NCBI RefSeq assembly: GCF_002764115.1
Contig: NZ_CP017940.1
Location: 2,888,501 to 2,952,500, forward strand
DNA from: Phyllobacterium zundukense
GTDB taxonomy: Bacteria > Pseudomonadota > Alphaproteobacteria > Rhizobiales > Rhizobiaceae
DNA length: 64,000 nucleotides
Reading direction: 5' to 3'
Positions 1 to 64,000 of this stretch are shown here, one piece after another. The stretch's first letter is position 1; the number at the start of each line of letters is the position of its first letter. The translations under genes and the position numbers were made by a program. The notes under the pieces are model-generated. The model worked only from the letters and a program-made list of their open reading frames with translations, was not told the origin of the DNA and made no database searches.

Positions 1-2
1 TT

Positions 3-494
3 GAGTGGCGTGCCGATCACATGCGCCCACATCAGGAACTGGTTGAGCAGGCCTTCGGGCTTCAAGATGCCGATCCAGGCATAGACCCGGATCAGAAAGC
101 TGGTCCAGAACGGCAGGATCACCAGCATCAGCAGCGTTGGCCTGATCGTCGCAGGCGCGCGCGCCATGCCATAGGCGATCGGGTAGCCGACGATGAGTGT
201 CAGGACGGTCGAGACGCCCGCGATGAGCAGGCTCGAAAGGTAGGCCTTATAATAGAGCGGATCTTCGACGAGCCAAATGTAATTGTCCCATGCGAACTGG
301 GAGAAGCTGTTCTTGAAGGCCTGCCAGCCAGCCGACAGATCAAACGCCGGGGAATAGGGCGGGATCGCCATCTCCACTTGCGACAACGAAATCTTGAAGA
401 CGATAAAGAAGGGAATGAGAAAGAAGATCAGCAGCCAGAGGTAGGGAACAGCGATTACCAGGCGGCTGGCAATTGACGAGATCAATTTTTGCAT
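3..494 (-). CDS. potH: Putrescine ABC transporter permease PotH, 3' part missing
   Basis: Inner-membrane permease of a polyamine (putrescine-type) ABC transporter; the gene runs off the left edge, so only the first 164 residues are present. My translation starts MQKLISSIASRLVIAVPYLW and shows a first hydrophobic segment at about residues 12-35, a periplasmic stretch containing VEDPLYYKAY, and further membrane segments with the permease-type text ILPFWTSFLIRVYAW, typical of PotB/PotH. It lies 13 nt downstream of potG on the same strand, so it is the third gene of potF-potG-potH, and a PotI gene would be expected beyond the window. Family membership is recognised from sequence; putrescine rather than spermidine as substrate is inferred from the PotF-like binding protein. 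Confidence 0.88.
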   Translation of the reverse strand, partial: MQKLISSIASRLVIAVPYLWLLIFFLIPFFIVFKISLSQVEMAIPPYSPAFDLSAGWQAFKNSFSQFAWDNYIWLVEDPLYYKAYLSSLLIAGVSTVLTLIVGYPIAYGMARAPATIRPTLLMLVILPFWTSFLIRVYAWIGILKPEGLLNQFLMWAHVIGTPL

Positions 495-507
495 CGGCCA
501 ATCCCCC

Positions 508-1653
508 TCACGCGGTCAGAACGATGCCGGCGTCGGTATCGAAATTGACCCAGACCATGTCGTCATAGCCGAGCGGGTCCTCGACGGTGCGAACCGCATT
601 CAGGCTCGCCGCCTTGATGATCCGGCCGCTTTCAAGCTTCACATGGAAAACCGTCATGTCGCCGAAATAGGCGATATCCCACAATTCGCCATGGGCGGAA
701 TTGATCGACGGGTCGGCCGGCTGCTTGCGGCTGACCCGGATTTTCTCCGGACGGATAGCAAAGCCGACCGGTTGGCCGACGGCACAGCTTTTCGAAGCGT
801 CGGTGCGGATGGTGAAGTTTTCCGGTGCGATGGCGATGTCGATCTTGCCATTGGCCACGGCGGCGGCCGTCCCCTCGAACATGTTCACATTGCCGATGAA
901 GTCGGCAACGAATTTCGAGTTGGGTGCTTCATAGACTTCGGCAGGCGTTGCCACCTGCATGACCTTGCCCTTGTCCATGACGGCAATGCGATCGGCCATG
1001 GTCATCGCTTCTTCCTGATCGTGGGTCACCACCACGAATGTCAGGCCGAGCTTCATCTGCAAGTCCATCAGTTCGAACTGGGTTTCCTCGCGCAGCTTCT
1101 TGTCGAGCGCGCCGAGCGGCTCGTCCAGCAGCAGGACCTTCGGGCGCTTTGCCACGGCGCGGGCAAGTGCCACGCGCTGGCGCTGGCCGCCGGAGAGCTG
1201 GTGCGGCTTGCGCTTGGCAAAGCGTTCCAGCTTCACCAGCTTGAGCATTTCGGCAACGCGCGCCTCGATATCACCCTTTGCCATGCCATCCTGCTTGAGG
1301 CCGAAGGCGATGTTGCCCTCGACGGTCATGTGCGGGAACAGCGCATAGGACTGGAACATCATGTTGACAGGGCGCTTGTAGGGCGGGATGCCCCGCATAT
1401 CCTGGCCATCGATGAGGATGCGGCCGGCGGTCGGCTCCTCGAACCCGGCGAGCATGCGCAGCAAGGTGGACTTGCCGCAGCCGGAGGCGCCCAAGAGCGC
1501 AAAGAATTCGCGGTTGTAAATATTCAGGGACAGGTCATCGACGGCGGTAAAATCGGCGAACTTCTTGGTGACGTTCTCGATCGCTATGAAGGGCTTTGCT
1601 TCAGGATCGTTCCAAGGTGCGAATTTACGGCGAAAGCTTCCCAATGACTTCAT
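508..1653 (-). CDS. potG: Putrescine ABC transporter ATP-binding protein PotG
   Basis: Cytoplasmic ATPase that powers polyamine import (381 aa, usual length for PotA/PotG). The Walker A motif GASGCGKS is at about residues 55-62, the Q-loop is in MMFQSYALFPHMTV, the ABC signature is LSGGQRQRVALARA, Walker B is VLLLDEPLGALD and the switch histidine is in VVVTHDQEEAM. The C-terminal third is a TOBE-type regulatory domain (FAIRPEKIRVS). The N-terminal extension of about 20 residues before the ABC core is normal for PotG. It lies between potF, about 70 nt upstream across a strong hairpin, and potH. The hairpin probably lowers its expression relative to the binding protein. Confidence 0.93.
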   Translation of the reverse strand: MKSLGSFRRKFAPWNDPEAKPFIAIENVTKKFADFTAVDDLSLNIYNREFFALLGASGCGKSTLLRMLAGFEEPTAGRILIDGQDMRGIPPYKRPVNMMFQSYALFPHMTVEGNIAFGLKQDGMAKGDIEARVAEMLKLVKLERFAKRKPHQLSGGQRQRVALARAVAKRPKVLLLDEPLGALDKKLREETQFELMDLQMKLGLTFVVVTHDQEEAMTMADRIAVMDKGKVMQVATPAEVYEAPNSKFVADFIGNVNMFEGTAAAVANGKIDIAIAPENFTIRTDASKSCAVGQPVGFAIRPEKIRVSRKQPADPSINSAHGELWDIAYFGDMTVFHVKLESGRIIKAASLNAVRTVEDPLGYDDMVWVNFDTDAGIVLTA

Positions 1654-1682
1654 GATTTGCCCCGGTCTTTTCTGTACATTTT

Positions 1683-1715
1683 AAAAGACCCCGGCATTGG
1701 CTGCCGGGGTCTTTT
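1683..1715 (-). terminator. Intercistronic hairpin between potF and potG
   Basis: A perfect 14-bp stem (1683-1696 pairing with 1702-1715) encloses a 5-nt loop. The arms begin AAAAGACCCCGGCA and end with a T run, so it reads as a rho-independent terminator on either strand. It sits just after the potF stop and before potG. In binding-protein-dependent transporters such a structure usually stabilises the binding-protein mRNA and attenuates the downstream genes; that role is inferred here. Confidence 0.8.
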
Positions 1716-1721
1716 GAAGTT

Positions 1722-2813
1722 TTACTGGCCTGTGACCACTTTCGTCCATAGCCGCGTGACCACGCGCTGCGTTTTCGTGTCATAGGGCGTAACGGTGAAA
1801 AGCTTGCCCAGCACCTCCGGTGTTGGATAGACTGCGGGATTATCGAGGATCGCCTTGTCAATCGAAGCCTGAGATGCCTTGTTACCATTGGCATAGGAAA
1901 CAAAGTCCGTTGCCTTTGCAGCGACCTCCGGCTTCAACAAATAGTTGATGAATTCATGAGCTTCGGCAACGTGCGGTGCGTCAGCCGGGATCGCCATCAC
2001 ATCGAACCACATCTGAGCGCCCTGCGCGGGGATCGCGTAATCAACACTTACACCCGCCTTGGCCTCCTCGGCGCGTCCCTTCGCCTGGAGGATATCGCCG
2101 GAATAGCCCAGAGCGAGACAGATATCGCCGTTGGCCAGGCCATTAATGTATTCGGAAGAGTGGAACTTGCGCACATAGGGACGGATCGACTCGAGCAAAG
2201 CACCAGCCTTGGCCAGTTCATCCGGATCCTTGCTGTCCGGATTGAGGCCGAGATAGGCCAGCGCCGAAGGCATGACGTCGGAAGCGGAATCGAGAATGTG
2301 AATACCGCAATCCTTGAACTTTGCCGCCATTTCCGGCTTGAACAGCACATCCCATGTCGGCTTTTCATCCGAGCCGGTGATTTGCTTCATCTTGTCGACA
2401 TTGTAGCCAAGACCGGTCGTTCCCCACATATAGTCGACAGCATATTGATTGCCGGGATCGTATGTGCTGATCCGCTCATTGATGACGTCCCATGTATTGG
2501 AAAGATTCGGCAGCTTCGACTTGTCGAGCTTCTGGAACACACCGGCCGCGATCTGGCGTTGCAGGAAGGATGCGGTGGGGACCACCACGTCATACCCCGT
2601 ACCGCCGGCAAGCAGCTTCGTTTCAAGGATTTCGTTGGAGTCAAAGGTGTCGTAGACGACCTTGATGCCGGTTTCCTTGGTGAAATCTGCGAGAATGGAA
2701 GGATCGATATAATCCGACCAGTTGTACACGTTGACGACACGCTCCTGAGCCCATGCCGAGGTGGCAAGACCAAGCGCCAGAGTGGCCGTCAATAGAACAG
2801 ACTTTATACCCAT
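1722..2813 (-). CDS. potF: Periplasmic putrescine-binding protein PotF
   Basis: Periplasmic solute-binding protein of the polyamine transporter (363 aa). Residues 1-22 form a Sec signal peptide ending in TSAWA. The mature part starts ERVVNVYNWSDYIDPSILADF, the PotD/PotF hallmark, followed by GIKVVYDTFDSNEILETKLL and the later YAVDYMWGTTGLGYN, which carry polyamine-pocket residues in the family. It is the first gene of potF-potG-potH, with its promoter expected in 2814-2980. The start is the ATG at 2813, directly ahead of the lysine and hydrophobic core of the signal peptide. Putrescine as ligand is inferred from similarity to PotF rather than PotD. Confidence 0.92.
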   Translation of the reverse strand: MGIKSVLLTATLALGLATSAWAQERVVNVYNWSDYIDPSILADFTKETGIKVVYDTFDSNEILETKLLAGGTGYDVVVPTASFLQRQIAAGVFQKLDKSKLPNLSNTWDVINERISTYDPGNQYAVDYMWGTTGLGYNVDKMKQITGSDEKPTWDVLFKPEMAAKFKDCGIHILDSASDVMPSALAYLGLNPDSKDPDELAKAGALLESIRPYVRKFHSSEYINGLANGDICLALGYSGDILQAKGRAEEAKAGVSVDYAIPAQGAQMWFDVMAIPADAPHVAEAHEFINYLLKPEVAAKATDFVSYANGNKASQASIDKAILDNPAVYPTPEVLGKLFTVTPYDTKTQRVVTRLWTKVVTGQ

Positions 2814-2982
2814 TTATGTCTCCATGCTGCCGGCACGTCGTTGCTCGATGATGCCGTGTTCCCGTGGTGGGCCTACCTTTTTAGATTGCGATGACTTCGT
2901 CAACTGGCTTGAAGCAACACCTTCGTCTAAAATTGCGCAAGTGCGAAAATTTTTTGGGTGCAACGCGGCAGCAATGCCGCAA

Positions 2983-3921
2983 CTATCGCGCGACCTGAAC
3001 CCGGCGCTGGCGGCGGTATTCCCAGCCGAGATGGATGAGCAAGGCACACAGGATGATGGCGCCGCCGATGATGGTGCGCGGCGCCGGAACCTCGTTGTGC
3101 AGCAGCCAGACCCAGACCGGTCCAAGCACCGGCTCGAGCGTGCTGATCAACGCGGCAAGCGCGGAAGGAATGAGCCGGGCGCCGCTGACGAAGAGCGCGA
3201 GACCAAGGCCGAGATTGATCGCACCGAGGGCAAAGAGCAGGGCGAAATCGCGCGTGCTTGCGGAAAACTGCCCGGCCATGAGCGAGGCAACGCAGGCGGC
3301 AATGACCACGCCAAGGAAGACCGCCGGCGTCATGCGCAGATGCGCCTTGCGGCGGGTAATGACTGTCGCCGAGGCGAAGGAGATGGCGATGAGCAGCGCC
3401 AGCATGTCACCGATGGGCGAGACCTCGCCATCGAGCGAATCCGAGACCATGATGGCCACACCGGCGATGACCACGGCGATGGCGATCCATGTCGCCGCGC
3501 TCACCCTTTCGCGAAACAGCACCCACGAGATCAGAGCCGCGAGTAGCGGCACGCCCGCCTGCAGCAGCAGTACATTGGCGACGGTCGTATAGGACAGCGC
3601 GATGATGAAAGATGATGAGGCAGTGGCGAAGCAGATGGCGACGCCGAGACCAGCCAGTCCCATATGCTGGAAGAGACGCCATGTGCCGCGCGGCCCGTCA
3701 CGCGCCAGCATGAAGCACAGGAGAAACAGCGCGGCAAAGAATGAGCGCCAGAAGACGACGGTCCAGTTGTCGCTGACCTCGAGGAAGCGCGTCAGGGCGC
3801 CGCCGGTGCTCCAGGCGATCGCCGCGCCTGCCACCAGCAGGCAGCCGATCGCGGCCTCCGAAGAACTTTTGACGGGATCGGGCCCGGTAACGGGCGGCAG
3901 GGGAACGGCTGAGACACTCAT
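2983..3921 (-). CDS. DMT-superfamily (EamA) inner-membrane transporter
   Basis: A 312-aa drug/metabolite transporter with two EamA repeats and about ten membrane segments. The first repeat begins AAIGCLLVAGAAIAWSTGGALTRFL; the second begins IGDMLALLIAISFASATVITRRKA and ends GPVWVWLLHNEVPAPRTIIGGAIILCALLIHLG, the typical closing signature. Members export small metabolites such as amino acids or nucleosides; the substrate cannot be read from sequence. I chose the ATG at 3921 (MSVSAVPLPP) over the in-frame ATG 24 nt upstream, because the extra residues (MQAWHCAR) look non-native. It is transcribed toward potF and appears monocistronic. Confidence 0.85.
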   Translation of the reverse strand: MSVSAVPLPPVTGPDPVKSSSEAAIGCLLVAGAAIAWSTGGALTRFLEVSDNWTVVFWRSFFAALFLLCFMLARDGPRGTWRLFQHMGLAGLGVAICFATASSSFIIALSYTTVANVLLLQAGVPLLAALISWVLFRERVSAATWIAIAVVIAGVAIMVSDSLDGEVSPIGDMLALLIAISFASATVITRRKAHLRMTPAVFLGVVIAACVASLMAGQFSASTRDFALLFALGAINLGLGLALFVSGARLIPSALAALISTLEPVLGPVWVWLLHNEVPAPRTIIGGAIILCALLIHLGWEYRRQRRVQVAR

Positions 3922-4002
3922 GCGCGCACAATGCCAAGCCTGCATACAAGGTCAAGACCGGAACGCGACCAGACATTGTCGGTTTCACGCCACGAATGGC
4001 GA

Positions 4003-4158
4003 TCACCACAGCATCAGTCCTTTAATACGCGCAATCCATTTTCGAAACGAGCCGGATCCGAAGCCAAACTGCGTGTAAAATTCATCCTCGGTCAACTTGC
4101 GCGGGTGACGACCCGCGATCTGCTGATGCGCGAGCGCCCAGACGAGATAGGTATCCAT
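4003..4158 (-). CDS. Small 51-aa protein of unknown function
   Basis: A short ORF divergent from the LysR gene. The product begins MDTYLVWALAHQQIAGRHPR and continues with KLTEDEFYTQFGFGSGSFRK, ending in a tryptophan after GLML. A GGAG lies 6 nt before the ATG. The composition (an aromatic N-terminus, a basic centre with a helix-forming KLTEDEF stretch, then RKWIARIKG) looks protein-like rather than random, and its codons match neighbouring genes. The divergent arrangement about 100 nt from a LysR gene suggests it may be a target of that regulator. I do not recognise a domain. It could be an unknown regulatory peptide or a chance ORF. Confidence 0.5.
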   Translation of the reverse strand: MDTYLVWALAHQQIAGRHPRKLTEDEFYTQFGFGSGSFRKWIARIKGLMLW

Positions 4159-4254
4159 ATTTATCTCCACCGAAAAACAACTTGCAGGAGATCGTTAAAT
4201 TGAGCAGAATTTTCACGAGTTTCTACAGACTTGGCTGAAACATGTTTTTCAAAA

Positions 4255-5124
4255 ATGAAAAATGATAATTGGGATGATCTGAAATTCTTCCTGCATGTCG
4301 CGCGCGAAGGCGGCTTGACTGGCGCGTCGGAGAAAACCGGCATCAGCCCGGCGACAATCGGCCGGCGCGTGCTGGCGCTGGAACGGCAGATCGGGCGCAA
4401 TCTCTTCGTGCGGCGGCAGACGGGCTATTCGCTGACCAAGGATGGCCAGTCATTGCTGTCGCATGTCGTCGAGATGAACGAGGTGGCCCAGTCGATCGAC
4501 GCCTGGAATGAGGACGTTTATGAGTTGCCGGCAGTGCGGATTTCAGCGGGAAGCTGGATGTCGCATTTCATGGCGACCAATCTGGACCAGCTGTGGACAC
4601 CGGACGATCGCTTCCGCATCTGCTTCAAGACGGCGGAAATCCGGCTCGACCTCGTGCATCGCGAAGCCGATATCGGCATTCGCAACCGTTTTCCGGAGAG
4701 CGAAAATCTGGCCGCACGGTCCGTCGGCGATGTCGCCTACGCACCCTACTGCGCCAGCCACTTCAACATGGTACGCGATTGCAACTGGGTGGGCATCGGG
4801 GCCGATGACGCCATCACTCCGTCCGCACGCTGGCTACTGGCGCAAAAGGATCTGTGGGTGACGATCTGGGCCAACACGCCGCGCATGCTGCACGACCTTT
4901 TGCGCAGTGGGGCGGGACGCGGCGTGCTGCCCTGCTTTGTCGGCGATGCCGATCCGGCACTGCTGCGCGCCGGGGACGAGATCAAGGATCTCTACCACCG
5001 GCAATGGCTGGTCATGCACAATGACGACCGGCATCGTCCGGAAATCCGGACGCTGGTCGAGCGGCTGGCGCAGCTCATCGAAAAGCAGCAGCCGCTGTTT
5101 CGCGGACAGAGGCCGCGGGTGTGA
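4255..5124 (+). CDS. LysR-family transcriptional regulator
   Basis: A 289-aa DNA-binding regulator. The N-terminal winged HTH covers about residues 1-65 (WDDLKFFLHVAREGGLTGAS, then ISPATIGRRVLALERQIGRNLFVRRQTGYSLTKDG). The rest is a LysR-type effector-binding domain, somewhat divergent (IRLDLVHREADIGIR is the typical strand and turn). An in-frame ATG 24 nt upstream is possible, but the start at 4255 (MKNDNWDDLKFF) places the HTH at the standard distance. It diverges from the 51-aa ORF and from the DMT transporter beyond it, so one of these is a likely target. The effector is unknown. Confidence 0.85.
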   Translation: MKNDNWDDLKFFLHVAREGGLTGASEKTGISPATIGRRVLALERQIGRNLFVRRQTGYSLTKDGQSLLSHVVEMNEVAQSIDAWNEDVYELPAVRISAGSWMSHFMATNLDQLWTPDDRFRICFKTAEIRLDLVHREADIGIRNRFPESENLAARSVGDVAYAPYCASHFNMVRDCNWVGIGADDAITPSARWLLAQKDLWVTIWANTPRMLHDLLRSGAGRGVLPCFVGDADPALLRAGDEIKDLYHRQWLVMHNDDRHRPEIRTLVERLAQLIEKQQPLFRGQRPRV

Positions 5125-5148
5125 TCAGTTTGCGCCGTTCCAGGCATA

Positions 5149-6591
5149 CTACTGAAAATCGAACGCGCTCAGCCCCGTCACCATTTCATCCAGCCCCAGC
5201 GGACGCGTTACCGGCGGTTCGGCGCGGGAGAGGCAGGCCGAGCGCTCGCACAGGCGGCAGGCCGGGCCGACCGGCGTTACGCCGACGAACTTGCCGAGCG
5301 GCGGGGCGCTGATGCTCCGGTTGCCGAGCGCGCTGCCATAGACCGTCTGGTCGGCATATTCGATGTCGCAGCCAAGAAGGATCGCCGTGCGGCGCGGGCG
5401 CTCGTTGAAGGCGCCCTGCGGTCCTTCCAGCGTGCGGGCGATGGTGAGGAATTCGGCGCCATCCGGCATCTCGACAGCCTCGACGAGGATCTGGCCGGGC
5501 TGGGCGAAGGCGGCGTGAATGGGAAGCTTCGGGCAATCGCCACCAAAGCGCGACTGCGGATAGCCCTGCGCCCCTGCCCGGCGGAAACGATTGCCCGCAT
5601 GGTCGACCTCCAGCATGAAGAACGGAATGTCATTCTTGCCGGTAAGGGTGGTCAGGCGATTGGCCGCTTGTTCGAAGGATACGTTGAAGCGGGAGCGCAA
5701 CACATCGATATCGTAGCGCGCGCGCCCCGCGGCCGTCTGGAACGCCTGCCAGGGCATCATCAGCGCGTGGGCGGCGTAGCGCCCAAGCTCGAAGCGGGCG
5801 ATGCGCCGCGCCTCGTCGGAGGAGAGTTTCAGGTCCTGGATTTCTGCGGCGATGACCACCTGCATGCGCATGAGCGCGGCTTCCATCGCCACTTCGCGCA
5901 GCTGGTCGAAGGGCGACAGCCGCTCGGAGATGAACAGGCGCTGCGAATGGCGATCATAGCGCCGCCGCCAGTTCGGCATGGTCGCAACCGGCAGGATGCG
6001 CACCGATATGCCGTGCTCAGCTTTAAGCCAAGCTTTGAGCGCGCCCATCAGATCGTCGCCGGGCTTGATCAGGCTGGTGAAACTGTCGACCTCGCCTTCG
6101 ATGCGGGGGAAATGGTTGGCACGGCGCTCCAGCACCTCGCGCACCTCGTTCAGCGGCAGGCGCGTGGCGGATAGGGATGGCGCCCTTCCATCCTTGGCCA
6201 GGAGTTCTGACAGGTCGGAAAGCCGTTCGAGCGATTCGCGATAGGCGCGATAGAGCTTGATGATGCCGGTGGCGGCATTGGGTGCGGCATCGCTGATCTC
6301 GATGAGTTCCTGATCCCCCGGCAATTCGCCATTGAGCAGCGGATCGGAAAACACTTCCTTGAGCGCCGCCATGGAAGAGCCGGTCTCCATCTGCAGCGTG
6401 TCGAGCTCGATCTTGTAGGTGGAGGACAGTTTCAGCAGCAGCTGTACGGTCAGCGGCCGCTGGTTGCGCTCGATCAGGTTGAGATAGGATGGCGAAATGC
6501 CGAGCGCCTCGGCCATCGCGGTCTGGGTCAGGCCGCGTTCGTTGCGGATGCGCCTGATGCGCGGACCTGCGAAAATCTTTCCTTCAGCCAT
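5149..6591 (-). CDS. ScfR/RamB-type XRE regulator of acyl-CoA and glyoxylate metabolism
   Basis: A 480-aa regulator of the short-chain fatty acyl regulator family. It has a Cro/CI-type HTH at about residues 8-65 (IRRIRNERGLTQTAMAEALGISPSYLNLIERNQRPLT), a middle IrrE-like part (residues ~160-310), and a C-terminal domain with a cysteine cluster, ACRLCERSAC, near residue 450. RamB of Corynebacterium, which controls isocitrate lyase, belongs to this family. Here the gene diverges directly from aceA, strongly suggesting that it controls aceA. The cysteines may bind a metal or sense redox state; acyl-CoA binding is a family expectation, not seen in sequence. Confidence 0.9.
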   Translation of the reverse strand: MAEGKIFAGPRIRRIRNERGLTQTAMAEALGISPSYLNLIERNQRPLTVQLLLKLSSTYKIELDTLQMETGSSMAALKEVFSDPLLNGELPGDQELIEISDAAPNAATGIIKLYRAYRESLERLSDLSELLAKDGRAPSLSATRLPLNEVREVLERRANHFPRIEGEVDSFTSLIKPGDDLMGALKAWLKAEHGISVRILPVATMPNWRRRYDRHSQRLFISERLSPFDQLREVAMEAALMRMQVVIAAEIQDLKLSSDEARRIARFELGRYAAHALMMPWQAFQTAAGRARYDIDVLRSRFNVSFEQAANRLTTLTGKNDIPFFMLEVDHAGNRFRRAGAQGYPQSRFGGDCPKLPIHAAFAQPGQILVEAVEMPDGAEFLTIARTLEGPQGAFNERPRRTAILLGCDIEYADQTVYGSALGNRSISAPPLGKFVGVTPVGPACRLCERSACLSRAEPPVTRPLGLDEMVTGLSAFDFQ

Positions 6592-6615
6592 GGCACCCCA
6601 CTATTGCCGGCGTCG

Positions 6616-6750
6616 CTGCTGTGCGTGGTTCGACAGGCTCACCATTAGGGTGGTCGAGAGTTGCAGGGAGCCACGCTCTGCAATGTTCCCTATTGGCATT
6701 GCTGTCCATCCACATCCCTCATGGTGAGCCTGTCGAACCACGTACAGCGG
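6616..6750. repeat. Dispersed palindromic repeat with long inverted arms
   Basis: Inverted arms at 6619-6645 and 6721-6747 match over 27 positions with one G.T pair; the core is GTGGTTCGACAGGCTCACCA and its complement. The 75-nt interior contains CTCTGCAATG and CATTGCTG pieces that also look partly complementary. I recall the TTCGACAGGCTCACCAT core as a common intergenic palindrome in alphaproteobacterial genomes; copy number here cannot be checked. It lies in the divergent scfR-aceA region, next to the scfR start and away from the aceA-proximal AT-rich promoter. Confidence 0.75.
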
Positions 6751-6985
6751 TATTGCAGCTGTGACAAGATTTACACAAAATTCTCAAAATCTTAATATTA
6801 CAATCTTTACAACTTTACAATCGCGATTTGTCAAACGCCTGACAGCATAACTCGATAAAATCGCACAAAACCGCGATATTTCTGGAATATATCGCGCTGC
6901 AATGTAAATTTCGTCATATCAACGCAGCCGTCAAACTCCCTATCAGGCAGGCTGCTGCGGGACAAAACTCTTTGTGGAGACAACA
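6751..6985 (+). promoter_or_regulatory. Divergent control region of aceA and the ScfR regulator
   Basis: About 235 nt of AT-rich sequence between the palindromic repeat and aceA. It contains repeated TTTACA/TTTACAA pieces (ACAAGATTTACACAAAATTC, ACAATCTTTACAACTTTACA) and CGCGATTTGTC / CGCGATATTT segments, plausible binding sites for the divergent regulator. The Shine-Dalgarno for aceA is the GGAG at 6975-6979. Individual promoter elements cannot be assigned with confidence. Confidence 0.45.
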
Positions 6986-8275
6986 ATGACTGATTTTTAC
7001 AACCTCGTACCAAACGCACCGGAGGGCCGCTATGATGGTATCGAACGCCCCTATACACCTGACGATGTCAAGCGACTGCGAGGCTCGGTTCAGATCAAAT
7101 ATACTCTCGCTGAGAACGGTGCCAACCGGCTCTGGAAGCTCATCCACGAAGATGGTTTCGTCAATGCGCTGGGCGCTCTCTCGGGCAACCAGGCTATGCA
7201 GATGGTTCGCGCAGGCCTCAAGGCAATCTATCTTTCCGGATGGCAGGTTGCTGCAGACGCAAACACAGCTTCAGCCATGTATCCTGACCAGTCGCTCTAC
7301 CCGGCCAATGCCGCGCCGGAACTGGCCAAGCGCATAAACAAGACGCTGCAGCGCGCCGACCAGATCGAGACGGCGGAGGGCAAGGGCCTTTCGGTCGACA
7401 CCTGGTTCGCGCCCATCGTTGCCGATGCTGAAGCAGGATTTGGCGGACCGCTCAACGCCTTCGAGATCATGAAGGCCTTCATCGAAGCAGGCGCTGCCGG
7501 CGTTCACTATGAAGACCAGCTCGCTTCGGAAAAGAAGTGCGGCCATCTGGGCGGCAAGGTGCTGATCCCGACGGCGGCGCATATCCGCAACCTGAATGCC
7601 GCGCGGCTTGCCGCCGACGTCATGGGAACGCCGACACTGGTCATCGCCCGCACCGACGCGGAGGCCGCCAAGCTTCTGACATCGGATATCGACGAGCGGG
7701 ACCAGCCCTTCGTCGATTACGATGCGGGCCGGACGACGGAAGGCTTCTACCAGGTCAAGAACGGCCTTGAGTCCTGTATTGCCCGGGCTATCGCCTATGC
7801 ACCGCATGCGGATCTGATCTGGTGCGAGACATCGAAGCCGGATCTCGAACAGGCCAGGCGCTTTGCCGAAGGCGTGCGTAAAGAGCATCCGGACAAGCTG
7901 CTCGCCTATAATTGCTCGCCTTCCTTCAACTGGAAGAAGCATCTGGATGAGGCGACGATCGCCAAGTTCCAGCGGGAGCTCGGTGCGATGGGCTACAAGT
8001 TCCAGTTTATCACGCTGGCCGGGTTCCATCAGCTCAACTTCGGCATGTTCGAGCTGGCACGCGGCTACAAGGAACGGCAGATGTCGGCCTATTCGGAACT
8101 GCAGGAGGCGGAATTCGCCGCCGAGGTCAATGGCTACACCGCGACCAAGCATCAGCGCGAAGTCGGTACCGGCTATTTCGACGCGGTTTCGCTGGCAATC
8201 ACCGGCGGCCAGTCATCGACGACGGCGATGAAGGAATCGACCGAGACGGACCAGTTCCGCCCGGCTGCAGAGTAA
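6986..8275 (+). CDS. aceA: Isocitrate lyase
   Basis: Glyoxylate-shunt enzyme cleaving isocitrate to glyoxylate and succinate, cytoplasmic tetramer (429 aa, standard bacterial length). Clear family motifs are the [10 protein letters not shown] stretch, DAEAGFGG at about residues 148-154, [23 protein letters not shown] with the catalytic cysteine in KKCGH (about residue 185), and [13 protein letters not shown]. The ATG at 6986 follows a GGAG and gives [12 protein letters not shown]; the in-frame GTG 12 nt upstream lacks a ribosome-binding site. It is divergent from the ScfR-type regulator and is followed by a hairpin (8291-8315) and a 77-aa gene that may be cotranscribed. Confidence 0.97.
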
Positions 8276-8372
8276 CCACCAATCAGGACTGGCGGCACGG
8301 CCCATATCTGCCGCCGGTCAACCCGGACGATCAAAGGATCGTTCGCTGCAACGCCAAAAAAAGGAGAAGATC

Positions 8373-8606
8373 ATGGCACCGCAGACACGCGTTAAGGAAC
8401 GGGCCGAGGAGCAATCATCGGCCATGAATACAGACCAGCAGGCTGTCATTCGCATGGTCGCCAATGACCTGCATCGCCTCAACCAATCCGTGATGAAGGC
8501 GGTTGACGCCGGCGTGTCCGTGGAACTGGTCCGCTCCGCCCGCCATCATGGCGGAGACGGCAACTGGGGCGATCTTCTGATCCCCGTCGTCGTTACCAGG
8601 CAATAA
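8373..8606 (+). CDS. 77-aa protein downstream of aceA, unknown function
   Basis: A small cytoplasmic protein with a strong Shine-Dalgarno (AAGGAGAAGATC) before its ATG and a terminator about 55 nt downstream. The N-terminus is charged (APQTRVKERAEEQS) and is followed by a helical part, QAVIRMVANDLHRLNQSVMKAVDAGVSVELVR, then HHGGDGNWGDLLIPVVV. It lies about 100 nt after aceA on the same strand, so a role linked to glyoxylate or stress metabolism is possible but unproven. I recognise no named domain. The good ribosome-binding site, codon use and terminator argue that it is a real gene. Confidence 0.75.
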   Translation: MAPQTRVKERAEEQSSAMNTDQQAVIRMVANDLHRLNQSVMKAVDAGVSVELVRSARHHGGDGNWGDLLIPVVVTRQ

Positions 8607-8661
8607 GCTCATCCGTGGCCTTCTCTGGCTTCGGTCTGGGGCCAGCACGGAGAGCAGAGAG

Positions 8662-8692
8662 CCGCCCGCAAGCGATTGCGGGCGGTTTCTTG
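8662..8692 (+). terminator. Rho-independent terminator after the 77-aa gene
   Basis: A perfect 10-bp stem CCGCCCGCAA / TTGCGGGCGG (8662-8671 with 8676-8685) with a GCGA loop is followed by TTTCTTGC. It closes the aceA and small-gene unit. Confidence 0.85.
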
Positions 8693-9190
8693 CATTAGGG
8701 AGGCGGCAACCGGGACTGGTATAGAATCCCTGCAACGAACGGAATTTTACTTGCTTATCAGTGCATAAGCCAAGTTATACTTTGATCAGATATTTTGAAA
8801 TCGCAAGTTACCTCAAATACATCATCGTACTTATCTATTGAAAGCTGGCGGCATCTCTGCACGACTGAAAAAAATAATTGACCATGGGTAGACAGTATCG
8901 CCAGTAAAAACATACACTGTTGCCATTTATAATATTAAAAGTTGTTTTTGCGCTATTTTTGTATACAATTAGTTACATGCATAAATAAATTCAAAATATT
9001 TTAAAGTATTCCTGATAAAATATTCATTGTGTGTTATAATAATCCCTGAGCAAGACATTTGCTTTTCTATAGGAGAATAGAGCTGAGGACCAATTGTCCA
9101 TTGGTGGACATTGTATTGTGTCGATTTTTAATTTCGCTATTGATGCCATTTTGGCACGCTGGATTTCTCCGTTCCCGGCGGAAAGGGAAC
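8693..9190. other. AT-rich intergenic region upstream of the Crp/Fnr gene
   Basis: About 500 nt without a credible gene, much lower in GC than its flanks. It includes the small inverted repeat GCTTATCAGTGCATAAGC near 8754. The last 130 nt are open in frame with the Crp/Fnr gene but lack a ribosome-binding site and protein-like character. It presumably holds the promoter of the Crp/Fnr gene; nothing else can be supported. Confidence 0.5.
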
Positions 9191-9913
9191 ATGATGCCAT
9201 CATCACAATCCGCCTTTGAGAACAAGCTTCTCAGGCACATGCCTGCCGGCGATTTTGATTTGCTGGCTCCTTATCTCGAACCCCAAACCTTGCCATTGCG
9301 ATATTCGATTGAGGTTTCACAGACACCTGTGAGCGCTGTCTTCTTTCTCGAAACGGGCCTTGCGTCCATCGTTGTCAAAATGCCCGATGGCCGCGATATC
9401 GAGGTCGGAATATCCGGCAATGACGGGATGACCGGTCCTGCGGTCATCCTTGGCGGAAAGCAATCGCCGCACGATACCTATGTGCAGATCGCCGGGCATG
9501 GGTTCAAGATCACGGTCGCTCGCCTGCATGAAGTTATGGAGGCGAGCAAGACCCTTCGCGACTATCTGTTGCTCTATGTCCAGACAATGGTCATCCAGAC
9601 TGCATCGACAGCGTTGGCCAATGGTCAGGCAGATGTTCCGGCGCGGATGGCACGCTGGCTGTTGATGGTGCATGACCGTATCGATGGCGCAAACATCCTG
9701 CTGACGCACGAGTTCCTGGCGGTCATGCTTGGCGTAAGAAGGCCATGGGTAACGGAAATCCTGCACCTGCTGGAAGACAAACGGCTGATCCGGGCGAAGC
9801 GAGGGCAGATAACAATCGTCGACCGGAAAGGTCTTGTGAGCGAGGCCAACGGGTTTTACGGGGTTGCAGAAGCCGAGTACAAGAGACTTTTGGGGATAAA
9901 TCTGTCGCGCTGA
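9191..9913 (+). CDS. Crp/Fnr-family transcriptional regulator
   Basis: A 240-aa regulator. Residues ~10-135 form a cyclic-nucleotide-binding-type beta barrel (LAPYLEPQTLPLRYSIEVSQTPVSAVFFLETGLASIVVKM, then GMTGPAVILGG). A long dimerisation helix follows, and the C-terminus is a winged HTH (LTHEFLAVMLGVRRPWVTEILHLLEDKRLIRAKRGQITIVDRKGL). No Fnr-type N-terminal cysteine cluster is present, so it is not an oxygen-sensing Fe-S Fnr. The start at 9191 follows GGAAAGGGAAC; the open frame extends 132 nt upstream but without a Shine-Dalgarno. It stands alone after an AT-rich region. The signal is unknown; this subgroup is often linked to stress responses in rhizobia. Confidence 0.85.
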   Translation: MMPSSQSAFENKLLRHMPAGDFDLLAPYLEPQTLPLRYSIEVSQTPVSAVFFLETGLASIVVKMPDGRDIEVGISGNDGMTGPAVILGGKQSPHDTYVQIAGHGFKITVARLHEVMEASKTLRDYLLLYVQTMVIQTASTALANGQADVPARMARWLLMVHDRIDGANILLTHEFLAVMLGVRRPWVTEILHLLEDKRLIRAKRGQITIVDRKGLVSEANGFYGVAEAEYKRLLGINLSR

Positions 9914-10056
9914 GCTACGGTTGTGATTCCTGGATTGATATCCGGGTGTCTGCGGCCCGCATCAAGCGGAGCCAGACGACAATTTTCTCAAGCCCGCCTC
10001 CCATCCGGCGTTTTTTTGCTCTATCATCCTGTCACCGCAACTCATTCTGGTGATTG

Positions 10057-11490
10057 ATGCCTTCCGAAACTCCTGAAAAAAAGCCCGCACGAACCACAAC
10101 ACGGCGGCGTACGCCCGCTTATGTCAAGGCAACCCGCGGCGTGAAAAACTGGCGCGAAGCTTCCGAGTGGCTGGCCTGGCGGGATATCGAGGACATCGAG
10201 TGCATTACGCCGGACCAGGCCGGCGTGGCGCGCGGCAAGATGATGCCATCGAAGAAATTCACCTCCAACACGTCGCTGGCGCTGCCCTCCGCCGTGTTCA
10301 TGGCGACGATCTCCGGCTCCTACCCAGAAGACGGTCACGGCTTCTCCTATCCGGAAGATGACGGCGACCTGAAGCTGATGCCGGATCTTTCCACGCTCTC
10401 GGAAGTGCCGTGGGAAAGCGACCCGACCGCGCAGGTCATCTGCGACCTCGTCAACAAGGACGGGCAGGCGGTGGAATTTACCCCGCGCAATGTGTTGAAG
10501 CGCGTCGTAGCGGCCTATAACAAGAAAGGCCTGAGGCCGGTCGTTGCGCCGGAAATCGAATTCTATCTGGTGAAAAAGAACCCGGACCCGGACTACCCCC
10601 TTACCCCGCCCGTAGGCCGTTCGGGCCGCGCCATTGGCGGCGGCCAGGGTTATTCCATCGCCGGCGTCAACGAGTTCGACGAGCTGATCGACGACATCTA
10701 TCATTTCTCCGAAAGCCAGGGTCTCGAGATCGACACGCTTATCCACGAGGAAGGTGCTGCGCAGCTCGAAATCAACCTGCGTCACGGCGATCCGATCGAG
10801 CTTGCCGATCAGGTGTTCCTGTTCAAGCGCACCATCCGCGAGGCAGCGCTGAAGCACGACATGTATGCAACCTTCATGGCCAAGCCCATCCAGGGTCAGC
10901 CGGGATCGGCCATGCATATCCATCAGTCGATCGTCGACAAGAAGACCGGGCGCAATATCTTCTCCAATCCGGATGGAACGGAGAGCGAGGCCTTCCGCCA
11001 TTTCATCGGCGGCATGCAGAAGCATGTCCCGGCTTCGCTGGTGATGTTTGCGCCATACGTGAATTCCTACCGGCGGCTGACGCCGGCCGCCTCCGCGCCT
11101 GTGAATGTCAAATGGGGCTATGATAACCGCACCACGGCCTTCCGTGTACCGCGCTCGGACCCGGCGGCGCGACGCGTGGAAAACCGCATCCCCTCCTCCG
11201 ATGCCAATCCCTATCTGGCGCTGGCGGCCTCGCTCGCCTGCGGTCTCCTCGGCATGAACAACCGGACCGAGCCCGATGCGCCCGCCTCGACGACGGTCAA
11301 CGACAACCTCATCGAACTGCCGCGCGGCCTGATCGAAGCGACGCTGCTGTTCGAGCAGGACAAGGACCTGATTGCCATGCTCGGCGAATCCTTCGCCATC
11401 ACCTACGCCGCCATCAAACGCGCCGAGTTCGAGACCTTCATGGAGGTTATCAGCCCGTGGGAGCGTGAATTTCTGTTGCTGAATGTGTGA
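10057..11490 (+). CDS. puuA: Glutamine synthetase family protein, probable gamma-glutamylputrescine synthetase
   Basis: A 477-aa ATP-dependent ligase of the glutamine synthetase fold. Family motifs include VAPEIEFYLV (metal-binding glutamates), EEGAAQLEINLRHGDP, FMAKPIQGQPGSAMHIHQS (ATP and metal site with HIHQS), NSYRRLTPAASAPVNVKWG and VENRIPSSDANPYLALAA. A basic N-terminal extension (KKPARTTTRRRTP) precedes the beta-grasp domain. PuuA-type enzymes join glutamate to putrescine; the puuB-type oxidase downstream and the nearby pot genes support that assignment. The ATG at 10057 is preferred to the TTG just upstream. Other GS-like ligases acting on amines cannot be excluded. Confidence 0.85.
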   Translation: MPSETPEKKPARTTTRRRTPAYVKATRGVKNWREASEWLAWRDIEDIECITPDQAGVARGKMMPSKKFTSNTSLALPSAVFMATISGSYPEDGHGFSYPEDDGDLKLMPDLSTLSEVPWESDPTAQVICDLVNKDGQAVEFTPRNVLKRVVAAYNKKGLRPVVAPEIEFYLVKKNPDPDYPLTPPVGRSGRAIGGGQGYSIAGVNEFDELIDDIYHFSESQGLEIDTLIHEEGAAQLEINLRHGDPIELADQVFLFKRTIREAALKHDMYATFMAKPIQGQPGSAMHIHQSIVDKKTGRNIFSNPDGTESEAFRHFIGGMQKHVPASLVMFAPYVNSYRRLTPAASAPVNVKWGYDNRTTAFRVPRSDPAARRVENRIPSSDANPYLALAASLACGLLGMNNRTEPDAPASTTVNDNLIELPRGLIEATLLFEQDKDLIAMLGESFAITYAAIKRAEFETFMEVISPWEREFLLLNV

Positions 11491-11499
11491 TGATGCAGC

Positions 11500-11686
11500 C
11501 TTATCTCCCCCCTTGCGGGGGAGAACGCGATTTCAGCATCTTAGCTCTGGCTAAGTGCTAGAAATCGCAAGAGAGGGGATGGTGCTCTCAGCACATATAG
11601 GCATATCCCCTCACTTGGATTTTCTAAGGATTTAGCCAGGGCTAAATCCAAGAAAATCCTTTCTCTCCCGCAAGGGGAGAGATAAG
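11500..11686. repeat. Composite palindromic intergenic element (RIME-like)
   Basis: A 187-bp mosaic with inverted ends: CTTATCTCCCCCCTTGCGGG at the left and CTCTCCCGCAAGGGGAGAGA followed by TAAG at the right. Inside are two strong hairpins. Hairpin one (11527-11568) pairs GCGATTTC with GAAATCGC and has an inner TTAGC/GCTAA stem. Hairpin two (11617-11659) pairs GGATTTTCT with AGAAAATCC and has an inner GGATTTAGC/GCTAAATCC stem. The architecture resembles rhizobial intergenic mosaic elements. It sits exactly between puuA and puuB. A related end sequence occurs alone at 29925-29945. Confidence 0.8.
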
Positions 11687-11724
11687 TGGAGCCCGAGGAA
11701 TACCAAATCGGATTGCATCAAAAT

Positions 11725-13011
11725 ATGCCCTATCAATCCCCCATCTCCCCCGGCATTTCCTGGTATGAGTCCACGATTGCCGACCGCACCGAATACCCGG
11801 CGCTGGATGGATCGCGTTCTGCCGATGTCGTTATTGTCGGTGGTGGCTTTACCGGCCTCTCCGCCGCCGTGCACCTCGCATCGGCGGGTGTCGATGTGGT
11901 GCTGCTCGAAGCTTATCGCTTTGGCGATGGCGCGTCGGGGCGCAATGGCGGGCAGCTCGGTACCGGACAGCGCGCCTGGGCGGAAGACCTCGAAGGGCAA
12001 TATGGCTTCACGCGTGCAAAGGCGCTGTTCGACCTTGCCGAGGAAGCCAAGGCACATCTCCTCGAATTCGCCGAGACCCACAGGATCGACATCGAGTTCG
12101 TTCCGGGACAGATGTCCGTGGTGCACAAGAAGCGTTACCTGAAAGACTATCAGGCTCACGCGGAACTGATGGCGACGCGCTTCGGCTATCCGCATATCCA
12201 CTACATGGATGCGAAGGAGACCGCTGAGCGGCTTGGCTCCACGCGCTATCTGGGCGGCACCTATGACAAGGGCACCGGCCATATCCAGCCGATGAAACTG
12301 GTGGTCGGCACCGCCAAGGCGGCGGCGCAGGCTGGTGCGCATCTTTATGAGAACACCAAGGTCACAGGGATAAAATCCGAAAATGGCCGGGTTACTGTCA
12401 CCACACCGACCGGCAGTGTGACGGCGGCGAAAGGCCTGATCGCGGTCAATGCCTATGGCGGCAATCTCGAGCCCATCAGTGCATCGCATGTCATGCCGAT
12501 CCGCTCGTTCATTGGCGCAACGGTGCCGCTGGGACCAGACAGTCCCGTGCTGCCCGGCGGCGAGAGCGTCGACGATTCCCGCTTCGTCGTGCGGTATTTC
12601 CGCCGCTCGAAGGATGGGCGGCTGCTGTTCGGCGGGCGCGAGGCCTATACGGCGGACAATCCGCTCGACATCAGCACGCATATCCGCCGCCAGATCGCCG
12701 AGATCTACCCGGCGCTCGCCGATGTTGAGATCACGCAGGCCTGGGGCGGCTCGGTGGGCATCACCCTGCCGCGCCAGCCCTTCGTGCGCGAGGTCATGCC
12801 CAATGTGATCTCGGCCGGCGGCTATTCCGGGCATGGCGTGATGCTGTCGAACTTCGTCGGCAAGCTCTACGCCGAGACGGTAGCGGGCAATCGCGACCGG
12901 CTGAAGCTGCTGGAGGACCTGAAAATCCCGGCCTTCCCGGGCGGGCGCACCTTCCGGGCGCCGCTGCTGTTCCTCGCACTCAGCTGGTATGCGCTGGTGG
13001 ACCGGATTTAG
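11725..13011 (+). CDS. puuB: FAD-dependent amine oxidoreductase, probable gamma-glutamylputrescine oxidase
   Basis: A 428-aa flavoprotein of the DAO family. The N-terminal Rossmann motif is VVIVGGGFTGLSAAVHLA followed by VVLLEA (about residues 35-65), then the flavin contact GASGRNGGQLG. The C-terminus has the closing FAD motif SAGGYSGHGVMLSNFVGKL. The sequence fits the OrdL/PuuB group that oxidises gamma-glutamylputrescine to the aldehyde, releasing ammonia and hydrogen peroxide. The start at 11725 (MPYQSPISPG) avoids the repeat element that the longer open frame enters. Its stop codon overlaps that of the convergent enoyl-CoA hydratase gene. Substrate assignment rests on the neighbouring puuA. 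Confidence 0.85.
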   Translation: MPYQSPISPGISWYESTIADRTEYPALDGSRSADVVIVGGGFTGLSAAVHLASAGVDVVLLEAYRFGDGASGRNGGQLGTGQRAWAEDLEGQYGFTRAKALFDLAEEAKAHLLEFAETHRIDIEFVPGQMSVVHKKRYLKDYQAHAELMATRFGYPHIHYMDAKETAERLGSTRYLGGTYDKGTGHIQPMKLVVGTAKAAAQAGAHLYENTKVTGIKSENGRVTVTTPTGSVTAAKGLIAVNAYGGNLEPISASHVMPIRSFIGATVPLGPDSPVLPGGESVDDSRFVVRYFRRSKDGRLLFGGREAYTADNPLDISTHIRRQIAEIYPALADVEITQAWGGSVGITLPRQPFVREVMPNVISAGGYSGHGVMLSNFVGKLYAETVAGNRDRLKLLEDLKIPAFPGGRTFRAPLLFLALSWYALVDRI

Positions 13012-13799
13012 CGGCCAGTATAGGCGGGCGCGCGTCTTTCGATCCAGGCATCGAGCCCTTCTCGAAGGTCATGGGTCGGCACAACCCGCGCGAACTGTTC
13101 GCTCTCAACGGCTAAACCTTCGCCGATCGTCATGTTCAGCCCGCGCGTGACCGCAGTAATGATGCTGGCGGCGGCAACGGACGAATGGCGCACGATGCGG
13201 CCGGCCATATCAAACGCCGCCGGCAAGAGATCGTCATGCGGGACGATCCGGTTGATCAGGCCCAGTTCGTAGGCCCGTTCCGGTGAGAACGTGTCGCCGG
13301 TCAACAGCAGTTCCAGCGCGCGCTTGCGGCCGGCAAGGCGCGGCAACCGCTGTGTTCCACCAAATGTAGGCGGCATGCCGAGATTGATTTCGGGCTTGGC
13401 AAAGATCGCGTGTTCGCTAGCTATGGCAAGATGCACGGCTTCGGTGATTTCACAGCCGCCACCGAAGGCAATACCGTTGACCGCGGCGATGATGGGTTTG
13501 CGGAATGCCTCCATGCGCGCGGTCATGGCCTGACCGCGCCGTACGAACTCCTTGACCGCAAGATCGGTGCCCTTGCGCACGCTTTGCGAGAACTCATGAA
13601 TGTCTCCACCAGCGGAGAAGGCCCGGTCCCCCGCTCCCGTGAGGACGACCGCGCGGACCGAGCCGTTATCCTCGATATAGTCAAGCAAATGCAGCAGACG
13701 ATCATTGACCGCATAGTCGAGCGCATTGAGCTTTTCTGGCCGGTTCAGGGTGAGAAGGGCGATCCCTCCTCTTACTTCCATAAGAACTGGATCTGACAT
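13008..13799 (-). CDS. Enoyl-CoA hydratase/isomerase family protein
   Basis: A 263-aa crotonase-fold enzyme. It shows the CoA-binding text LTLNRPEKLNALD, the oxyanion-hole region FSAGGDIHEF and INGIAFGGGCEI-type sequence with a glutamate at the first catalytic position, and PEINLGMPPTFGGTQRLPRLAGRKRALELLLTGD with the second catalytic glutamate. Both acidic residues of a true hydratase are therefore present. It diverges from a TetR gene with a candidate operator between them, suggesting local regulation by a CoA-ester-responsive repressor. The exact substrate is unknown; it could act in beta-oxidation or aromatic/terpenoid degradation. Confidence 0.9.
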   Translation of the reverse strand: MSDPVLMEVRGGIALLTLNRPEKLNALDYAVNDRLLHLLDYIEDNGSVRAVVLTGAGDRAFSAGGDIHEFSQSVRKGTDLAVKEFVRRGQAMTARMEAFRKPIIAAVNGIAFGGGCEITEAVHLAIASEHAIFAKPEINLGMPPTFGGTQRLPRLAGRKRALELLLTGDTFSPERAYELGLINRIVPHDDLLPAAFDMAGRIVRHSSVAAASIITAVTRGLNMTIGEGLAVESEQFARVVPTHDLREGLDAWIERRAPAYTGR

Positions 13800-13857
13800 C
13801 GGTTCTACCTCTCCACAGTCTTCAATGCATCAAAGGCTAGCGGTCGGGTTGGATTGT

Positions 13858-13879
13858 GTACACTCACTGGTTAGTATAC
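13858..13879. promoter_or_regulatory. Candidate TetR operator between the hydratase and tetR genes
   Basis: A 22-nt imperfect palindrome whose outer parts are GTACACT and AGTATAC around a CACTGGTT core lies 9 nt before the tetR ATG and about 60 nt before the divergent hydratase gene. Most positions match their reverse complement. Position and symmetry fit autoregulation by the adjacent TetR protein. Confidence 0.55.
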
Positions 13880-13888
13880 TTTGATGTG

Positions 13889-14488
13889 ATGGCAAGAACC
13901 TCAGACCCCACCCGCGATCGCATTCTCGATGCTGCAAACCACCTGTTCTATGCGGAAGGCATTCGCAGTGTCAGCGTCGATGCGGTGGCGGAAAGGGCCA
14001 AGCTGACGAAGAAGACACTTTACTATCACTTCAGAAGCAAGGACGAACTCATCGCGGCCTATCTCGAATCCCGCGATCAACCGAACCTCGCCCTCTTCGC
14101 CAAATGGTTTGGCGAAGAGGGCGAGGGTCTGATTGCCGACAGGGTCGAGGCGATCTTTGTCAACCTGGCGAAGGCAGCGCGGCACAAGAAGTGGAAGGGA
14201 TGCGGCTTCTTGAGAACCGCTGCGGAACTGGCAAATATGCCGGGACATCCCGCCATGAAGATCGGCTCTGCCCACAAGAAGAAATTTGAAGCGTGGTTGG
14301 CCGAAAGATTCGAGCACGCCTTGCTGCCTGAACCGCATCTGCTCGCGCGGCAGATCGTGCTTCTCATGGACGGGGCATTTTCAGTAATGCTGGTCCATCG
14401 TGATCCGACCTACATCGAAGCGGCAGGCAAGGCGGCATCGGCGCTTGTCAGCGCCAATGGCATTGCCGAACAAACTAAACTTTCCTGA
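13889..14488 (+). CDS. TetR/AcrR-family transcriptional regulator
   Basis: A 199-aa repressor with the usual N-terminal HTH (TRDRILDAANHLFYAEGIRSVSVDAVAERAKLTKKTLYYHFRSKDELIAAYLE, about residues 8-60) and a variable all-helical ligand domain. The start at 13889 (MARTSDPTRD) gives the standard distance to the HTH; the open frame extends upstream into the operator and is not credible there. It is divergent from the enoyl-CoA hydratase and converges with the FabH-like gene, overlapping it by 14 nt. The ligand is unknown, but an acyl-CoA-type effector would fit the neighbour. Confidence 0.88.
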   Translation: MARTSDPTRDRILDAANHLFYAEGIRSVSVDAVAERAKLTKKTLYYHFRSKDELIAAYLESRDQPNLALFAKWFGEEGEGLIADRVEAIFVNLAKAARHKKWKGCGFLRTAAELANMPGHPAMKIGSAHKKKFEAWLAERFEHALLPEPHLLARQIVLLMDGAFSVMLVHRDPTYIEAAGKAASALVSANGIAEQTKLS

Positions 14489-15599
14489 CGATCACGCTGC
14501 CCACAGAATATCCCGCGCCGAAGGAGCAGATGACACCGAGGCTGCCAGGCGCGAGGTCGTCGGAATATTTGGAGAAAGCGATGATCGAGCCTGCCGACGA
14601 GGTATTGGCATAGTCCTGCAGGATGTTCGGCTGTTCGCCGGGTTCCGGCTCGCGGCCAAGTACCTTGACGCCGATCAGGTCGTTCATGCCCTTGTTGGCC
14701 TGGTGCAGCCAGAGCCGTGACAGGTGCGCGGGCGCGATATTTTCATCGGCAAGGTGGGTGAGGATGAGGTCGGAGACGATCGGCACCACCTGCTTGAACA
14801 CCTTGCGGCCTTCCTGTCGGAACAGCATGTCGCGCCGGTCCGCCATATGCCCCTCCCGCGTGCGGCGCAGGAAGCCGTTATTGTTGCGGATATTGTTGGA
14901 GAACTGCGTAAGGCAGCGCGTCGAAACGATCTCGAAGCGGTCTTTTGCCGAAGCCAGATCATCGCGTTCGAGCAGCACGGCGGTGCAGACATCGCCAAAG
15001 ATGAAATGGCAGTCGCGATCGCGCCATTCGAGATGCGCCGAGCAGATCTCCGGATTGACCATCAGTATGGCACGGGCCGAACCCGAGCGTATCATATCGG
15101 CCGCCGCCTGGATGCCGAAGGTAGCCGAGGAACAGGCGACATTCATGTCGAAACCGAAACCTTGAATTCCCATGGCTTCCTGTACTTCGATGGCGATGGC
15201 CGGATAGGCGCGCTCGTGATTGGAGGCAGCGCAGATCACGGCGTCGATTTCCGACGCGTCGCGGCCGGCCTTGGTGAGCGCCAGAGTGGCGGCATGGACC
15301 GCCATTTGCGCCATGACCGACAAATCCTCATCGCTGCGTTCCGGCAGGACCGGATGCATGATGTCCGGGTCGAGTATGCCCGACTTGTTGAGGACGTAGC
15401 GGTTTTCGATGCCGGAAGCGCGGACGATGAAATCCTCCGCAGACATGGTCATCGGCTGGCGGGTTCCCGCAGCGATCTCGTCAGCATGAATTTCGTTCTG
15501 TCTTGTGGCATAGGTATTGAATGCCTCGACGAGTTCGGCATTGCTGATGGACTGTTCCGGCGTGAAGACGCCCGTACCGCTGATGACAACTTTATGCAT
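14475..15599 (-). CDS. Beta-ketoacyl-ACP synthase III-like enzyme (FabH-like, long form)
   Basis: A thiolase-fold condensing enzyme of 374 aa, about 50 residues longer than E. coli FabH. The catalytic triad is visible: Cys in MNVACSSATFGIQ, His in LWLHQANKGMND and Asn in YANTSSAGSIIAF; the end is FGAGYSVGSVIVRK. The extra N-terminal loop (EIHADEIAAGTRQPMTMSAEDFIVRASGIENRYV) and overall sequence resemble the Pseudomonas PA3286-type FabH-like protein, which to my knowledge feeds medium-chain acyl-CoA from beta-oxidation into fatty acid synthesis. Whether this one does the same is inference. It is monocistronic on the minus strand, divergent from the pitA remnant. Confidence 0.88.
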   Translation of the reverse strand: MHKVVISGTGVFTPEQSISNAELVEAFNTYATRQNEIHADEIAAGTRQPMTMSAEDFIVRASGIENRYVLNKSGILDPDIMHPVLPERSDEDLSVMAQMAVHAATLALTKAGRDASEIDAVICAASNHERAYPAIAIEVQEAMGIQGFGFDMNVACSSATFGIQAAADMIRSGSARAILMVNPEICSAHLEWRDRDCHFIFGDVCTAVLLERDDLASAKDRFEIVSTRCLTQFSNNIRNNNGFLRRTREGHMADRRDMLFRQEGRKVFKQVVPIVSDLILTHLADENIAPAHLSRLWLHQANKGMNDLIGVKVLGREPEPGEQPNILQDYANTSSAGSIIAFSKYSDDLAPGSLGVICSFGAGYSVGSVIVRKV

Positions 15600-15669
15600 G
15601 GCGCTTCCAGAATTTCTTACTCAAGAAAAGCGATAAAGATTCCCTGCGTGTCACGCAAGGTATCCCGCG

Positions 15670-15697
15670 CTGTCATCAAGGGTTCACGGACGGTCAT
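15670..15697 (+). promoter_or_regulatory. Possible Pho box upstream of the pitA remnant
   Basis: Three related 7-mers, CTGTCAT, GGTTCAC and CGGTCAT, occur at 15670, 15681 and 15691, spaced 10-11 nt. That is the periodicity of PhoB sites (consensus CTGTCAT). Location about 40 nt before the remnant's ATG fits control of a phosphate transporter. The second and third repeats are weak, so this is tentative. Confidence 0.35.
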
Positions 15698-15737
15698 AGC
15701 CTTTCTTCAGACTTCGTTAACCACTGGGGATCTGGTT

Positions 15738-16127
15738 ATGACGGTAAGCAACGCAACTGATGCCAGCCTGATCAAAAGCGATCATCCACTCAACAAGCCA
15801 AGCAGCCTGGGCAACCTGCCCAATTATGCCGTAATCGCAATCCTGATTGCCGTCGGCGAGAAGATCGGCAAGACCCACCTCACCTATGGTCAGGGCGCTT
15901 CCGCCGAACTGGTGGCCATGGGCACGATCTTCACCGCAGATACACTCGGGCTGCCGGTCAGTACCACGCACATATTGTCATCCGGCGTTGCAGGCTCGAT
16001 GGTCGCCAATGGCTCCGGACTGCAGATGTCGACGGTGCGCAATCTGCTGATGGCGTGGGTGCTGACATTGCCCATCTCGATCGCGCTATCCTTCACGCTG
16101 TTCGTGATCTTGCGGAATCTGATCTAG
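15738..16127 (+). pseudogene. pitA: Truncated low-affinity phosphate transporter PitA (C-terminal part)
   Basis: An open frame of 129 codons, whereas PiT transporters have about 500. The last ~95 residues are a recognisable PitA C-terminus: VGEKIGKTHLTYGQGASAEL, then VSTTHILSSGVAGSMVANGSG and a closing membrane segment MAWVLTLPISIALSFTLFVIL. The first ~30 residues (MTVSNATDASLIKSDHPLNK) may be the original N-terminus, so an internal deletion is likely rather than a simple 5' loss. The frame is intact and a strong terminator follows, so it may still be expressed as a short membrane protein, but the PiT fold cannot form. Phosphate transport is therefore probably lost from this copy. Confidence 0.8.
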
Positions 16128-16148
16128 AAGCATGCGCAGAAATAAACT

Positions 16149-16173
16149 GGCCGGCTTTCGCCGGCCTTTTTTT
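16149..16173 (+). terminator. Rho-independent terminator after the pitA remnant
   Basis: A 7-bp GC stem, GGCCGGC (16149-16155) with GCCGGCC (16160-16166), has a TTTC loop and is followed by seven T. It retains full terminator form behind the decayed gene. Confidence 0.9.
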
Positions 16174-16175
16174 GT

Positions 16176-16577
16176 TTACCAAATTCGCGCAACCCAGCCT
16201 TTGTAATTGGCAAGCGCGTCGAAGGTCGTGTCCGCAGAAACCAATGGCAGATCATGATGTATGGCTGTTGCAGCAAGCATACGGTCGAACGGATCGCGAT
16301 GTTCCCAGTCCATCATCGCAGCGGCCAGACTGATTTCCGGCGTGAGCGCTGCAACTTGCGCTCCTACTTCGTCCAGCAAATTTATCAGCCGGTCTAAGAA
16401 AGGTTCCATCTCCGGCCATTTGCCAAGGTGGACTTTCTGACCGATTTCGAAAAAACTGACTGGAGAAACAAAAACCACGTCGGCCTGTTCGATGATGGAA
16501 GCAGATTTTGTGGACAATCTTGGGTTTCTATTGAGGGTCCATGCCCACGTATGGGTATCGAGAAGAACCGAGTTCAC
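16176..16577 (-). CDS. PIN-domain toxin (VapC family)
   Basis: A probable endoribonuclease toxin of 133 aa. The PIN fold's acidic residues are visible: Asp in SVLLDTHTWAWTL near the N-terminus, Glu in SPVSFFEIGQKV, and Asp residues in HRDPFDRMLAATA and SADTTFD. The GTG at 16577 overlaps the antitoxin stop codon (GTGA) and follows a GGGAAGG purine run; an ATG 15 nt upstream lies inside the antitoxin gene. It is the second gene of a two-gene toxin-antitoxin operon. The family cleaves tRNA or rRNA; the target here is unknown. Confidence 0.88.
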   Translation of the reverse strand: MNSVLLDTHTWAWTLNRNPRLSTKSASIIEQADVVFVSPVSFFEIGQKVHLGKWPEMEPFLDRLINLLDEVGAQVAALTPEISLAAAMMDWEHRDPFDRMLAATAIHHDLPLVSADTTFDALANYKGWVARIW

Positions 16578-16807
16578 TCGCCGCCTTCCCAAAGTTTAAG
16601 TTCCTCCTCGGACATGGGCTCAAAGAAATCAGGACCATCACCGAGCAGCTGCCCTTCCAGTATTCCGATCTTGAAACGGCTCTTGGGAATGGGAACGATC
16701 TTGACGACCGGATTCTTGCCTTTGGCGATGATGACCTCTTCACCCGCCAAGGCAGCGTCGATCAGTTTCGAAAGGTTGGTCTTGGCTGCGTGAACTGTGA
16801 CCTGCAT
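16574..16807 (-). CDS. Phd/YefM-type antitoxin of the PIN toxin
   Basis: A 77-aa antitoxin. The N-terminal half is the Phd/YefM DNA-binding fold (MQVTVHAAKTNLSKLIDAAL, then AGEEVIIAKGKNPVVKIVPIP). The acidic tail (EPMSEEELKLWEGGE) is the part expected to wrap around and inhibit the toxin. The gene precedes and overlaps the toxin gene by 4 nt, the standard order for translational coupling and autoregulation. A partial TTAGCTAACTTAGCTAA-type repeat at about 16819-16836, just upstream, is a likely operator. Confidence 0.88.
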   Translation of the reverse strand: MQVTVHAAKTNLSKLIDAALAGEEVIIAKGKNPVVKIVPIPKSRFKIGILEGQLLGDGPDFFEPMSEEELKLWEGGE

Positions 16808-16888
16808 TATCCTTCTCCATTAGCTAACTTAGCTAATACCATTGATTTTCGATATCTTCCATCAAAAATTCACGCAGCCATGGGAACC

Positions 16889-17731
16889 TTAAGCCTCCGG
16901 AAAATCCGCGCCTACGGTAACTTTCTCCCAGGCGTCGAAATCGCGCTGCAGCTCGCCGATTTTGTTGCGGGCGTTCTGGAGTGCCTGCTTGCCAAGCAGC
17001 AAACGCAGCGGCGGATCCTTCGCCTCGACCGCCTGGACGATAGCCTTGGCCGCACGGACCGGATCCCCCGGCTGATTGCCGCTGATCTCGCGGATCATCT
17101 GGGCGCGCTGACCTGAGGTCGAACGGTAATCCTCAATCGTGGACGGAACTTCGTTGGCGGACCGGCCGGCCCAATCCGTACGAAAGGGACCCGGCTCGAC
17201 AATAAGCACCTTGAGGCCGAGAGGTGCGATCTCCTTTGACAGGGCTTCCGATAGTGCTTCGACAGCGAACTTGGTAGCCGTGTAAAAGCTGACGGCCGGG
17301 TTCGCCACGAGCCCGCCTTGCGAGGAAATGTTGACGACGGTGCCCGAGCGTTGCTTGCGCAGGGTTGGCAGAACTGCGCGGGACATGTTGGCGAGACCCC
17401 ATACATTGATCTCGAACATCTTGCGCACTTCATCCATCTCGCTCTCTTCGAACGATCCGAAATATCCAATGCCGGCATTGTTGACGAGCACGTCGATACG
17501 CCCGAAGCGTTCCACCGCGGCCTTGACGGCGCTTTCAATGTCTTCGGCCTTCGTCACGTCGAGCTTCAGGATAAGGGCGTTGTCTTCATGTTCCTTGGCG
17601 AGGTCCTCGATCTGCGCCGTATTACGGGCGGTAACGACGGTCGGATAACCAAGTTCCAGCGTATGGCGCGCGAGTTCGCGGCCAAAACCGGTTGAACAGC
17701 CAGTGATGAACCAGACAGGTTTCGATGTCAT
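16889..17731 (-). CDS. Short-chain dehydrogenase/reductase
   Basis: A 280-aa NAD(P)-dependent SDR of the classical type. The cofactor motif is WFITGCSTGFGRELA (residues ~6-20), followed by LDVT, NNAG at about residue 85, the catalytic serine in VVNISSQGG and YTATK (Tyr and Lys). The C-terminal region VLIVEPGPFRTDW is typical of the subgroup acting on diverse alcohols and ketones. I take the ATG at 17731 (MTSKPVWF); the in-frame ATG 30 nt upstream adds unlikely residues. It is the third gene of a minus-strand run with another SDR and an aldehyde dehydrogenase. The substrate is unknown. Confidence 0.88.
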   Translation of the reverse strand: MTSKPVWFITGCSTGFGRELARHTLELGYPTVVTARNTAQIEDLAKEHEDNALILKLDVTKAEDIESAVKAAVERFGRIDVLVNNAGIGYFGSFEESEMDEVRKMFEINVWGLANMSRAVLPTLRKQRSGTVVNISSQGGLVANPAVSFYTATKFAVEALSEALSKEIAPLGLKVLIVEPGPFRTDWAGRSANEVPSTIEDYRSTSGQRAQMIREISGNQPGDPVRAAKAIVQAVEAKDPPLRLLLGKQALQNARNKIGELQRDFDAWEKVTVGADFPEA

Positions 17732-17856
17732 GATTATGTCCTTGAAAGGTGGGAGCGCCACGGGGTCGCATGGGCCAGGACAGCGCTATGGGATTGGGCT
17801 ACACAAACAATGTAGCCCACCTCGATCATGTTTCAAGGTTTGCCAAGCGCATTTCC

Positions 17857-18606
17857 TCAGATGCAGCGGCCGCCATCGACTTCAAGCGCAACGCCAGTAA
17901 TGAAGTCAGCTTCGCTGGAGGCAAGCCAGAGCGCGGCGTTGGCGACGTCGAGCGGCGTGGACAGCCGGCCCAGCGGGACCGTCGCCTTGAACTGCGCACG
18001 TTTTTCCGGCGTATCCTCGCCCATGAACAGGCCGAGCATCGGGGTTTCTCCGGCAACCGGGCAGAGGCAATTGACCCGGATGTTCTTCGGCGCGAGCTCG
18101 ATCGCCATGGATTTGGTCGCGCTGATCGCCCAGCCTTTGGATGCATTGTACCAGGCGAGCCCTGGACGCGGGCGCAACCCGGCTGTCGAGGCCGTGGTGA
18201 TGATCGAACCGCCGCCCTGCCTTTCCATGATCGGCACGACGGCCAGCGCCGAATAGTAGATCGCCTTCATGTTGACGCCGGAGATCAGATCGAAAGTGCT
18301 TTCATCGACTTCGAGCATCGAACCATTGCGGTGGGTGAAACCGGCATTGTTGACCATGATGTCGATGCGGCCAAATGCATCCATGGCAGCCTTTACCATG
18401 GCATCCACTTCTTCCTTGCGCGAGACGTCGGCATGAACGGCAATGGCGGCCTTGCCGATGTCGGCTGCGACTTTCTGCGCACCCTTCAGGTTGAGATCGG
18501 CGACGACAATCCTGGCGCCCTCTTCGGCAAATCGCTTGGCCATCCCCTCCCCGAAGCCCGATGCCGCACCGGTGATGATTGCTGTCTTGCCTGCCAAACG
18601 GGTCAT
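17857..18606 (-). CDS. SDR-family oxidoreductase (FabG/glucose-dehydrogenase type)
   Basis: A 249-aa classical SDR: GAASGFGEGMAKRFAEEG (cofactor site), VADLN, HADVSRKEEVDAMV, NNAG, and active-site residues Ser in TTASTAG and Tyr-Lys in WYNASKGW. The C-terminus SSEADFITGVALEVDGGRCI is the hallmark of the FabG-like group. It lies between the aldehyde dehydrogenase (43 nt upstream) and the other SDR on the same strand. Together the three genes look like an alcohol-ketone-aldehyde oxidation unit. The specific substrate cannot be assigned. Confidence 0.88.
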   Translation of the reverse strand: MTRLAGKTAIITGAASGFGEGMAKRFAEEGARIVVADLNLKGAQKVAADIGKAAIAVHADVSRKEEVDAMVKAAMDAFGRIDIMVNNAGFTHRNGSMLEVDESTFDLISGVNMKAIYYSALAVVPIMERQGGGSIITTASTAGLRPRPGLAWYNASKGWAISATKSMAIELAPKNIRVNCLCPVAGETPMLGLFMGEDTPEKRAQFKATVPLGRLSTPLDVANAALWLASSEADFITGVALEVDGGRCI

Positions 18607-18649
18607 GTCGTCTCCTCATACATGCTCATGTGATTTTGATTCTCTGCGA

Positions 18650-20125
18650 TCAGTCGTGGCGGAAGATAATCGTCTTGGTCGCGGACATGTCGTATAGGGC
18701 CTCGAAGCCCTTTTCGCGCCCATGTCCGGATTTCTTGAAGCCGCCAAATGGCAATTCGATACCGCCACCCGCGCCATAGGCATTGACGAAGACCTGTCCG
18801 GCACGAACGCGCTTGGCGACGCGGTGCTGGCGCGCGCCATCCTTGGTCCAGAGACCCGCGACGAGGCCATACTCCGTGCTGTTGGCGAGGCGGATGGCGT
18901 CCAGCTCGCTGTCGAACGCAAACAGCGAGAGCACGGGGCCAAAAACCTCTTCCTGCGCGATGATTGCCGAGGGGTCGACGGCGCCAAAGAGTACCGGTGC
19001 GACGTAGAAGCCGGCGACGGGCGCATTGATATCGATGGAACCGCGCCCGACCACATCGATACCTGTCTCCGCTGCCGCAGCGACGTAATTCTCCACGCGG
19101 CGCTTTTGCGCTGGATTGATCATCGCACCGAGATCGAGATCGGCATCATGCGGCCCGGCAACGAGTTTGTCGAAACGCTCGCCGAGCGCCGCGGCTACTT
19201 CTTCATAGATGGGGCGTTCAATGAGAATGCGGCTGCCGGCCGAGCAGGTCTGGCCGCCATTCTGAATGATCGCATTGACGAGAACGGGCAGTGCCTTTTC
19301 GATATCGGCATCGGCAAAGACGATTTGCGGCGACTTGCCGCCGAGTTCCATGGTGACGCCGCGATTGTTGGTGGCCGCTGCCTGCTGGATCGCGGTGCCC
19401 GTCGCGGGTGAGCCGGTGAAGGTCACATAATCGATATCCGGGTGCGACGACAACGCGGCGCCCGCCTCGCGGCCGTAGCCGGTTATGACGTTGAGCACGC
19501 CATCCGGGAAACCAGCCTCCATGGCGAGTTCGCCGATGCGGATCGTCGAGAGCGATGCATCTTCGGCGGGCTTGATGACCAGCGTATTGCCCATGGCCAA
19601 CGCCGCACCGACCACCCGCGCCATGATCTGCATCGGGTAATTCCAGGGAATGATGCCGGCGACGACGCCATGCGGTTCGCGCAGGGTCAGCGCCGTATAA
19701 CCATCGAGAAACGGGATGGTGTCGCCATGGATCTTGTCGCCCGCGCCGCCGTAGAATTCATAGTAGCGCATGGCGGCCACCACATCGGCCCGGCCCTGGC
19801 GGATCGGTTTGCCGGTATCGCGCGATTCGAGCGCGGCGAGCTCATCGCCGTGCTGTTCGATCAGTTGGCCAAGACGCGTCAGGAGCCGCCCGCGGTCGAC
19901 TGCGGGCATGCGCGACCATGGGCCATGATCAAAGGCCTCCCGCGCTGCGCCGACGGCACGATCGACATCATCGGCATTGCCAGCAGGGATGGTGGCAAAA
20001 GCCAGACCATCCGATGGACACAAAACAGTGATCGTTTCTTGCGAGAGTGCTGGAACTCGCCGGCCATTGATGATGTTCAGGAAATTCTTATCCTGTGCGA
20101 CAACTTTGGATAGATTCTGTACCAT
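18650..20125 (-). CDS. NAD(P)-dependent aldehyde dehydrogenase
   Basis: A 491-aa enzyme of the ALDH superfamily. The cofactor region VVAGIIPWNYPMQIMARVVG and KPAEDASLSTIRI precede FTGSPATG, the general base Glu in VTMELGGKSPQIVF and the catalytic Cys in NGGQTCSAGSRILIE; the end is GGFKKSGHGREKGFEAL. It is similar to betaine-aldehyde and gamma-glutamyl-aminobutyraldehyde dehydrogenases. It heads a minus-strand unit with two SDR genes. Since puuA, puuB and pot genes lie nearby, a PuuC-like role in putrescine degradation is possible but is only inference from distance. Confidence 0.9.
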   Translation of the reverse strand: MVQNLSKVVAQDKNFLNIINGRRVPALSQETITVLCPSDGLAFATIPAGNADDVDRAVGAAREAFDHGPWSRMPAVDRGRLLTRLGQLIEQHGDELAALESRDTGKPIRQGRADVVAAMRYYEFYGGAGDKIHGDTIPFLDGYTALTLREPHGVVAGIIPWNYPMQIMARVVGAALAMGNTLVIKPAEDASLSTIRIGELAMEAGFPDGVLNVITGYGREAGAALSSHPDIDYVTFTGSPATGTAIQQAAATNNRGVTMELGGKSPQIVFADADIEKALPVLVNAIIQNGGQTCSAGSRILIERPIYEEVAAALGERFDKLVAGPHDADLDLGAMINPAQKRRVENYVAAAAETGIDVVGRGSIDINAPVAGFYVAPVLFGAVDPSAIIAQEEVFGPVLSLFAFDSELDAIRLANSTEYGLVAGLWTKDGARQHRVAKRVRAGQVFVNAYGAGGGIELPFGGFKKSGHGREKGFEALYDMSATKTIIFRHD

Positions 20126-20281
20126 GACTGCTTCCTGTTCGTTGTAATCGTATTAGAAGTGGAGCGAATTGGAAATGCATTTTGACGCAGTTCGCGCTTC
20201 GGGACTGGTCATTTTAAATCGATTAGATTATACAACCTTGCGTCTACGGACGCGCAGTTCAGGCATAGCGAGACTCTCCCC

Positions 20282-21757
20282 ATGACCAGTCAGATTATCC
20301 CGGTTGAACCTTTTGATTGCATCGTATTCGGTGGCACCGGCGACCTCGCCGAGCGAAAGCTGATCCCGGCGCTCTATCAGCGCCAACGCGATGGCCAGCT
20401 TTCCGAGCCGACCCGCATCATCGGCGCATCCCGCTCGCCCATGTCCTCCGAGGATTATCGCAAGTTCGCGGAAGCGGCGATCAAGGAACACGTCAAGGCT
20501 ACCGAAATCGATGGAAAGCAGCTCGACAAGTTTCTGGAGCGTCTTTCGTATGTCGCGGTCGATGCGACCTCCGACAACGGATGGGAAGAGCTCAAGGCCG
20601 AGGTCGGCAATGACACCAAGCGCATCCGCGCCTTCTATCTGGCCGTCAGCCCTTCATTGTTCGGCGACATCACCAGCCGCCTGAAGAGTTACAAACTCGT
20701 TCATGATCATACGCGCATCATCGTGGAGAAGCCGATCGGACGTGATCTTGAATCGGCGATTGCCCTCAACGACACAATTGGCCATGTGTTCCACGAACAG
20801 CAGATCTTCCGCATCGATCACTATCTCGGCAAAGAGACGGTGCAGAACCTGATGGCACTGCGCTTTGCCAATGCCCTGTACGAGCCGCTGTGGAACTCGG
20901 CCCATATCGACCATGTGCAGATCACCGTGGCCGAGGCTGTCGGACTTGAAAACCGTGCGGGTTATTATGACAAGGCCGGCGCACTGCGGGACATGGTGCA
21001 GAACCACATGCTGCAGCTCCTGTGCCTCGTTGCCATGGAACCACCATCCTCGATGGACGCCGACGCCGTGCGTGACGAGAAGTTGAAGGTGCTGCGCTCG
21101 CTGAGCCCGATCGACTCGAAAAACTACGAGGAACTGACTGTGCGCGGTCAGTATCGTGCCGGAGCCTCCGCAGGCGGCGCAGTCAAGGGCTACCTCGACG
21201 AACTTGAGAGCAAGAGCAATACGGAGACCTTCGTCGCCATCAAGGCCGAAATCGCCAATTGGCGCTGGGCCGGGGTACCGTTCTATCTGCGCACCGGCAA
21301 GCGGCTGGCAACGCGCGCATCCGAAATCGTTGTCTCGTTCAAACCGATCCCGCACTCCATTTTTGGCGAAAGCGCCGGCCGCGTTGTCGCCAATCAGCTT
21401 GTCATTCGCTTGCAGCCCGATGAAGGCGTCAAGCAGTGGATGATGATCAAGGACCCGGGTCCGGGCGGCATGCGCCTGCGCCATGTTCCGCTCGACATGA
21501 GTTTTGCGGAATCCTTCCAGGCCCGCAGCCCCGATGCTTATGAGCGTCTGATCATGGATGTGGTGCGCGGCAACCAGACATTGTTCATGCGGCGCGACGA
21601 GGTTGTTGCGGCCTGGCGCTGGATCGATCCTATCCTGAAAGCCTGGGCCGAAGACGGGCAGCCGCCTTACGGTTATACGGCAGGCACCTGGGGTCCGTCG
21701 GCATCGATCGCGTTGATCGAGCGCGACGGCCGCACCTGGCATGAAGCAGAAGCATAA
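20282..21757 (+). CDS. zwf: Glucose-6-phosphate 1-dehydrogenase
   Basis: Oxidises glucose 6-phosphate to 6-phosphogluconolactone, giving NADPH (491 aa, standard). The N-terminus carries the nucleotide-binding motif CIVFGGTGDLAERKLIPALY; the substrate-binding signature RIDHYLGKE is at about residue 180, and VEKPIGRDL and PFYLRTGKRL are further family blocks. It is the first gene of zwf-pgl-edd, the normal Hyphomicrobiales arrangement, and the only route of entry to the Entner-Doudoroff pathway seen here. The 156-nt gap upstream, shared with the divergent aldehyde dehydrogenase gene, should contain the promoter. Confidence 0.97.
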   Translation: MTSQIIPVEPFDCIVFGGTGDLAERKLIPALYQRQRDGQLSEPTRIIGASRSPMSSEDYRKFAEAAIKEHVKATEIDGKQLDKFLERLSYVAVDATSDNGWEELKAEVGNDTKRIRAFYLAVSPSLFGDITSRLKSYKLVHDHTRIIVEKPIGRDLESAIALNDTIGHVFHEQQIFRIDHYLGKETVQNLMALRFANALYEPLWNSAHIDHVQITVAEAVGLENRAGYYDKAGALRDMVQNHMLQLLCLVAMEPPSSMDADAVRDEKLKVLRSLSPIDSKNYEELTVRGQYRAGASAGGAVKGYLDELESKSNTETFVAIKAEIANWRWAGVPFYLRTGKRLATRASEIVVSFKPIPHSIFGESAGRVVANQLVIRLQPDEGVKQWMMIKDPGPGGMRLRHVPLDMSFAESFQARSPDAYERLIMDVVRGNQTLFMRRDEVVAAWRWIDPILKAWAEDGQPPYGYTAGTWGPSASIALIERDGRTWHEAEA

Positions 21758-21784
21758 CAAGCGTTGAAGCGAGCTGGCATAACA

Positions 21785-22483
21785 ATGGTTCATAGATTGC
21801 ATAGTTTCGACGATGGCAACCTATTGGCGGAGGCCCTTGCCTCGGAAGTTGGTGAACGGCTCGCCGCTGCATGCGAAGCGCGCGGCCGGGCTGTCCTTGC
21901 CGTTTCGGGTGGCACGACCCCTACCCGCTTCTTCAAGGCCCTGTCGCTCAAGGATCTGCCCTGGGACAGGATCACGGTGACGCTGGTGGACGAGCGGTTC
22001 GTGCCGCCTTCCAGCGATCGCTCCAACCAGAAGCTGGTCACCGAGACGCTTCTGCAGAACAAAGCTGCCAAGGCGAATTTCGTCGGTCTCTACAATGACG
22101 CGCCGGATGCCGAGGAAGGTGCTAAAATAGCGGCCGGGGCAATCGCAAAGCTTGGTCAGCCATTCGATGCCGTCATTCTCGGCATGGGCGGCGACGGGCA
22201 CACGGCATCGTTCTTTCCGGGCGGCGACCGCCTGGCTGATGCGATTTTGCCGGAACAGAAGGCGCTTGTCCTGCCGATGCAGGCCGATGGCGCTGGCGAG
22301 CCAAGACTGACGCTGACGCTGCCGGTGATTGTCGCGGCGCGCTTCGTGGCGCTGCATATTGAAGGCGCCGGCAAGAAAGCTGTTCTCGAGAAAGCGCTCG
22401 GCGATGGTGCGACGACAGATATGCCGATCCGTGCGGTGCTGCGACACGAACCGATCGAGCTTGAAATTTTCTGGGCGCCCTGA
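21785..22483 (+). CDS. pgl: 6-phosphogluconolactonase
   Basis: Hydrolyses 6-phosphogluconolactone to 6-phosphogluconate (232 aa). Recognised from LAVSGGTTPTRFFKAL near residue 45, the block VTLVDERFVPPSSDRSNQKLV, and ILGMGGDGHTASFFPGG around residue 130, the conserved active-site region. The ATG at 21785 (MVHRLHSFDD) lies 27 nt after the zwf stop; an upstream TTG is less likely. It is the middle gene of zwf-pgl-edd, with edd 68 nt downstream. Confidence 0.95.
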   Translation: MVHRLHSFDDGNLLAEALASEVGERLAAACEARGRAVLAVSGGTTPTRFFKALSLKDLPWDRITVTLVDERFVPPSSDRSNQKLVTETLLQNKAAKANFVGLYNDAPDAEEGAKIAAGAIAKLGQPFDAVILGMGGDGHTASFFPGGDRLADAILPEQKALVLPMQADGAGEPRLTLTLPVIVAARFVALHIEGAGKKAVLEKALGDGATTDMPIRAVLRHEPIELEIFWAP

Positions 22484-22551
22484 AGCCCAGAGCGTGTGAT
22501 CCATCCGGACAGGCTCCCAACGTCCGGATAGACGCCTAGAGGAGATACAAG

Positions 22552-24375
22552 ATGACCGTCCTGCAACGGGTGAAAAGCATTACCCATCGCATCTGCGAAC
22601 AGTCGAAGCCGACGCGCGATGTCTATCTCGATCATCTGCGCGAGGCGGCGTCGCGCAAGCCGAAGCGCTCGGCACTGGCCTGCGCCAACCTCGCCCATGG
22701 ATTTGCCGCCTGCAGCCCTTCCGACAAGGCGGCGCTGGCCGGCGACGTCGTGCCCAATCTCGGCATCATCACCTCCTATAATGACATGCTGTCGGCGCAT
22801 CAGCCGTTTGAGACCTATCCCCAACTGATCAAGGCCGCAGCCAAGGAAGCGGGCGGCGTGGCGCAGGTTGCGGGCGGCGTGCCTGCCATGTGCGATGGCG
22901 TGACGCAAGGTCAGCCGGGCATGGAGCTTTCCCTGTTTTCGCGCGACGTGATCGCCATGGCGACGGCCATCGGCCTGTCGCATGACATGTTTGACGCGGC
23001 AGTCTATCTCGGTGTCTGCGACAAGATCGTGCCGGGCCTCACCATTGGCGCCTTGACCTTCGGTCACCTGCCGGCGGTCTTCATTCCAGCCGGTCCGATG
23101 ACCACGGGCCTTCCCAATGACGAGAAGGCGAAGACGCGCCAGCTCTACGCGGAAGGCAAGGTCGGCCGCGACGAACTGCTCGAATCCGAGTCCAAATCCT
23201 ATCATGGACCTGGCACCTGCACCTTCTACGGCACCGCCAATTCCAACCAGATGCTGATGGAAATCATGGGCCTGCATATGCCGGGCTCCTCCTTCATCAA
23301 TCCAGGCACACCCTTGCGCGACGCGCTGACCCGCGAGGCAGCGAAGCGCGCGCTCGCCATTACGGCGCTCGGCAATGAATACACGCCTATCGGCGAAATG
23401 ATCGACGAACGCAGCATCGTCAACGGCGTCGTCGGCCTGCACGCGACGGGCGGCTCGACCAACCACACCATGCATCTGGTCGCCATGGCGGCGGCGGCGG
23501 GCATCAAATTGACCTGGCAGGACATTTCGGATCTCTCGGACGTGGTTCCGCTGCTTGCCCGCGTCTATCCGAACGGTCTTGCCGACGTGAACCATTTCCA
23601 CGCCGCTGGCGGCATGGGCTATATCATCCGCGAACTCCTGGATGGCGGCCTGTTGCATGAGGACGTCAAGACAGTCTGGGGCGGATCCGAGGGCCTGCGC
23701 GCCTATACGATCGAGCCGAAGCTTGGCGAGAACGGTACGGTGGTGCGCGAACCGGTCGCTGCGGAAAGCGCTGACAAGAAGGTTCTATCGACCTGCAAGC
23801 AGCCGTTCCAGGTTACCGGCGGCCTGAAGATGCTAAAAGGCAATCTCGGCACGGCAGTGATCAAGACGTCGGCGGTCAAGGCCGACCGGCACATTATCGA
23901 AGCTCCGGCCATCGTCTTCGACAGCCAGGCGGCGCTGCAGGATGCGTTCAAGGCCGGCAAGCTCGACCGTGACTTCGTCGCAATCGTACGGTTCCAGGGC
24001 CCGCGCGCCAATGGCATGCCCGAACTGCACAAGCTGACGCCTGCGCTCGGCGTGCTGCAGGATCGCGGCCACATGGTGGCACTGGTCACGGACGGGCGCA
24101 TGTCCGGCGCCTCCGGCAAGGTTCCGGCGGCAATCCATGTGACACCGGAAGCGCTCGATGGCGGCATCATCGGCAAGATCCGTGACGGCGATGTTGTCAG
24201 GCTCGATGCGGAGATCGGCACGCTCGATGTGCTGGAAGATCCGGACGTGCTGGCTGCCCGCCCGACGCCGGAAGTGGATATCAGTCACAACAGCTATGGC
24301 ATGGGGCGCGAACTTTTCGCGGCGTTCCGCAATGTGGTTGGCCGCGCGGAGAATGGCGCCTCGGTTTTCGGGTGA
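22552..24375 (+). CDS. edd: Phosphogluconate dehydratase
   Basis: Converts 6-phosphogluconate to 2-keto-3-deoxy-6-phosphogluconate, an Fe-S dehydratase of the IlvD/Edd family (607 aa, usual length). The cysteines expected to bind the cluster appear in [16 protein letters not shown] and in [19 protein letters not shown]; other family blocks are [20 protein letters not shown] and [29 protein letters not shown] lies 8 nt before the ATG. It ends the zwf-pgl-edd operon with a GC-rich hairpin about 40 nt after its stop. The aldolase gene (eda) is not in the window. Confidence 0.97.
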
Positions 24376-24412
24376 GCAGTTTAAGCGCCTGCTGGGACGG
24401 CTCAAACAAACG

Positions 24413-24445
24413 CCGCGCCGGGAAACCGGCGCGGTGTATTGTTAT
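24413..24445 (+). terminator. Terminator of the zwf-pgl-edd operon
   Basis: A 9-bp stem CCGCGCCGG / CCGGCGCGG (24413-24421 with 24426-24434) is closed by a GAAA loop and followed by TGTATTGTTATTGG. The T tract is interrupted, but position and stem strength support termination. Confidence 0.75.
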
Positions 24446-24481
24446 TGGATAGGAGAAGTGAAACCAAGAACTTATCCCGGA

Positions 24482-26174
24482 TCACACGAACTCGATGATA
24501 CTCGGGTTGCTTAGAACCAATGCTTTGAAATCGGCAGCGGTCCAACCTGTCAATGTAACGCTGCTGCTAATACCACAAATCAGAGCACCGTTTCGCGTAT
24601 CCTTGACGTAGTTTAATAGATTGCTGACGTCGGCGCCGTAGAGCTGGTTGGTGAATTGCAGAATATCATCACGCCCGAAATCGGTGATGGTATCGATACC
24701 GTTCGTTCCGAAAAACAGGAAACTTTCCATGAATTTGAAACGGTCGCTGCCGGCACCACCTGTCAGCCTGTCATTGCCGCGGCCGCCGGTAATTGAGTCA
24801 TCACCGTCGCCGCCATTAATCCAGTCATTGCCGTCATCACCCCAAAGCGCGTCAGCACCATCCTGACCGTAGATAGTGTCATCACCCCACTGACCCTTGA
24901 TTATGTCTGTATCATTGCCGCCATAAATTATATCATTGCCCGAGGCGCCATTCAGTTTGTCGATGCCATCGCCGCCAACAAGCAGGGCTCTGTTGCCATA
25001 TCCCTGTATCTCACCGCCGCCATCAAATAGTAAGAATTGACCGCCGCCGTCAAAGGCGTACAGATCGTTTCCCATATCTCCCATAAAATTGAGCGCCTCG
25101 ACGTCACGAAGCACCTTCTTGCCATATATTGCATTGGTAAGGGTGATTTCATGGTCGCCGGTCTTCTCGATCGTATAATCTGTAAAGTAGCCTTCGAGCG
25201 TGACCTTGTCCGCACCAGCACCACCAGCAACAACATCATTGCCCGTGCTCAGCCAGAACCAATCATTGCCAGCACGACCTTCCAGTTTGTCATCGCTCGT
25301 GCCGTCTTTCAGCCGATCATCGTAATCCGTGCCCAGAATAAAGGCGGGGTCGCCGTAATGGTCGCTCGTCGAGGACTGTTTATCGTATACCCAGGTGGAG
25401 GCCCGGGTCAGATTGGAGAGGTTAGACAAGATGATGACACTGTCACGCTTCATATCGTTGTGAAATACGGACTCGAAGATTCGTCGCGGTGCGTTGCTGA
25501 GCAGGCCAAGAGCATGGGTTATCCAGCCAACCCAATTCGTGACCGGTGAGCCCATTAATTTCAGCAGTTTTTTCAAGAGCCTTCAGTAAATAATTGTACT
25601 TTTTGCAGTAAGTCAGATCAGCTTCTTCATCCTTCAAGTTATCGGTAGTACTGTTCGATCCGCTCGTGACCATCGCAATGCGGACGGGCCTGTTTTGTGC
25701 ATCATACTGAAAGAATATCCGGGTTTGCGCCCCACCCAGCGGCGACAATTGATGGCCGATCACATTACCGCAGGCATCTTTGACTTCATCAAAACCACGC
25801 AAACATCCTAAGTCGTCAATCAATATCGTCGGATCGGCGATGAGCGCGTCATAACATGCGTCGTTGTCGATGTACGCTCTGGTAATTCCTGCTGCATTTA
25901 GGCCCGCTTCAGTATCGAGACCCAAAGCACGAAGAATTTCCGATTTTTTTGGACTTATCGTGTCAAATATGCCAAAGATCCCATGAGATAGCCCACCAAA
26001 CTCGTAATACGCGCCGGGCGAACCGGGCTGCGACCAGCTACTGGGCGTATCCGGGGTGACGCCGGGAAATAGCAAATTTGCCACGCTCCGTAGCCAGCCC
26101 GGGAAATCAAGGAGATTCAATTTCAATGCTAGATTAACGTTCTCATACTGCGCGTCACTTGCGAAAAACGACAT
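24482..26174 (-). pseudogene. Family I.3 RTX lipase, decayed: catalytic core deleted and frame shifted
   Basis: Two overlapping minus-strand frames together make the ends of a type I-secreted lipase. The upstream frame (26174 to about 25530) has an N-terminal domain ending YNYLLKALEKTAEINGLTGHELG, which matches the helix leading to the nucleophile elbow of Serratia/Pseudomonas family I.3 lipases. The second frame (about 25530 to 24482) resumes with WITHALGLLSNAPRRIFESV, then FHNDMKRDSVIILSNLSNL and TRASTWVYDK, the segment just before the RTX part in those lipases. It is followed by GGxGxDxxx calcium-binding repeats (GDDTIYGQDGADALWGDDGND, GRGNDRLTGGAGSDRF) and a hydrophobic secretion-type tail. 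The ~130 residues holding the catalytic Ser (GHSLGG), Asp and His are missing. Confidence 0.78.
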
Positions 26175-26523
26175 GCAAATTCCTCCTCGAAAATAACATT
26201 TGTTAAAATCAGGGCAACGACCGGCCTTTTCCGGTTTGCAAAACGCAAACCGGATCGTTCATCTGCCAACAGAAATTGCGCGAACAGAAAAAGCGTTCAG
26301 GCTTAAATGGACGTTCCCCACTCCTACTGCTTCCCTCACAGCCCCTCCAGGCCAGTCGTGAGTCCGAAAGCCAGCGAACAATGCACATTGCCTAATATGT
26401 TGGCAAGTCATTGAATCGATTAGTATTTTTTACCCGTTTTAGTTGAAAAAAATTGTATTGAGTTGTGTTTCGCGTAAATCCTGAGCAAAAACACTGACGA
26501 AAACGCCGGCCGGCTTTCAGTCT
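26175..26523. other. Intergenic region between the lipase remnant and the GlxA-type regulator
   Basis: About 350 nt with no credible gene. It holds a perfect 10-bp hairpin TCCGGTTTGC / GCAAACCGGA (26230-26239 with 26245-26254, loop AAAAC) without a T run, and an AT-rich stretch (26395-26470) near the 3' end of the regulator gene. The remnant's former promoter should lie close to 26180-26260. Confidence 0.5.
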
Positions 26524-27486
26524 TTAGTAGGTTGTGCGGCGCTCATCCGAGGGTGAGCGGCCGAACTGCGCCCGGTAGCTCTGGGCGAAATAGGAATGCG
26601 ACGTGAAGCCCGTCGCCAGCGCCACATCGAGGATGGGCGAATGGGTCTGCCGCAGCAGTTCACGCGCACGCTCCAAACGCAGGCTCATATAGTAGCGGCC
26701 CGGCGTCATGTTGAGATGGCGCAGGAACAAGCGCTCCACCTGGCGGACCGACAGGCCAACCGCCTTGGCCAGCCGCACCGCCGATTTCGGCTGTTCGAGA
26801 TTGTCCGCCATGAGCTCGACGATCTTGCGCAGCTTTTCCGACTTGCCGGTGAGGTCCCGCTCCGGCCCGATGCGCTGGCGGTCGGTCTGCGAGCGGATGC
26901 GCTCGTGATGGAACTGGTTCGCCACTTCATTGGCAAGGGCGGGACTGAAATCCTGCTTGATGATTTCGAGCATCAGGTCGATCGATGTCGTGCCGCCGGC
27001 ACAGGTATAGCGCTTGCGGTCGATCTCGAAGACATTGCCGGTGCAGTCGATCTGCGGAAACCGTTCCTGAAATCCGGCCCGGTTTTCCCAGTGGATCGTG
27101 CAACGATGGCCCTCCAGCTGGCCGGCTTCCGCCAAAATATAGCTGCCGATGTTGAGACCGCCCAGCGATGCGCCCCGGCGTCCGAGACTGCGCAGGGTCG
27201 CGATAACTTTCGGCTTGTCTTCGAATTCTGTCGTCAGACCCGCGCAGATAAAGAAGATGTCAGACGGCGGAAGATCCGCCAGCGCATATTGCACGTTGAT
27301 CTGGAGGCCGTTGGACGCGGTCACCGCTGCACCATTGGCGGAAACGATGACCCAGGAATAGAACGGCTGCTCCGACATGCGATTGGCCGTGCGCATGGTG
27401 TCGATGGCCGCCGCAAGGCTGAACATCGGGAATCTGTCAACGAGCAGAAAGGCGAAGGTTCTGCCAACCTTGAGGGCGTCGGGCAT
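26524..27486 (-). CDS. GlxA/AraC-family transcriptional regulator
   Basis: A 320-aa regulator with two domains. Residues ~8-190 are a DJ-1/PfpI-like amidase-fold domain (FAFLLVDRFPMFSLAAAIDTMRTANR, then IFFICAGL); the nucleophile-elbow position reads GLNIGSY without cysteine, so it is unlikely to be an active amidase. Residues ~215-318 are an AraC double HTH (LAKAVGLSVRQVERLFLRHLNMTPGRYY and ILDVALATGFTSHSYFAQSYRAQFGRSPSDER). GbdR, which controls glycine betaine and sarcosine breakdown in Pseudomonas, is of this type. Linkage here to folD and a sarcosine oxidase subunit supports such a role by context. Confidence 0.9.
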   Translation of the reverse strand: MPDALKVGRTFAFLLVDRFPMFSLAAAIDTMRTANRMSEQPFYSWVIVSANGAAVTASNGLQINVQYALADLPPSDIFFICAGLTTEFEDKPKVIATLRSLGRRGASLGGLNIGSYILAEAGQLEGHRCTIHWENRAGFQERFPQIDCTGNVFEIDRKRYTCAGGTTSIDLMLEIIKQDFSPALANEVANQFHHERIRSQTDRQRIGPERDLTGKSEKLRKIVELMADNLEQPKSAVRLAKAVGLSVRQVERLFLRHLNMTPGRYYMSLRLERARELLRQTHSPILDVALATGFTSHSYFAQSYRAQFGRSPSDERRTTY

Positions 27487-27524
27487 GCGCTGTTCTAACC
27501 GGATTCCCTATGAGAGCAAATGAA

Positions 27525-28424
27525 TCAGAAGCGGGGCGGTATCTTTCCTGCCGAACGATAGGCAGCCACAAGCGTATTGGCCATGAGCATGGCAATCGTC
27601 ATCGGCCCGACACCGCCTGGAACCGGCGTCACGGCTGCCGCGACGGTCGATGCATCGGCAAAATCCACATCGCCGACAAGCCGCGTCTTGCCTTCGCCTT
27701 TTTCGGGCGCCGGAATGCGGTTGATGCCGACATCGATGACAGTCGCGCCGGGCTTGACCCAATCGGCCTTGACCATTTGCGGCCTGCCGACGGCAGCGAC
27801 GAGAATATCGGCATTACGGCAAATGCTGGCGAGGTCCTTGGTCTTGCTGTGCGCGATGGTGGCCGTTGCATTGTGTGCAAGCAGCAGGTTGAACATCGGC
27901 TTGCCGACAATGTTTGAGCGGCCGATGACGACGGCATTGAGGCCGGAAAGATCGCGCCCCAGGATGCGTTCGATCAGCAGCATCGACCCGGCAGGTGTAC
28001 AGGGCACGAAGGCGGTTTCGATTTCGCCGGTGCCGAGCTTGCCGACATTGATGAAATGGAAGCCGTCGACATCCTTGTCCGGTGAGATTGTCTGGATGAT
28101 GCGGCCGGAATCGATATGTTTCGGCAAGGGCAGCTGCACCAAAATGCCGTGGATCAGCGGATCGGCGTTAAGCTTTTCAACGAGTGCGACCAGTTCGTCC
28201 TCGGAAGTCTCCTCCGGCAAGGTGTGCTGAACCGAGTGAAAACCGCATTCGCGGGCCTTCCTGCCCTTGGAGGCGACATAGACCTGGCTCGCGGGATCTT
28301 CGCCGACGATCACAACGGCAATGCCGGGAGTGACTCCATTGGTCTCGATCAGATCAGCGGCGGACGCCTTGACCTTCGAAACCACGTCCTCGGCAATCTC
28401 CTTGCCATTGATCGTCACTGCCAT
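27525..28424 (-). CDS. folD: Bifunctional methylenetetrahydrofolate dehydrogenase/cyclohydrolase
   Basis: Interconverts 5,10-methylene-, methenyl- and 10-formyl-tetrahydrofolate with NADP (299 aa). Family motifs are [15 protein letters not shown] (catalytic Lys), [51 protein letters not shown] (NADP site) and the end [18 protein letters not shown] place the start at ATG 28424 ([10 protein letters not shown]) after an AGGAGCAG Shine-Dalgarno; the longer open frame upstream is not protein-like. It lies between the GlxA-type regulator and a divergent sarcosine oxidase beta gene. Sarcosine oxidation yields methylene-THF, so the pairing is metabolically sensible. Confidence 0.96.
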
Positions 28425-28637
28425 GTGCTGCTCCTGGACATCAACCTTGGTGGATTGGTCAACATACTGTTGATTTTGCGGCCGAATAATACCGTCAAAA
28501 CGGCGTTCCCTGACGCAATAGCGAAAGCGGTCCTCAAGGGCAATGCGATGATGTGCCTCAATGATCGATCTTAAGGGCTTGGCGACGGCAAAAAAGCCAA
28601 GCATGATAATGAAATCTCATTCGAATCCGGAATCCTT

Positions 28638-29891
28638 ATGCGCTATTCAGCCTTCAGCCTTTTCAAAAACGCCCTCAACGGCAACAAGGACTGGAAGCCA
28701 GCCTGGCGCAAACCCGATCCAAAACCATCCTACGATGTGGTGATCATCGGTGGCGGCCACGGTCTCGCCACCGCCTACTACCTCGCCAAGGAACATGGCA
28801 TCCGCAATATCGCAGTGGTCGAAAAGGGCTGGCTCGGCTCCGGCAATATCGGCCGCAACACTACGGCCATCCGCTCGAATTATCTCCTGACCGAGAACCA
28901 GCACTTCTACGAAGCATCGATGAAGATGTGGGAGACCCTGTCCCAGGATCTCAACTACAATGTGATGTTCTCACAGCGCGGCGTGGTCAATCTTGCCCAT
29001 ACCCTGCCACAGCTGGATGTCTATGCGCGGCGCGGCAACCAGATGCGGCTGAATGGCATCGATTGCGAACTGATGGCCCCGCAGCAGATCAACAAGCTGA
29101 TCCCCGGGCTGGATATCAGCAATTCGGTGCGCTTTCCCATCCTTGGCGGTCTGATGCAGCGTAGCGCCGGTACTGCGCGGCATGATGCGGTCGTGTGGGG
29201 TTATGCCCGTGCCGCCGACCAGCTTGGCGTCGATATCATCGAGAATTGCGAAGTGACCAGCTTCCTGAAGGACGGCGATGCGGTCACCGGCGTCATGACG
29301 ACGCGCGGGCCGATCAACGCAAGGAAGGTCGCATGTGCGGTCGCGGGGCACACCAGCGAACTCATGCGGCGGGCGGGCATCGATCGCCTGCCACTCGAAT
29401 CGCATGTGCTGCAGGCCTTCGTTTCGGAAGCGCTGAAGCCGGTCGTCGATACGGTCGCGACCTTTGGCGGCGGACACCTCTATTTCGCGCAGTCCGACAA
29501 GGGCGGCCTGGTCTTTGGCGGCGATATCGACGGCTATAATTCCTATGCGCAGCGCGGCAACCTGCCGGTCGTCGAGGATGTAATGAGTGAATTCGTGGCG
29601 CTCATCCCGGCGCTGGCTCGTGTCAAGCTGCTCCGTTCCTGGGGCGGGATCATGGACATGACCATGGACGGCTCCCCCATCATCACGACGGGACCGCTGC
29701 CCGGCATGTATCTGAACACCGGCTGGTGCTATGGCGGGTTCAAGGCGACGCCGATTTCAGGCAAATGCTTCGCCTGGACCATCGCCAAGGACGAACCGCA
29801 CCCGCTCTCCGCGCCATTTACGCTCGACCGGTTCTACCGGGGCTATGTCATTGATGACAAAGGTCAAGGCCCAACGCCGAGGCTGCATTAG
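28638..29891 (+). CDS. soxB: Sarcosine oxidase beta subunit (orphan)
   Basis: The 417-aa flavin-bearing subunit of heterotetrameric sarcosine oxidase, which demethylates sarcosine to glycine. FAD-binding motif YDVVIIGGGHGLATAYYLAKEHG lies at about residues 32-54; RNTTAIRSNYLL is a SoxB hallmark, SAGTARHDAVVWGYARAADQ follows, and the C-terminus has TGWCYGGFKATPISG. SoxB is normally encoded with soxD, soxA and soxG, but here the next gene is on the opposite strand and belongs to polysaccharide synthesis. The protein is full length with no frameshift. It may work with subunits encoded elsewhere or as a stand-alone demethylating oxidase. It is divergent from folD. Confidence 0.9.
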   Translation: MRYSAFSLFKNALNGNKDWKPAWRKPDPKPSYDVVIIGGGHGLATAYYLAKEHGIRNIAVVEKGWLGSGNIGRNTTAIRSNYLLTENQHFYEASMKMWETLSQDLNYNVMFSQRGVVNLAHTLPQLDVYARRGNQMRLNGIDCELMAPQQINKLIPGLDISNSVRFPILGGLMQRSAGTARHDAVVWGYARAADQLGVDIIENCEVTSFLKDGDAVTGVMTTRGPINARKVACAVAGHTSELMRRAGIDRLPLESHVLQAFVSEALKPVVDTVATFGGGHLYFAQSDKGGLVFGGDIDGYNSYAQRGNLPVVEDVMSEFVALIPALARVKLLRSWGGIMDMTMDGSPIITTGPLPGMYLNTGWCYGGFKATPISGKCFAWTIAKDEPHPLSAPFTLDRFYRGYVIDDKGQGPTPRLH

Positions 29892-29924
29892 GGCAAAATT
29901 AGCGCGCAGGCGATGCAGCGCTAT

Positions 29925-29945
29925 CTCTCGCCTTGCGGGAGAGAA
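29925..29945. repeat. Short palindrome related to the 11500-11686 element ends
   Basis: TCTCTCGCCTTGCGGGAGAG plus one base forms an imperfect hairpin and resembles the end of the composite element between puuA and puuB (TTATCTCCCCCCTTGCGGG). It lies between soxB and the convergent polysaccharide gene and may also serve as a bidirectional terminator. It marks the point where the expected soxDAG genes are missing. Confidence 0.6.
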
Positions 29946-29956
29946 AGCTTGGGCGA

Positions 29957-32203
29957 TTAACTGGCTTGCCGCCCAGCGCGCAGACGCAGCACTTCGCGAA
30001 TTTCGGCGATATCGGCGAGCATTTCCTCGATATTGGAATTGTCGTGATGACGCGGTGCGAGCATCAGATCGGCATGCTCATACAGAAACTCTGCAATCGC
30101 GACCTGGTCGTCAACGGAATGTACGGCATTCTCTCCATCGATCGCTTCCAGCTCTGCATCATCCAATGCCATCGTCCGGGTTTGCGCGCGCCTGATGGCA
30201 GCGCCAAGGCGAGATTCCGACGGTGCGGCGGGTGCAAGCTCCCTGTCTTCGGCGGGCCTGGTGGGCTTGCCGCCGGAGGGCGGTGTCGGATCGACGGGCG
30301 CGTCGTCTTCGGCATAAACGGCCGCAGGGCGATTGCCTACACGGAAGCTTTCGATCATCCCAAGCAGCACCGCGATACCCAGACCGGTCAAAAGCCCGCC
30401 CAGCAAGCCGCCAATGGCAACGAGCTTGCGTGAGCCGCCGGTGCTTTCAAGTGCCGGGCGCGCCGGCGAGATGACGCGGATATTTGTGGTGTTCATGCCT
30501 TCGAGCTCGCCCGTCTCCTTGGCACGCAGCAGGAAGGCTTCGTAGACTTCGCGCTTGGCGGTGGCCTCACGTTCGAGCTCTCGCAACTTGACCATGTCTT
30601 CGTTGGTGTTGGCCGTACGCGCCTTCAACTGTGCCAGCCGCGCCGCCAGATCCTGTTCCTGTTGCACCGAGCGCTTGAGTTCGACCTGCACCGACGAGGC
30701 GATACGGCTCAGCTCGTTACGGATTTCATTGCGGATGCCGTCAACCTGCGACTGCGCCTGGATAAGCTGCGGATGGCGCGGCCCGAGCTTGGTGGCGAGG
30801 CCGTCGGCCTGCTGCTTTAGCGCGCCGTATTGCGAGCGCAGCGCCACGATGACGCCGGAGCGGAATTCCTCCGGCAGCGTGTTACCGCCGAGTACGCCCT
30901 CTACCGAGGCACTGCGGATGGAATCGGCCTGGGCGTTGAGGCGAATCGTCTGGTTGCGCGCCGTGGTGAGTTCATCATTCGTGCGAGAGATTTCATCATC
31001 GCTGATCAGCCGGCCCTGCACGTCGACAAGATCGTTGTCGGCCTTGTATTTCTGCACGGCATTTTCGGCCTGCTCGACGCCCGTGCGCAGATCGTTGAGG
31101 CGTGCCGTCAGCGATTCCGTCGCCTGCCGGGCAGTGTCGGACTGGATATTGCCCTGCTCCTCGCGGAACACATCCGATACCGTATTGGCGATGAAGGCTG
31201 CTTTTTCCGGATCGCGCGATTTGACCGTAATGTTGAAGATGAAGTTTTTCGTGCTGCGCTCGACGTCAAGGTGATCGTAGAGATTGTGCAGAAGAAGTGT
31301 CTCGCGGGTCGTCGCGTCCGGCGTGCTGTCGGTCGAGAACAGATCCCGCACGGAGGCGAGCAGACCACGCTCCTTCAGATCGCCGTTGAATTCCGGATCC
31401 TTGGCCAGGCCGGCGCGGTCGATAACCTTGGTCAGGACGCTGCTCGACTGGATGACACGCAACTGGCTTTCGGCGATGGCGAGCGAAGCATCAACGGGCA
31501 ATTGGCTGGACGAGATTTCCTTGTCGACAATCTTGAGATCACGCGGATCGACCAGCACCTCGACGGTGGATGAATAAAGCTTCGGCAGCGTCATGGCATA
31601 GCCGGCGCCGACCAGAGTACCGAGGATCGTCGTTGCGATGATCAGCGATTTTGAACGGCCGATGCGATTGAGGACAACGCGCGGATCGACAAGCGGCTTC
31701 CACTCGTCGCTTTGAACGTCCGTCTGCCGCACTTCCGTCCGGCGCGGCACGGGGCGGCGAACGGGGGCTGGCATGACGACCGGCTCAGGCTCTGCGGGTT
31801 CCGGAAGAAGCGGCGCTTCGGCCTGTTCCGAAGCAGCCTCCTCAGGCAGCGGCTCGGGCGTATCGTGCAACGGCATGACGTGCCCGGCAGCATCGACGCG
31901 GCGATTGAGTTCCGCCTTGATCGCAGCCATGTCGGCGCGCATACGGTCAATCGCTTCCTGCTCAGCCTCTTCGGGCGTCAACTCCACGGGAGCGTCGCTC
32001 AACGGCGGCTGGGAGATTTCACTGCCAGCTGCCAGACGCAGGGCGCGCATGCGATGATAGTGATCGAGATTGTCTTCGTTGCGCACAGGCGATGTAACGG
32101 GCTCGGGATCGACATGCGTCTCTCCCGCCGCGTCCGGCTGGCTGGCAAACGAGAGAAGCGAGCGCCGCGGCCGCTTTGCCATCTCGTTTTCACGATTACT
32201 CAT
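29957..32203 (-). CDS. GumC/Wzz-type polysaccharide chain-length protein without kinase domain
   Basis: A 748-aa inner-membrane polysaccharide co-polymerase. Residues 1-165 are a long cytoplasmic Pro/Glu-rich region; a membrane segment (SLIIATTILGTLVGAGYAMTLP) precedes a Wzz domain (YSSTVEVLVDPRDLKIVDKE). A large periplasmic coiled coil follows (residues ~345-600), ending with the PxxP-type ISPARPALESTGGSRKL and the second membrane segment AIGGLLGGLLTGLGIAVLLGM. The cytoplasmic tail of about 125 residues has no Walker motifs, so this is not a BY-kinase. The ATG at 32203 follows a GGAG. It diverges from the flippase gene and probably sets chain length for the polymer made by genes 32466-38983. 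Confidence 0.87.
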   Translation of the reverse strand: MSNRENEMAKRPRRSLLSFASQPDAAGETHVDPEPVTSPVRNEDNLDHYHRMRALRLAAGSEISQPPLSDAPVELTPEEAEQEAIDRMRADMAAIKAELNRRVDAAGHVMPLHDTPEPLPEEAASEQAEAPLLPEPAEPEPVVMPAPVRRPVPRRTEVRQTDVQSDEWKPLVDPRVVLNRIGRSKSLIIATTILGTLVGAGYAMTLPKLYSSTVEVLVDPRDLKIVDKEISSSQLPVDASLAIAESQLRVIQSSSVLTKVIDRAGLAKDPEFNGDLKERGLLASVRDLFSTDSTPDATTRETLLLHNLYDHLDVERSTKNFIFNITVKSRDPEKAAFIANTVSDVFREEQGNIQSDTARQATESLTARLNDLRTGVEQAENAVQKYKADNDLVDVQGRLISDDEISRTNDELTTARNQTIRLNAQADSIRSASVEGVLGGNTLPEEFRSGVIVALRSQYGALKQQADGLATKLGPRHPQLIQAQSQVDGIRNEIRNELSRIASSVQVELKRSVQQEQDLAARLAQLKARTANTNEDMVKLRELEREATAKREVYEAFLLRAKETGELEGMNTTNIRVISPARPALESTGGSRKLVAIGGLLGGLLTGLGIAVLLGMIESFRVGNRPAAVYAEDDAPVDPTPPSGGKPTRPAEDRELAPAAPSESRLGAAIRRAQTRTMALDDAELEAIDGENAVHSVDDQVAIAEFLYEHADLMLAPRHHDNSNIEEMLADIAEIREVLRLRAGRQAS

Positions 32204-32465
32204 CCTAAACTCCAAAACCGCCGATCAACGCGATTCAATAGCGGACCGAAAGGTCCACAGTTAATTCAACCTAAAGTTCTATGGAAAATAAATGGTTAAT
32301 TGTCGGCATCAGCAGCGACCAAAGCGTCCTATTCGTTGAATATGCTCCATAGCACAGCTTGGAACCGGTAACACGAGCCGTTAAGCCTTTTGATGTAGAA
32401 ATCCGCCGGATTGACGTCTGGAGCAAACGCTTGCGCTTCCCGTTTCAGACCGGTCCCGACAGGAA

Positions 32466-33725
32466 ATGAAATTGGTTGCACGACATCTGAAAGCCAATGC
32501 AGGGCTCATCCGCGATTATTTCTCCGTGATCAGCGGATCAGCTGGCCGGCTCGTGATTTCACTCGCCTATTTCGTCGCGCTGGCCAATACACTTTCAATC
32601 GCCGAATTCGGACTGTTCGCCACGGCCTCGGCGACGGGCGTCGTGCTGTCGCGTCTCGTATCCTTCGGCTTCGTGTCACCGCTCTACCGGATTTCGACCG
32701 TCAAGCCACAATTGATCGGCGCCTATACGGGCGGCTTTCTGGCGGCTGTCGTCGTGTCCCTGCCGATCTTCATGCTCGCGGCCTATCTTGCCCATCTGGT
32801 TTTCTTCGGCACCGATCTTGCTCTCGGCACTTTCGCCATCATCGTCGCTGCGGAGGCGCTCTTGTGGCGGTCGCTGGAAGTGGTGGTCATCGTCAATAAC
32901 GGCCTCAACCGCTTTGGCCGCGCGGCCTTGCTCGTCATCATCGGTACCGCATTGCGCGCCGCGGCGGCCGTGCTCTTTGCCTTCTCGACCGTCACTACAC
33001 TCGCCGCATGGAGCTGGTGGTACGCCGGCGCAAATGGAGTCGCTATGGTGATTGCCATAGTGTTCTTCTATCCGAAGGTCCGGCTCCGCCTTGTCCCGCA
33101 GCTCTATCGCAGAAGGCTGGCGGATTCCTTTGCCGTCACCGGCGCAGAAATGCTGTTCTATGTTCAGTCGGAGCTCGACAAGCTGCTGGTGCTGGCTGTT
33201 GGCGGCCCGCAGACGGCCGGTGTCTATGCAATCATCATGCGTCTGGTCGATCTGACTGCCCTCCCCGTGCGCTCATTCAACATGATGCTGGTGCAGAAGC
33301 TGATGCGGACACCCGACATGCTGAAATCGCTGAAGATACGCGGCGGACTTGAGGTCGGCGTATTTCTGGTCTCTACGCTCGGCTTGGCGGCTCTCGCCGT
33401 GTTCCTGCATATTTTCCCGCGAGCCCTCGGCGGGAACGTCGCTTCTGTTGTTTCGCTGTTGCCACTGGTCCTGCTCGTTCCGGGACTGCGCAATCTTATC
33501 GAGTATCAGGCGGAAATTCTTTATGCCCGGGGCCAGTCAGGCCTGCGTGCCATGAACCTTGCGCTTCTCGGCTTGGCCAAAGCGGGGCTTCTCTCGTGGA
33601 TACTTGTGGTATTTCTCGACACCCACGACTGGATGATCTGGCTGAATGCGATGTTCGCTGCGCTTTATCTGCTGTCGACTTATCTAACCTATCGGGCCAT
33701 CAGGAAGCCCGCACGCCGCGTCTGA
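32466..33725 (+). CDS. Polysaccharide flippase-like membrane protein (Wzx type)
   Basis: A 419-aa protein with roughly 12 hydrophobic segments, starting with a basic region and YFSVISGSAGRLVISLAYFVALANTLSIAEFGLFATASATG, which resembles the N-terminal region of Wzx/MATE-like oligosaccharide flippases. The middle segment FAVTGAEMLFYVQSELDKLLVLAVGGPQTAGVYAIIMRLVDL is the typical second-half signature. The expected job is to flip lipid-linked repeat units across the inner membrane. It is divergent from the GumC-like gene across 260 nt and converges with the DUF6492-like gene. Family assignment is by pattern; no specific sugar unit can be named. Confidence 0.8.
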   Translation: MKLVARHLKANAGLIRDYFSVISGSAGRLVISLAYFVALANTLSIAEFGLFATASATGVVLSRLVSFGFVSPLYRISTVKPQLIGAYTGGFLAAVVVSLPIFMLAAYLAHLVFFGTDLALGTFAIIVAAEALLWRSLEVVVIVNNGLNRFGRAALLVIIGTALRAAAAVLFAFSTVTTLAAWSWWYAGANGVAMVIAIVFFYPKVRLRLVPQLYRRRLADSFAVTGAEMLFYVQSELDKLLVLAVGGPQTAGVYAIIMRLVDLTALPVRSFNMMLVQKLMRTPDMLKSLKIRGGLEVGVFLVSTLGLAALAVFLHIFPRALGGNVASVVSLLPLVLLVPGLRNLIEYQAEILYARGQSGLRAMNLALLGLAKAGLLSWILVVFLDTHDWMIWLNAMFAALYLLSTYLTYRAIRKPARRV

Positions 33726-33763
33726 AAATTCGGCCTGATGGCCATCTGATGCGATCTTCCGTG

Positions 33764-34624
33764 CTACGCCAGCAATTTGCGAATACGGGCGGTGTCATCG
33801 CCAATGAAAGACTGCATGCCGATTGCCACCTGTTCGGGCGTCATGGCCGCAACGAAGGCGTGAAACTGATCGTCCGTCGGCGCGGGAGCAAGCCAGTAAA
33901 CCCGGCAGAAGTCATCCCCGTCGTGGTAATGGCCCTTTGTCATCAGGACTTCATCGGCATAACGGCCATAGATCATGCATTCGGAAAAACGCCGTGAACG
34001 GCCTATGGCCGCGATCCAGTGCCGGCCGGTCACCTTTTCGATATGCTCGCACATGGTCAGCAGGGCATCACGCCGCCAGGCGATCAAGGTCCCGATATAA
34101 TCGTGCCCTTTCGGGCTGACGGGAACGATGCCGAGCACCTGTCCGGCATGCTCCGACCAGATGCGCTGATCGTTCGGTCCGGACCGCAAAAGATCGCCGG
34201 CGCGGCGGAACAGCCGCAGATCATCCCCTCGCCAGGCGGCGGCGCAATCGAACGGTTTCAGGAAAGCGACGTCGGAATCGACATAAAAGAATGCATCCTC
34301 GCCGGCATGCGCCGCGATGGCGATACGGCGGAACTGCTGCACGTGCCAGCCGCGTAAAGGCATGGTGCGCGGCGAAAGCCAGATACGCCGGCGGCCAAAA
34401 TTGCTGGGATCGGGAAATGGCCTGATCCAGCCAGGCAACAGATCGTTTTCATCGATGACGACGCGGCGTGGGCCTTCGAGTTGCCGGAACAGCGCGACGT
34501 CGCGGTGTTCGACCAGAAGATAGTGCTTGGTGAAGCCGGTGACAAAACGGTCGATCGTCTCGCAGAGCAGCGTGCAACGCTCGAAATCCGGCGCGTAGCT
34601 CGCGGTAACAATTGCCGTCGTCAT
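33764..34624 (-). CDS. DUF6492-like putative glycosyltransferase
   Basis: A 286-aa cytoplasmic protein beginning MTTAIVTASYAPDFERCTLLCETIDRF with later HYLLVEHRD and a YVDSDVAFLKPFD block, whose DSD resembles the metal- and nucleotide-sugar-binding DxD of GT-A enzymes. I recall such proteins as DUF6492 in rhizobial polysaccharide loci. The ATG overlaps the wecG-like stop codon (ATGA), so the two are translationally coupled; a longer upstream frame inside the preceding gene is rejected. It is the last gene of the minus-strand trio GT4, WecG-like, DUF6492. The sugar donor is unknown. Confidence 0.75.
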   Translation of the reverse strand: MTTAIVTASYAPDFERCTLLCETIDRFVTGFTKHYLLVEHRDVALFRQLEGPRRVVIDENDLLPGWIRPFPDPSNFGRRRIWLSPRTMPLRGWHVQQFRRIAIAAHAGEDAFFYVDSDVAFLKPFDCAAAWRGDDLRLFRRAGDLLRSGPNDQRIWSEHAGQVLGIVPVSPKGHDYIGTLIAWRRDALLTMCEHIEKVTGRHWIAAIGRSRRFSECMIYGRYADEVLMTKGHYHDGDDFCRVYWLAPAPTDDQFHAFVAAMTPEQVAIGMQSFIGDDTARIRKLLA

Positions 34625-35391
34625 TTTGTCCCTCTGAATTTTTCCCGCATGACGCGTAGCAGAAAAAGCGGATTGCCGACAATATAGCGGCGCCACAAGC
34701 GTGCTGGCTCCTGCGCGAGCCGATAGAGCCATTCGAACCGGAGCCTTTGCAGGATCAGCGGCGCGCGCGGCACGACGCCGGCCCTGAAATCGAACAGCGC
34801 GCCAACGCCGAAGGCGAGCGTGCAATGCTCGGCCGTAAGATTACGAGCCATGAACATTTCCTGACGCGGGACGCCCATGGCCACCAGCAGAATATGCGGA
34901 TGATAGTTCTTGAGGATCTCGAGGATGCGCGGCTCGTCGCCAGCCCTGAAGAACCCGTCACTGATGACGCGGAATTCATGCTGTGGCGCGAGCTGGCGGA
35001 AACTTGCCGTCGCCTTTGCAACCACCTCGGGGCGCGCGCCAATCAGGCCGACGCGCAAGGGACTGGTTTCCATAACCAAGAGCCCCGGGATAAAATCCGT
35101 GCCGTTGAGATTGGCCGGGAACGGCTCGCCATGCAGCAGTCTCGAAGCGATATCGACGCCAAGCCCGTCGGGCAGGATCAGAAATTGTCCAAGCGCCTGG
35201 CGGAAATCGGTGTTCTCATGGGCCAGATTGGCGTTATGGGCATTCAGCCAGGTTATGAGGGCGAAGCGCTGCCCCGCGATCATGGCGCGCATGGTTTCGA
35301 TAGCCTCAATCCAGGGCAGTGCGACAACCGGAACGCCGAGAATGGTACGACGTGGCAAATCCGGTTCGGCAAAGAGCTCCTTTGCACTCAT
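34621..35391 (-). CDS. WecG/TagA/CpsF-family glycosyltransferase
   Basis: A 256-aa enzyme of GT family 26, related to WecG and GumM. Family blocks are LITWLNAHNANLAHENTDFRQAL, ILPDGLGVDIASRLLHGEPFPANLNGTDFIPGLL, VGLIGARPEVVAKA and ILLVAMGVPRQEMFMARN, then GVGALFDFRAGVVPRAPLILQRLRFEWLYRLAQEPARLWRRY. The family transfers ManNAcA or glucuronate-type sugars to lipid-linked intermediates. It overlaps the GT4 stop by 4 nt and the DUF6492 start by 4 nt. Together with GumC-like and flippase genes it fits a Wzx/Wzy-dependent polymer. Confidence 0.9.
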   Translation of the reverse strand: MSAKELFAEPDLPRRTILGVPVVALPWIEAIETMRAMIAGQRFALITWLNAHNANLAHENTDFRQALGQFLILPDGLGVDIASRLLHGEPFPANLNGTDFIPGLLVMETSPLRVGLIGARPEVVAKATASFRQLAPQHEFRVISDGFFRAGDEPRILEILKNYHPHILLVAMGVPRQEMFMARNLTAEHCTLAFGVGALFDFRAGVVPRAPLILQRLRFEWLYRLAQEPARLWRRYIVGNPLFLLRVMREKFRGTK

Positions 35392-36578
35392 GCCGCAACG
35401 CGCCCCTTTGCAAGCTGGTTTTCAAGCCGGCCCAGACCGACAAGAATTTGCTGGTCGAGGCGAGCCAATTGCGCAGCGCGGAACACCTCACCGGAACGGG
35501 TCAGGTCCTCCCCGGCACGCACGCGTGCCACCATCGCGTTGAGCGCATGGGCAAAGCGAACCGGGTCATCCGCAACGACACAATTCTCCGGTACATCGGC
35601 AATGCCGCGCACGGAAAGCGCGGTGGCTACACTTGGCAAGCCCATTTCGAAGGTTTCGATCGTCTTGAGCTGTACGCCGGTACCGGCGCGGCTGATCAGC
35701 GGAATGACGGCACAGCTGCGGACGAAATCAGCAGCATCGGGCACCCGTCCCGCAAAGGTGACATTCGGCCATGCAGCCTTGAGATCGGCGGGCGTGCCAC
35801 CGGCAACGGTTATGCCAATGGTCTTGTCCAGATGCGGTGCGACCTCGCGCAGAAACCATTCGAGGCCGATGCGGTTCGGCTGCCATGTCCATGTACCGAT
35901 CAAGCCGAGATCGCGTTCGATCTTGCGTCCGGTCATTTTCGCCGTGTCGGCACTTGTCACAAGGGGAAGTGCGGCGGCGCGGCCGGTTCCCGCGAGCCCC
36001 AGCGCATCGATGTCCTCGTCAGCCAGCGTGAAAACGAAAGACGCCTTGCTGCACAGCCGCTTCTCCAGCCTGGACAGCAGGTTCGACTCCCGGCTGAACA
36101 GATATTTCTGAACGGCACTCGTTGCTGCTTCGGCGTTCTCGCGTGCCGAGCGGTGCTCGACATTATGCGCGACGAACATTTGCGGCTTGTCGCTGAAACA
36201 ATCCTCGAAGGCGCCTGCCAGCGGCACGCCGTTCAGCACATAGGCATCGAAGGGCCCTACCGAAGCGATGGCGGCGCGCAACCTCTCCTTGGAGATGATG
36301 CGCAGCTTGACCGATGAGACGGTGAGCCCAGCCAGCACGGCCTTGCCCAGCCAGCGCAACTTTTGCGACAGGTTTGCCGTGTCATTGCGTACATCCACTT
36401 CGCCAAGGACGATGGTGCTGCCGGGATCGAGCGGCGCGCTGCCCGGCCAGGTAAAGCCAAGCACGGTGACACGAGCGCCGGCGCGCACCAGGCCGTCGAT
36501 GATGGCCTTGTTGGCTATCTCGTAGCCTGTGGTCGGCTTCCCGTCAGGAACCAGGGATGTTACGAACAGCAGATGCAT
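35388..36578 (-). CDS. Glycosyltransferase family 4 (GT-B)
   Basis: A 396-aa retaining-type transferase. The N-terminus MHLLFVTSLVPDGKPTTGYE and ANKAIIDGLVRAGARVTVLGF is the acceptor-binding Rossmann half; MFVAHNVEHRSARENAEAA follows, and the donor half includes LGLIGTWTWQPNRIGLEWFL and the C-terminal ISRAGTGVQLKTIETFEMGLPSVATALSVRG, with the conserved glutamate. It heads a coupled minus-strand trio, divergent from the GT2 gene by 130 nt. Donor and acceptor are unknown. Confidence 0.88.
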   Translation of the reverse strand: MHLLFVTSLVPDGKPTTGYEIANKAIIDGLVRAGARVTVLGFTWPGSAPLDPGSTIVLGEVDVRNDTANLSQKLRWLGKAVLAGLTVSSVKLRIISKERLRAAIASVGPFDAYVLNGVPLAGAFEDCFSDKPQMFVAHNVEHRSARENAEAATSAVQKYLFSRESNLLSRLEKRLCSKASFVFTLADEDIDALGLAGTGRAAALPLVTSADTAKMTGRKIERDLGLIGTWTWQPNRIGLEWFLREVAPHLDKTIGITVAGGTPADLKAAWPNVTFAGRVPDAADFVRSCAVIPLISRAGTGVQLKTIETFEMGLPSVATALSVRGIADVPENCVVADDPVRFAHALNAMVARVRAGEDLTRSGEVFRAAQLARLDQQILVGLGRLENQLAKGRVAA

Positions 36579-36711
36579 CTAGGTCGTAAACTCATTACCT
36601 TGTGTGGGTGACTTATCACTCATTATTGGAATTGATCGCAGAATGTAATGAAATGTTGAACAACGTACTCCTATAAGTTGCAACCATAGATAACGGGTAA
36701 ATATTCCGGTG

Positions 36712-37707
36712 ATGAACCTGGACCTTCAAGCCAATATCAGCGTTGTTGCGCAATCACCGGACCTTGAGCCGCAGTCGATAGACGTTGTCGTGACGTTGCC
36801 GACATTCAAGCGCCCCGAACACCTGCTGAAAACGCTCGCTTCACTGAAGGCGCAGGTTACCAGGCGGCGCTTCGCCATCATCGTCATGGAGAACGAGGCG
36901 GAAAAAGGCGAGGGCGCCGAAGCAGCAAAACCGCTGTTCGAGAGCGGCGAATATACGGGCCTGTTGATCGTCGCCCACGACCGCGGCAATTGTAACGCCT
37001 ACAATGCCGGATGGCTCACCGCGCTGAAAGCCTTTCCAGATTTCTCGGCGCTGCTGGTCATCGACGATGACGAGATCGCCGATGTCGATTGGCTGGAAAA
37101 GATGTGCACTGCCCGCGAGACCTATGGTGTCGATTTTGTCGGCGGGCCGCAGCTCCCGGTTTTTGCGCAGCCGGAACACGCGGTGTGGTCGAAACACCCG
37201 GTTTTCAGCCCGCATTATACGCAAACCGGCCGTGTCCCTATCATCTATTCATCCGGCAATCTGCTGATCGGCCGCAATGTTCTGGAAGCAATGCCGTTTC
37301 CATTTCTCGACCTCACCTTCAATTTCATGGGTGGCGGCGATTCCGATTTCATCAGCCGCAGCGTGGTCAAGGGTTTCACTATCGCCTGGTGCGCGGAAGC
37401 GCCGGTCTACGAAACGATTCCGGCGCGGCGCGTCGAGGCCGACTGGATCCGGGCGCGGGCGCTGCGCAATGGTGTCATCTCGACCTTGATCGAAAAGCGC
37501 AAGCGCGCCGGTGAACCCTTTGGCGCGGCAAAAACGGTGGGGAAAAGCCTGGCGCTGCTCGCATTCTCACCCTTTCGCGCGGCGGTAAAGGTGGCGCAGA
37601 CCGGTTCGCTGTCCATCGGCATTTATCAGATCTATATTGGGCTTGGCCGCGTTCTGGCGGAATTCGGATATTCCAATGAGCAGTATCGACAACCTGAAAA
37701 GAACTGA
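36712..37707 (+). CDS. Glycosyltransferase family 2 (GT-A)
   Basis: A 331-aa inverting transferase: IDVVVTLPTFKRPEHLLKTLASL (N-terminal strand-helix), DRGNCNAYNAGW, LLVIDDDEIADVDWLEKM carrying the DDD metal site, and GGGDSDFISRSVVKGF near the catalytic region. C-terminal residues ~270-320 contain a hydrophobic stretch that may touch the membrane. The ATG at 36712 is preferred over the overlapping GTG. Its 3' end overlaps the O-antigen ligase gene by 32 nt, so the two are coupled. Confidence 0.88.
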   Translation: MNLDLQANISVVAQSPDLEPQSIDVVVTLPTFKRPEHLLKTLASLKAQVTRRRFAIIVMENEAEKGEGAEAAKPLFESGEYTGLLIVAHDRGNCNAYNAGWLTALKAFPDFSALLVIDDDEIADVDWLEKMCTARETYGVDFVGGPQLPVFAQPEHAVWSKHPVFSPHYTQTGRVPIIYSSGNLLIGRNVLEAMPFPFLDLTFNFMGGGDSDFISRSVVKGFTIAWCAEAPVYETIPARRVEADWIRARALRNGVISTLIEKRKRAGEPFGAAKTVGKSLALLAFSPFRAAVKVAQTGSLSIGIYQIYIGLGRVLAEFGYSNEQYRQPEKN

Positions 37708-38983
37708 CGCCGGGGGTGTCGTTCCCATGCGTCTGGTCGCCAGCCTTGCAGCGGCGTTCATTCTTTGCGTCCTGCTGATCTCCTTCCGCCCCTTCCAACC
37801 GGAAAGCACCGCGATCGCGGGTAGCGGCGGCGACCTCGTCAACCAGCTCGGGTTCGGCGCGCTCGGCGGCATATCCATTTTGGCCATGCTGGTGCTTGCC
37901 AATCCGCGCATCCTCATCGCGCTCGTCAGCCCGATGTGGATTGTCATGTTCGGCTTCCTGGTTCTTTCAACCTTCGTGGCCGTCGATCCCGGCGCAGCGC
38001 AACGCGCCGTCGTTTTCACCCTGATCGGCGTGCTGTGCATGATCGCCGTGCTGGCGCTGCCGCGCGATGCGGACGGCTTTTCATTGGCGCTGGTGATCGC
38101 GGCTTCCGCAGTTCTGGCACTATCCTATGCCGGCCTTGTGCTGGTGCCCGATCTCGCCAAGCACACAGCCAGTGAGATCGAAGCCGAACACGCCGGTCTT
38201 TGGCGAGGTATCTTCTCCCACAAGAATATTGCCGGCCCTGTGATGGCCGCTTTTTCATTCGCGGGCATCTATCTGATACGGCGCGGGTGGCGAAGAATTG
38301 GCGCTATCCTTCTGGTGCTTGCCCTTTGGTTCGTCGCCCATACCGGATCGAAGACCTCCACGGCACTGGTGCCGATGGTGATTTTCCTCGTGATGTTTCC
38401 AGGCCTGTTCGGCTTTCGCATTCTTGCGGCATTGCTCATCGGCACTGCCCTGGTCGGGTTTTTCTTCTTCACCATTGGCTCGATGTTTTTCCCCGCGACG
38501 CACGATCTGCTTGTTCAGATGGGCGCGGATGCAACGTTCACGGGACGCTCGTCGATCTGGCAGTTCGCCCTGGAAAAGCTCGCGGCTACACCATGGCGCG
38601 GCTACGGTTTCGAAAGTTTCTGGGAAGCGCCGGTGGTGCGCCAGGCCGAAAATCCGAGCTATTATCTCGATTGGGACGTGCGCGGCATCGTCCACGCCCA
38701 CAATGGCTATCTGGACATCGCCATTGCCATGGGTTTTCCGGCAATGATCTGCGCGGTCATCGTTCTCATCCTGCTGCCGCTTTTTGACTATGCCCGCTGT
38801 CTGAGAAAGCGGGAAAATGTGTTCATGGCGGACTTCTTCATCATGTGCCTGACCTTCTCGCTGATGAACGCCTTTCTCGAAAGCTTCTTCTTCCGCCGCG
38901 CCGACCCGGTGTGGCTGCTGGTGGTCATGGCGTGCTTCGGACTGCGCATGACGGCGCGCATTCCCATCGCCAGCAGGGCGTAA
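37676..38983 (+). CDS. O-antigen ligase/polymerase-type membrane protein
   Basis: A 435-aa polytopic protein with about ten membrane segments. The large periplasmic loop holds MGADATFTGRSSIWQFALEKLAATPWRGYGFESFW and VHAHNGYLDIAIAMGFPAM, the H-N-G block and TGR motif of the O-antigen ligase (Wzy_C/ExoQ) family. Most likely the polymerase of the first polysaccharide locus, completing flippase, co-polymerase and transferases. The ATG at 37676 lies inside the GT2 gene (32-nt overlap). A WaaL-like ligase role cannot be excluded. Confidence 0.86.
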   Translation: MSSIDNLKRTDAGGVVPMRLVASLAAAFILCVLLISFRPFQPESTAIAGSGGDLVNQLGFGALGGISILAMLVLANPRILIALVSPMWIVMFGFLVLSTFVAVDPGAAQRAVVFTLIGVLCMIAVLALPRDADGFSLALVIAASAVLALSYAGLVLVPDLAKHTASEIEAEHAGLWRGIFSHKNIAGPVMAAFSFAGIYLIRRGWRRIGAILLVLALWFVAHTGSKTSTALVPMVIFLVMFPGLFGFRILAALLIGTALVGFFFFTIGSMFFPATHDLLVQMGADATFTGRSSIWQFALEKLAATPWRGYGFESFWEAPVVRQAENPSYYLDWDVRGIVHAHNGYLDIAIAMGFPAMICAVIVLILLPLFDYARCLRKRENVFMADFFIMCLTFSLMNAFLESFFFRRADPVWLLVVMACFGLRMTARIPIASRA

Positions 38984-39053
38984 TTTGCTTTTGCCCTGTT
39001 GACCCGGCGCACCTGACCGGATCAAAGTGCCGGAAAATCAGCGGGAGAACAAA

Positions 39054-39869
39054 ATGGTCGATAATGTGGTTCTGGTCGGATGCGGCAATATGGGTTTTGC
39101 CATGCTCAAGGGCTGGCTGGACGCAGGGATATTGCAGCCGGATCAGGTCCATGTGGTCGAGCCAACTGACGCACTGCGCGAGCGGGCAGCGACGCTGGGC
39201 GTCCATGCGCACGCCAATGCCAGCAGGCTTGAAACAGACCTGTCACCCCGTATCGTTCTCATCGCGGTGAAGCCGCAGGTGATGCGCGATGTCCTGCCCG
39301 CCTATGAACGCTTAGCCGACAAGGCGACCTTTGTCAGTGTTGCGGCCGGGGTCAAGGTTGCACTCTTCGAACAATATCTTGGGGACAAGGCTGCGGTCAT
39401 CCGTACGATTCCCAACACCCCCGCCGCGATCGGCAAAGGCATGATCGTCACTTTCCGCAATGCGCATGTAAGCGATAGCGATGCAGAATTTGTCGATACC
39501 TTGCTCAAGACCAGCGGTAAAGTTGCTGCGGTGGATGACGAGAAACTGATTGATGTGGCGACAGCAGTTTCCGGCTCCGGTCCGGCCTATGTGTTCCATT
39601 TCATCGAATGCCTGACCGAGGCCGCCGTCGTGGCTGGCCTGGAACGGAAGACTGCCGAGCTGCTGGCCATGCAGACGGTCTATGGCGCGGGTGTACTGGC
39701 GGCCTCCAGCAAGGATACGCCGACGACATTGCGTGAGCAGGTGACGAGCCCCAAAGGCACCACGGCCGCTGCCCTGGACGTGCTGATGGGACACGACAAG
39801 CTCAAGCGCCTTATGATCAAGGCCGTGTACAAAGCGCACCAGCGCGCCATCGAGCTTGGCACCTATTGA
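39054..39869 (+). CDS. proC: Pyrroline-5-carboxylate reductase
   Basis: Last step of proline biosynthesis, NAD(P)H-dependent (271 aa). Evidence: VVLVGCGNMGFAMLKGWLDAG (cofactor motif at the N-terminus), VLIAVKPQVMRDVL, SVAAGV, IRTIPNTPAAIGKGM, and the C-terminal VTSPKGTTAAALDVL signature. The ATG at 39054 follows GGGAGAACAAA. It lies between the first polysaccharide locus and the urease cluster, with no sign of cotranscription with either. Confidence 0.95.
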   Translation: MVDNVVLVGCGNMGFAMLKGWLDAGILQPDQVHVVEPTDALRERAATLGVHAHANASRLETDLSPRIVLIAVKPQVMRDVLPAYERLADKATFVSVAAGVKVALFEQYLGDKAAVIRTIPNTPAAIGKGMIVTFRNAHVSDSDAEFVDTLLKTSGKVAAVDDEKLIDVATAVSGSGPAYVFHFIECLTEAAVVAGLERKTAELLAMQTVYGAGVLAASSKDTPTTLREQVTSPKGTTAAALDVLMGHDKLKRLMIKAVYKAHQRAIELGTY

Positions 39870-39906
39870 GCTTTCGCGATTTCAACCATTGGTCTAGCCT
39901 CTGGAG

Positions 39907-40740
39907 ATGAATGATCACTCCACCCTCGACGTGACCTCTGAAGGCATGCCGCAGCGTGCCTATGGCTCGGCGCGGCTTGCTGTCAAACCCGTCAATGGCC
40001 GCACGCGTATCGCGACGCTTTATCAGGAGGGTTGCGCCAAGATCCGCCTGCCGGAAACCGATGACAATTCGCTGGAAGCAGTGATAATCAACACGTCGGG
40101 TGGCCTGACGGGCGGCGATGAAATGCGCTGGCAGTTCGATGTTGCCAACGATTGCAGGGCGCAAGTCACCACGCAGGCCTGCGAACGCATCTACAAGTCG
40201 TCCGGCGGTATCGCCGACGTCGCGAGTGCACTGAAGGTGGGAGACCGGGCGTCTCTCGCCTGGCTGCCACAGGAGACCATCCTGTTCGAAGGGTCAGCAC
40301 TGAAACGAAACCTTACCGTTGATCTTGCGGAGACCAGCCGCGCGCTTATTGTCGAGCCGGTGGTCTTCGGACGCAAGGCCATGGGCGAAGACGTGCAGAG
40401 CTGCATCTTTCGCGATCGCTGGCGTATTCGCCGCAATGGCAAGCTGATCCACGCGGAAGACTTCTGCATGGGACCGGACACGGCCTCCATGCTGGCTCGT
40501 CCCGCCCTGCTTGGCGGGATGCGGACCATGGCCACGATCCTGCTGCTCGATGCCAATGCCGAACGCTATCTTGAGCCATGCCAAAAAATAATTGGGACAA
40601 AAGGTGGTGCTTCCTTCTGGTCTGGCAAGCTTCTTGCGAGGCTCGTCGATGGTGACGCCTATTCACTGAGGAAGCGGCTGGTGCCGCTGATCGAACTGCT
40701 CAATGAAAAGGCAGGCGTGCCTAAAGTCTGGTCAATCTAG
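39907..40740 (+). CDS. ureD: Urease accessory protein UreD
   Basis: Scaffold chaperone that, with UreF and UreG, loads nickel into apo-urease (277 aa). Recognised by [54 protein letters not shown] and [22 protein letters not shown]. It is the first gene of the cluster, 37 nt after proC, with a ureA Shine-Dalgarno about 20 nt after its stop. It works in the cytoplasm before the complex binds UreABC. Confidence 0.94.
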
Positions 40741-40777
40741 ACTCAAACGAAATCTGAGGGATGGCCAAGGGGTAAGC

Positions 40778-41080
40778 ATGAACCTGACACCACGCGAAAA
40801 AGACAAGCTACTCATCTCCATGGCGGCCATGGTGGCGCGCCGGCGCCTTGAGCGCGGCGTCAAGCTCAATCACCCGGAAGCCATTGCGCTGATTAGTGAT
40901 TTTGTCGTCGAGGGCGCCCGTGATGGCCGCTCCGTCGCCGACCTCATGGAGGCTGGCGCGCATGTCATCACCCGCGCTCAGGTGATGGAAGGCATTCCGG
41001 AGATGATCCACGACATTCAGGTCGAGGCGACGTTCCCGGACGGAACCAAGCTTGTCACCGTGCACGAACCGATCCGCTAG
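40778..41080 (+). CDS. ureA: Urease gamma subunit
   Basis: A 100-aa structural subunit of urease; sequence [41 protein letters not shown] and [19 protein letters not shown] is diagnostic. The start at 40778 is the standard UreA N-terminus; a longer frame upstream overlaps ureD. It is followed after 8 nt by ureB. Confidence 0.97.
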
Positions 41081-41088
41081 GAGACAGC

Positions 41089-41394
41089 ATGATCCCTGGA
41101 GAAGTCATTACGGCCAAAGGCAACATCGAACTCAACGCCGGCGCGACCAGGATCACGCTCAAGGTGGCCAACACTGGCGACCGTCCCGTGCAGGTTGGCT
41201 CGCACTACCATTTCTTCGAAACCAATTCGGCCCTGGTCTTTGACCGCGACAAGGCGCGCGGCATGCGCCTCGACATTGCGGCGGGAACCGCAGTCCGGTT
41301 CGAGCCGGGACAGGAGCGCGACGTCACGCTCGTGCCGCTCGGCGGGAACCGGACCGTCTACGGTTTTCAGCAGAAGATCATGGGAAAGCTTTGA
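41089..41394 (+). CDS. ureB: Urease beta subunit
   Basis: A 101-aa structural subunit ([19 protein letters not shown]; the typical [41 protein letters not shown]). Tightly spaced with ureA. The gene ends 95 nt before an oppositely oriented secreted-protein gene, so the urease operon may be transcriptionally interrupted here. Confidence 0.97.
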
Positions 41395-41489
41395 CCGATA
41401 CGCTTGAGCTTAACCCCACGACGAAAAGCGACCGGGAAAACGCCGATCGCAACAGATGCGTCAGAACCTGGGCTGGTTCAGCCTGCCGG

Positions 41490-41876
41490 TCAGCTTGGCT
41501 TCTTGGTGACGAGGGTCAGCAGGCCCTTGGAATCGAGACTGGCGATGACTACCGCTTCGGAGGTCAGCCCCTTCTCCTTCAAGGCGGCGGAAACTTCCGG
41601 CGACTTGTCGATCGAGCTGCGCAGTTTCTGCACATCGGTGTCGCTGCGCTTGGCGATGGCTTCGTTGACCTGGTTCTTGGTCGCTTCCGGCAGTTCGTTG
41701 ATATCGACAATATTGATTGTGGTAATGGGCGTAGCGCCCGATTTGGTTGGGGTTTCGCTCTTGGCAGCGGGTTGCTGCTGGGCATCGGGAGCCTGCGGCG
41801 CGGCGGACTGAGCATAGGCAACCGAAGTGGCCAGCGGGAATGCCGCACAGAGCGCGAGGACTATCATCTTTCGCAT
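41490..41876 (-). CDS. Secreted small protein encoded antisense inside the urease cluster
   Basis: A 128-aa periplasmic or secreted protein. Residues 1-22 are a signal peptide (MRKMIVLALCAAFPLATSVA followed by YAQ). A low-complexity Ala/Gln/Pro/Lys linker (APQAPDAQQQPAAKSETPTK) follows, then a compact part with VDINELPEATKNQVNEAIAKRSD and LRSSIDKSPEVSAALKEKGL, ending VVIASLDSKGLLTLVTKKPS. The start at 41876 is chosen because the longer frame adds residues before the signal peptide. It lies on the strand opposite ureB and ureC and diverges from ureC. No link to urea metabolism is evident and I do not recognise a family. Confidence 0.72.
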   Translation of the reverse strand: MRKMIVLALCAAFPLATSVAYAQSAAPQAPDAQQQPAAKSETPTKSGATPITTINIVDINELPEATKNQVNEAIAKRSDTDVQKLRSSIDKSPEVSAALKEKGLTSEAVVIASLDSKGLLTLVTKKPS

Positions 41877-42051
41877 CGTTGTTCCTTTCACGTGATTGGC
41901 GAACGATCATCTACTGATGACGCGCGCACTTCACATGCCGAATTCGATCTGAAGCGGTCGGTGATCGGGTTTTTCCAAGGCAATATCACGGCAGCAATGT
42001 GGCAACGCCCCATGCTCGCCCAGGCTCTAATTCATCCAAGAGGGAAGTCCC

Positions 42052-43764
42052 ATGCCCGCTAATATCACCCGTTCCGCCTATGCCCGCATGTTCGGCCCGA
42101 CCACCGGCGACAAGGTGCGGCTTGCCGATACGGAGCTGTTCATCGAGGTGGAAAAGGACTTCACCGTCTACGGCGAAGAGGTGAAGTTCGGCGGCGGCAA
42201 GGTCATTCGCGACGGCATGGGCCAGAGCCAGGTTGCTCGCGCCGACGGTGCTGTCGATACGGTCATCACCAATGCGCTGATCGTCGATCATACCGGAATC
42301 TACAAGGCCGATGTCGGATTGAAGGACGGGCTGATCGTTGGCATCGGCAAGGCTGGAAACCCGGACACACAGCCCGGCGTGACCATCATCATCGGCCCGG
42401 GTACGGAAATCATCGCCAGCGAAGGCAAGATTCTCACGGCTGGCGGCATGGATGCGCATATCCACTTCATCTGCCCGCAGCAGATCGAGGAAGCGCTGAT
42501 GTCCGGCATCACGACCATGTTCGGTGGCGGCACAGGTCCGGCGCACGGAACACTGGCGACCACCTGCACACCCGGCCCCTGGCACATGGGACGGATGATC
42601 CAATCGTTCGACGCGATCCCGATGAATATCGGCCTCTCCGGCAAGGGCAATGCCTCGCAGCCGAAGGCGCTTGAGGAGATGATCCTTGGCGGCGCCTGCT
42701 CGCTCAAGCTGCATGAGGACTGGGGTACCACACCGGCGGCTATCGACAATTGCCTGTCGGTTGCCGATCAGTACGACGTGCAGGTGATGATCCACACCGA
42801 CACGCTGAACGAGAGCGGTTTTGTAGAGGACACTGTTGCCGCCTTCAAGGGCCGCACCATCCATGCCTTTCACACGGAAGGCGCAGGCGGTGGCCATGCG
42901 CCGGACATCATCAAGATCTGCGGCCTGCCCAACGTCATACCCTCATCGACCAACCCGACGCGGCCCTATACCAAGAACACCATTGCCGAACATCTCGACA
43001 TGCTGATGGTCTGCCATCACCTCTCCTCCTCGATCCCTGAGGACGTCGCCTTTGCCGAAAGTCGCATCCGCAAGGAAACGATTGCGGCGGAGGATATCCT
43101 GCACGATATCGGCGCGTTTTCGATTATCTCTTCCGACAGTCAGGCGATGGGCCGGGTTGGCGAAGTGCTGATCCGCACCTGGCAGACCGCCGACAAGATG
43201 AAGCGCCAGCGCGGGAGCCTGCCACAGGAGACGGGCGACAATGACAATTTCCGCGTGAAGCGCTATATCGCCAAATACACCATCAACCCGGCCATCGCGC
43301 AGGGCATTTCGCGGCATGTCGGCTCGATCGAGGTGGGCAAGCGCGCCGATCTCGTCCTATGGAATCCGGCCTTCTTCGGCATCAAGCCGGACATGGTCCT
43401 GCTCGGCGGCTCTATCGCGGCCGCGCCGATGGGCGATCCGAATGCCTCGATCCCGACGCCGCAGCCGGTGCACTATCGCTATATGTTCGGTGCCTATGGC
43501 AAGAATGTCAGCAATTCGTCGGTGACATTCGTCAGCAAGGCTTCGGTCGAAGCGGGCCTGCGCCAGTCGCTCGGCATCGACAAGCAGTTGATCGGCGTCG
43601 AGAATACGCGCGGCGGCATTTCCAAGGCCTCGATGATCCACAATGATGCAACACCGCATGTGGAGGTCGATCCGGAGACCTATGAAGTGCGAGCCGATGG
43701 TGAACTGTTGACTTGCGAGCCTGCGACGATACTACCTATGGCGCAGCGCTATTTCCTGTTCTGA
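42052..43764 (+). CDS. ureC: Urease alpha subunit (catalytic)
   Basis: The 570-aa nickel metallohydrolase subunit that splits urea to ammonia and carbamate. Visible sites are [12 protein letters not shown] (nickel His), [12 protein letters not shown] (the carbamylated lysine near residue 219), [35 protein letters not shown] (flap cysteine and histidine) and [16 protein letters not shown] ribosome-binding site precedes ATG 42052. It follows the antisense secreted gene, with which it shares a 175-nt divergent region, so it may have its own promoter. DinB and ureE follow. Confidence 0.97.
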
Positions 43765-43774
43765 GGACAACGCA

Positions 43775-44290
43775 ATGAAAGATCATTTTCGGCGCCTCGC
43801 CTACTACAACAAATGGGCCAATGGGCGGATTTACCAGGCTGTCGCGACACTTGACCCTGAAGACTATTTCGCGGACCGGCGCGCCTTTTTCAAATCCGTG
43901 CATGGCACGCTCAACCACATACTGGCCATCGACAAACTGTGGTTCGGGCGTTTCACGGGCAATCTTTACGCCATACCATCCCTCGACGTCATCCTGCACG
44001 ATAACTTCAATGACCTCCATGTCGCACGCATTGCGCTCGATGACCATATCGTCGACGTGATCGAAGGCATGGACGAGGCTTCGATCACGGGAGTCTTGCG
44101 CTGGATCACCACGGAAGGGGAGCCCTATACCTCAACGCTTGACCGCTGCCTCACGCAAATCTTCAACCACCAGACCCATCATCGCGGGCAGGTGCATACG
44201 CTGCTGTCACAATTGACGGGCGACGCGCCGCCAATCGATTTCTTCCTGTGCATGAACCACGATTTTAACGCGGAAGGCCAAAGCCAATGA
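43775..44290 (+). CDS. DinB-family protein within the urease operon
   Basis: A 171-aa four-helix-bundle protein of the DinB superfamily. It starts [20 protein letters not shown] (typical NxWAN), has a first metal histidine in [18 protein letters not shown] and the pair in [16 protein letters not shown], giving the usual three-His metal site. Family members act as thiol-dependent or other metalloenzymes and are not DNA-damage proteins as such. It starts 10 nt after ureC and overlaps ureE by 4 nt, so it is translationally part of the operon. A role in metal handling or detoxification is inferred only from context. Confidence 0.88.
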
Positions 44291-44805
44291 AGCGTGTGAC
44301 AGGGCACGACCACGCCGGGCATTATCACGGCACGCCGTTCGATCATGTGATACTCGCCCATGACGAGCGGCATTTGCGCCGCAAGGTGCTGACCCTGTCA
44401 CAGGGCGAGCAAATCCTCGTCGATTTGCCTGAAGCCATCGCTTTCGGCCATGGCGATGTGCTCATTCTCGAAGACGGGCGGATGGCCGAGATCATTGCGG
44501 CAGACGAGGCGCTCTACGAAGTTACGCCTCGCGACCGACGGCACTTGTCGGAACTCGCCTGGCATCTCGGCAACAGGCACCTGCCGGCGCAACTCGAAGA
44601 GAACCGCATCATTATTCTGAAGGATCACGTCATCAAGGCGATGCTGGAAGGACTTGGCGCCAAGGTTGCCGAGGTCACCGCGCCATTCCAGCCGCTGCGC
44701 GGGGCCTATCACAGCGGGCACGGTCATTCGCACGCGCATGATCATCACGATCACGACCATAATCATGATCATGGGGATCATCATCACCATCACGCACATG
44801 ACTGA
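44287..44805 (+). CDS. ureE: Urease accessory protein UreE with histidine-rich tail
   Basis: The nickel-donating metallochaperone of urease (172 aa). N-terminal domain ([36 protein letters not shown]) and peptide-binding/nickel domain ([38 protein letters not shown], with the conserved nickel His). The tail from about residue 142 is a run of His and Asp ([20 protein letters not shown] and more), expected to store several nickel ions. Its start overlaps dinB, and its His-rich end overlaps ureF by 8 nt. Confidence 0.95.
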
Positions 44806-45466
44806 CCTTGATCCAAACGCGGCGCTTTTGCGCCTGATGACATGGCTCTCCCCCGCTTTTCCGGTCGGGGCGTTTTCCTATAGCCATGGGATCGAGCGGG
44901 CGGTGCATGATGGCCTGATCCACGACAAGGTATCGCTGCAGGACTGGCTGGTCGATCTGATACAGCATGGTTCGGTGTGGAACGACGCGGTCCTGTTTGC
45001 GGCGAGCTGGCGGGAGTCGGACAGCGGCGGCGATGTCCGGGAGACTGCCGAGCTTGGTGAGGCAATGGCCGGTTCGAAAGAACGGCATATGGAAACCATG
45101 CTGCAGGGCAACGCATTCCTCCAGGCCATAGGGCATTGGGGTGCAAAAGATTCCGGCTTCGCCGATGACATGCCCTACCCTGTCGCCGTCGCCGCCATTG
45201 CAGCCAGGAACGGCGTTGCGCTGGAACCTGCCATCGCTGCATTTCTGCATGCGGTTCTTTCCAACCTTATTCAGGGCGCTGTGCGGCTGGTGCCGCTCGG
45301 TCAAAGCCAAGGTGTTGCCCTCATGGCTGAGCTGGAGAAGCAGATTCTGACAATCGCAGCACGCGCGGTGAATTCGCGCCTTGACGATCTGGGGTCGGCC
45401 GCCATCGTCTCCGACATCATGGCCATGCAACATGAAACACAATATTCGAGGGTATTTCGCTCATGA
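44798..45466 (+). CDS. ureF: Urease accessory protein UreF
   Basis: A 222-aa GTPase-gating partner in urease maturation. Family motifs: [59 protein letters not shown], and [20 protein letters not shown]. The ATG at 44798 is inside the ureE tail, giving translational coupling. It overlaps ureG by 4 nt. It works with UreD and UreG on the UreABC apoenzyme. Confidence 0.94.
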
Positions 45467-46086
45467 TTTCGCAAAACGGACCGCTCAGGGTTGGTATTGG
45501 CGGACCCGTCGGTTCCGGCAAGACCACCGTCACAGAGATGCTGTGCAAGGCGCTGCGTGACCGCTATTCCATCGCCGTGGTCACCAACGATATCTATACC
45601 AAGGAAGACGCATTGATCCTCAACCGGCTGCAGGCGCTGCCGGAAGACCGCATCATGGGCGTGGAAACCGGCGGCTGTCCGCATACGGCCATCCGCGAGG
45701 ACGCCACCATCAACCTGCAGGCTATCGCCGAGATGAACAAGCGCCATCCCGATCTCGATATCGTCTTCATCGAGTCGGGCGGCGACAATCTGGCGGCAAC
45801 CTTCTCACCGGATCTCGCTGACCTGACCATCTATGTGATTTCCGTCTGCCAGGGAGAAAAGATCCCGCGCAAGGGCGGGCCCGGCATCACCCGATCGGAC
45901 CTGCTGATCATCAACAAGAAGGATCTGGCCCCTTATGTCGGGGCTGATCTCGACGTCATGGATGCGGATACCAAGGTTCAGCGCGGGGCCAAGCCCTATG
46001 TCTTTACCGACATGCTGCGCAGGAACGGCCTCGACGAAGTCATCGCCTTCATCGAGGCGGCCGGTGGCTTATCCGAGGCGGCTTAA
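45463..46086 (+). CDS. ureG: Urease accessory GTPase UreG
   Basis: A SIMIBI-class GTPase (207 aa) that couples GTP hydrolysis to nickel insertion. Walker A is [18 protein letters not shown] (P-loop GPVGSGKT), followed by [27 protein letters not shown] (the CPH nickel-binding motif) and [18 protein letters not shown], with the guanine motif NKKDL. It is the last gene of the urease cluster; its end overlaps the convergent luciferase-like gene by 18 nt. Confidence 0.96.
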
Positions 46087-47097
46087 GGGTTCCGCTTCGG
46101 CGGACTGGATCATGACTTCGGCAAGAATCTCGTAGGAGCGAATCCGCGCCCTATGATCGAAAATCTGGCCAGTGACCATGACTTCGTCGGTACCGGTACG
46201 CTGTATGAAATCTTCGACACCGGCTTTGACCGTCTCCGGCGAGCCAACGACGCTGCATGACAGTGCCTGGCGCAAGATCGCCTTGGCATGCAGGTCGAGC
46301 GTGTCCTCATAGCCTTCGACGGGTGCCGGGAGCGGGCCGGGATTACCCGTACGCAAATTGACGAAGGCCTGCTGCTGCGAGCTTTGCAGCAATTTCGCTT
46401 CGGTATCGGTCTCGGCCGCAAAGACATTGAGGCCCAGCATCACATAGGGTTTGTCGAGGTATTCGGACGGCTCGAACCGGGCGCGGTAGATCTCGATGGC
46501 GCGCTCCATCTCCGCCGGGGCAAAATGCGAGGCAAAGGCATAAGGCAGGCCAAGCGCCGCTGCGAGCTGCGCACCGAACAGGCTGGAGCCCAAAATCCAC
46601 ACCGGTACCTTGAGTCCGGCTCCCGGCACTGCGACAACGCGCTGGCCAGGTTCGGGATCGCGGAAATAGCCCTGCAGTTCCACCACGTCCTGCGGGAAGC
46701 CGTTGATGTCCTGATCGAGATTGCGACGCAGTGCCTGGGCCGTGATCTGATCCGTGCCGGGTGCGCGACCGACGCCGAGATCGATCCGATCCGGATGAAG
46801 GGAAGCCAGTGTGCCAAAGGCTTCCGCCACCATCAGCGGCGAATGGTTGGGCAGCATGATGCCGCCAGCACCAAGGCGGATCTTGGAGGTCCCGGCAGCC
46901 ACATGGGCGATCACCACCGCGGTCGCCGCACTGGCAATACCGCGCATACTGTGATGCTCGGCAAGCCACAGGCGATTATAGCCGAGGCGCTCGGCATTTT
47001 GCGCGAGATCGAGCGAGTTGCGGAGAGATTGCGCGGCATTGCTGCCAGCGGAAATCGGTGAAAGGTCAAGGACGGATAAAGGGGTCATTGGCTTCAT
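46069..47097 (-). CDS. LLM-class flavin-dependent oxidoreductase
   Basis: A 342-aa luciferase-like monooxygenase with a TIM-barrel fold, probably FMN-dependent. Evidence: [83 protein letters not shown], the characteristic front of the MsnO8-type group. The substrate is unknown. I use ATG 47097 ([14 protein letters not shown]) because the conserved domain starts there. It converges with ureG and appears monocistronic. Confidence 0.88.
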
Positions 47098-47212
47098 ATA
47101 GGCGCACACTTACCGCGCACAATGAGTGCAGGCGATTTCATGATTCACAAAAATTGAAGCTTGATTGAATGGGGAAACAGATCCCCGACGGCGCGATAAA
47201 TTGCGGCCTGGA

Positions 47213-47410
47213 CTAGAGAGGACGTGACGATTGCAGACGCAGTTCCAGGCCCACGACGGCGCGGGTTTCCTGCGACAGTTGCTCGTCTGCTTCACGAATT
47301 GCGGTTTCAATGAAGTAGGCGATCATTTCGAAACCTTCATTGTCTGCAACGGTGCACAATTTCGAGAGTTCCGTTTTTAATACTTCCAGCGTTTTCGCTC
47401 TCTTGGTCAT
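47213..47410 (-). CDS. Small 65-aa cytoplasmic protein, unknown function
   Basis: A small acidic/basic helical protein (MTKRAKTLEVLKTELSKLCT, then NEGFEMIAYFIETAIREADEQLSQETRAVV), starting at ATG 47410 after an AGAGAACAG purine run. It reads as two amphipathic helices with a short turn, a likely dimer. I do not recognise a named domain, though such short conserved proteins are common in rhizobial genomes. It stands alone between the luciferase-like gene and an AT-rich gap. Confidence 0.65.
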   Translation of the reverse strand: MTKRAKTLEVLKTELSKLCTVADNEGFEMIAYFIETAIREADEQLSQETRAVVGLELRLQSSRPL

Positions 47411-47752
47411 GCTGTTCTCTCCATATCCCGTGAACCGCAATAATGATTTTACCTCTCACGAAAACCTTCTCGCATTAGTGTGCAGGCAATAGCCATGCGA
47501 CCAATGTGCTTATCAACAAATTCCGCGATACTTTCGAGGAAAATTTGGCCAATGGTTAATTGTATTTGCTGATCGCGACAAAACTTTATGACTGACTTTA
47601 ATCTCAAAATATGTGATTTGTGAAGTCATAAATTTACTTCAAATGTCTGTGATTAATCATGAGATTTATCAAAATTAATTAAAATTTTACGAGAAAATAC
47701 ATAAGCCACTGAATGTATTTACTTATTTAATTCGACACCCGAACAATCTCTT
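47411..47752. other. AT-rich intergenic region
   Basis: About 340 nt with no coding evidence; the stretch 47560-47740 is markedly AT-rich, with repeated AAAATT, AATTTA and TTTACT pieces. It may hold the promoter of the 65-aa gene and the terminator of the neighbouring secreted-protein gene, but no defined element could be picked out. Confidence 0.45.
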
Positions 47753-48112
47753 CTAAAAATTAGAAAGTTGAACTTTTGCTTTTCCGCATATTTCTTTCGA
47801 CCCAGACTCTTCAGCCTTGTCGATGATTCCCGAAGCGAGATCCGATACAATTTCGACCGCTATGTCTTCCGGCAGACCGGTCTCTTTCATTCCGGCTATC
47901 ATTGCTGCTTCACTGGATTCGTCAGTTCCACATATATATGCCCTGGCCTCAAGAAGTGCCGCCCGTTCAAACTTCTTGTTGCTGACGTCGTTGCTCTCTT
48001 CCGGCGCCTGTACCTCATTCTTGATGTTGAAAGCATTGGCCGACGGCATCACTGCAGTCGAAGCCAATAGCCCCGCAGCCAGAATGGGTATCAATGATCT
48101 GTAAAAGCGCAT
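47753..48112 (-). CDS. Small secreted protein, unknown function
   Basis: A 119-aa exported protein. The signal peptide is MRFYRSLIPILAAGLLASTA followed by VMPSANA; the mature part is acidic (FNIKNEVQAPEESNDVSNKK) with two cysteines (AYICGTDESSE and SKEICGKAK) that could form a disulfide in the periplasm, and a helical GLPEDIAVEIVSDLASGIIDKAEE. The ATG at 48112 gives the cleanest signal peptide. No family is recognised. It is next to, and divergent from, the alpha-r14 sRNA region. Confidence 0.7.
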   Translation of the reverse strand: MRFYRSLIPILAAGLLASTAVMPSANAFNIKNEVQAPEESNDVSNKKFERAALLEARAYICGTDESSEAAMIAGMKETGLPEDIAVEIVSDLASGIIDKAEESGSKEICGKAKVQLSNF

Positions 48113-48258
48113 GATCCTGCCCCTTCCAATCATATCTGGAGGCTGGCGATAACCGCCATTGGCCTCGTTCATAGATAATTAACGGATCAGGGACTGGTTC
48201 CGTTCCAAATGCTTAGTCAATTGCCCGTGATTGGAGCGTGACGCTTTGGAAGCTGAAA

Positions 48259-48302
48259 TGCTGCAATGCACCAAACGCATTGCTGCTATGCAATATTGTC
48301 TG
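48259..48302 (+). promoter_or_regulatory. Two tandem 22-bp boxes upstream of the sRNA
   Basis: Two adjacent 22-bp repeats, 48259-48280 (TGCTGCAATGCACC...) and 48281-48302 (TGCTGCTATGCAATATTG...), lie about 40 nt before the first sRNA hairpin. The same pair with the same 22-bp period occurs at 52039-52082 before the DUF1127 gene; the second box here shares the 13-mer TGCTGCTATGCAA with the first box there. Partial dyad symmetry fits a LysR-type regulator. Confidence 0.6.
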
Positions 48303-48334
48303 TATTAAATCAGTTAGGTTGAGTTATTCTGTGA

Positions 48335-48458
48335 TCAGGAATTTTCGACAGCGTCACCTCCTCCCGGCTCTGTCGAAACGGATGGCCTCTTCTCCTCCCA
48401 GAAGGCCCTCCATAACCAACGAAACCCACCGCACCTCCTCCCGCGGTGGGTTTTGTTG
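48335..48458 (+). ncRNA. Alpha-r14 (suhB-type) small regulatory RNA
   Basis: Three consecutive stem-loops each present an anti-Shine-Dalgarno pyrimidine tract in the loop. Hairpin 1: TTCGACAG (48344-48351) with CTGTCGAA (48370-48377), loop containing CCTCCTCCC (48357-48365). Hairpin 2: GGCCT (48384-48388) with AGGCC (48403-48407), loop containing TCTCCTCCC. Hairpin 3: AACCCACCGC (48423-48432) with GCGGTGGGTT (48443-48452), loop ACCTCCTCCC, followed by TTGTTGTTT as terminator. This three-hairpin CCUCCUCCC design is the hallmark of the rhizobial alpha-r14 family (Smr14C/NfeR1; Rfam suhB), trans-acting repressors of ABC-transporter and other mRNAs. The 5' end is approximate. Confidence 0.9.
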
Positions 48459-48461
48459 TTT
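48423..48461 (+). terminator. Terminator of the alpha-r14 sRNA
   Basis: A perfect 10-bp stem AACCCACCGC / GCGGTGGGTT with a 10-nt loop is followed by TTGTTGTTT. It doubles as the third functional hairpin of the RNA. Confidence 0.88.
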
Positions 48462-48602
48462 CAGGACCTCCCAAAATGTCTGCCGCTAAAGTTGCGACGC
48501 CCGCTGTTGCGGCCGGGTCTTGCGGTCAGCAAATCATCATTTGGCGTAAAAACGCCGCCTGCAACAGATGTTGAAGGCGGCGCGTGACCAGTTCCTATGC
48601 AA

Positions 48603-48815
48603 TTACTGTGCGGCAGCAGGTTTCGCCGCTGTCTTGGCTGCCGCATCCTTTGCGGCAACCTCAGGCGCTGCCCGCGTTGTCAGCGATTTGGGCGGCGGGA
48701 CATAATAGGTGTCCTTGGCTGGCAGTGGCCCTGTGGCGGTCGTCGTCTTTGGTTGCGTCGTGCAACCGGCAACAAGGATAAGAGACAGGGCAACAAGGGG
48801 CAGTACTAAACGCAT
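48603..48815 (-). CDS. Small lipoprotein
   Basis: A 70-aa lipoprotein precursor. The signal peptide MRLVLPLVALSLILVAGCTT contains the lipobox LVAGC, so Cys18 should be lipidated. The mature part is short, with TYYVPPPKSL and a low-complexity Ala/Lys tail (AAKDAAAKTAAKPAAAQ). An AGGAA Shine-Dalgarno (AAAGGAACTCG before the ATG) supports the start. Function unknown; likely an outer- or inner-membrane-anchored small protein. Confidence 0.8.
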   Translation of the reverse strand: MRLVLPLVALSLILVAGCTTQPKTTTATGPLPAKDTYYVPPPKSLTTRAAPEVAAKDAAAKTAAKPAAAQ

Positions 48816-48934
48816 TCGAGTTCCTTTGCATAATGCGCCAGCGATGACGCTGGCCTTGCACGGTGCGCCACACGATGACGCTGGAGAATCGGTTCCGGTT
48901 GACCATCCAATCGTGGCGATACCACGTCAACCGA

Positions 48935-50191
48935 TCAGCGAATCAGGATGGCGCGCAAATCGTTGACGTTCGTGCCAGTTGGACCGGGCACGAACAGGTC
49001 ATCAATTGCATTGAACGCGGTCCAGGCATCGTTGCTGTTCAGATAAGCCAAGGCGTCATGGCCCTTGGCGAGCAGCCGGGCGATGGTGGTACTGTCGGCA
49101 AAAGCGCCGGCATTGTCCTCAGACCCGTCTATACCATCGGTATCGGCCGCAAAGGCACTGATGCCATCTGCCCCGTCGATATCGATGGCAAGCGACAGCA
49201 GGAACTCGCTGTTGCGCCCGCCCTTGCCCTTGCCGCGTACCGTCACCGTGGTTTCCCCGCCAGAGAGAATAACAACGGGTTTGGTGAATGGCTGGTTTTT
49301 TGCAAGGACCTGCTTGGCCAGAGCCGCATGGACATGAGCGACTTCGCGCGCCTCGCCCTCGATGGCGTCGGAGAGGATAACCGCTTCGACGCCCAAATTG
49401 CGTGCTGCCTTCGCGGCAGCTTCGAGCGATACGGCAGCCGAGGCAACCAGATGATGCTCATGGCCGGTAAAGACCGCATCGGAGGGTTTGGGAGCGTCGG
49501 CTTTTTCCGACCGGAGATGCGCCAAGGCTGCCTGCGGCAAGTCAAGATTGTAGCGTTCGACGATGCGCAGCGCGTCCTCCCGCGTCGTTTCGTCGGTGAC
49601 GGTCGGGCCGGACGCGACGAATGCGGGATTGTCGCCGGGAATATCCGAAACGATCAATGAAAATACCCGTGCCGGATGCGCGGCCGCCGCAAGGCGCCCG
49701 CCCTTGATGGTCGAGAGATGCTTGCGCACCGCATTCATCGCCGAGATCGGCGCACCCGATGCGAGCAGGACCTTGTTGACCGCGATTTCATCTTCCAGGG
49801 TCATGCCTTCCGGCGGCGCCGGAAGGAGTGCAGAGCCGCCTCCAGAAATCAACGCCACGACCAGATCGTCTGCCGTCAGACCGGATACGGTTTCAAGCAA
49901 GCGCTTCGAGGCGACAAGTCCTGCAGCGTCCGGAACCGGATGCGAGGCTTCGATGATCTCGATGTGCTTGCAGGGTGCGCCGAAGCCATAGCGGGTGACG
50001 ACGACACCTTCGAGTGGGCCATCCCAGACTTTCTCGAAAGCGCTCGCCATCTGCGCCGAGCCCTTGCCGGCACCGACGACGATCGTCCGGCCTTTCGGCT
50101 TCGGCGGCAGATGCGCCGCAATGGTCCGTTCGGGATCGGCGGCCTCGACAGCAGCCTGAAAAAGCTTGGTGAAGAATTCCTTGTCCTGCAT
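48935..50191 (-). CDS. Glycerate 2-kinase / hydroxypyruvate-related kinase (MOFRL family)
   Basis: A 418-aa enzyme of the GckA/TtuD (DUF4147-MOFRL) family that phosphorylates D-glycerate. Seen: VVGAGKGSAQMASAFEKVW, VVTRYGFGAPCKHIEIIEASHPVPDAAG, LVVALISGGGSALLPAPPEGMTLED, IVSDIPGDNPAFVASGPTVTD, and the C-terminal MOFRL block VVILSGGETTVTVRGKGKGGRNSEFLL and AFAADTDGIDGSEDNAGAF. The start at 50191 (MQDKEFFTKLF) overlaps the upstream Dabb gene by a few nt on the complementary coordinates, so the two are probably coupled. It may take glycerate arising from glyoxylate or tartrate metabolism. Confidence 0.92.
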   Translation of the reverse strand: MQDKEFFTKLFQAAVEAADPERTIAAHLPPKPKGRTIVVGAGKGSAQMASAFEKVWDGPLEGVVVTRYGFGAPCKHIEIIEASHPVPDAAGLVASKRLLETVSGLTADDLVVALISGGGSALLPAPPEGMTLEDEIAVNKVLLASGAPISAMNAVRKHLSTIKGGRLAAAAHPARVFSLIVSDIPGDNPAFVASGPTVTDETTREDALRIVERYNLDLPQAALAHLRSEKADAPKPSDAVFTGHEHHLVASAAVSLEAAAKAARNLGVEAVILSDAIEGEAREVAHVHAALAKQVLAKNQPFTKPVVILSGGETTVTVRGKGKGGRNSEFLLSLAIDIDGADGISAFAADTDGIDGSEDNAGAFADSTTIARLLAKGHDALAYLNSNDAWTAFNAIDDLFVPGPTGTNVNDLRAILIR

Positions 50192-50195
50192 GTTC

Positions 50196-50507
50196 TCAAA
50201 CTTCCAGATCAAAAACAAAAACGCCGTCCGTACCGCCTGCCGTGGAAGCCACGATGCGGCCCGCTATAGCCTGGTGTTCGGGGTGAACGAGATAGGCATC
50301 GCGTGCAGCTGCGTCAGCAAAATCGAGCACAAAACCTTCGGAAAAGCCCTTATCCATTCCGGTTTCGGGACTGACGTTCAAACCGGAATGTATCGTCAAG
50401 GCGCCCGGCAGTTTTGCGCACAATACCTCAAGATCGCTGTAAATGGAGTGCCGGTCGGTCGCTGGAACGTCGTCGCGGAAACGGAGAAAGACACAATGAC
50501 GGATCAC
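50196..50507 (-). CDS. Dabb-family (stress-responsive A/B barrel) protein
   Basis: A 103-aa dimeric alpha+beta barrel protein: MIRHCVFLRFRDDVPATDR at the N-terminus and the conserved block GFSEGFVLDFADAAARDAYLVHPEHQAIA. The family includes stress-responsive proteins and small cyclases of unknown substrate. It ends 4 nt before the glycerate kinase start on the same strand, so the two are likely one operon. Function otherwise unassigned. Confidence 0.88.
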   Translation of the reverse strand: MIRHCVFLRFRDDVPATDRHSIYSDLEVLCAKLPGALTIHSGLNVSPETGMDKGFSEGFVLDFADAAARDAYLVHPEHQAIAGRIVASTAGGTDGVFVFDLEV

Positions 50508-50646
50508 GAGCAGAAACTTTCTTTAAGCAGCATGCGAACAGATGGAATGGTGAATTGACTTCCCGGTTGCGCATCCTGACCAGATTGCCGGAAATTGCGA
50601 GCGCTAATTCCTGCTGTCCCAAAATAACAGCGGGCAAATCCCCTGA

Positions 50647-51957
50647 CTATACCGATTTGGATAGAAGCTGTTCCACGGACAGCGCCATAGCAAGGAACCG
50701 GCGGTCCGCACCATGTCGCGCCAACAGCATCAATCCGCCCGGCAGAGGCAGACCAGGCATCGGCAGGCTGATTGCTGTCAGATCGAATTGATTGGCGACC
50801 TGCGTATTGCGCAGAAGCAGGCCTTCGGTGTGTTTGTAAAATTCGTCGCTTTCCGACGCTGACGCGATAAGTGGCGCAGCGATTGGCGAGGTTGGCAAGG
50901 CCAGCATATCGTATTCGGCGATCCGGCCGTCCATTTGCCGCACAAGTGCCTGCCGCTTCTGCATCACATTGACATAATCAGCTTCGGAAACGCTCAAACG
51001 CCGCAAGAGCGGGCGCCTCACGCGCTGGTCGACATCAAGCGTCTCATCGTGCAGCCATCCGGCATGGACTCTCGATCCTTCAATACCGGCAATCGAGCCT
51101 ACCGAAGTGGCATCGGCCATTGAGCCGATCAGATCATCGATTGAACATTCGACAATGATCGCGCCTGCATTTGCAAAGGCCTTGAGATTTTGTTCGAAGG
51201 CATCGGCGATCGGCTTCTCCACCGCCTCGAACAGCTGCCCTGGGGGCACGCCGATGCGCAGGCCGTTCAAGGAAACAGGCTCAGGGCTGTTAATCGCCTC
51301 CCCCGCCATAATAGCGTCGGCCAGCGCACAATCGGAAACGGAACGCGCCAGTGGTCCAATGGAATCGAGACTGGGCGACAGCGGAAAGGCCCCTCGCAAC
51401 GGCACGCGTTTCGCCGTGGGTTTGAAGCCGACGACACCATTCAACGCCGCCGGGATGCGGACCGAACCGCCGGTATCCGATCCAATAGAGATTTCGCTTG
51501 TGCCTTCCGCCACCGATACGCCAGCGCCGGTCGACGAACCGCCCGCAATCCGGTCCGGATCAACGGCATTGCCCGCAACCGGAAAATGCGGGTTCAGCCC
51601 GACAGCGGTGAAGGCAAATTCAGTCATGGTCGTCTTGCCGATGATGACCGCTCCTGCGGCCCGCAATCTTTCGACAACGATTGCGTCGCTCGTTGCTGGC
51701 GCAGCGGTTTGCCGAATGATCGATCCCGCCAGGGTCGGCTCACCAGTGATGTCGAAAAGATCCTTGATCGAGACAATCCGCCCATCAAGCGGCCCGAGAC
51801 TCGCGCCTTCCTCCCTACGCTTGTCGGCAGCATCAGCTTCCCTGCGGGCCGTATCAGGATAGAGCCTTGCAAAAACACGCTCGTCGGCTTCACGCCCGAT
51901 GAGACGCGACAGGATATGTTCGAGCCTATCTCGGGCGGACGGTGATGGCTGGGGCAA
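50647..51957 (-). CDS. Amidase signature family hydrolase
   Basis: A 436-aa enzyme with the Ser-cisSer-Lys triad: Lys in GRIVSIKDLFDITGEPTLAGS, the Ser pair region IAGGSSTGAGVSVAEG, and the nucleophile region SIGSDTGGSVRIPAALNGVVGFKPT. Length and layout match amidases/Asn-tRNA amidotransferase A-like hydrolases; without partner genes gatB and gatC it is a stand-alone amidase. It hydrolyses a carboxamide of unknown identity. Monocistronic, minus strand, with the DUF1127 control boxes just upstream of it on the other strand. Confidence 0.9.
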   Translation of the reverse strand: MPQPSPSARDRLEHILSRLIGREADERVFARLYPDTARREADAADKRREEGASLGPLDGRIVSIKDLFDITGEPTLAGSIIRQTAAPATSDAIVVERLRAAGAVIIGKTTMTEFAFTAVGLNPHFPVAGNAVDPDRIAGGSSTGAGVSVAEGTSEISIGSDTGGSVRIPAALNGVVGFKPTAKRVPLRGAFPLSPSLDSIGPLARSVSDCALADAIMAGEAINSPEPVSLNGLRIGVPPGQLFEAVEKPIADAFEQNLKAFANAGAIIVECSIDDLIGSMADATSVGSIAGIEGSRVHAGWLHDETLDVDQRVRRPLLRRLSVSEADYVNVMQKRQALVRQMDGRIAEYDMLALPTSPIAAPLIASASESDEFYKHTEGLLLRNTQVANQFDLTAISLPMPGLPLPGGLMLLARHGADRRFLAMALSVEQLLSKSV

Positions 51958-52038
51958 TGGTTTTTCCTGACGTGCTGAAAGCTTTCAGTTTCTCTATAGC
52001 CCGACGACACCACGGGTTGAAGACCCGGCGTAAAAGCC

Positions 52039-52082
52039 TGCTGCTATGCAACATAGGCAATGCTGCTTTGCAACATTGGCAA
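52039..52082 (+). promoter_or_regulatory. Two tandem 22-bp boxes upstream of the DUF1127 gene
   Basis: Direct repeats at 52039-52060 and 52061-52082 differ at only two of 22 positions; the first begins TGCTGCTATGCAACATAG, containing the perfect dyad CTATG-CAA-CATAG. They lie about 70 nt before the DUF1127 ATG. A matching pair precedes the alpha-r14 sRNA at 48259-48302. Shape and spacing fit a LysR-family operator such as that of VtlR, known in Brucella to control an sRNA and DUF1127 genes. Confidence 0.65.
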
Positions 52083-52150
52083 TTTTCAATCGATGCAACT
52101 CAAAGCATAGTTTCTCCCAGGGAGGGCAATAAAATAAAGGGGTATGAACA

Positions 52151-52294
52151 ATGAGCCTTCGCCACCGCATCCAAAAGTATCGTCAGTACCGGCAGAATCT
52201 TCACGAGCTGCGCCTTTGCACGGATCGCAATCTTGCTGATCTCGGCATCGCCCGCACCGACATTCGCCGCATCGCCTGGGCGGCCTGCAACTAA
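52151..52294 (+). CDS. DUF1127 small arginine-rich protein
   Basis: A 47-aa protein, MSLRHRIQKYRQYRQNLHEL, continuing with RLCTDRNLADLGIARTDIRR and IAWAACN. The ending R-x-L-x-D-x-G-I-x-R-x-D-I motif is the DUF1127 signature. These small proteins in alphaproteobacteria are linked to RNA turnover, phosphate/carbon balance and virulence. An overlapping ATG at 52143 is out of frame. A terminator follows and tandem regulatory boxes precede it, so it is an independent unit. Confidence 0.92.
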   Translation: MSLRHRIQKYRQYRQNLHELRLCTDRNLADLGIARTDIRRIAWAACN

Positions 52295-52313
52295 TTCCAC
52301 AATTGAATTCATC

Positions 52314-52349
52314 AAAAGCGCTCGCAGCGTTTCAATTGCGGGCGCTTTT
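52314..52349 (+). terminator. Bidirectional terminator after the DUF1127 gene
   Basis: AAAAGCGC-T-CGCA (52314-52326) pairs with TGCG-G-GCGCTTTT (52337-52349), a 12-bp stem with one internal mismatch and A/T flanks. It separates the DUF1127 gene from the convergent VanZ-like gene and can serve both. Confidence 0.85.
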
Positions 52350-52350
52350 G

Positions 52351-52749
52351 CTAGTAAATTACCGAAACGGCGACCATCCCGACAGCAGCGCCGGCAAATT
52401 TGACGAAGAAATTGTCGATATCGGCATGCCTGCCTGGAATAAAGTGCTGGGCATATTCGAACAGGCCACAGGAAACGGCTATCAAGGCGGCAACGTAAAT
52501 GAGACGCTTCGGATAGGTCAGGCTGAACACGAGTCCAAGAACTGCAAAAGCTGCAAACGGCTCGAAGTTAGGCCCGAAAGGCGTTATCGGCCGCAGAGTG
52601 ATCGGCCCTACCGTAGCCATCAGGATGAGAGCGAGCAAAGTCCAGGCAATGGCATGGTGCCCTGCGGGAACACTAATCAGCTTTTTCCACAGTGAGGATG
52701 CCGCTCGGCGAAATCCTGCCCCGGAGGAGATCAAGGAGCGCCAATCCAT
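52351..52749 (-). CDS. VanZ-like membrane protein
   Basis: A 132-aa membrane protein with about four hydrophobic segments (AIAWTLLALILMATVGPITL, EPFAAFAVLGLVFSLTYP, LIYVAALIAVSCGLFEYAQHFI, FAGAAVGMVAVSVIY) and the typical PGRHADIDNFFVKFAGAAVG block. VanZ-like proteins are frequent in exopolysaccharide loci. It overlaps the 3' end of the GT2 gene, so it is likely the last gene of the minus-strand polysaccharide unit. Function unproven. Confidence 0.78.
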   Translation of the reverse strand: MDWRSLISSGAGFRRAASSLWKKLISVPAGHHAIAWTLLALILMATVGPITLRPITPFGPNFEPFAAFAVLGLVFSLTYPKRLIYVAALIAVSCGLFEYAQHFIPGRHADIDNFFVKFAGAAVGMVAVSVIY

Positions 52750-53593
52750 TTCCCTTCAAGCGTCCTTTCCGATCGATCCAAGACTCCGGCGAGAAACTTC
52801 CCGCTGCGTTGGCGAGAACGTTCTTGGCAGCCATGATTACTGCCTTCGACGTTAGCATGGTTCCCTTCCGTGCCAAGTAGTGAGGATTGGCAATCTGTGA
52901 ATAACCCAGTTTGATGCCCGACGTCCGCCCGCTCTTTACGCCGAGATGGATCCCCCGCTGCCGGTACGATTTGACGATGCGTCCGTGCTTTGCAAGCAAC
53001 CGGCTGAGGTCCACGTCTTCGAGCCAGCAATAGAGTGGCAGATTTTCGTCAAACTGAATGTTTTCGCGCCTCAGTACATCCATGCGCAAAGACATGTTGC
53101 AGCCATAGCCATTGTAGACATTTTCCAGGGTTTCAGGACTGTCTTCAGGGTCTTCAAGCAGCGCTTTCAAAATCACTGCACCTTCCGCGACCTGAATGCC
53201 GGGCGTGCCAATGCCGTCGACCAGAACATCACCGGTCGCGACAACAATGTCACTTTGTTCAAGGAAGAGCCGTTCAACCTCGGCAATATAGTTGGGCGCC
53301 ATCAGAAAATCGTCGTCTAGAAAGAGGAGGATATCCATGTCAGCGTGTTCCCTGAGGATCTGGTTGCGCTGTTTGGCCAAGCCCGGTGTGGATAGAAGAG
53401 CCGTTACAGGGACCTTCATACCCTCGCCGATATTGGCCGGAACGTCAGAAGGCTTCAGGGTACAAAGAACGATTTTCTCGGGCAGACGCGTCTGCTTATC
53501 GATCAGGGGAACCGTCCCGGCCAGAATATCCGACCGCCCTGTCGAAGGTATTCCAACACCAATTTTCAGCCGACGTTTCGCATCCGACGCCAT
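52673..53593 (-). CDS. Glycosyltransferase family 2
   Basis: A 306-aa GT-A transferase: LKIGVGIPSTGRSDILAGTVPLI, LAKQRNQILREHADMDILLFLDDDFLMAPNYIAEV (DDD metal site), YNGYGCNMSLRMDVLRRENIQFDENLPLYCWLEDVDLSRLL (ED catalytic region). It is soluble, with no membrane span. It lies 21 nt downstream of the Wzc-like gene and overlaps vanZ. The sugar is unknown; it belongs to the second polysaccharide locus. Confidence 0.88.
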   Translation of the reverse strand: MASDAKRRLKIGVGIPSTGRSDILAGTVPLIDKQTRLPEKIVLCTLKPSDVPANIGEGMKVPVTALLSTPGLAKQRNQILREHADMDILLFLDDDFLMAPNYIAEVERLFLEQSDIVVATGDVLVDGIGTPGIQVAEGAVILKALLEDPEDSPETLENVYNGYGCNMSLRMDVLRRENIQFDENLPLYCWLEDVDLSRLLAKHGRIVKSYRQRGIHLGVKSGRTSGIKLGYSQIANPHYLARKGTMLTSKAVIMAAKNVLANAAGSFSPESWIDRKGRLKGNGLALLDLLRGRISPSGILTVEKAD

Positions 53594-53614
53594 GTTTTAT
53601 ACTCCACCCTTAAG

Positions 53615-55915
53615 CTAGCTGAACATTTTGAAATAACGCTTCGCAGTCCACGACGAAGCGGGAGCCGTTGCCTTGGCGCCCCGGAGCGTGTTGAATACGA
53701 CCCCAACAGAATCCGTATCGAGTCCACCGCAACTGGAGATCGCTGCGTTGAGCACATCAAGTGTTACTTTCTGCTGATCACCGACCGTCAGGACCACGCA
53801 ATCGACGATAGCGCTGACAATGCGGGCGTCGGCCGTCGATTTCAGATCGGGGAGATCAAGAATGACGATATCGTGCTGTTCCCGGAGCCTGTCGAGATGG
53901 GCCTCGAGGGCCTGAAGGTTCAGGTACCGGTATGATTGATTGGAATTGTGTGTAATTTCATCGACGCTCATCAGCGCGGGCGGTGTGATGACCGACACGG
54001 AAGGATAAGGCTCCTCGGACCTTGTTTCACTTGCTTTTGTTAGGCCCTGGTTCGTGCCAACATTGGTACCGAGGCGTTGACGGCTCCCCTTGCCGATAGC
54101 CGGTACTTCGGTCAAGTCATGGCTTGGCTGTGTAAGGGTTGCGAAAACGCGGCTCAATGTCGGGTTCGAGGCGCAAGCGTCAATCAGCATGGTTCTTGAG
54201 CCTGTGGCCGCGTAAAGCTGAGCGAGATTGCTGGCTATTGTCGTCTTTCCCTCGCCCGGCAAGGCAGATGTGATGCCGATGACCCTCGCGCCTTGACGGC
54301 GCAGTATGAGATCGAGCGATGCCTTGGTGCTCCGCACGGCGTCGGAAAAAGCTTCGTTGGGATGATCCATGACATAGCTCAGCAGCCGGAATTGTTCTTG
54401 CGCGGACGCTTTCGAAATGGCCCTGGCAGGTACGAAGGGCAATGTACCCAGCCTGTTCAAGCCGAGTTCACGGCGCAACCGTCCATCGGTCTTGATCCTG
54501 CGGTCGCTCACCTCACGCACAGCTGCAAGAGCGAGGCCGGTCAGACTGCCGAGTACCACGGAAAGGGCAAGAATGAGCGAACCCTTGGGCCAGGATTTGC
54601 CCAGAGGAGTGGCGGCAGCCGAAACCAGCCGGGAATCGCCCACCGGAAATGATTCCTGCTGCAGGGCGGATATCAGCTGTTGCATGACACTCTGGTACAT
54701 TTGCCGATAGGTATTGGCCCGGCTTTCCAGCTCGCCGAGCTGAACGCGCGCCATGCCCTTTTTCAGGCCCGACTGTATGGTGGCCTGCAACTGCTCGTTG
54801 ACATATTGTTCGCGGCGCTGGGCAGCCTCAAGATTCGATCTGTAGACCTGGCCGATGCGCAACAATTCCTCGCGGACTTCACCCTTCAACCGTATGATTT
54901 CCTGCTCTGCCGCCTGCACCGAGACGCCCTGATCACCATAACGGCTCTTCAACTCTTCAAGCTGGGTTGAGGCGGTGTTCAGCCGCTCGCGCAACGCCGT
55001 GATCTGCGTGCTGCGCAGGGCTTCGTCGACATAACCATCGACAGGGGTTTCCGATTGCAGAAACCGTTCGATCATGGCGAGCTTGGCTCTTTCAGCGGAG
55101 GTGTCCGCCTTGGCGGCCGAAAGCTGCGTGTTCGTCTCCGCAAGCTGCTGCTCATCGAGCGAGGTAGCACCGGCCTGCGAAATATGATTCTGGTTGCGGA
55201 AATCCTCGACGGCCTGCGCCGATTCATTGGCCTGTTTGCTGATTTCGGCAAGTCGGCTTTCGAGCCAGCCAGCACCACTCTTTGCCGCCGTTGATTTTGC
55301 CTCCAGGCCGGCCTTGATATAGGCCTGTGCCGTCGCATTGGCTACAGACGCAGCCTTGACGGGATCGATCGATGTGTAGGCCACGTCGAGAACATAGGAC
55401 TGGCCGACGCGCCACACGCGCAGCCGCTCCAGGAATCCGGCGACGGTCTTGCGCATCGTCCATTCAGGCGCGATCGGTTCGGGGTCGTCTTCTTTGCGCC
55501 AGAACATCAGGTAGGAGAGCAAGGACCGCCCCTCCTGCAGTTCAGGATCCTCGGTCAGCGAAAGCTCTTCGATGACACTCTTGGCCATGGCTTCGGACCG
55601 GATGATTTCCACCTGGCTTTCAACTTCGCCTGTTTCAATCACGATTGTGCCTGAAACCGCGTCCTGCGAGGCGATGCGAGCCTGCTCAGGGTCGATCACG
55701 ATACGGGCTGTGGCCGTGAACGTAGGCTCGGCGACCCAAAGATAGGCGATGCCGCACACGGTAAATGCCATCGCTGAACCGGCAATGGTCCTCCAGTTGC
55801 GCCGTAGAAATCCCACGATATCACGCAGGCCAACCAAGTTGGCGTCGGCTTGAGTATCGTCCGATGAAGCGTCAGTTTGCCTTTGTCTTTGCATTCGCGT
55901 CTTCCAAAGCCCCAT
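53615..55915 (-). CDS. Wzc/ExoP-like polysaccharide co-polymerase with ATPase domain
   Basis: A 766-aa inner-membrane protein. Residues ~30-60 (LRRNWRTIAGSAMAFTVCGIAYLWVA) and ~455-480 (GSLILALSVVLGSLTGLALAAV) are the two membrane segments, flanking a Wzz domain and long coiled coil with AGAT-type periplasmic helices. The cytoplasmic part has Walker A SALPGEGKTT (residues ~550-559), a shortened A' region MLIDACASNP near 580, and Walker B IVILDLPDLKSTAD near 687. The C-terminal tyrosine cluster typical of Wzc/ExoP is absent (tail KRYFKMFS), so autophosphorylation may be altered. It lies 2 nt from the ExoF-like gene and is cotranscribed with it. Confidence 0.9.
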   Translation of the reverse strand: MGLWKTRMQRQRQTDASSDDTQADANLVGLRDIVGFLRRNWRTIAGSAMAFTVCGIAYLWVAEPTFTATARIVIDPEQARIASQDAVSGTIVIETGEVESQVEIIRSEAMAKSVIEELSLTEDPELQEGRSLLSYLMFWRKEDDPEPIAPEWTMRKTVAGFLERLRVWRVGQSYVLDVAYTSIDPVKAASVANATAQAYIKAGLEAKSTAAKSGAGWLESRLAEISKQANESAQAVEDFRNQNHISQAGATSLDEQQLAETNTQLSAAKADTSAERAKLAMIERFLQSETPVDGYVDEALRSTQITALRERLNTASTQLEELKSRYGDQGVSVQAAEQEIIRLKGEVREELLRIGQVYRSNLEAAQRREQYVNEQLQATIQSGLKKGMARVQLGELESRANTYRQMYQSVMQQLISALQQESFPVGDSRLVSAAATPLGKSWPKGSLILALSVVLGSLTGLALAAVREVSDRRIKTDGRLRRELGLNRLGTLPFVPARAISKASAQEQFRLLSYVMDHPNEAFSDAVRSTKASLDLILRRQGARVIGITSALPGEGKTTIASNLAQLYAATGSRTMLIDACASNPTLSRVFATLTQPSHDLTEVPAIGKGSRQRLGTNVGTNQGLTKASETRSEEPYPSVSVITPPALMSVDEITHNSNQSYRYLNLQALEAHLDRLREQHDIVILDLPDLKSTADARIVSAIVDCVVLTVGDQQKVTLDVLNAAISSCGGLDTDSVGVVFNTLRGAKATAPASSWTAKRYFKMFS

Positions 55916-55917
55916 GC

Positions 55918-57303
55918 TTATTGTGTGCTTTTGTTTTGCTGCTCGCCACCGGCTGCAGCAGGGATTGGCAAAGCGACGGCGGTTCCCTCTGTCGATGGCG
56001 ACGGGTCGGCCGGCTGCGTACTTGCTGTTGTCCGTCCAGAGAACTTGACGTTGAGCGATGCCCTCAACACATCCCCTGGAACGAGAACTGTATCTTCATC
56101 GGCTGCGATTTCGACGGGCAGCCCTTGCGTTTTTCTAACGATGGCGAATACCAGATCCGGCTCCTGCTTTTCTCCCGCCTTCTGACCGGACAGTATCGAA
56201 CCGGCTGCTACGAGAAGTCGCTGTGCCGTTTCCTGCCGCACCTTCAACTGATCCAGGGCAGCCTGTGCCGTCTGAAGTTCGGTGGACGCGGTCGTTTGCC
56301 GTTGACTGATCAGGTTCTCCGAATCGCGGCTGGCCTGGCTGATATTCTGGCGGGCCCGCATGATCGCGGTCACCTGGTCGAGGCGGTCGGACTGCAAGGC
56401 CGTGATTATGCGCTGCAGATCCGATTGCCGTGACGTCGTTGCAATACCGCGCTCCACAAGCGGTTTTACCGCCTCAAGTTCCTCGTCCATCAGCTTGATC
56501 TGCTTCTCTTGTCCGGTCACCTTCTCCTGCAGCACCTCGATCTCGGAGGAGAAAAGATTGCGCAATTCTTCAAGGTTTTTGAGCTGCCGATCGATGCCGT
56601 TAGCCTGCGCGGCAAATACGGCGCGCTCCTCGGCAAAGATTGCCTCAACGCTGGCGCTATCGGCCATTTCAGTCAAATTGTCAGGGAAATGGATTTCCTT
56701 GTCGCCAGCCACTTCAGCATTCAGACGGGCAATGCGGGCAAGCGTACGCACCATCTCGCCGTGGACGGCCTGCAATTCGCCGAGATATTGAATCTGTTCG
56801 ACGGTCCGGGCTTCCTCGCGCGGCCGGTAGCGTCCCCCTGCAAGCGCTACCGCCTGCAGAACGGTCAGCCCCGGACGGAAGCGATATTCTCCCGGCCGTT
56901 CGACATTGCCGACAAGAAAGACCGGGGGATATTCGACGATCTGGACGGCCACGTTCGGCATGGCGACGAGACCTGTGGTCTTCTGGATACGTTTTGAAAC
57001 TTCCGTTGCCATGGTCGCAGTATCCATGGTCGAGACTTCAATCGTGCCGACAAGTGGCAGGAGCACGGTTCCAGCTTCCGAAACCGCGTATTCACCGTTG
57101 AGAGCAGTCCATTCCCGATATTCACCGCGTGACGCAATCCATTCAACGACAGTCAACCTGACGCGAGTATAGGGGGCGAGCTTATAGGAATCGTCCGCCT
57201 GCGCTGGCAGCGCGAATACGGTCAGCGTAAGTACTGTGATCACGGCAGTAAAAACGGTCCGCGCGATCAGACGGATCGACCCTGCAAACCTTAGCCCCAT
57301 CAT
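55918..57303 (-). CDS. Polysaccharide export protein (Wza/ExoF-like)
   Basis: A 461-aa outer-membrane-linked export protein. Signal peptide MMGLRFAGSIRLIARTVFTA through FALPAQA; the mature part has a polysaccharide-export domain (YKLAPYTRVRLTVVEWIASRGEYREWTALNGEYAVSEAGTVLLPLVGTIEVSTMD), a soluble-ligand-binding beta-grasp (VFLVGNVERPGEYRFRPGLTVLQAVALAGG), then a coiled coil (residues ~260-390) and a Ser/Thr/Pro-rich tail. This is the rhizobial ExoF arrangement. The ATG at 57303 is chosen over an upstream frame start. It is the first gene of the minus unit, divergent from asnB across an AT-rich region. Confidence 0.86.
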   Translation of the reverse strand: MMGLRFAGSIRLIARTVFTAVITVLTLTVFALPAQADDSYKLAPYTRVRLTVVEWIASRGEYREWTALNGEYAVSEAGTVLLPLVGTIEVSTMDTATMATEVSKRIQKTTGLVAMPNVAVQIVEYPPVFLVGNVERPGEYRFRPGLTVLQAVALAGGRYRPREEARTVEQIQYLGELQAVHGEMVRTLARIARLNAEVAGDKEIHFPDNLTEMADSASVEAIFAEERAVFAAQANGIDRQLKNLEELRNLFSSEIEVLQEKVTGQEKQIKLMDEELEAVKPLVERGIATTSRQSDLQRIITALQSDRLDQVTAIMRARQNISQASRDSENLISQRQTTASTELQTAQAALDQLKVRQETAQRLLVAAGSILSGQKAGEKQEPDLVFAIVRKTQGLPVEIAADEDTVLVPGDVLRASLNVKFSGRTTASTQPADPSPSTEGTAVALPIPAAAGGEQQNKSTQ

Positions 57304-57652
57304 ACTTTGCCCCACAACAATCGTTATCGATTCTTTCTTCAATATTATAAGGCGCAGCACAGGTGACAATTAATCAATCATAGATTTAATGTAATGAATT
57401 CGACGTATACAAATCCGAATTTTCTATTGATTTCAAATAACGTATCATCAAACTAATCATTTCTGATTACACCAGCAAAATCACTCCAAAAAATCAAAGT
57501 TTTGTCGCCATATTTTGCTTAAAAATTACTCCTCTACTTAGTATTACCGTATCGTTTAACTCCTATTATTTATTTGATCACAGAGGACCATATTATACCC
57601 TTCTCCCAGGGTCTTAAGGTGAGCAAAAAAATGGTTGGGGAGCATCACGCGA
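57304..57652. promoter_or_regulatory. AT-rich divergent control region of the second polysaccharide locus
   Basis: About 350 nt between the export gene and asnB, strongly AT-rich (57370-57600). It holds the promoters of both divergent polysaccharide transcripts. No clear operator could be picked; runs such as TTTCTATTGATTTCAAATAACG and AAAATTACTCC are candidates for regulator or H-NS-like (MucR/Ros) binding. Function of individual segments is not established. Confidence 0.5.
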
Positions 57653-59602
57653 ATGTGTGGGATTGCAGGCTATTGCGGAGCGGTTAGCGTCTCTCAGGAC
57701 GGCAACACGCTTTTGCGCCAAATGATCAATGCAATTGCGCACCGCGGTCCAGACGAGAACGGGGTCCATGTTACCGATGGTGCAGGACTGGGGCACATGC
57801 GCCTGTCGATCGTCGGTTTGGCAGATGGCCAGCAGCCGATGGAAAGCGCCAGTGGCAATCTGGTCATCAGCTACAACGGCGAAGTGTTCAATTATGTCGA
57901 GCTTCGGGATGACCTGATCGCGCAAGGACATCGCTTCCGCACTGGCAGCGATACGGAAGTCATCCTGCATCTCTATGAGGAGATGGGCCCAGATTGCGTC
58001 AAGAAACTCAACGGAGATTTCGCCTTTGCCCTCTGGGACAAGAAGCGGCGGCGCATGATGCTTGCCCGTGACCGGATGGGCGTGCGGCCACTCTTCTACA
58101 CCTGGCACGAAGGTGCACTTTTCTTCGCTTCGGAAATCAAGGCGCTGCTGCGCGTTCCGGGCATGGCCACCGAGGTCGACCCTTACGCGCTGGACCAAAT
58201 CTTCACATTGTGGACGCCTATTGCTCCGCGCACGATTTTCAAGGGCATATCCGAGCTGCCGCCAGCTCACCTGATGATCATTGAAGATCAGCGGGTCAAA
58301 GTAACGCCCTATTGGCAGCTGGACTATCCAGATCGGGATGCCGTTCGTTCCAGCCGTTCGGAAAGCGACGTCGGCGAGGAACTCAGACACCTCTTGACCG
58401 ATGCAACCCGTATTCGCCTCAGGGCAGATGTTCCTGTCGGATCCTACCTCTCTGGCGGGCTGGACTCGTCGGTCGTATCGGCAATTGCCGCGCGCATCGT
58501 ACCCGATCAGCTGCGAACCTTTTCCATAGGGTTCGATACCGCCGAGCACGACGAAACCGCTTTCCAGATGCAGATGGTCGAGGCGCTCGGAACCAGGCAT
58601 TCCTCGCTGTCCTGCAGCAAGAGCGACATTGCCGCCATATTTCCAGCGGTCATCGAACATACAGAACGGCCTATCCTTCGCACCGCACCAGCGCCGCTCT
58701 ATCTGCTTTCGCACCTCGCCCACAATGAAGGGTACAAGGTTGTCCTGACGGGGGAAGGCGCCGACGAAATTTTCGCAGGCTATGACATTTTCCGCGAAGC
58801 CAAGGTCCGGCGCTTTTGCGCACGGCAACCGGAATCGCGCATGCGCCCGCACCTTTTCCGCAAGCTCTACCCCTATCTGCCCGGCTTGAAGCAACAGACG
58901 CCGGAATATCTGGCGGCTTTCTTCGGCGCGGGCGTCGATGGTCTTGACGATCCGCTGCACTCGCACCGTCCACGCTTCCGTGGAACTGCTGCGACGAAGA
59001 TGTTTTTTTCGCCGGAGCTGCGCGAAGCCCTCAAAGGCTACGATGCAACCGAGGATCTGGCATCGGGACTGCCAAAGGACTATGCGCGCTGGCATCCTTT
59101 GCACCAGGCGCAATATCTGGAAACCTCGCTCCTCATGCCAGGCTACATTCTTTGCTGCCAGAGCGACAGAATGGCCATGGCCCATGGCCTGGAGGGCCGT
59201 TTCCCCTTCCTCGATCATCGTCTCGTCGAATTCGCTTCCCGGGTGCCGGTCGGCATGAAGCTGAAAGGCCTGGGCGAAAAACACATTCTCAAACAGGCAA
59301 CGCGCGATCTGGTGCCGGCCTCGATAACGGCGCGCCAGAAGCAACCCTATCGCGCCCCGGACAGCCAGTCCTTTACGGCTGCTGGACTGCCTGACTACGT
59401 GCGGGAATATATGGGATCGGAGGCCATTGCTGATACCGGCCTGTTCAGTGCTCCCGCCGTAGCGAAATTGCTGGAAAAATGCTCACGCAATGCCCCCACC
59501 GGATACCGCGACGACTCCGCGTTTGTTGGCATTCTCTCCACGCAATTATGGCATCAGAAATTCACAAACCAGACACACCGGCAAACGGTGGCAGCGGCAT
59601 GA
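57653..59602 (+). CDS. asnB: Asparagine-synthetase-like glutamine amidotransferase
   Basis: A 649-aa two-domain enzyme. N-terminal class II amidotransferase starting at Cys2 (MCGIAGYCG), with HRGPDENG and HMRLSIVGLADGQQPM and SYNGEVFNY-type motifs; the C-terminal ATP-pyrophosphatase domain has SGGLDSSVVSAI at about residue 267, GEGADEIFAGYDIF and RDRMGVRPLFY. Transfers glutamine-derived ammonia to an adenylated carboxylate. Leading gene of asnB-ACP-ligase-NadE-like, so in this locus it probably amidates a polysaccharide precursor or its acyl group rather than making asparagine. Such asnB-like genes also occur in exosortase-A exopolysaccharide loci. Confidence 0.9.
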   Translation: MCGIAGYCGAVSVSQDGNTLLRQMINAIAHRGPDENGVHVTDGAGLGHMRLSIVGLADGQQPMESASGNLVISYNGEVFNYVELRDDLIAQGHRFRTGSDTEVILHLYEEMGPDCVKKLNGDFAFALWDKKRRRMMLARDRMGVRPLFYTWHEGALFFASEIKALLRVPGMATEVDPYALDQIFTLWTPIAPRTIFKGISELPPAHLMIIEDQRVKVTPYWQLDYPDRDAVRSSRSESDVGEELRHLLTDATRIRLRADVPVGSYLSGGLDSSVVSAIAARIVPDQLRTFSIGFDTAEHDETAFQMQMVEALGTRHSSLSCSKSDIAAIFPAVIEHTERPILRTAPAPLYLLSHLAHNEGYKVVLTGEGADEIFAGYDIFREAKVRRFCARQPESRMRPHLFRKLYPYLPGLKQQTPEYLAAFFGAGVDGLDDPLHSHRPRFRGTAATKMFFSPELREALKGYDATEDLASGLPKDYARWHPLHQAQYLETSLLMPGYILCCQSDRMAMAHGLEGRFPFLDHRLVEFASRVPVGMKLKGLGEKHILKQATRDLVPASITARQKQPYRAPDSQSFTAAGLPDYVREYMGSEAIADTGLFSAPAVAKLLEKCSRNAPTGYRDDSAFVGILSTQLWHQKFTNQTHRQTVAAA

Positions 59603-59613
59603 AAGGAACAGAC

Positions 59614-59883
59614 ATGACCTCGGGTATCAAGGCACAAATCAGAAGCTTCATCGTTGAGAATTACCTATTCGGCGACACGAGCCATCCGCTTGAAGACGAC
59701 ACATCGCTGATCGAAACGGATGTCATCGACTCGACCGGCGTTCTTGAGCTGGTCACCTATCTGGAAGACAATTTCCAGATCAGCATCCAGGACGCTGAAA
59801 TTGTTCCGGCGAACCTCGATTCCATCGCAAGTATCACCGCCTTTGTCGCAAGCAAGGCCGTTCCTCAAAAATCGGTCGCCTGA
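59614..59883 (+). CDS. Acyl carrier protein
   Basis: An 89-aa carrier protein. The phosphopantetheine attachment serine is in VIDSTGVLEL (Ser40). The surrounding acidic helix (EDDTSLIETDVIDS) and following LVTYLEDNFQISIQDAEIVPANLDSI are typical of ACP/DltC-like carriers. ATG 59614 has AAAGGAAC just upstream; an ATG at 59599 overlaps the asnB stop. It sits between asnB and the adenylate ligase, 22 nt before the latter, so it should carry the activated acyl or amino-acyl group. Confidence 0.9.
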   Translation: MTSGIKAQIRSFIVENYLFGDTSHPLEDDTSLIETDVIDSTGVLELVTYLEDNFQISIQDAEIVPANLDSIASITAFVASKAVPQKSVA

Positions 59884-59905
59884 TCCGGGAAAGTCGAGTT
59901 TCGCC

Positions 59906-61444
59906 ATGCGTGTTGAGGATATTCTCCGTCAGAATGCGAAAAGGTTGGGTGACAAAACAGTCCTCGTCGCGGGCGGCGACAGATTGACCTACGCTGAACT
60001 CGACGATCGTTCCGACCGGCTGGCTGCCGCTCTCTGGTCGCAGGGCGTCACACGCGGTGACCGCGTTCTTGTCTTCATGAACAATTGCTGGGAGGCTACC
60101 GTAGCGATCTACGCAATCCTCAAAGCCGGCGCGGTGTTCAGTCCCATCAACGCCTCGACCAAGGCCGACAAGCTCGCATACATCATCGAAAATTGCCGTG
60201 CCCGGGCGATCATCGCACAGGAGAAGCTCGCACCCGTTGCTGTGGAGGCGCTGGGTACCGGGACTTCGTGCGATCTGATTGTCGTCACGAAGAACGAGAC
60301 GCCGGTCGTCCCCTACGCCCGTTCCTTCGATAGCCTGTTGCAAGTCGAGCCCATGCCCGTTCCACATGGCGGCATCGATGTCGACCTCGCCATGTTGATC
60401 TATACGTCGGGCTCTACCGGCCGCCCCAAAGGCGTGATGATGAACCACCGCAATATCGAGGCGGCGGCAACCTCGATCACCACCTATGTGCAGAACGTCG
60501 AGGATGACATCATTCTCAACGTGCTGCCGCTGGCATTCGACTATGGTCTCTACCAGTTGTTCATGACAATCCGTACCGGCGCCACATTGGTCCTGGAAAC
60601 CTCATTCAGCTTCCCGCAGGCCATCTTCGATGTCATGCGGCGTGAGCGCGTGACCGGTTTTCCGCTGGTGCCGACAATGGCTGCGCTGATCTTGCAGATG
60701 CGAGACATCGAGCCAGGCTTCCTGCCGGACCTGCGCTACATCACCAACACCGCTGCTGCCTTGCCGCCGGCCCACATCGCGCGGCTGCGAGAACTGTTTC
60801 CGAATGTCCGGCTCTATTCGATGTATGGCCTGACCGAGTGCAAGCGTTGTACCTATCTTCCCCCTGAGCAGCTCGACAACCGGCCGGGTTCGGTTGGTAT
60901 TGCCATTCCCAATACGGAGGCCTTCGTGGTCGACGACGAGGGCAAAGTGGTTGCTCCCGGTGTCGTCGGCGAACTCGTCATCCGCGGACCGCACGTGATG
61001 CAGGGCTATTGGGAAAATGACGAGGCGACGGCACGCATGCTCCGCCCAGGCCTCAACCCATGGGAAAAAGTCCTTTATACGGGCGACCTCTTTTCCATGG
61101 ACCGCGATGGCTACCTCTATTTCGTCGGGCGCAAGGATGACATCATCAAGACGCGTGGCGAAAAGGTGGCTCCAAAGGAGGTCGAGACCGTCCTGCACTC
61201 ACATCCGGGGATTGCCGAAGCCGTGGTCATCGGCATCCCGGACCCGGTGCTGGGTCAGGCCATTCGTGCCATCGTGGTGCTGAGCGACCCATTGCTCACT
61301 GACCGCGAGATCATACGCCACTGCGCCAAGAACCTTGAAGATTTCATGGTGCCAAAATCCGTTGAATTTCGAACGAGCTTGCCCAAGACGGACACCGGGA
61401 AGGTGAGCCGCAGATTGGCCGCAGAGCCACAGGAGTCTCTATGA
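59906..61444 (+). CDS. AMP-dependent acyl/aminoacyl ligase
   Basis: A 512-aa adenylate-forming enzyme. The P-loop YTSGSTGRPKG is at about residues 166-176, the aromatic/ATP block is YSMYGLTECKRCTYL, the hinge is YTGDLFSMDRDGYLYFVGRKDDIIKTRGEKVAPKEVE, and the C-terminal catalytic Lys is in LPKTDTGKVSRR. It resembles the exosortase-A-associated and DltA-like ligases that load a carrier protein. It lies directly after the ACP gene and its stop overlaps the NadE-like start (ATGATGA). The acid substrate is unknown. Confidence 0.88.
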   Translation: MRVEDILRQNAKRLGDKTVLVAGGDRLTYAELDDRSDRLAAALWSQGVTRGDRVLVFMNNCWEATVAIYAILKAGAVFSPINASTKADKLAYIIENCRARAIIAQEKLAPVAVEALGTGTSCDLIVVTKNETPVVPYARSFDSLLQVEPMPVPHGGIDVDLAMLIYTSGSTGRPKGVMMNHRNIEAAATSITTYVQNVEDDIILNVLPLAFDYGLYQLFMTIRTGATLVLETSFSFPQAIFDVMRRERVTGFPLVPTMAALILQMRDIEPGFLPDLRYITNTAAALPPAHIARLRELFPNVRLYSMYGLTECKRCTYLPPEQLDNRPGSVGIAIPNTEAFVVDDEGKVVAPGVVGELVIRGPHVMQGYWENDEATARMLRPGLNPWEKVLYTGDLFSMDRDGYLYFVGRKDDIIKTRGEKVAPKEVETVLHSHPGIAEAVVIGIPDPVLGQAIRAIVVLSDPLLTDREIIRHCAKNLEDFMVPKSVEFRTSLPKTDTGKVSRRLAAEPQESL

Positions 61445-62457
61445 TGAACGACCAGACAATCCGGACGATCGTATCGGCATCGCCACTGTCACTCGAGATC
61501 GATCCAGAAGCCGAAACCACGCGGATCGTCAATGCGATGCGCGAACAATTGCGCCATACCCTGCGCAAGCGCGGACTGGTGCTCGGTCTGTCGGGCGGCG
61601 TCGATTCAAGTGTCTGTGCAGCGCTCGCCGCCCGCGCGGTCGGAGCGCAGAATGTGCTGTGCCTGTTTATGCCCGAAAACGACTCCGATCCGGAAAGCCT
61701 GAGACTTGGCAGGCTTGTGGCGGATACGTTTGGGTTGGCAAGCGTGATCGAAGATATCGGCCCTTCGCTCGAGGTCATGGGGTGCTATGCACGGCGCGAT
61801 GCCTTCATCAAGCAGATTGAACCGGAGTTCGGACCGGGCTGGGCCTCGAAGATCGTCATCGCCAATGCATTGGCGAGCGATGGCTACAATATCTCGTCGC
61901 TCGTTTTGCAGCGGCCGGACGGCAGCACGGAAAAGCTGCGCATGCCGAGTTCCGTCTATCTTGGCATTGTTGCCGCAACCAATATGAAGCAGCGCACACG
62001 CAAACAGATCGAATACTATCACGCAGACCGCATGAACTATGCGGTGATCGGCACGCCGAACCTCCTCGAATATGATCAAGGGTTCTTTGTGAAGAATGGC
62101 GATGGCGCGGCCGACCTGAAACCGATCGCCCATCTATACAAGTCGCAGGTCTATCAGCTGGCTGCCTATCTTGGCGTTCCCGCCGAAATCCGTGCCCGGC
62201 CGCCGACAACCGACACCTACCAGCTGGCGCAGACGCAGGAAGAGTTCTATTTCGCCCTGCCCTACGCCCAAATGGATCAATGTCTCCATGGCCTGAACGA
62301 GGGCATTCCAGCGGCCACGGTCGCCCTTGCAGCATCACTGACAGAGGAGCAGGTGCTCAGGGTCTGGCGCGACATCAAGGCGAAACGGAAAGCAACCCGT
62401 TATCTCCATCTCGGCCCGCAACTGGTCACGCCTATCGCTGATTTTCACGGCGAGTAG
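61441..62457 (+). CDS. NAD synthetase-like ATP-pyrophosphatase amidotransferase
   Basis: A 338-aa enzyme with the NAD synthase fold. P-loop SGGVDSSVCAALA is at about residues 51-63; GASAxxKI-like ASKIVIANALASDGYN, PSSVYLGIVAATNMKQRTRKQIEYYHADRMNYAVIGTPNLLEYDQGFFVKNGDGAADLKPIAHLYKSQVYQLAAYLGVP matches NadE. It has no N-terminal glutaminase domain, so it would use free ammonia. It lies in an exopolysaccharide locus next to asnB and an ACP, so it probably amidates a different carboxylate than nicotinate; that is inference, and a housekeeping NadE remains possible. Confidence 0.85.
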   Translation: MMNDQTIRTIVSASPLSLEIDPEAETTRIVNAMREQLRHTLRKRGLVLGLSGGVDSSVCAALAARAVGAQNVLCLFMPENDSDPESLRLGRLVADTFGLASVIEDIGPSLEVMGCYARRDAFIKQIEPEFGPGWASKIVIANALASDGYNISSLVLQRPDGSTEKLRMPSSVYLGIVAATNMKQRTRKQIEYYHADRMNYAVIGTPNLLEYDQGFFVKNGDGAADLKPIAHLYKSQVYQLAAYLGVPAEIRARPPTTDTYQLAQTQEEFYFALPYAQMDQCLHGLNEGIPAATVALAASLTEEQVLRVWRDIKAKRKATRYLHLGPQLVTPIADFHGE

Positions 62458-62485
62458 AGCAAGAGCATCGAAGTGGGACCAAGAC

Positions 62486-63526
62486 ATGGGAAAGCCAAGT
62501 AAACGTATTTCCGGTCTTGGCGCGATGGTGACGATCGTGGCGATGCTTCTGTCGCTGCCCGCTGGCGCATCTGAATTCACATGGGGCGTCAATGGTCACC
62601 CGCTGGCCTCGTACCATGGGGTGACCGCCGAACAGCAGATCTCCTATCTGAAATCGCTTGGGTTGACCTCGTATCGGGTCGATGTGCAAAAACTCGATGA
62701 GCTGGAACGTCTGGATCGCCTGGTCACTGCAGCTGCCGAAAACGGAATTACGATTTTGCCGGTCCTCACGCCGGCGCTTGATCTGAAAGAGACTTCCCTC
62801 GAGGAAATTTACGCCAAATCCCGCGCGCTGGCTTTCGTGACCGCATCGCATTTCAAAGACAGGATCAAGGTTTGGGAACTCGGCAACGAGCTTGAAAACT
62901 TCGCCATCATCCAGCCGTGCGAAATGCGAGACGATGGCACGCAATATCCTTGCGAATGGGGCCTGGCAGGCGGCCTCTATCCGCTCGACTATTTTGGACC
63001 ACGCTGGGAAAAAGTGCGGACTGTGCTCAATGGCCTCTCAGACGGATTGACGGCAGCGGGCGGAGATTTCCGCAAGGCCATCGGCACTGCTGGCTGGGGT
63101 CATATAGGCGCTTTTCAGCGCATGAAACAGGATAAGGTCGAGTGGGATATTTCCGTCTGGCACTTCTATGGCGAAGATCCGGAATGGGCATTCAAGGCAT
63201 TGGCCGAATTTGGCAAACCGATCTGGATTACGGAATTCAACCACCCAAAAGGCAGCACCGACGGCGAAGACGCTCAGGCGGCCGGCCTGAAGAAGGCAAT
63301 GGAACGCATCCAGGAATTGCGCAAGACATATCCAATAGAGGCAGCGCATATTTATGAATTGATGGATGAGACCTACTGGGCGCCTGATTTCGAGGCCTAC
63401 ATGGGATTGATCCATCTGGAAAGCGACGGCGCCGGCAGCTGGCGCCCGGGAGGGCCGAAACCTGCCTACAATGTCGTGCGGGACATCATTCGCGGCGAGC
63501 GCCCAGCTGGGAGCCAGGGCCAATGA
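62486..63526 (+). CDS. Secreted clan GH-A glycoside hydrolase (PslG/GH39-like)
   Basis: A 346-aa exported glycosidase. Signal peptide MGKPSKRISGLGAMVTIVAM through LPAGASE; TIM-barrel signatures of clan GH-A follow, with the acid/base in VWELGNELEN (Glu135) and the nucleophile in KPIWITEFNHP (Glu250). Such enzymes (PslG, GH39) trim or terminate the polymer during export and are common in exopolysaccharide loci. It follows the NadE-like gene by 28 nt. The sugar linkage is unknown. Confidence 0.86.
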   Translation: MGKPSKRISGLGAMVTIVAMLLSLPAGASEFTWGVNGHPLASYHGVTAEQQISYLKSLGLTSYRVDVQKLDELERLDRLVTAAAENGITILPVLTPALDLKETSLEEIYAKSRALAFVTASHFKDRIKVWELGNELENFAIIQPCEMRDDGTQYPCEWGLAGGLYPLDYFGPRWEKVRTVLNGLSDGLTAAGGDFRKAIGTAGWGHIGAFQRMKQDKVEWDISVWHFYGEDPEWAFKALAEFGKPIWITEFNHPKGSTDGEDAQAAGLKKAMERIQELRKTYPIEAAHIYELMDETYWAPDFEAYMGLIHLESDGAGSWRPGGPKPAYNVVRDIIRGERPAGSQGQ

Positions 63527-63550
63527 TGTGTGGCTTCGCAGGGTGTAAAC

Positions 63551-64000
63551 ATGGCAACTAACGTCTTTGGTGTCCTGGTCGTCCTATTCGGTGTGCTGAT
63601 CCAGTTCATGCATCACAAATATGCGATCTATGGCATGCTTGCCTTGACGCTTTTCGGGGCGGCCGCCGCAGTTACACTGCCAGCGATGGGCGGGGCCTCC
63701 ATTCTGGTTGCCAACGTCTTCATGGTCTTCTTCGCTCTGCGGGTTTTGCGCATAACAGGATTGGCGCCTGCCATCAGCAGCCTGCTTTATCCCAGTACCG
63801 GCTTCTGGCTATTCCTGCTGATCATGTACGGGCTGATAGCGACCTTATTCTTTCCACGGCTGATGGCCGGCATGACCGAGACCATGGTTGTCCAGCGCCT
63901 TCCGGGAGGTTTGAGTCGTATCAGCCTCAATCCCCTGGGCTTTTCCAGTACACACATAACGCAGACGGTCTACGCATTGGGCAGTGTCATGTGTTTTGCG
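63551..64000 (+). CDS. Membrane protein, probable polysaccharide polymerase, 3' part missing
   Basis: The first 150 residues are hydrophobic with about five segments (VFGVLVVLFGVLIQF; GMLALTLFGAAAAVTL; SILVANVFMVFFALRVL; STGFWLFLLIMYGLIATLFF; later THITQTVYALGSVMCFA). Position after the glycosidase and the hydrophobic pattern suggest the Wzy/O-antigen-ligase polymerase of the second locus. The sequence is cut at the window end, so no catalytic loop can be checked. An acyltransferase or other membrane enzyme remains possible. Confidence 0.65.
   Translation, partial: MATNVFGVLVVLFGVLIQFMHHKYAIYGMLALTLFGAAAAVTLPAMGGASILVANVFMVFFALRVLRITGLAPAISSLLYPSTGFWLFLLIMYGLIATLFFPRLMAGMTETMVVQRLPGGLSRISLNPLGFSSTHITQTVYALGSVMCFA

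Follow-up and report, generated by a model that had tools for sequence, protein, structure and literature searches.

A predicted LsrB (VtlR) operator shared by an ar14 sRNA gene and a separate DUF1127 gene in Phyllobacterium zundukense

The question raised by this locus is why two genes of different kinds, one for an sRNA and one for a DUF1127 protein, should each be preceded by a pair of adjacent 22-bp repeats. An earlier note on the window (the whole stretch of 64,000 nucleotides analysed here) had described these repeats and had suggested that they represent a local version of the VtlR circuit, now linked to a different sRNA family. The genes and repeats are as follows.

48259..48302, + strand: two 22-bp units 5′ of ar14, read directly as TGCTGCAATGCACCAAACGCAT at 48259 and TGCTGCTATGCAATATTGTCTG at 48281
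48339..48458, + strand: ar14 sRNA (NfeR1 family), Rfam RF02344, 81.8 bits against a gathering cut-off of 58.8
52039..52082, + strand: two 22-bp units 5′ of the DUF1127 gene, read directly as TGCTGCTATGCAACATAGGCAA at 52039 and TGCTGCTTTGCAACATTGGCAA at 52061
52120..52125, + strand: GGGAGG in the DUF1127 leader, present in 19/19 alignment rows, 27-35 nt 5′ of the start codon
52151..52294, + strand: DUF1127 protein of 47 aa, Pfam PF06568, 39.2 bits against a gathering cut-off of 23.3

Boxes, genes and the composite operator

Reading of the sequence bears out the layout that the note had described. Adjacent repeats lie at both places with the same period of 22, the DUF1127 pair differs internally at 2 of 22 positions, and the 13-mer TGCTGCTATGCAA is common to both pairs (at 48281 and 52039). 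The core TGCTGCWWTGCA is present in all boxes, and its only four exact matches in the window are the four boxes themselves. However, the note's two equal boxes are one choice of frame: relatives keep a composite (48262-48292 and 52042-52072), whereas they do not retain the TGC with which the upstream DUF1127 box opens. Each tandem is better framed as one composite operator, TGCNNTGCA-N6-GCAWNGCNGCNNTGCA, in which a full palindrome lies proximally and a partial copy of it lies 22 bp away on the distal side, and which we scored as TGCNNTGCAN6GCAWNGCNGCNNTGCA. The sites within this frame are listed below.

48262..48292, + strand: composite operator TGCAATGCACCAAACGCATTGCTGCTATGCA of ar14, 0 mismatches to the composite pattern
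48267..48280, + strand: TGCA-N6-GCAT, the LsrB motif known from PnfeR1 of S. meliloti, at -72 to -59 if +1 is 48339
48277..48289, + strand: GCAT-N3-TG-N3-T, the published VtlR/LsrB box, exact, at -62 to -50 if +1 is 48339
48324..48329, + strand: candidate -10 element (TTATTC), placed by inference
52042..52072, + strand: composite operator TGCTATGCAACATAGGCAATGCTGCTTTGCA of the DUF1127 gene, 0 mismatches to the composite pattern
52057..52069, + strand: GCAATGCTGCTTT, the VtlR box apart from a single mismatch, GCAA in place of GCAT

The ar14 RNA carries three hairpins and three CTCCTCCC motifs, of the CCUCCUCCC type expected for the family, and it folds at -55.3 kcal/mol (z -9.3); the third hairpin is presumably the terminator, which the terminator scan flags on the - strand only. 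The DUF1127 gene is apparently monocistronic and is followed by a strong hairpin (z -4.9), at which the terminator scan gave no site; the 500 nt 3′ of the DUF1127 domain start are free of CTCCTCCC motifs. A sigma-70 scan returned 0 promoter-like pairs in the ar14 region and none in the DUF1127 region, and ar14 was assumed to start where the Rfam match begins. In the DUF1127 leader, GGGAGG is distinct from the AAGGGG closer to the start codon. When pairing between ar14 and this leader was computed for 5 of 19 species, it was no better than in shuffles (44, 20, 52, 5 and 41 of 200 equal or better) by a crude test that used duplexfold, ignored internal structure and shuffled mononucleotides. Such pairing is therefore no more than a lead.

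Two similar copies only 3.8 kb apart might have been a dispersed repeat or a recent local duplication that fell by chance 5′ of two genes. A repeat dispersed over unrelated intergenic sites was the refuting outcome that the note had named, and the check for it was negative. At up to 3 mismatches the tandem pattern has 2 matches in the whole 6.2-Mb genome, exactly the two window pairs, and the reversed pattern has 0 at the same threshold. For the single core TGCTGCWWTGCA, a search of the window that allowed up to 2 mismatches was uninformative and showed no enrichment (34 matches, a number attained by 10 of 100 shuffles, against an expectation of 26.1 +/- 5.8). Throughout the genus each strict copy also keeps its own position, and in other genera the composite again stands 5′ of genes of these types. 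We consequently rejected this explanation, whose probability is negligible; conserved copies that are linked to gene type argue for a promoter element. Scarcely more probable is that the palindromes work in the transcript as an RNA element. The units are indeed palindromic, but those of ar14 sit 5′ of the RNA end given by Rfam, and in a DUF1127-ar14 unit at 372 kb the operator and the gene have opposite orientations.

Both pairs are kept without indels in 18 syntenic relatives of the same genus. For ar14, a 34-bp core has identical spacing in 19/19 rows, and the 44-bp pair has a mean pairwise identity of 90.6% vs 60.9% in the 60 bp upstream (19 rows; these counts exclude the row of genome G010, which holds a different ar14 copy). 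For DUF1127 the corresponding values are 77.0% vs 49.4% upstream (19 rows), with no indel in the pair; its spacing was matched by a regular expression in 17/19 rows and read from the alignment in the other two (G009 and G013). At the position of the published GCAT, the DUF1127 operators of the 18 relatives have GCAA in 8 and TCAW in 10. The other ar14 copy of G010 (locus L120) fits the composite by reading.

The candidate regulator and its competitors

We put the probability at about 0.83 that each tandem forms a single operator of LsrB (VtlR), which is predicted from the sequence to bind there and to switch on ar14, the DUF1127 gene, AbcR1 and two DUF1127-ar14 units. LsrB is a redox-responsive activator of the LysR type, and its gene lies elsewhere in the genome, beside an AbcR1-type sRNA. 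The proximal palindrome and the distal copy, just 5′ of the promoter, would be two helical turns apart and therefore on the same DNA face, a geometry that would fit a LysR tetramer with its two dimers on a recognition site and an activation site. From separate promoters, LsrB would activate ar14, which is an anti-Shine-Dalgarno sRNA, and the gene of the small DUF1127 protein; AbcR1 and the two DUF1127-ar14 units would join the same regulon.

The genome encodes one LsrB ortholog (C1:872261-873154), 70% identical to A. tumefaciens LsrB (PDB 9HH1) and with an identical SQSAISRQVSALEQDVG segment, and the next LysR protein is 29% identical. An AbcR1-type (ar15) sRNA adjoins lsrB. In S. meliloti, NfeR1 is an ar14 RNA and is activated by LsrB, whose motif TGCA-N6-GCAT in PnfeR1 is placed at -72 to -60 or -72 to -57 (PMC10746234). 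The ar14 site of the window falls in about the -72 to -50 range if the Rfam 5′ end is +1. The ar14 family, the distance of the motif from the assumed start and the LsrB ortholog are alike; the passages on S. meliloti describe one motif, whereas the window has a two-unit operator common to a DUF1127 gene and no conserved NtrC site was seen in it. Likewise, the VtlR regulon of Brucella and Agrobacterium comprises an AbcR sRNA and DUF1127-type genes under one LysR activator (PMC12595884, PMC7486931), with the box GCAT-N3-TG-N3-T (PMC7486931). The sRNA of that regulon is AbcR (ar15), whereas that of the window is ar14, with AbcR1 also present in the genome. S. meliloti LsrB activates AbcR1 too, with a box at -61 to -49 in PabcR1 and a tandem T-N11-A noted there (PMC8844928); these features are alike, and the target, ar15, differs.

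That a different LysR-type or an unrelated regulator reads the operator is distinctly improbable. In its favour, T-N11-A motifs are generic for the LysR family, many LysR proteins are encoded in the genome (26 further matches to LsrB at E <= 1e-20), the DUF1127 site is one base off the published box, and no exact GCAT-N3-TG-N3-T lies within 400 bp 5′ of the window DUF1127 gene. Against this, the ar14 element fits motifs from LsrB/VtlR binding experiments at the same positions, lsrB is present in 237/247 genomes of the family, and the element recurs in lsrB-abcR1 regions. Of 31 such regions, from this genome and its 30 best-matching relatives, 28 have their best composite match (1 to 5 mismatches) beginning 94-102 nt 5′ of the anti-SD motif; the same distance at the window ar14, counted from the sequence, is 97 nt.

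Somewhat less improbable, though still unlikely, is that the proximal palindrome alone is the LsrB site, the distal copy being left over from a duplication or serving another protein, for instance NtrC. The boxes in print give a single site, LsrB faces competition from NtrC at PnfeR1 of S. meliloti, the lsrB-abcR1 regions have a weaker distal arm, and TGC-N11-GCG at 48223-48239 is by reading one base off the NtrC motif TGC-N11-GCA. However, the distal arm is kept in 19/19 ar14 rows, the 22-bp spacing dominates in the family (a free-gap search gave a 6-nt gap in 83 of 127 matches and the next commonest gap in 9), and a tandem T-N11-A at PabcR1 had already been noted (PMC8844928). In the genus alignment the NtrC-like stretch shows no conservation, and it was set aside as a site; the NfeR1 paper describes its NtrC signature as not evident in Agrobacterium or Brucella (PMC10746234).

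Targets in the genome and the family

The best composite matches genome-wide are the window pair at 0 mismatches, followed by DUF1127-ar14 units at 1549 kb (1 mismatch) and 372 kb (2 mismatches). Among the 9 DUF1127 genes that pass the Pfam cut-off, 3 have the operator at up to 2 mismatches and 6 have at least 6. The operator of the AbcR1-type (ar15) sRNA is weaker (3 mismatches, C1:873279-873309), and 2 of 3 ar15 copies are absent from the composite matches. Of 10 genomic matches at 3 mismatches, 7 lack ar14/ar15 or another visible reason for target status. No operator was seen by eye at two more ar14 copies above the cut-off, at C2:508 kb and behind a phasin-like gene.

Across the family, the composite occurs at up to 1 mismatch in 129/247 genomes, and the reversed control in 2/247. 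Of 70 family matches inspected, 51 adjoin ar14/ar15, a further 4 adjoin clear DUF1127 genes and a further 10 adjoin divergent DUF1127-like ORFs, a kind that falls short of the Pfam cut-off; expected neighbours are thus found at 65/70. No tool found these gene types at the other 5: L231 (with a transporter-like ORF), L323, L325 (with a divergent phasin), L329 and L347. At L329, a 54-aa ORF is DUF1127-like by eye and has no Pfam match. The full composite is not a requirement, since an Agrobacterium-like genome (G231) whose LsrB is 99% identical to 9HH1 has its best composites with 4 mismatches at abcR1 and with 4-6 at its DUF1127 genes.

The suggestion of a local VtlR/LsrB circuit therefore gains support from the sequence match, the position of the ar14 site, the single LsrB ortholog and the family-wide association with DUF1127 and anti-SD sRNA genes. 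Its second part, the link to a different sRNA family, stands insofar as ar14 has the operator, but no sRNA has been exchanged: AbcR1 is retained beside lsrB with a weaker operator, and ar14 is thus an additional target and not a replacement.

A compact RNA-control module

As relatives are wired alike, the locus clearly adds one more example to a circuit that is already known for the most part. LsrB activation of ar14 (NfeR1) in S. meliloti and the VtlR-DUF1127 link in Brucella and Agrobacterium are already known. What is new is the unified operator with its 22-bp spacing, the strength of its association with DUF1127 and anti-SD-sRNA genes, and, in Phyllobacterium, the separation of the gene pair. 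In Rhodobacter sphaeroides, DUF1127 is linked to CcsR-like sRNAs in the ccaF1-CcsR1-4 operon, as in the CIN1 locus and the cuckoo RNA arrangement (PMC10253847). The DUF1127-then-anti-SD-sRNA arrangement at C1:372 kb and C1:1549 kb resembles ccaF1-CcsR1-4 and has the sRNA directly 3′ of DUF1127, as in the CIN1 locus. The window genes differ, being 3.7 kb apart with separate promoters, and the Rhodobacter operon has an RpoHI/RpoHII promoter.

A wider reading, which we regard as possible yet doubtful, is that LsrB/VtlR at heart rules one module of DUF1127 proteins and the anti-Shine-Dalgarno sRNAs ar14 and ar15 via one composite of which the published motifs would be fragments. The operator would then find unrecognised DUF1127-like small proteins, and the monocistronic DUF1127 protein of Phyllobacterium might act in trans on sRNAs of the same regulon. 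What lowers the probability of this reading is that A. tumefaciens LsrB binds the katG/oxyR region too (PMC11975290), a type of target that the composite search did not bring up.

LsrB/VtlR is important for host interaction in symbionts and pathogens. Its reported expression effects are broad, extending to more than 250 genes in one A. tumefaciens study (PMC7486931) and 1766 genes after peroxide in another, but known direct sites are few: three promoters in the former and katG/oxyR in the latter. The operator also implies that control of 'DUF1127 genes' by VtlR can bring along a co-transcribed ar14 sRNA, and mutant studies would have to separate the two. Family-wide, the operator points mostly to DUF1127 and anti-SD sRNA genes, which suggests that a compact RNA-control module is the core of the direct regulon.

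Paired units and a probable composite operator

The earlier note had placed two 22-bp units ahead of both the ar14 sRNA (alpha-r14, Rfam RF02344, NfeR1 family) and the DUF1127 gene, and this arrangement is borne out by sequence reading. A search of the 6.2 Mb genome for the tandem pattern at up to three mismatches returned exactly these two pairs, and the reversed pattern used as a control returned none. Promoter distances are counted from the 5' end that the Rfam model gives for ar14.

Features of the two sites in the window
48259 and 48281: starts of the 22-bp units upstream of ar14 (sequence reading)
48339-48458: ar14 sRNA (Rfam)
Between ar14 and the DUF1127 gene, opposite strand: MOFRL/DUF4147 glycerate-kinase-like gene, amidase gene and small ORFs
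52039 and 52061: starts of the 22-bp units upstream of the DUF1127 gene (sequence reading)
52151-52294: DUF1127 gene, 47 aa (ORF and Pfam)

The conserved element is the composite TGCNNTGCA-N6-GCAWNGCNGCNNTGCA rather than two equal 22-mers, with a full palindrome in the proximal position and a partial distal copy spaced 22 bp from it in genus alignments. The first-taken ar14 copy is syntenic in 18 of 19 same-genus relatives, all 18 of which keep both the glycerate-kinase-like gene and the DUF1127 gene at this locus. Across 19 rows (the source genome and these 18 relatives), mean pairwise identity is 90.6% in the ar14 box pair versus 60.9% in the 60 bp upstream, and 77.0% in the DUF1127 box pair versus 49.4% upstream; no row has an indel within either pair, as read from the alignments. 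A second conserved block lies upstream of the ar14 operator (48215-48242; TCAA-N6-GTGAT then TGA), and is perhaps part of the promoter of a divergent 139-aa ORF (47753-48172). The window also holds an Rfam match to 5_ureB_sRNA (42204-42493, minus strand, 129.4 bits).

At up to three mismatches, the composite has 14 matches in the whole genome versus 2 for the control.

Composite matches in the source genome (C1, one of its contigs)
Window ar14: 0 mismatches
Window DUF1127: 0 mismatches
DUF1127-ar14 unit, C1:1549 kb: 1 mismatch
Second DUF1127-ar14 unit, C1:372 kb: 2 mismatches, operator inverted
Ten further matches: 3 mismatches, among them the AbcR1 promoter, the window ar14 site once more (an overlapping match in reverse) and C1:3423 kb, adjoining a 54-aa DUF1127-like ORF (Pfam 15.9 bits, below cut-off)

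Neither ar14 nor ar15 (an AbcR-type sRNA) was found at the remaining seven 3-mismatch matches. Three of the nine DUF1127 genes over the Pfam cut-off have the composite at up to two mismatches, and for the other six the best composite within 400 bp has at least six.

Other ar14 copies have different surroundings. Upstream of a free-standing copy (C1:897653-897767) lies a different, TTTGCATAGCTATTATGCA-like palindrome that resembles the proximal unit alone, unlike the full composite, and that recurs upstream of ar14 in four same-genus relatives (loci L113, L115, L117 and L119). Another copy (C1:2879620-2879737, L055) sits directly behind an apparent phasin gene, an order also recognized by eye in L092, L093, L105, L118 and L121, which suggests an sRNA derived from the phasin 3' UTR; no LsrB operator is visible at this copy. 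At locus L325, a divergent, Pfam-confirmed phasin gene adjoins a composite operator.

LsrB and its published motifs

The genome encodes a single LsrB ortholog (C1:872261-873154), immediately followed by an ar15 sRNA that its position marks as AbcR1. This LsrB is 70% identical to that of A. tumefaciens (9HH1) and 96-99% identical to the top-ranked named loci, nearly all Phyllobacterium. Locus L166, with an LsrB 80% identical to the one here, comes from a contig whose title names Bacillus subtilis strain SK6B4; that record is probably contaminated or mislabelled.

Motifs published for LsrB/VtlR match parts of the composite. GCAT-N3-TG-N3-T (PMC7486931) occurs exactly at 48277-48289, at -62 to -50 from ar14; in S. 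meliloti PabcR1 the box spans -61 to -49 (PMC8844928, where a tandem T-N11-A is noted). TGCA-N6-GCAT of S. meliloti PnfeR1, whose position is printed as both -72 to -60 and -72 to -57 (PMC10746234), is present at 48267-48280 (-72 to -59). The best composite (one to five mismatches) begins 94-102 nt before the anti-Shine-Dalgarno motif in 28 of 31 lsrB-abcR1 regions (30 best-matching relatives plus the source genome), and the corresponding distance at the window ar14 promoter is 97 nt. In one exception the best composite lies elsewhere, and two have no anti-Shine-Dalgarno motif. The Brucella VtlR motif CAATGCAGCCATGCA (PMC12595884) occurs at up to two mismatches ahead of three DUF1127 genes (L281, L282 and L303) in two of three Brucella relatives (the count covers 9 of their 14 DUF1127 matches), and also before one DUF1127 gene of the source genome (L003).

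Much of this circuitry is already in print: LsrB control of NfeR1 (PMC10746234) and of AbcR1 (PMC8844928), VtlR control of DUF1127-type genes (PMC12595884, PMC7486931), and a link between DUF1127 and CcsR-like sRNAs at the CIN1 locus (PMC10253847). The earlier proposal of a circuit that has moved to another sRNA family needs amending: AbcR1 is retained and ar14 was a previously known LsrB target. We found no literature treating NfeR1 together with DUF1127 in a search that left most subscription journals outside, and no description of a two-unit 22-bp operator in the accessible LsrB/VtlR texts; such silence is weak evidence of novelty.

A proposed mechanism

From sequence, the window operators most likely serve activation by LsrB. 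A LysR tetramer would bind just ahead of the promoter, each of its two dimers on its own site with two helical turns between the sites, in the recognition-site and activation-site geometry of LysR regulators. According to PMC11975290, tetramers were expected for LsrB, but what was captured in the absence of DNA were dimers. A scan of both regions found no sigma-70 consensus pair. The outcome would be joint induction of ar14, an sRNA predicted to block ribosome-binding sites, and a small DUF1127 protein, the probable trigger being the oxidative or metabolic stress reported for LsrB. DUF1127 proteins are reported to bind RNA and aid sRNA maturation in Rhodobacter (PMC10253847), and to act via the PhoR kinase in Agrobacterium (PMC12501420).

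All 19 aligned rows have a GGGAGG in the DUF1127 leader (52120-52125 in the window), 27-35 nt upstream of the start codon; an AAGGGG closer to the start is a distinct motif. The GGGAGG is a possible partner for the CCUCC motifs in ar14, which would allow a feed-forward loop; in a crude duplex test, ar14-leader pairing was no better than with shuffled sequences.

The composite across the family and order

At up to one mismatch, the composite occurs in 129 of 247 Rhizobiaceae genomes (reversed control, 2 of 247), counts that give specificity rather than proof of LsrB binding because the pattern was built before the family was searched, from sites of this genome and its relatives. It also occurs in 40 of 199 sampled genomes of the Rhizobiales, seven of them from the family, where no control match was seen. 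With the arm gap left free (0-30), a 6-nt gap, equal to the 22-bp period, accounts for 83 of 127 exact matches, followed by gaps of 12 (9), 5 (7) and 7 (6).

We inspected 70 family neighbourhoods (30 extracted loci and the next 40 among the matches listed), one of which (L342, the same place as L102) was already known when the pattern was designed. An ar14 or ar15 over the Rfam cut-off is present in 51 (28/30 in the first set, 23/40 in the second), including L330 and L333, where ar14 is convergent and more distant and the adjacent gene is DUF1127. Four have a clear DUF1127 gene without ar14 or ar15, six a homolog of the 54-aa DUF1127-like protein and four an ORF with a sub-threshold DUF1127 match; none of these elements was found near the composite in the other five. 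At some loci, such as L241, L242 and L326, operator and gene have opposite orientations. In L228, L312 and L316, a CTCCTCCC motif comes after a DUF1127 gene with no ar14 called, and tandem ar14 copies lie downstream of one DUF1127 gene in L236 (six) and L233 (seven). The composite is weaker in an Agrobacterium-like genome (G231), and katG/oxyR is a further binding target of LsrB in A. tumefaciens (PMC11975290); thus, exclusivity does not hold in every lineage, either for the distal unit or for the class of genes.

DUF1127-like ORFs of 54-55 aa, below the Pfam cut-off, adjoin composites at L218:1279-1440 (C1:3423 kb), L313, L315, L324, L343 and L329, the last with no Pfam match. The composite operator may help to find DUF1127-like small proteins.
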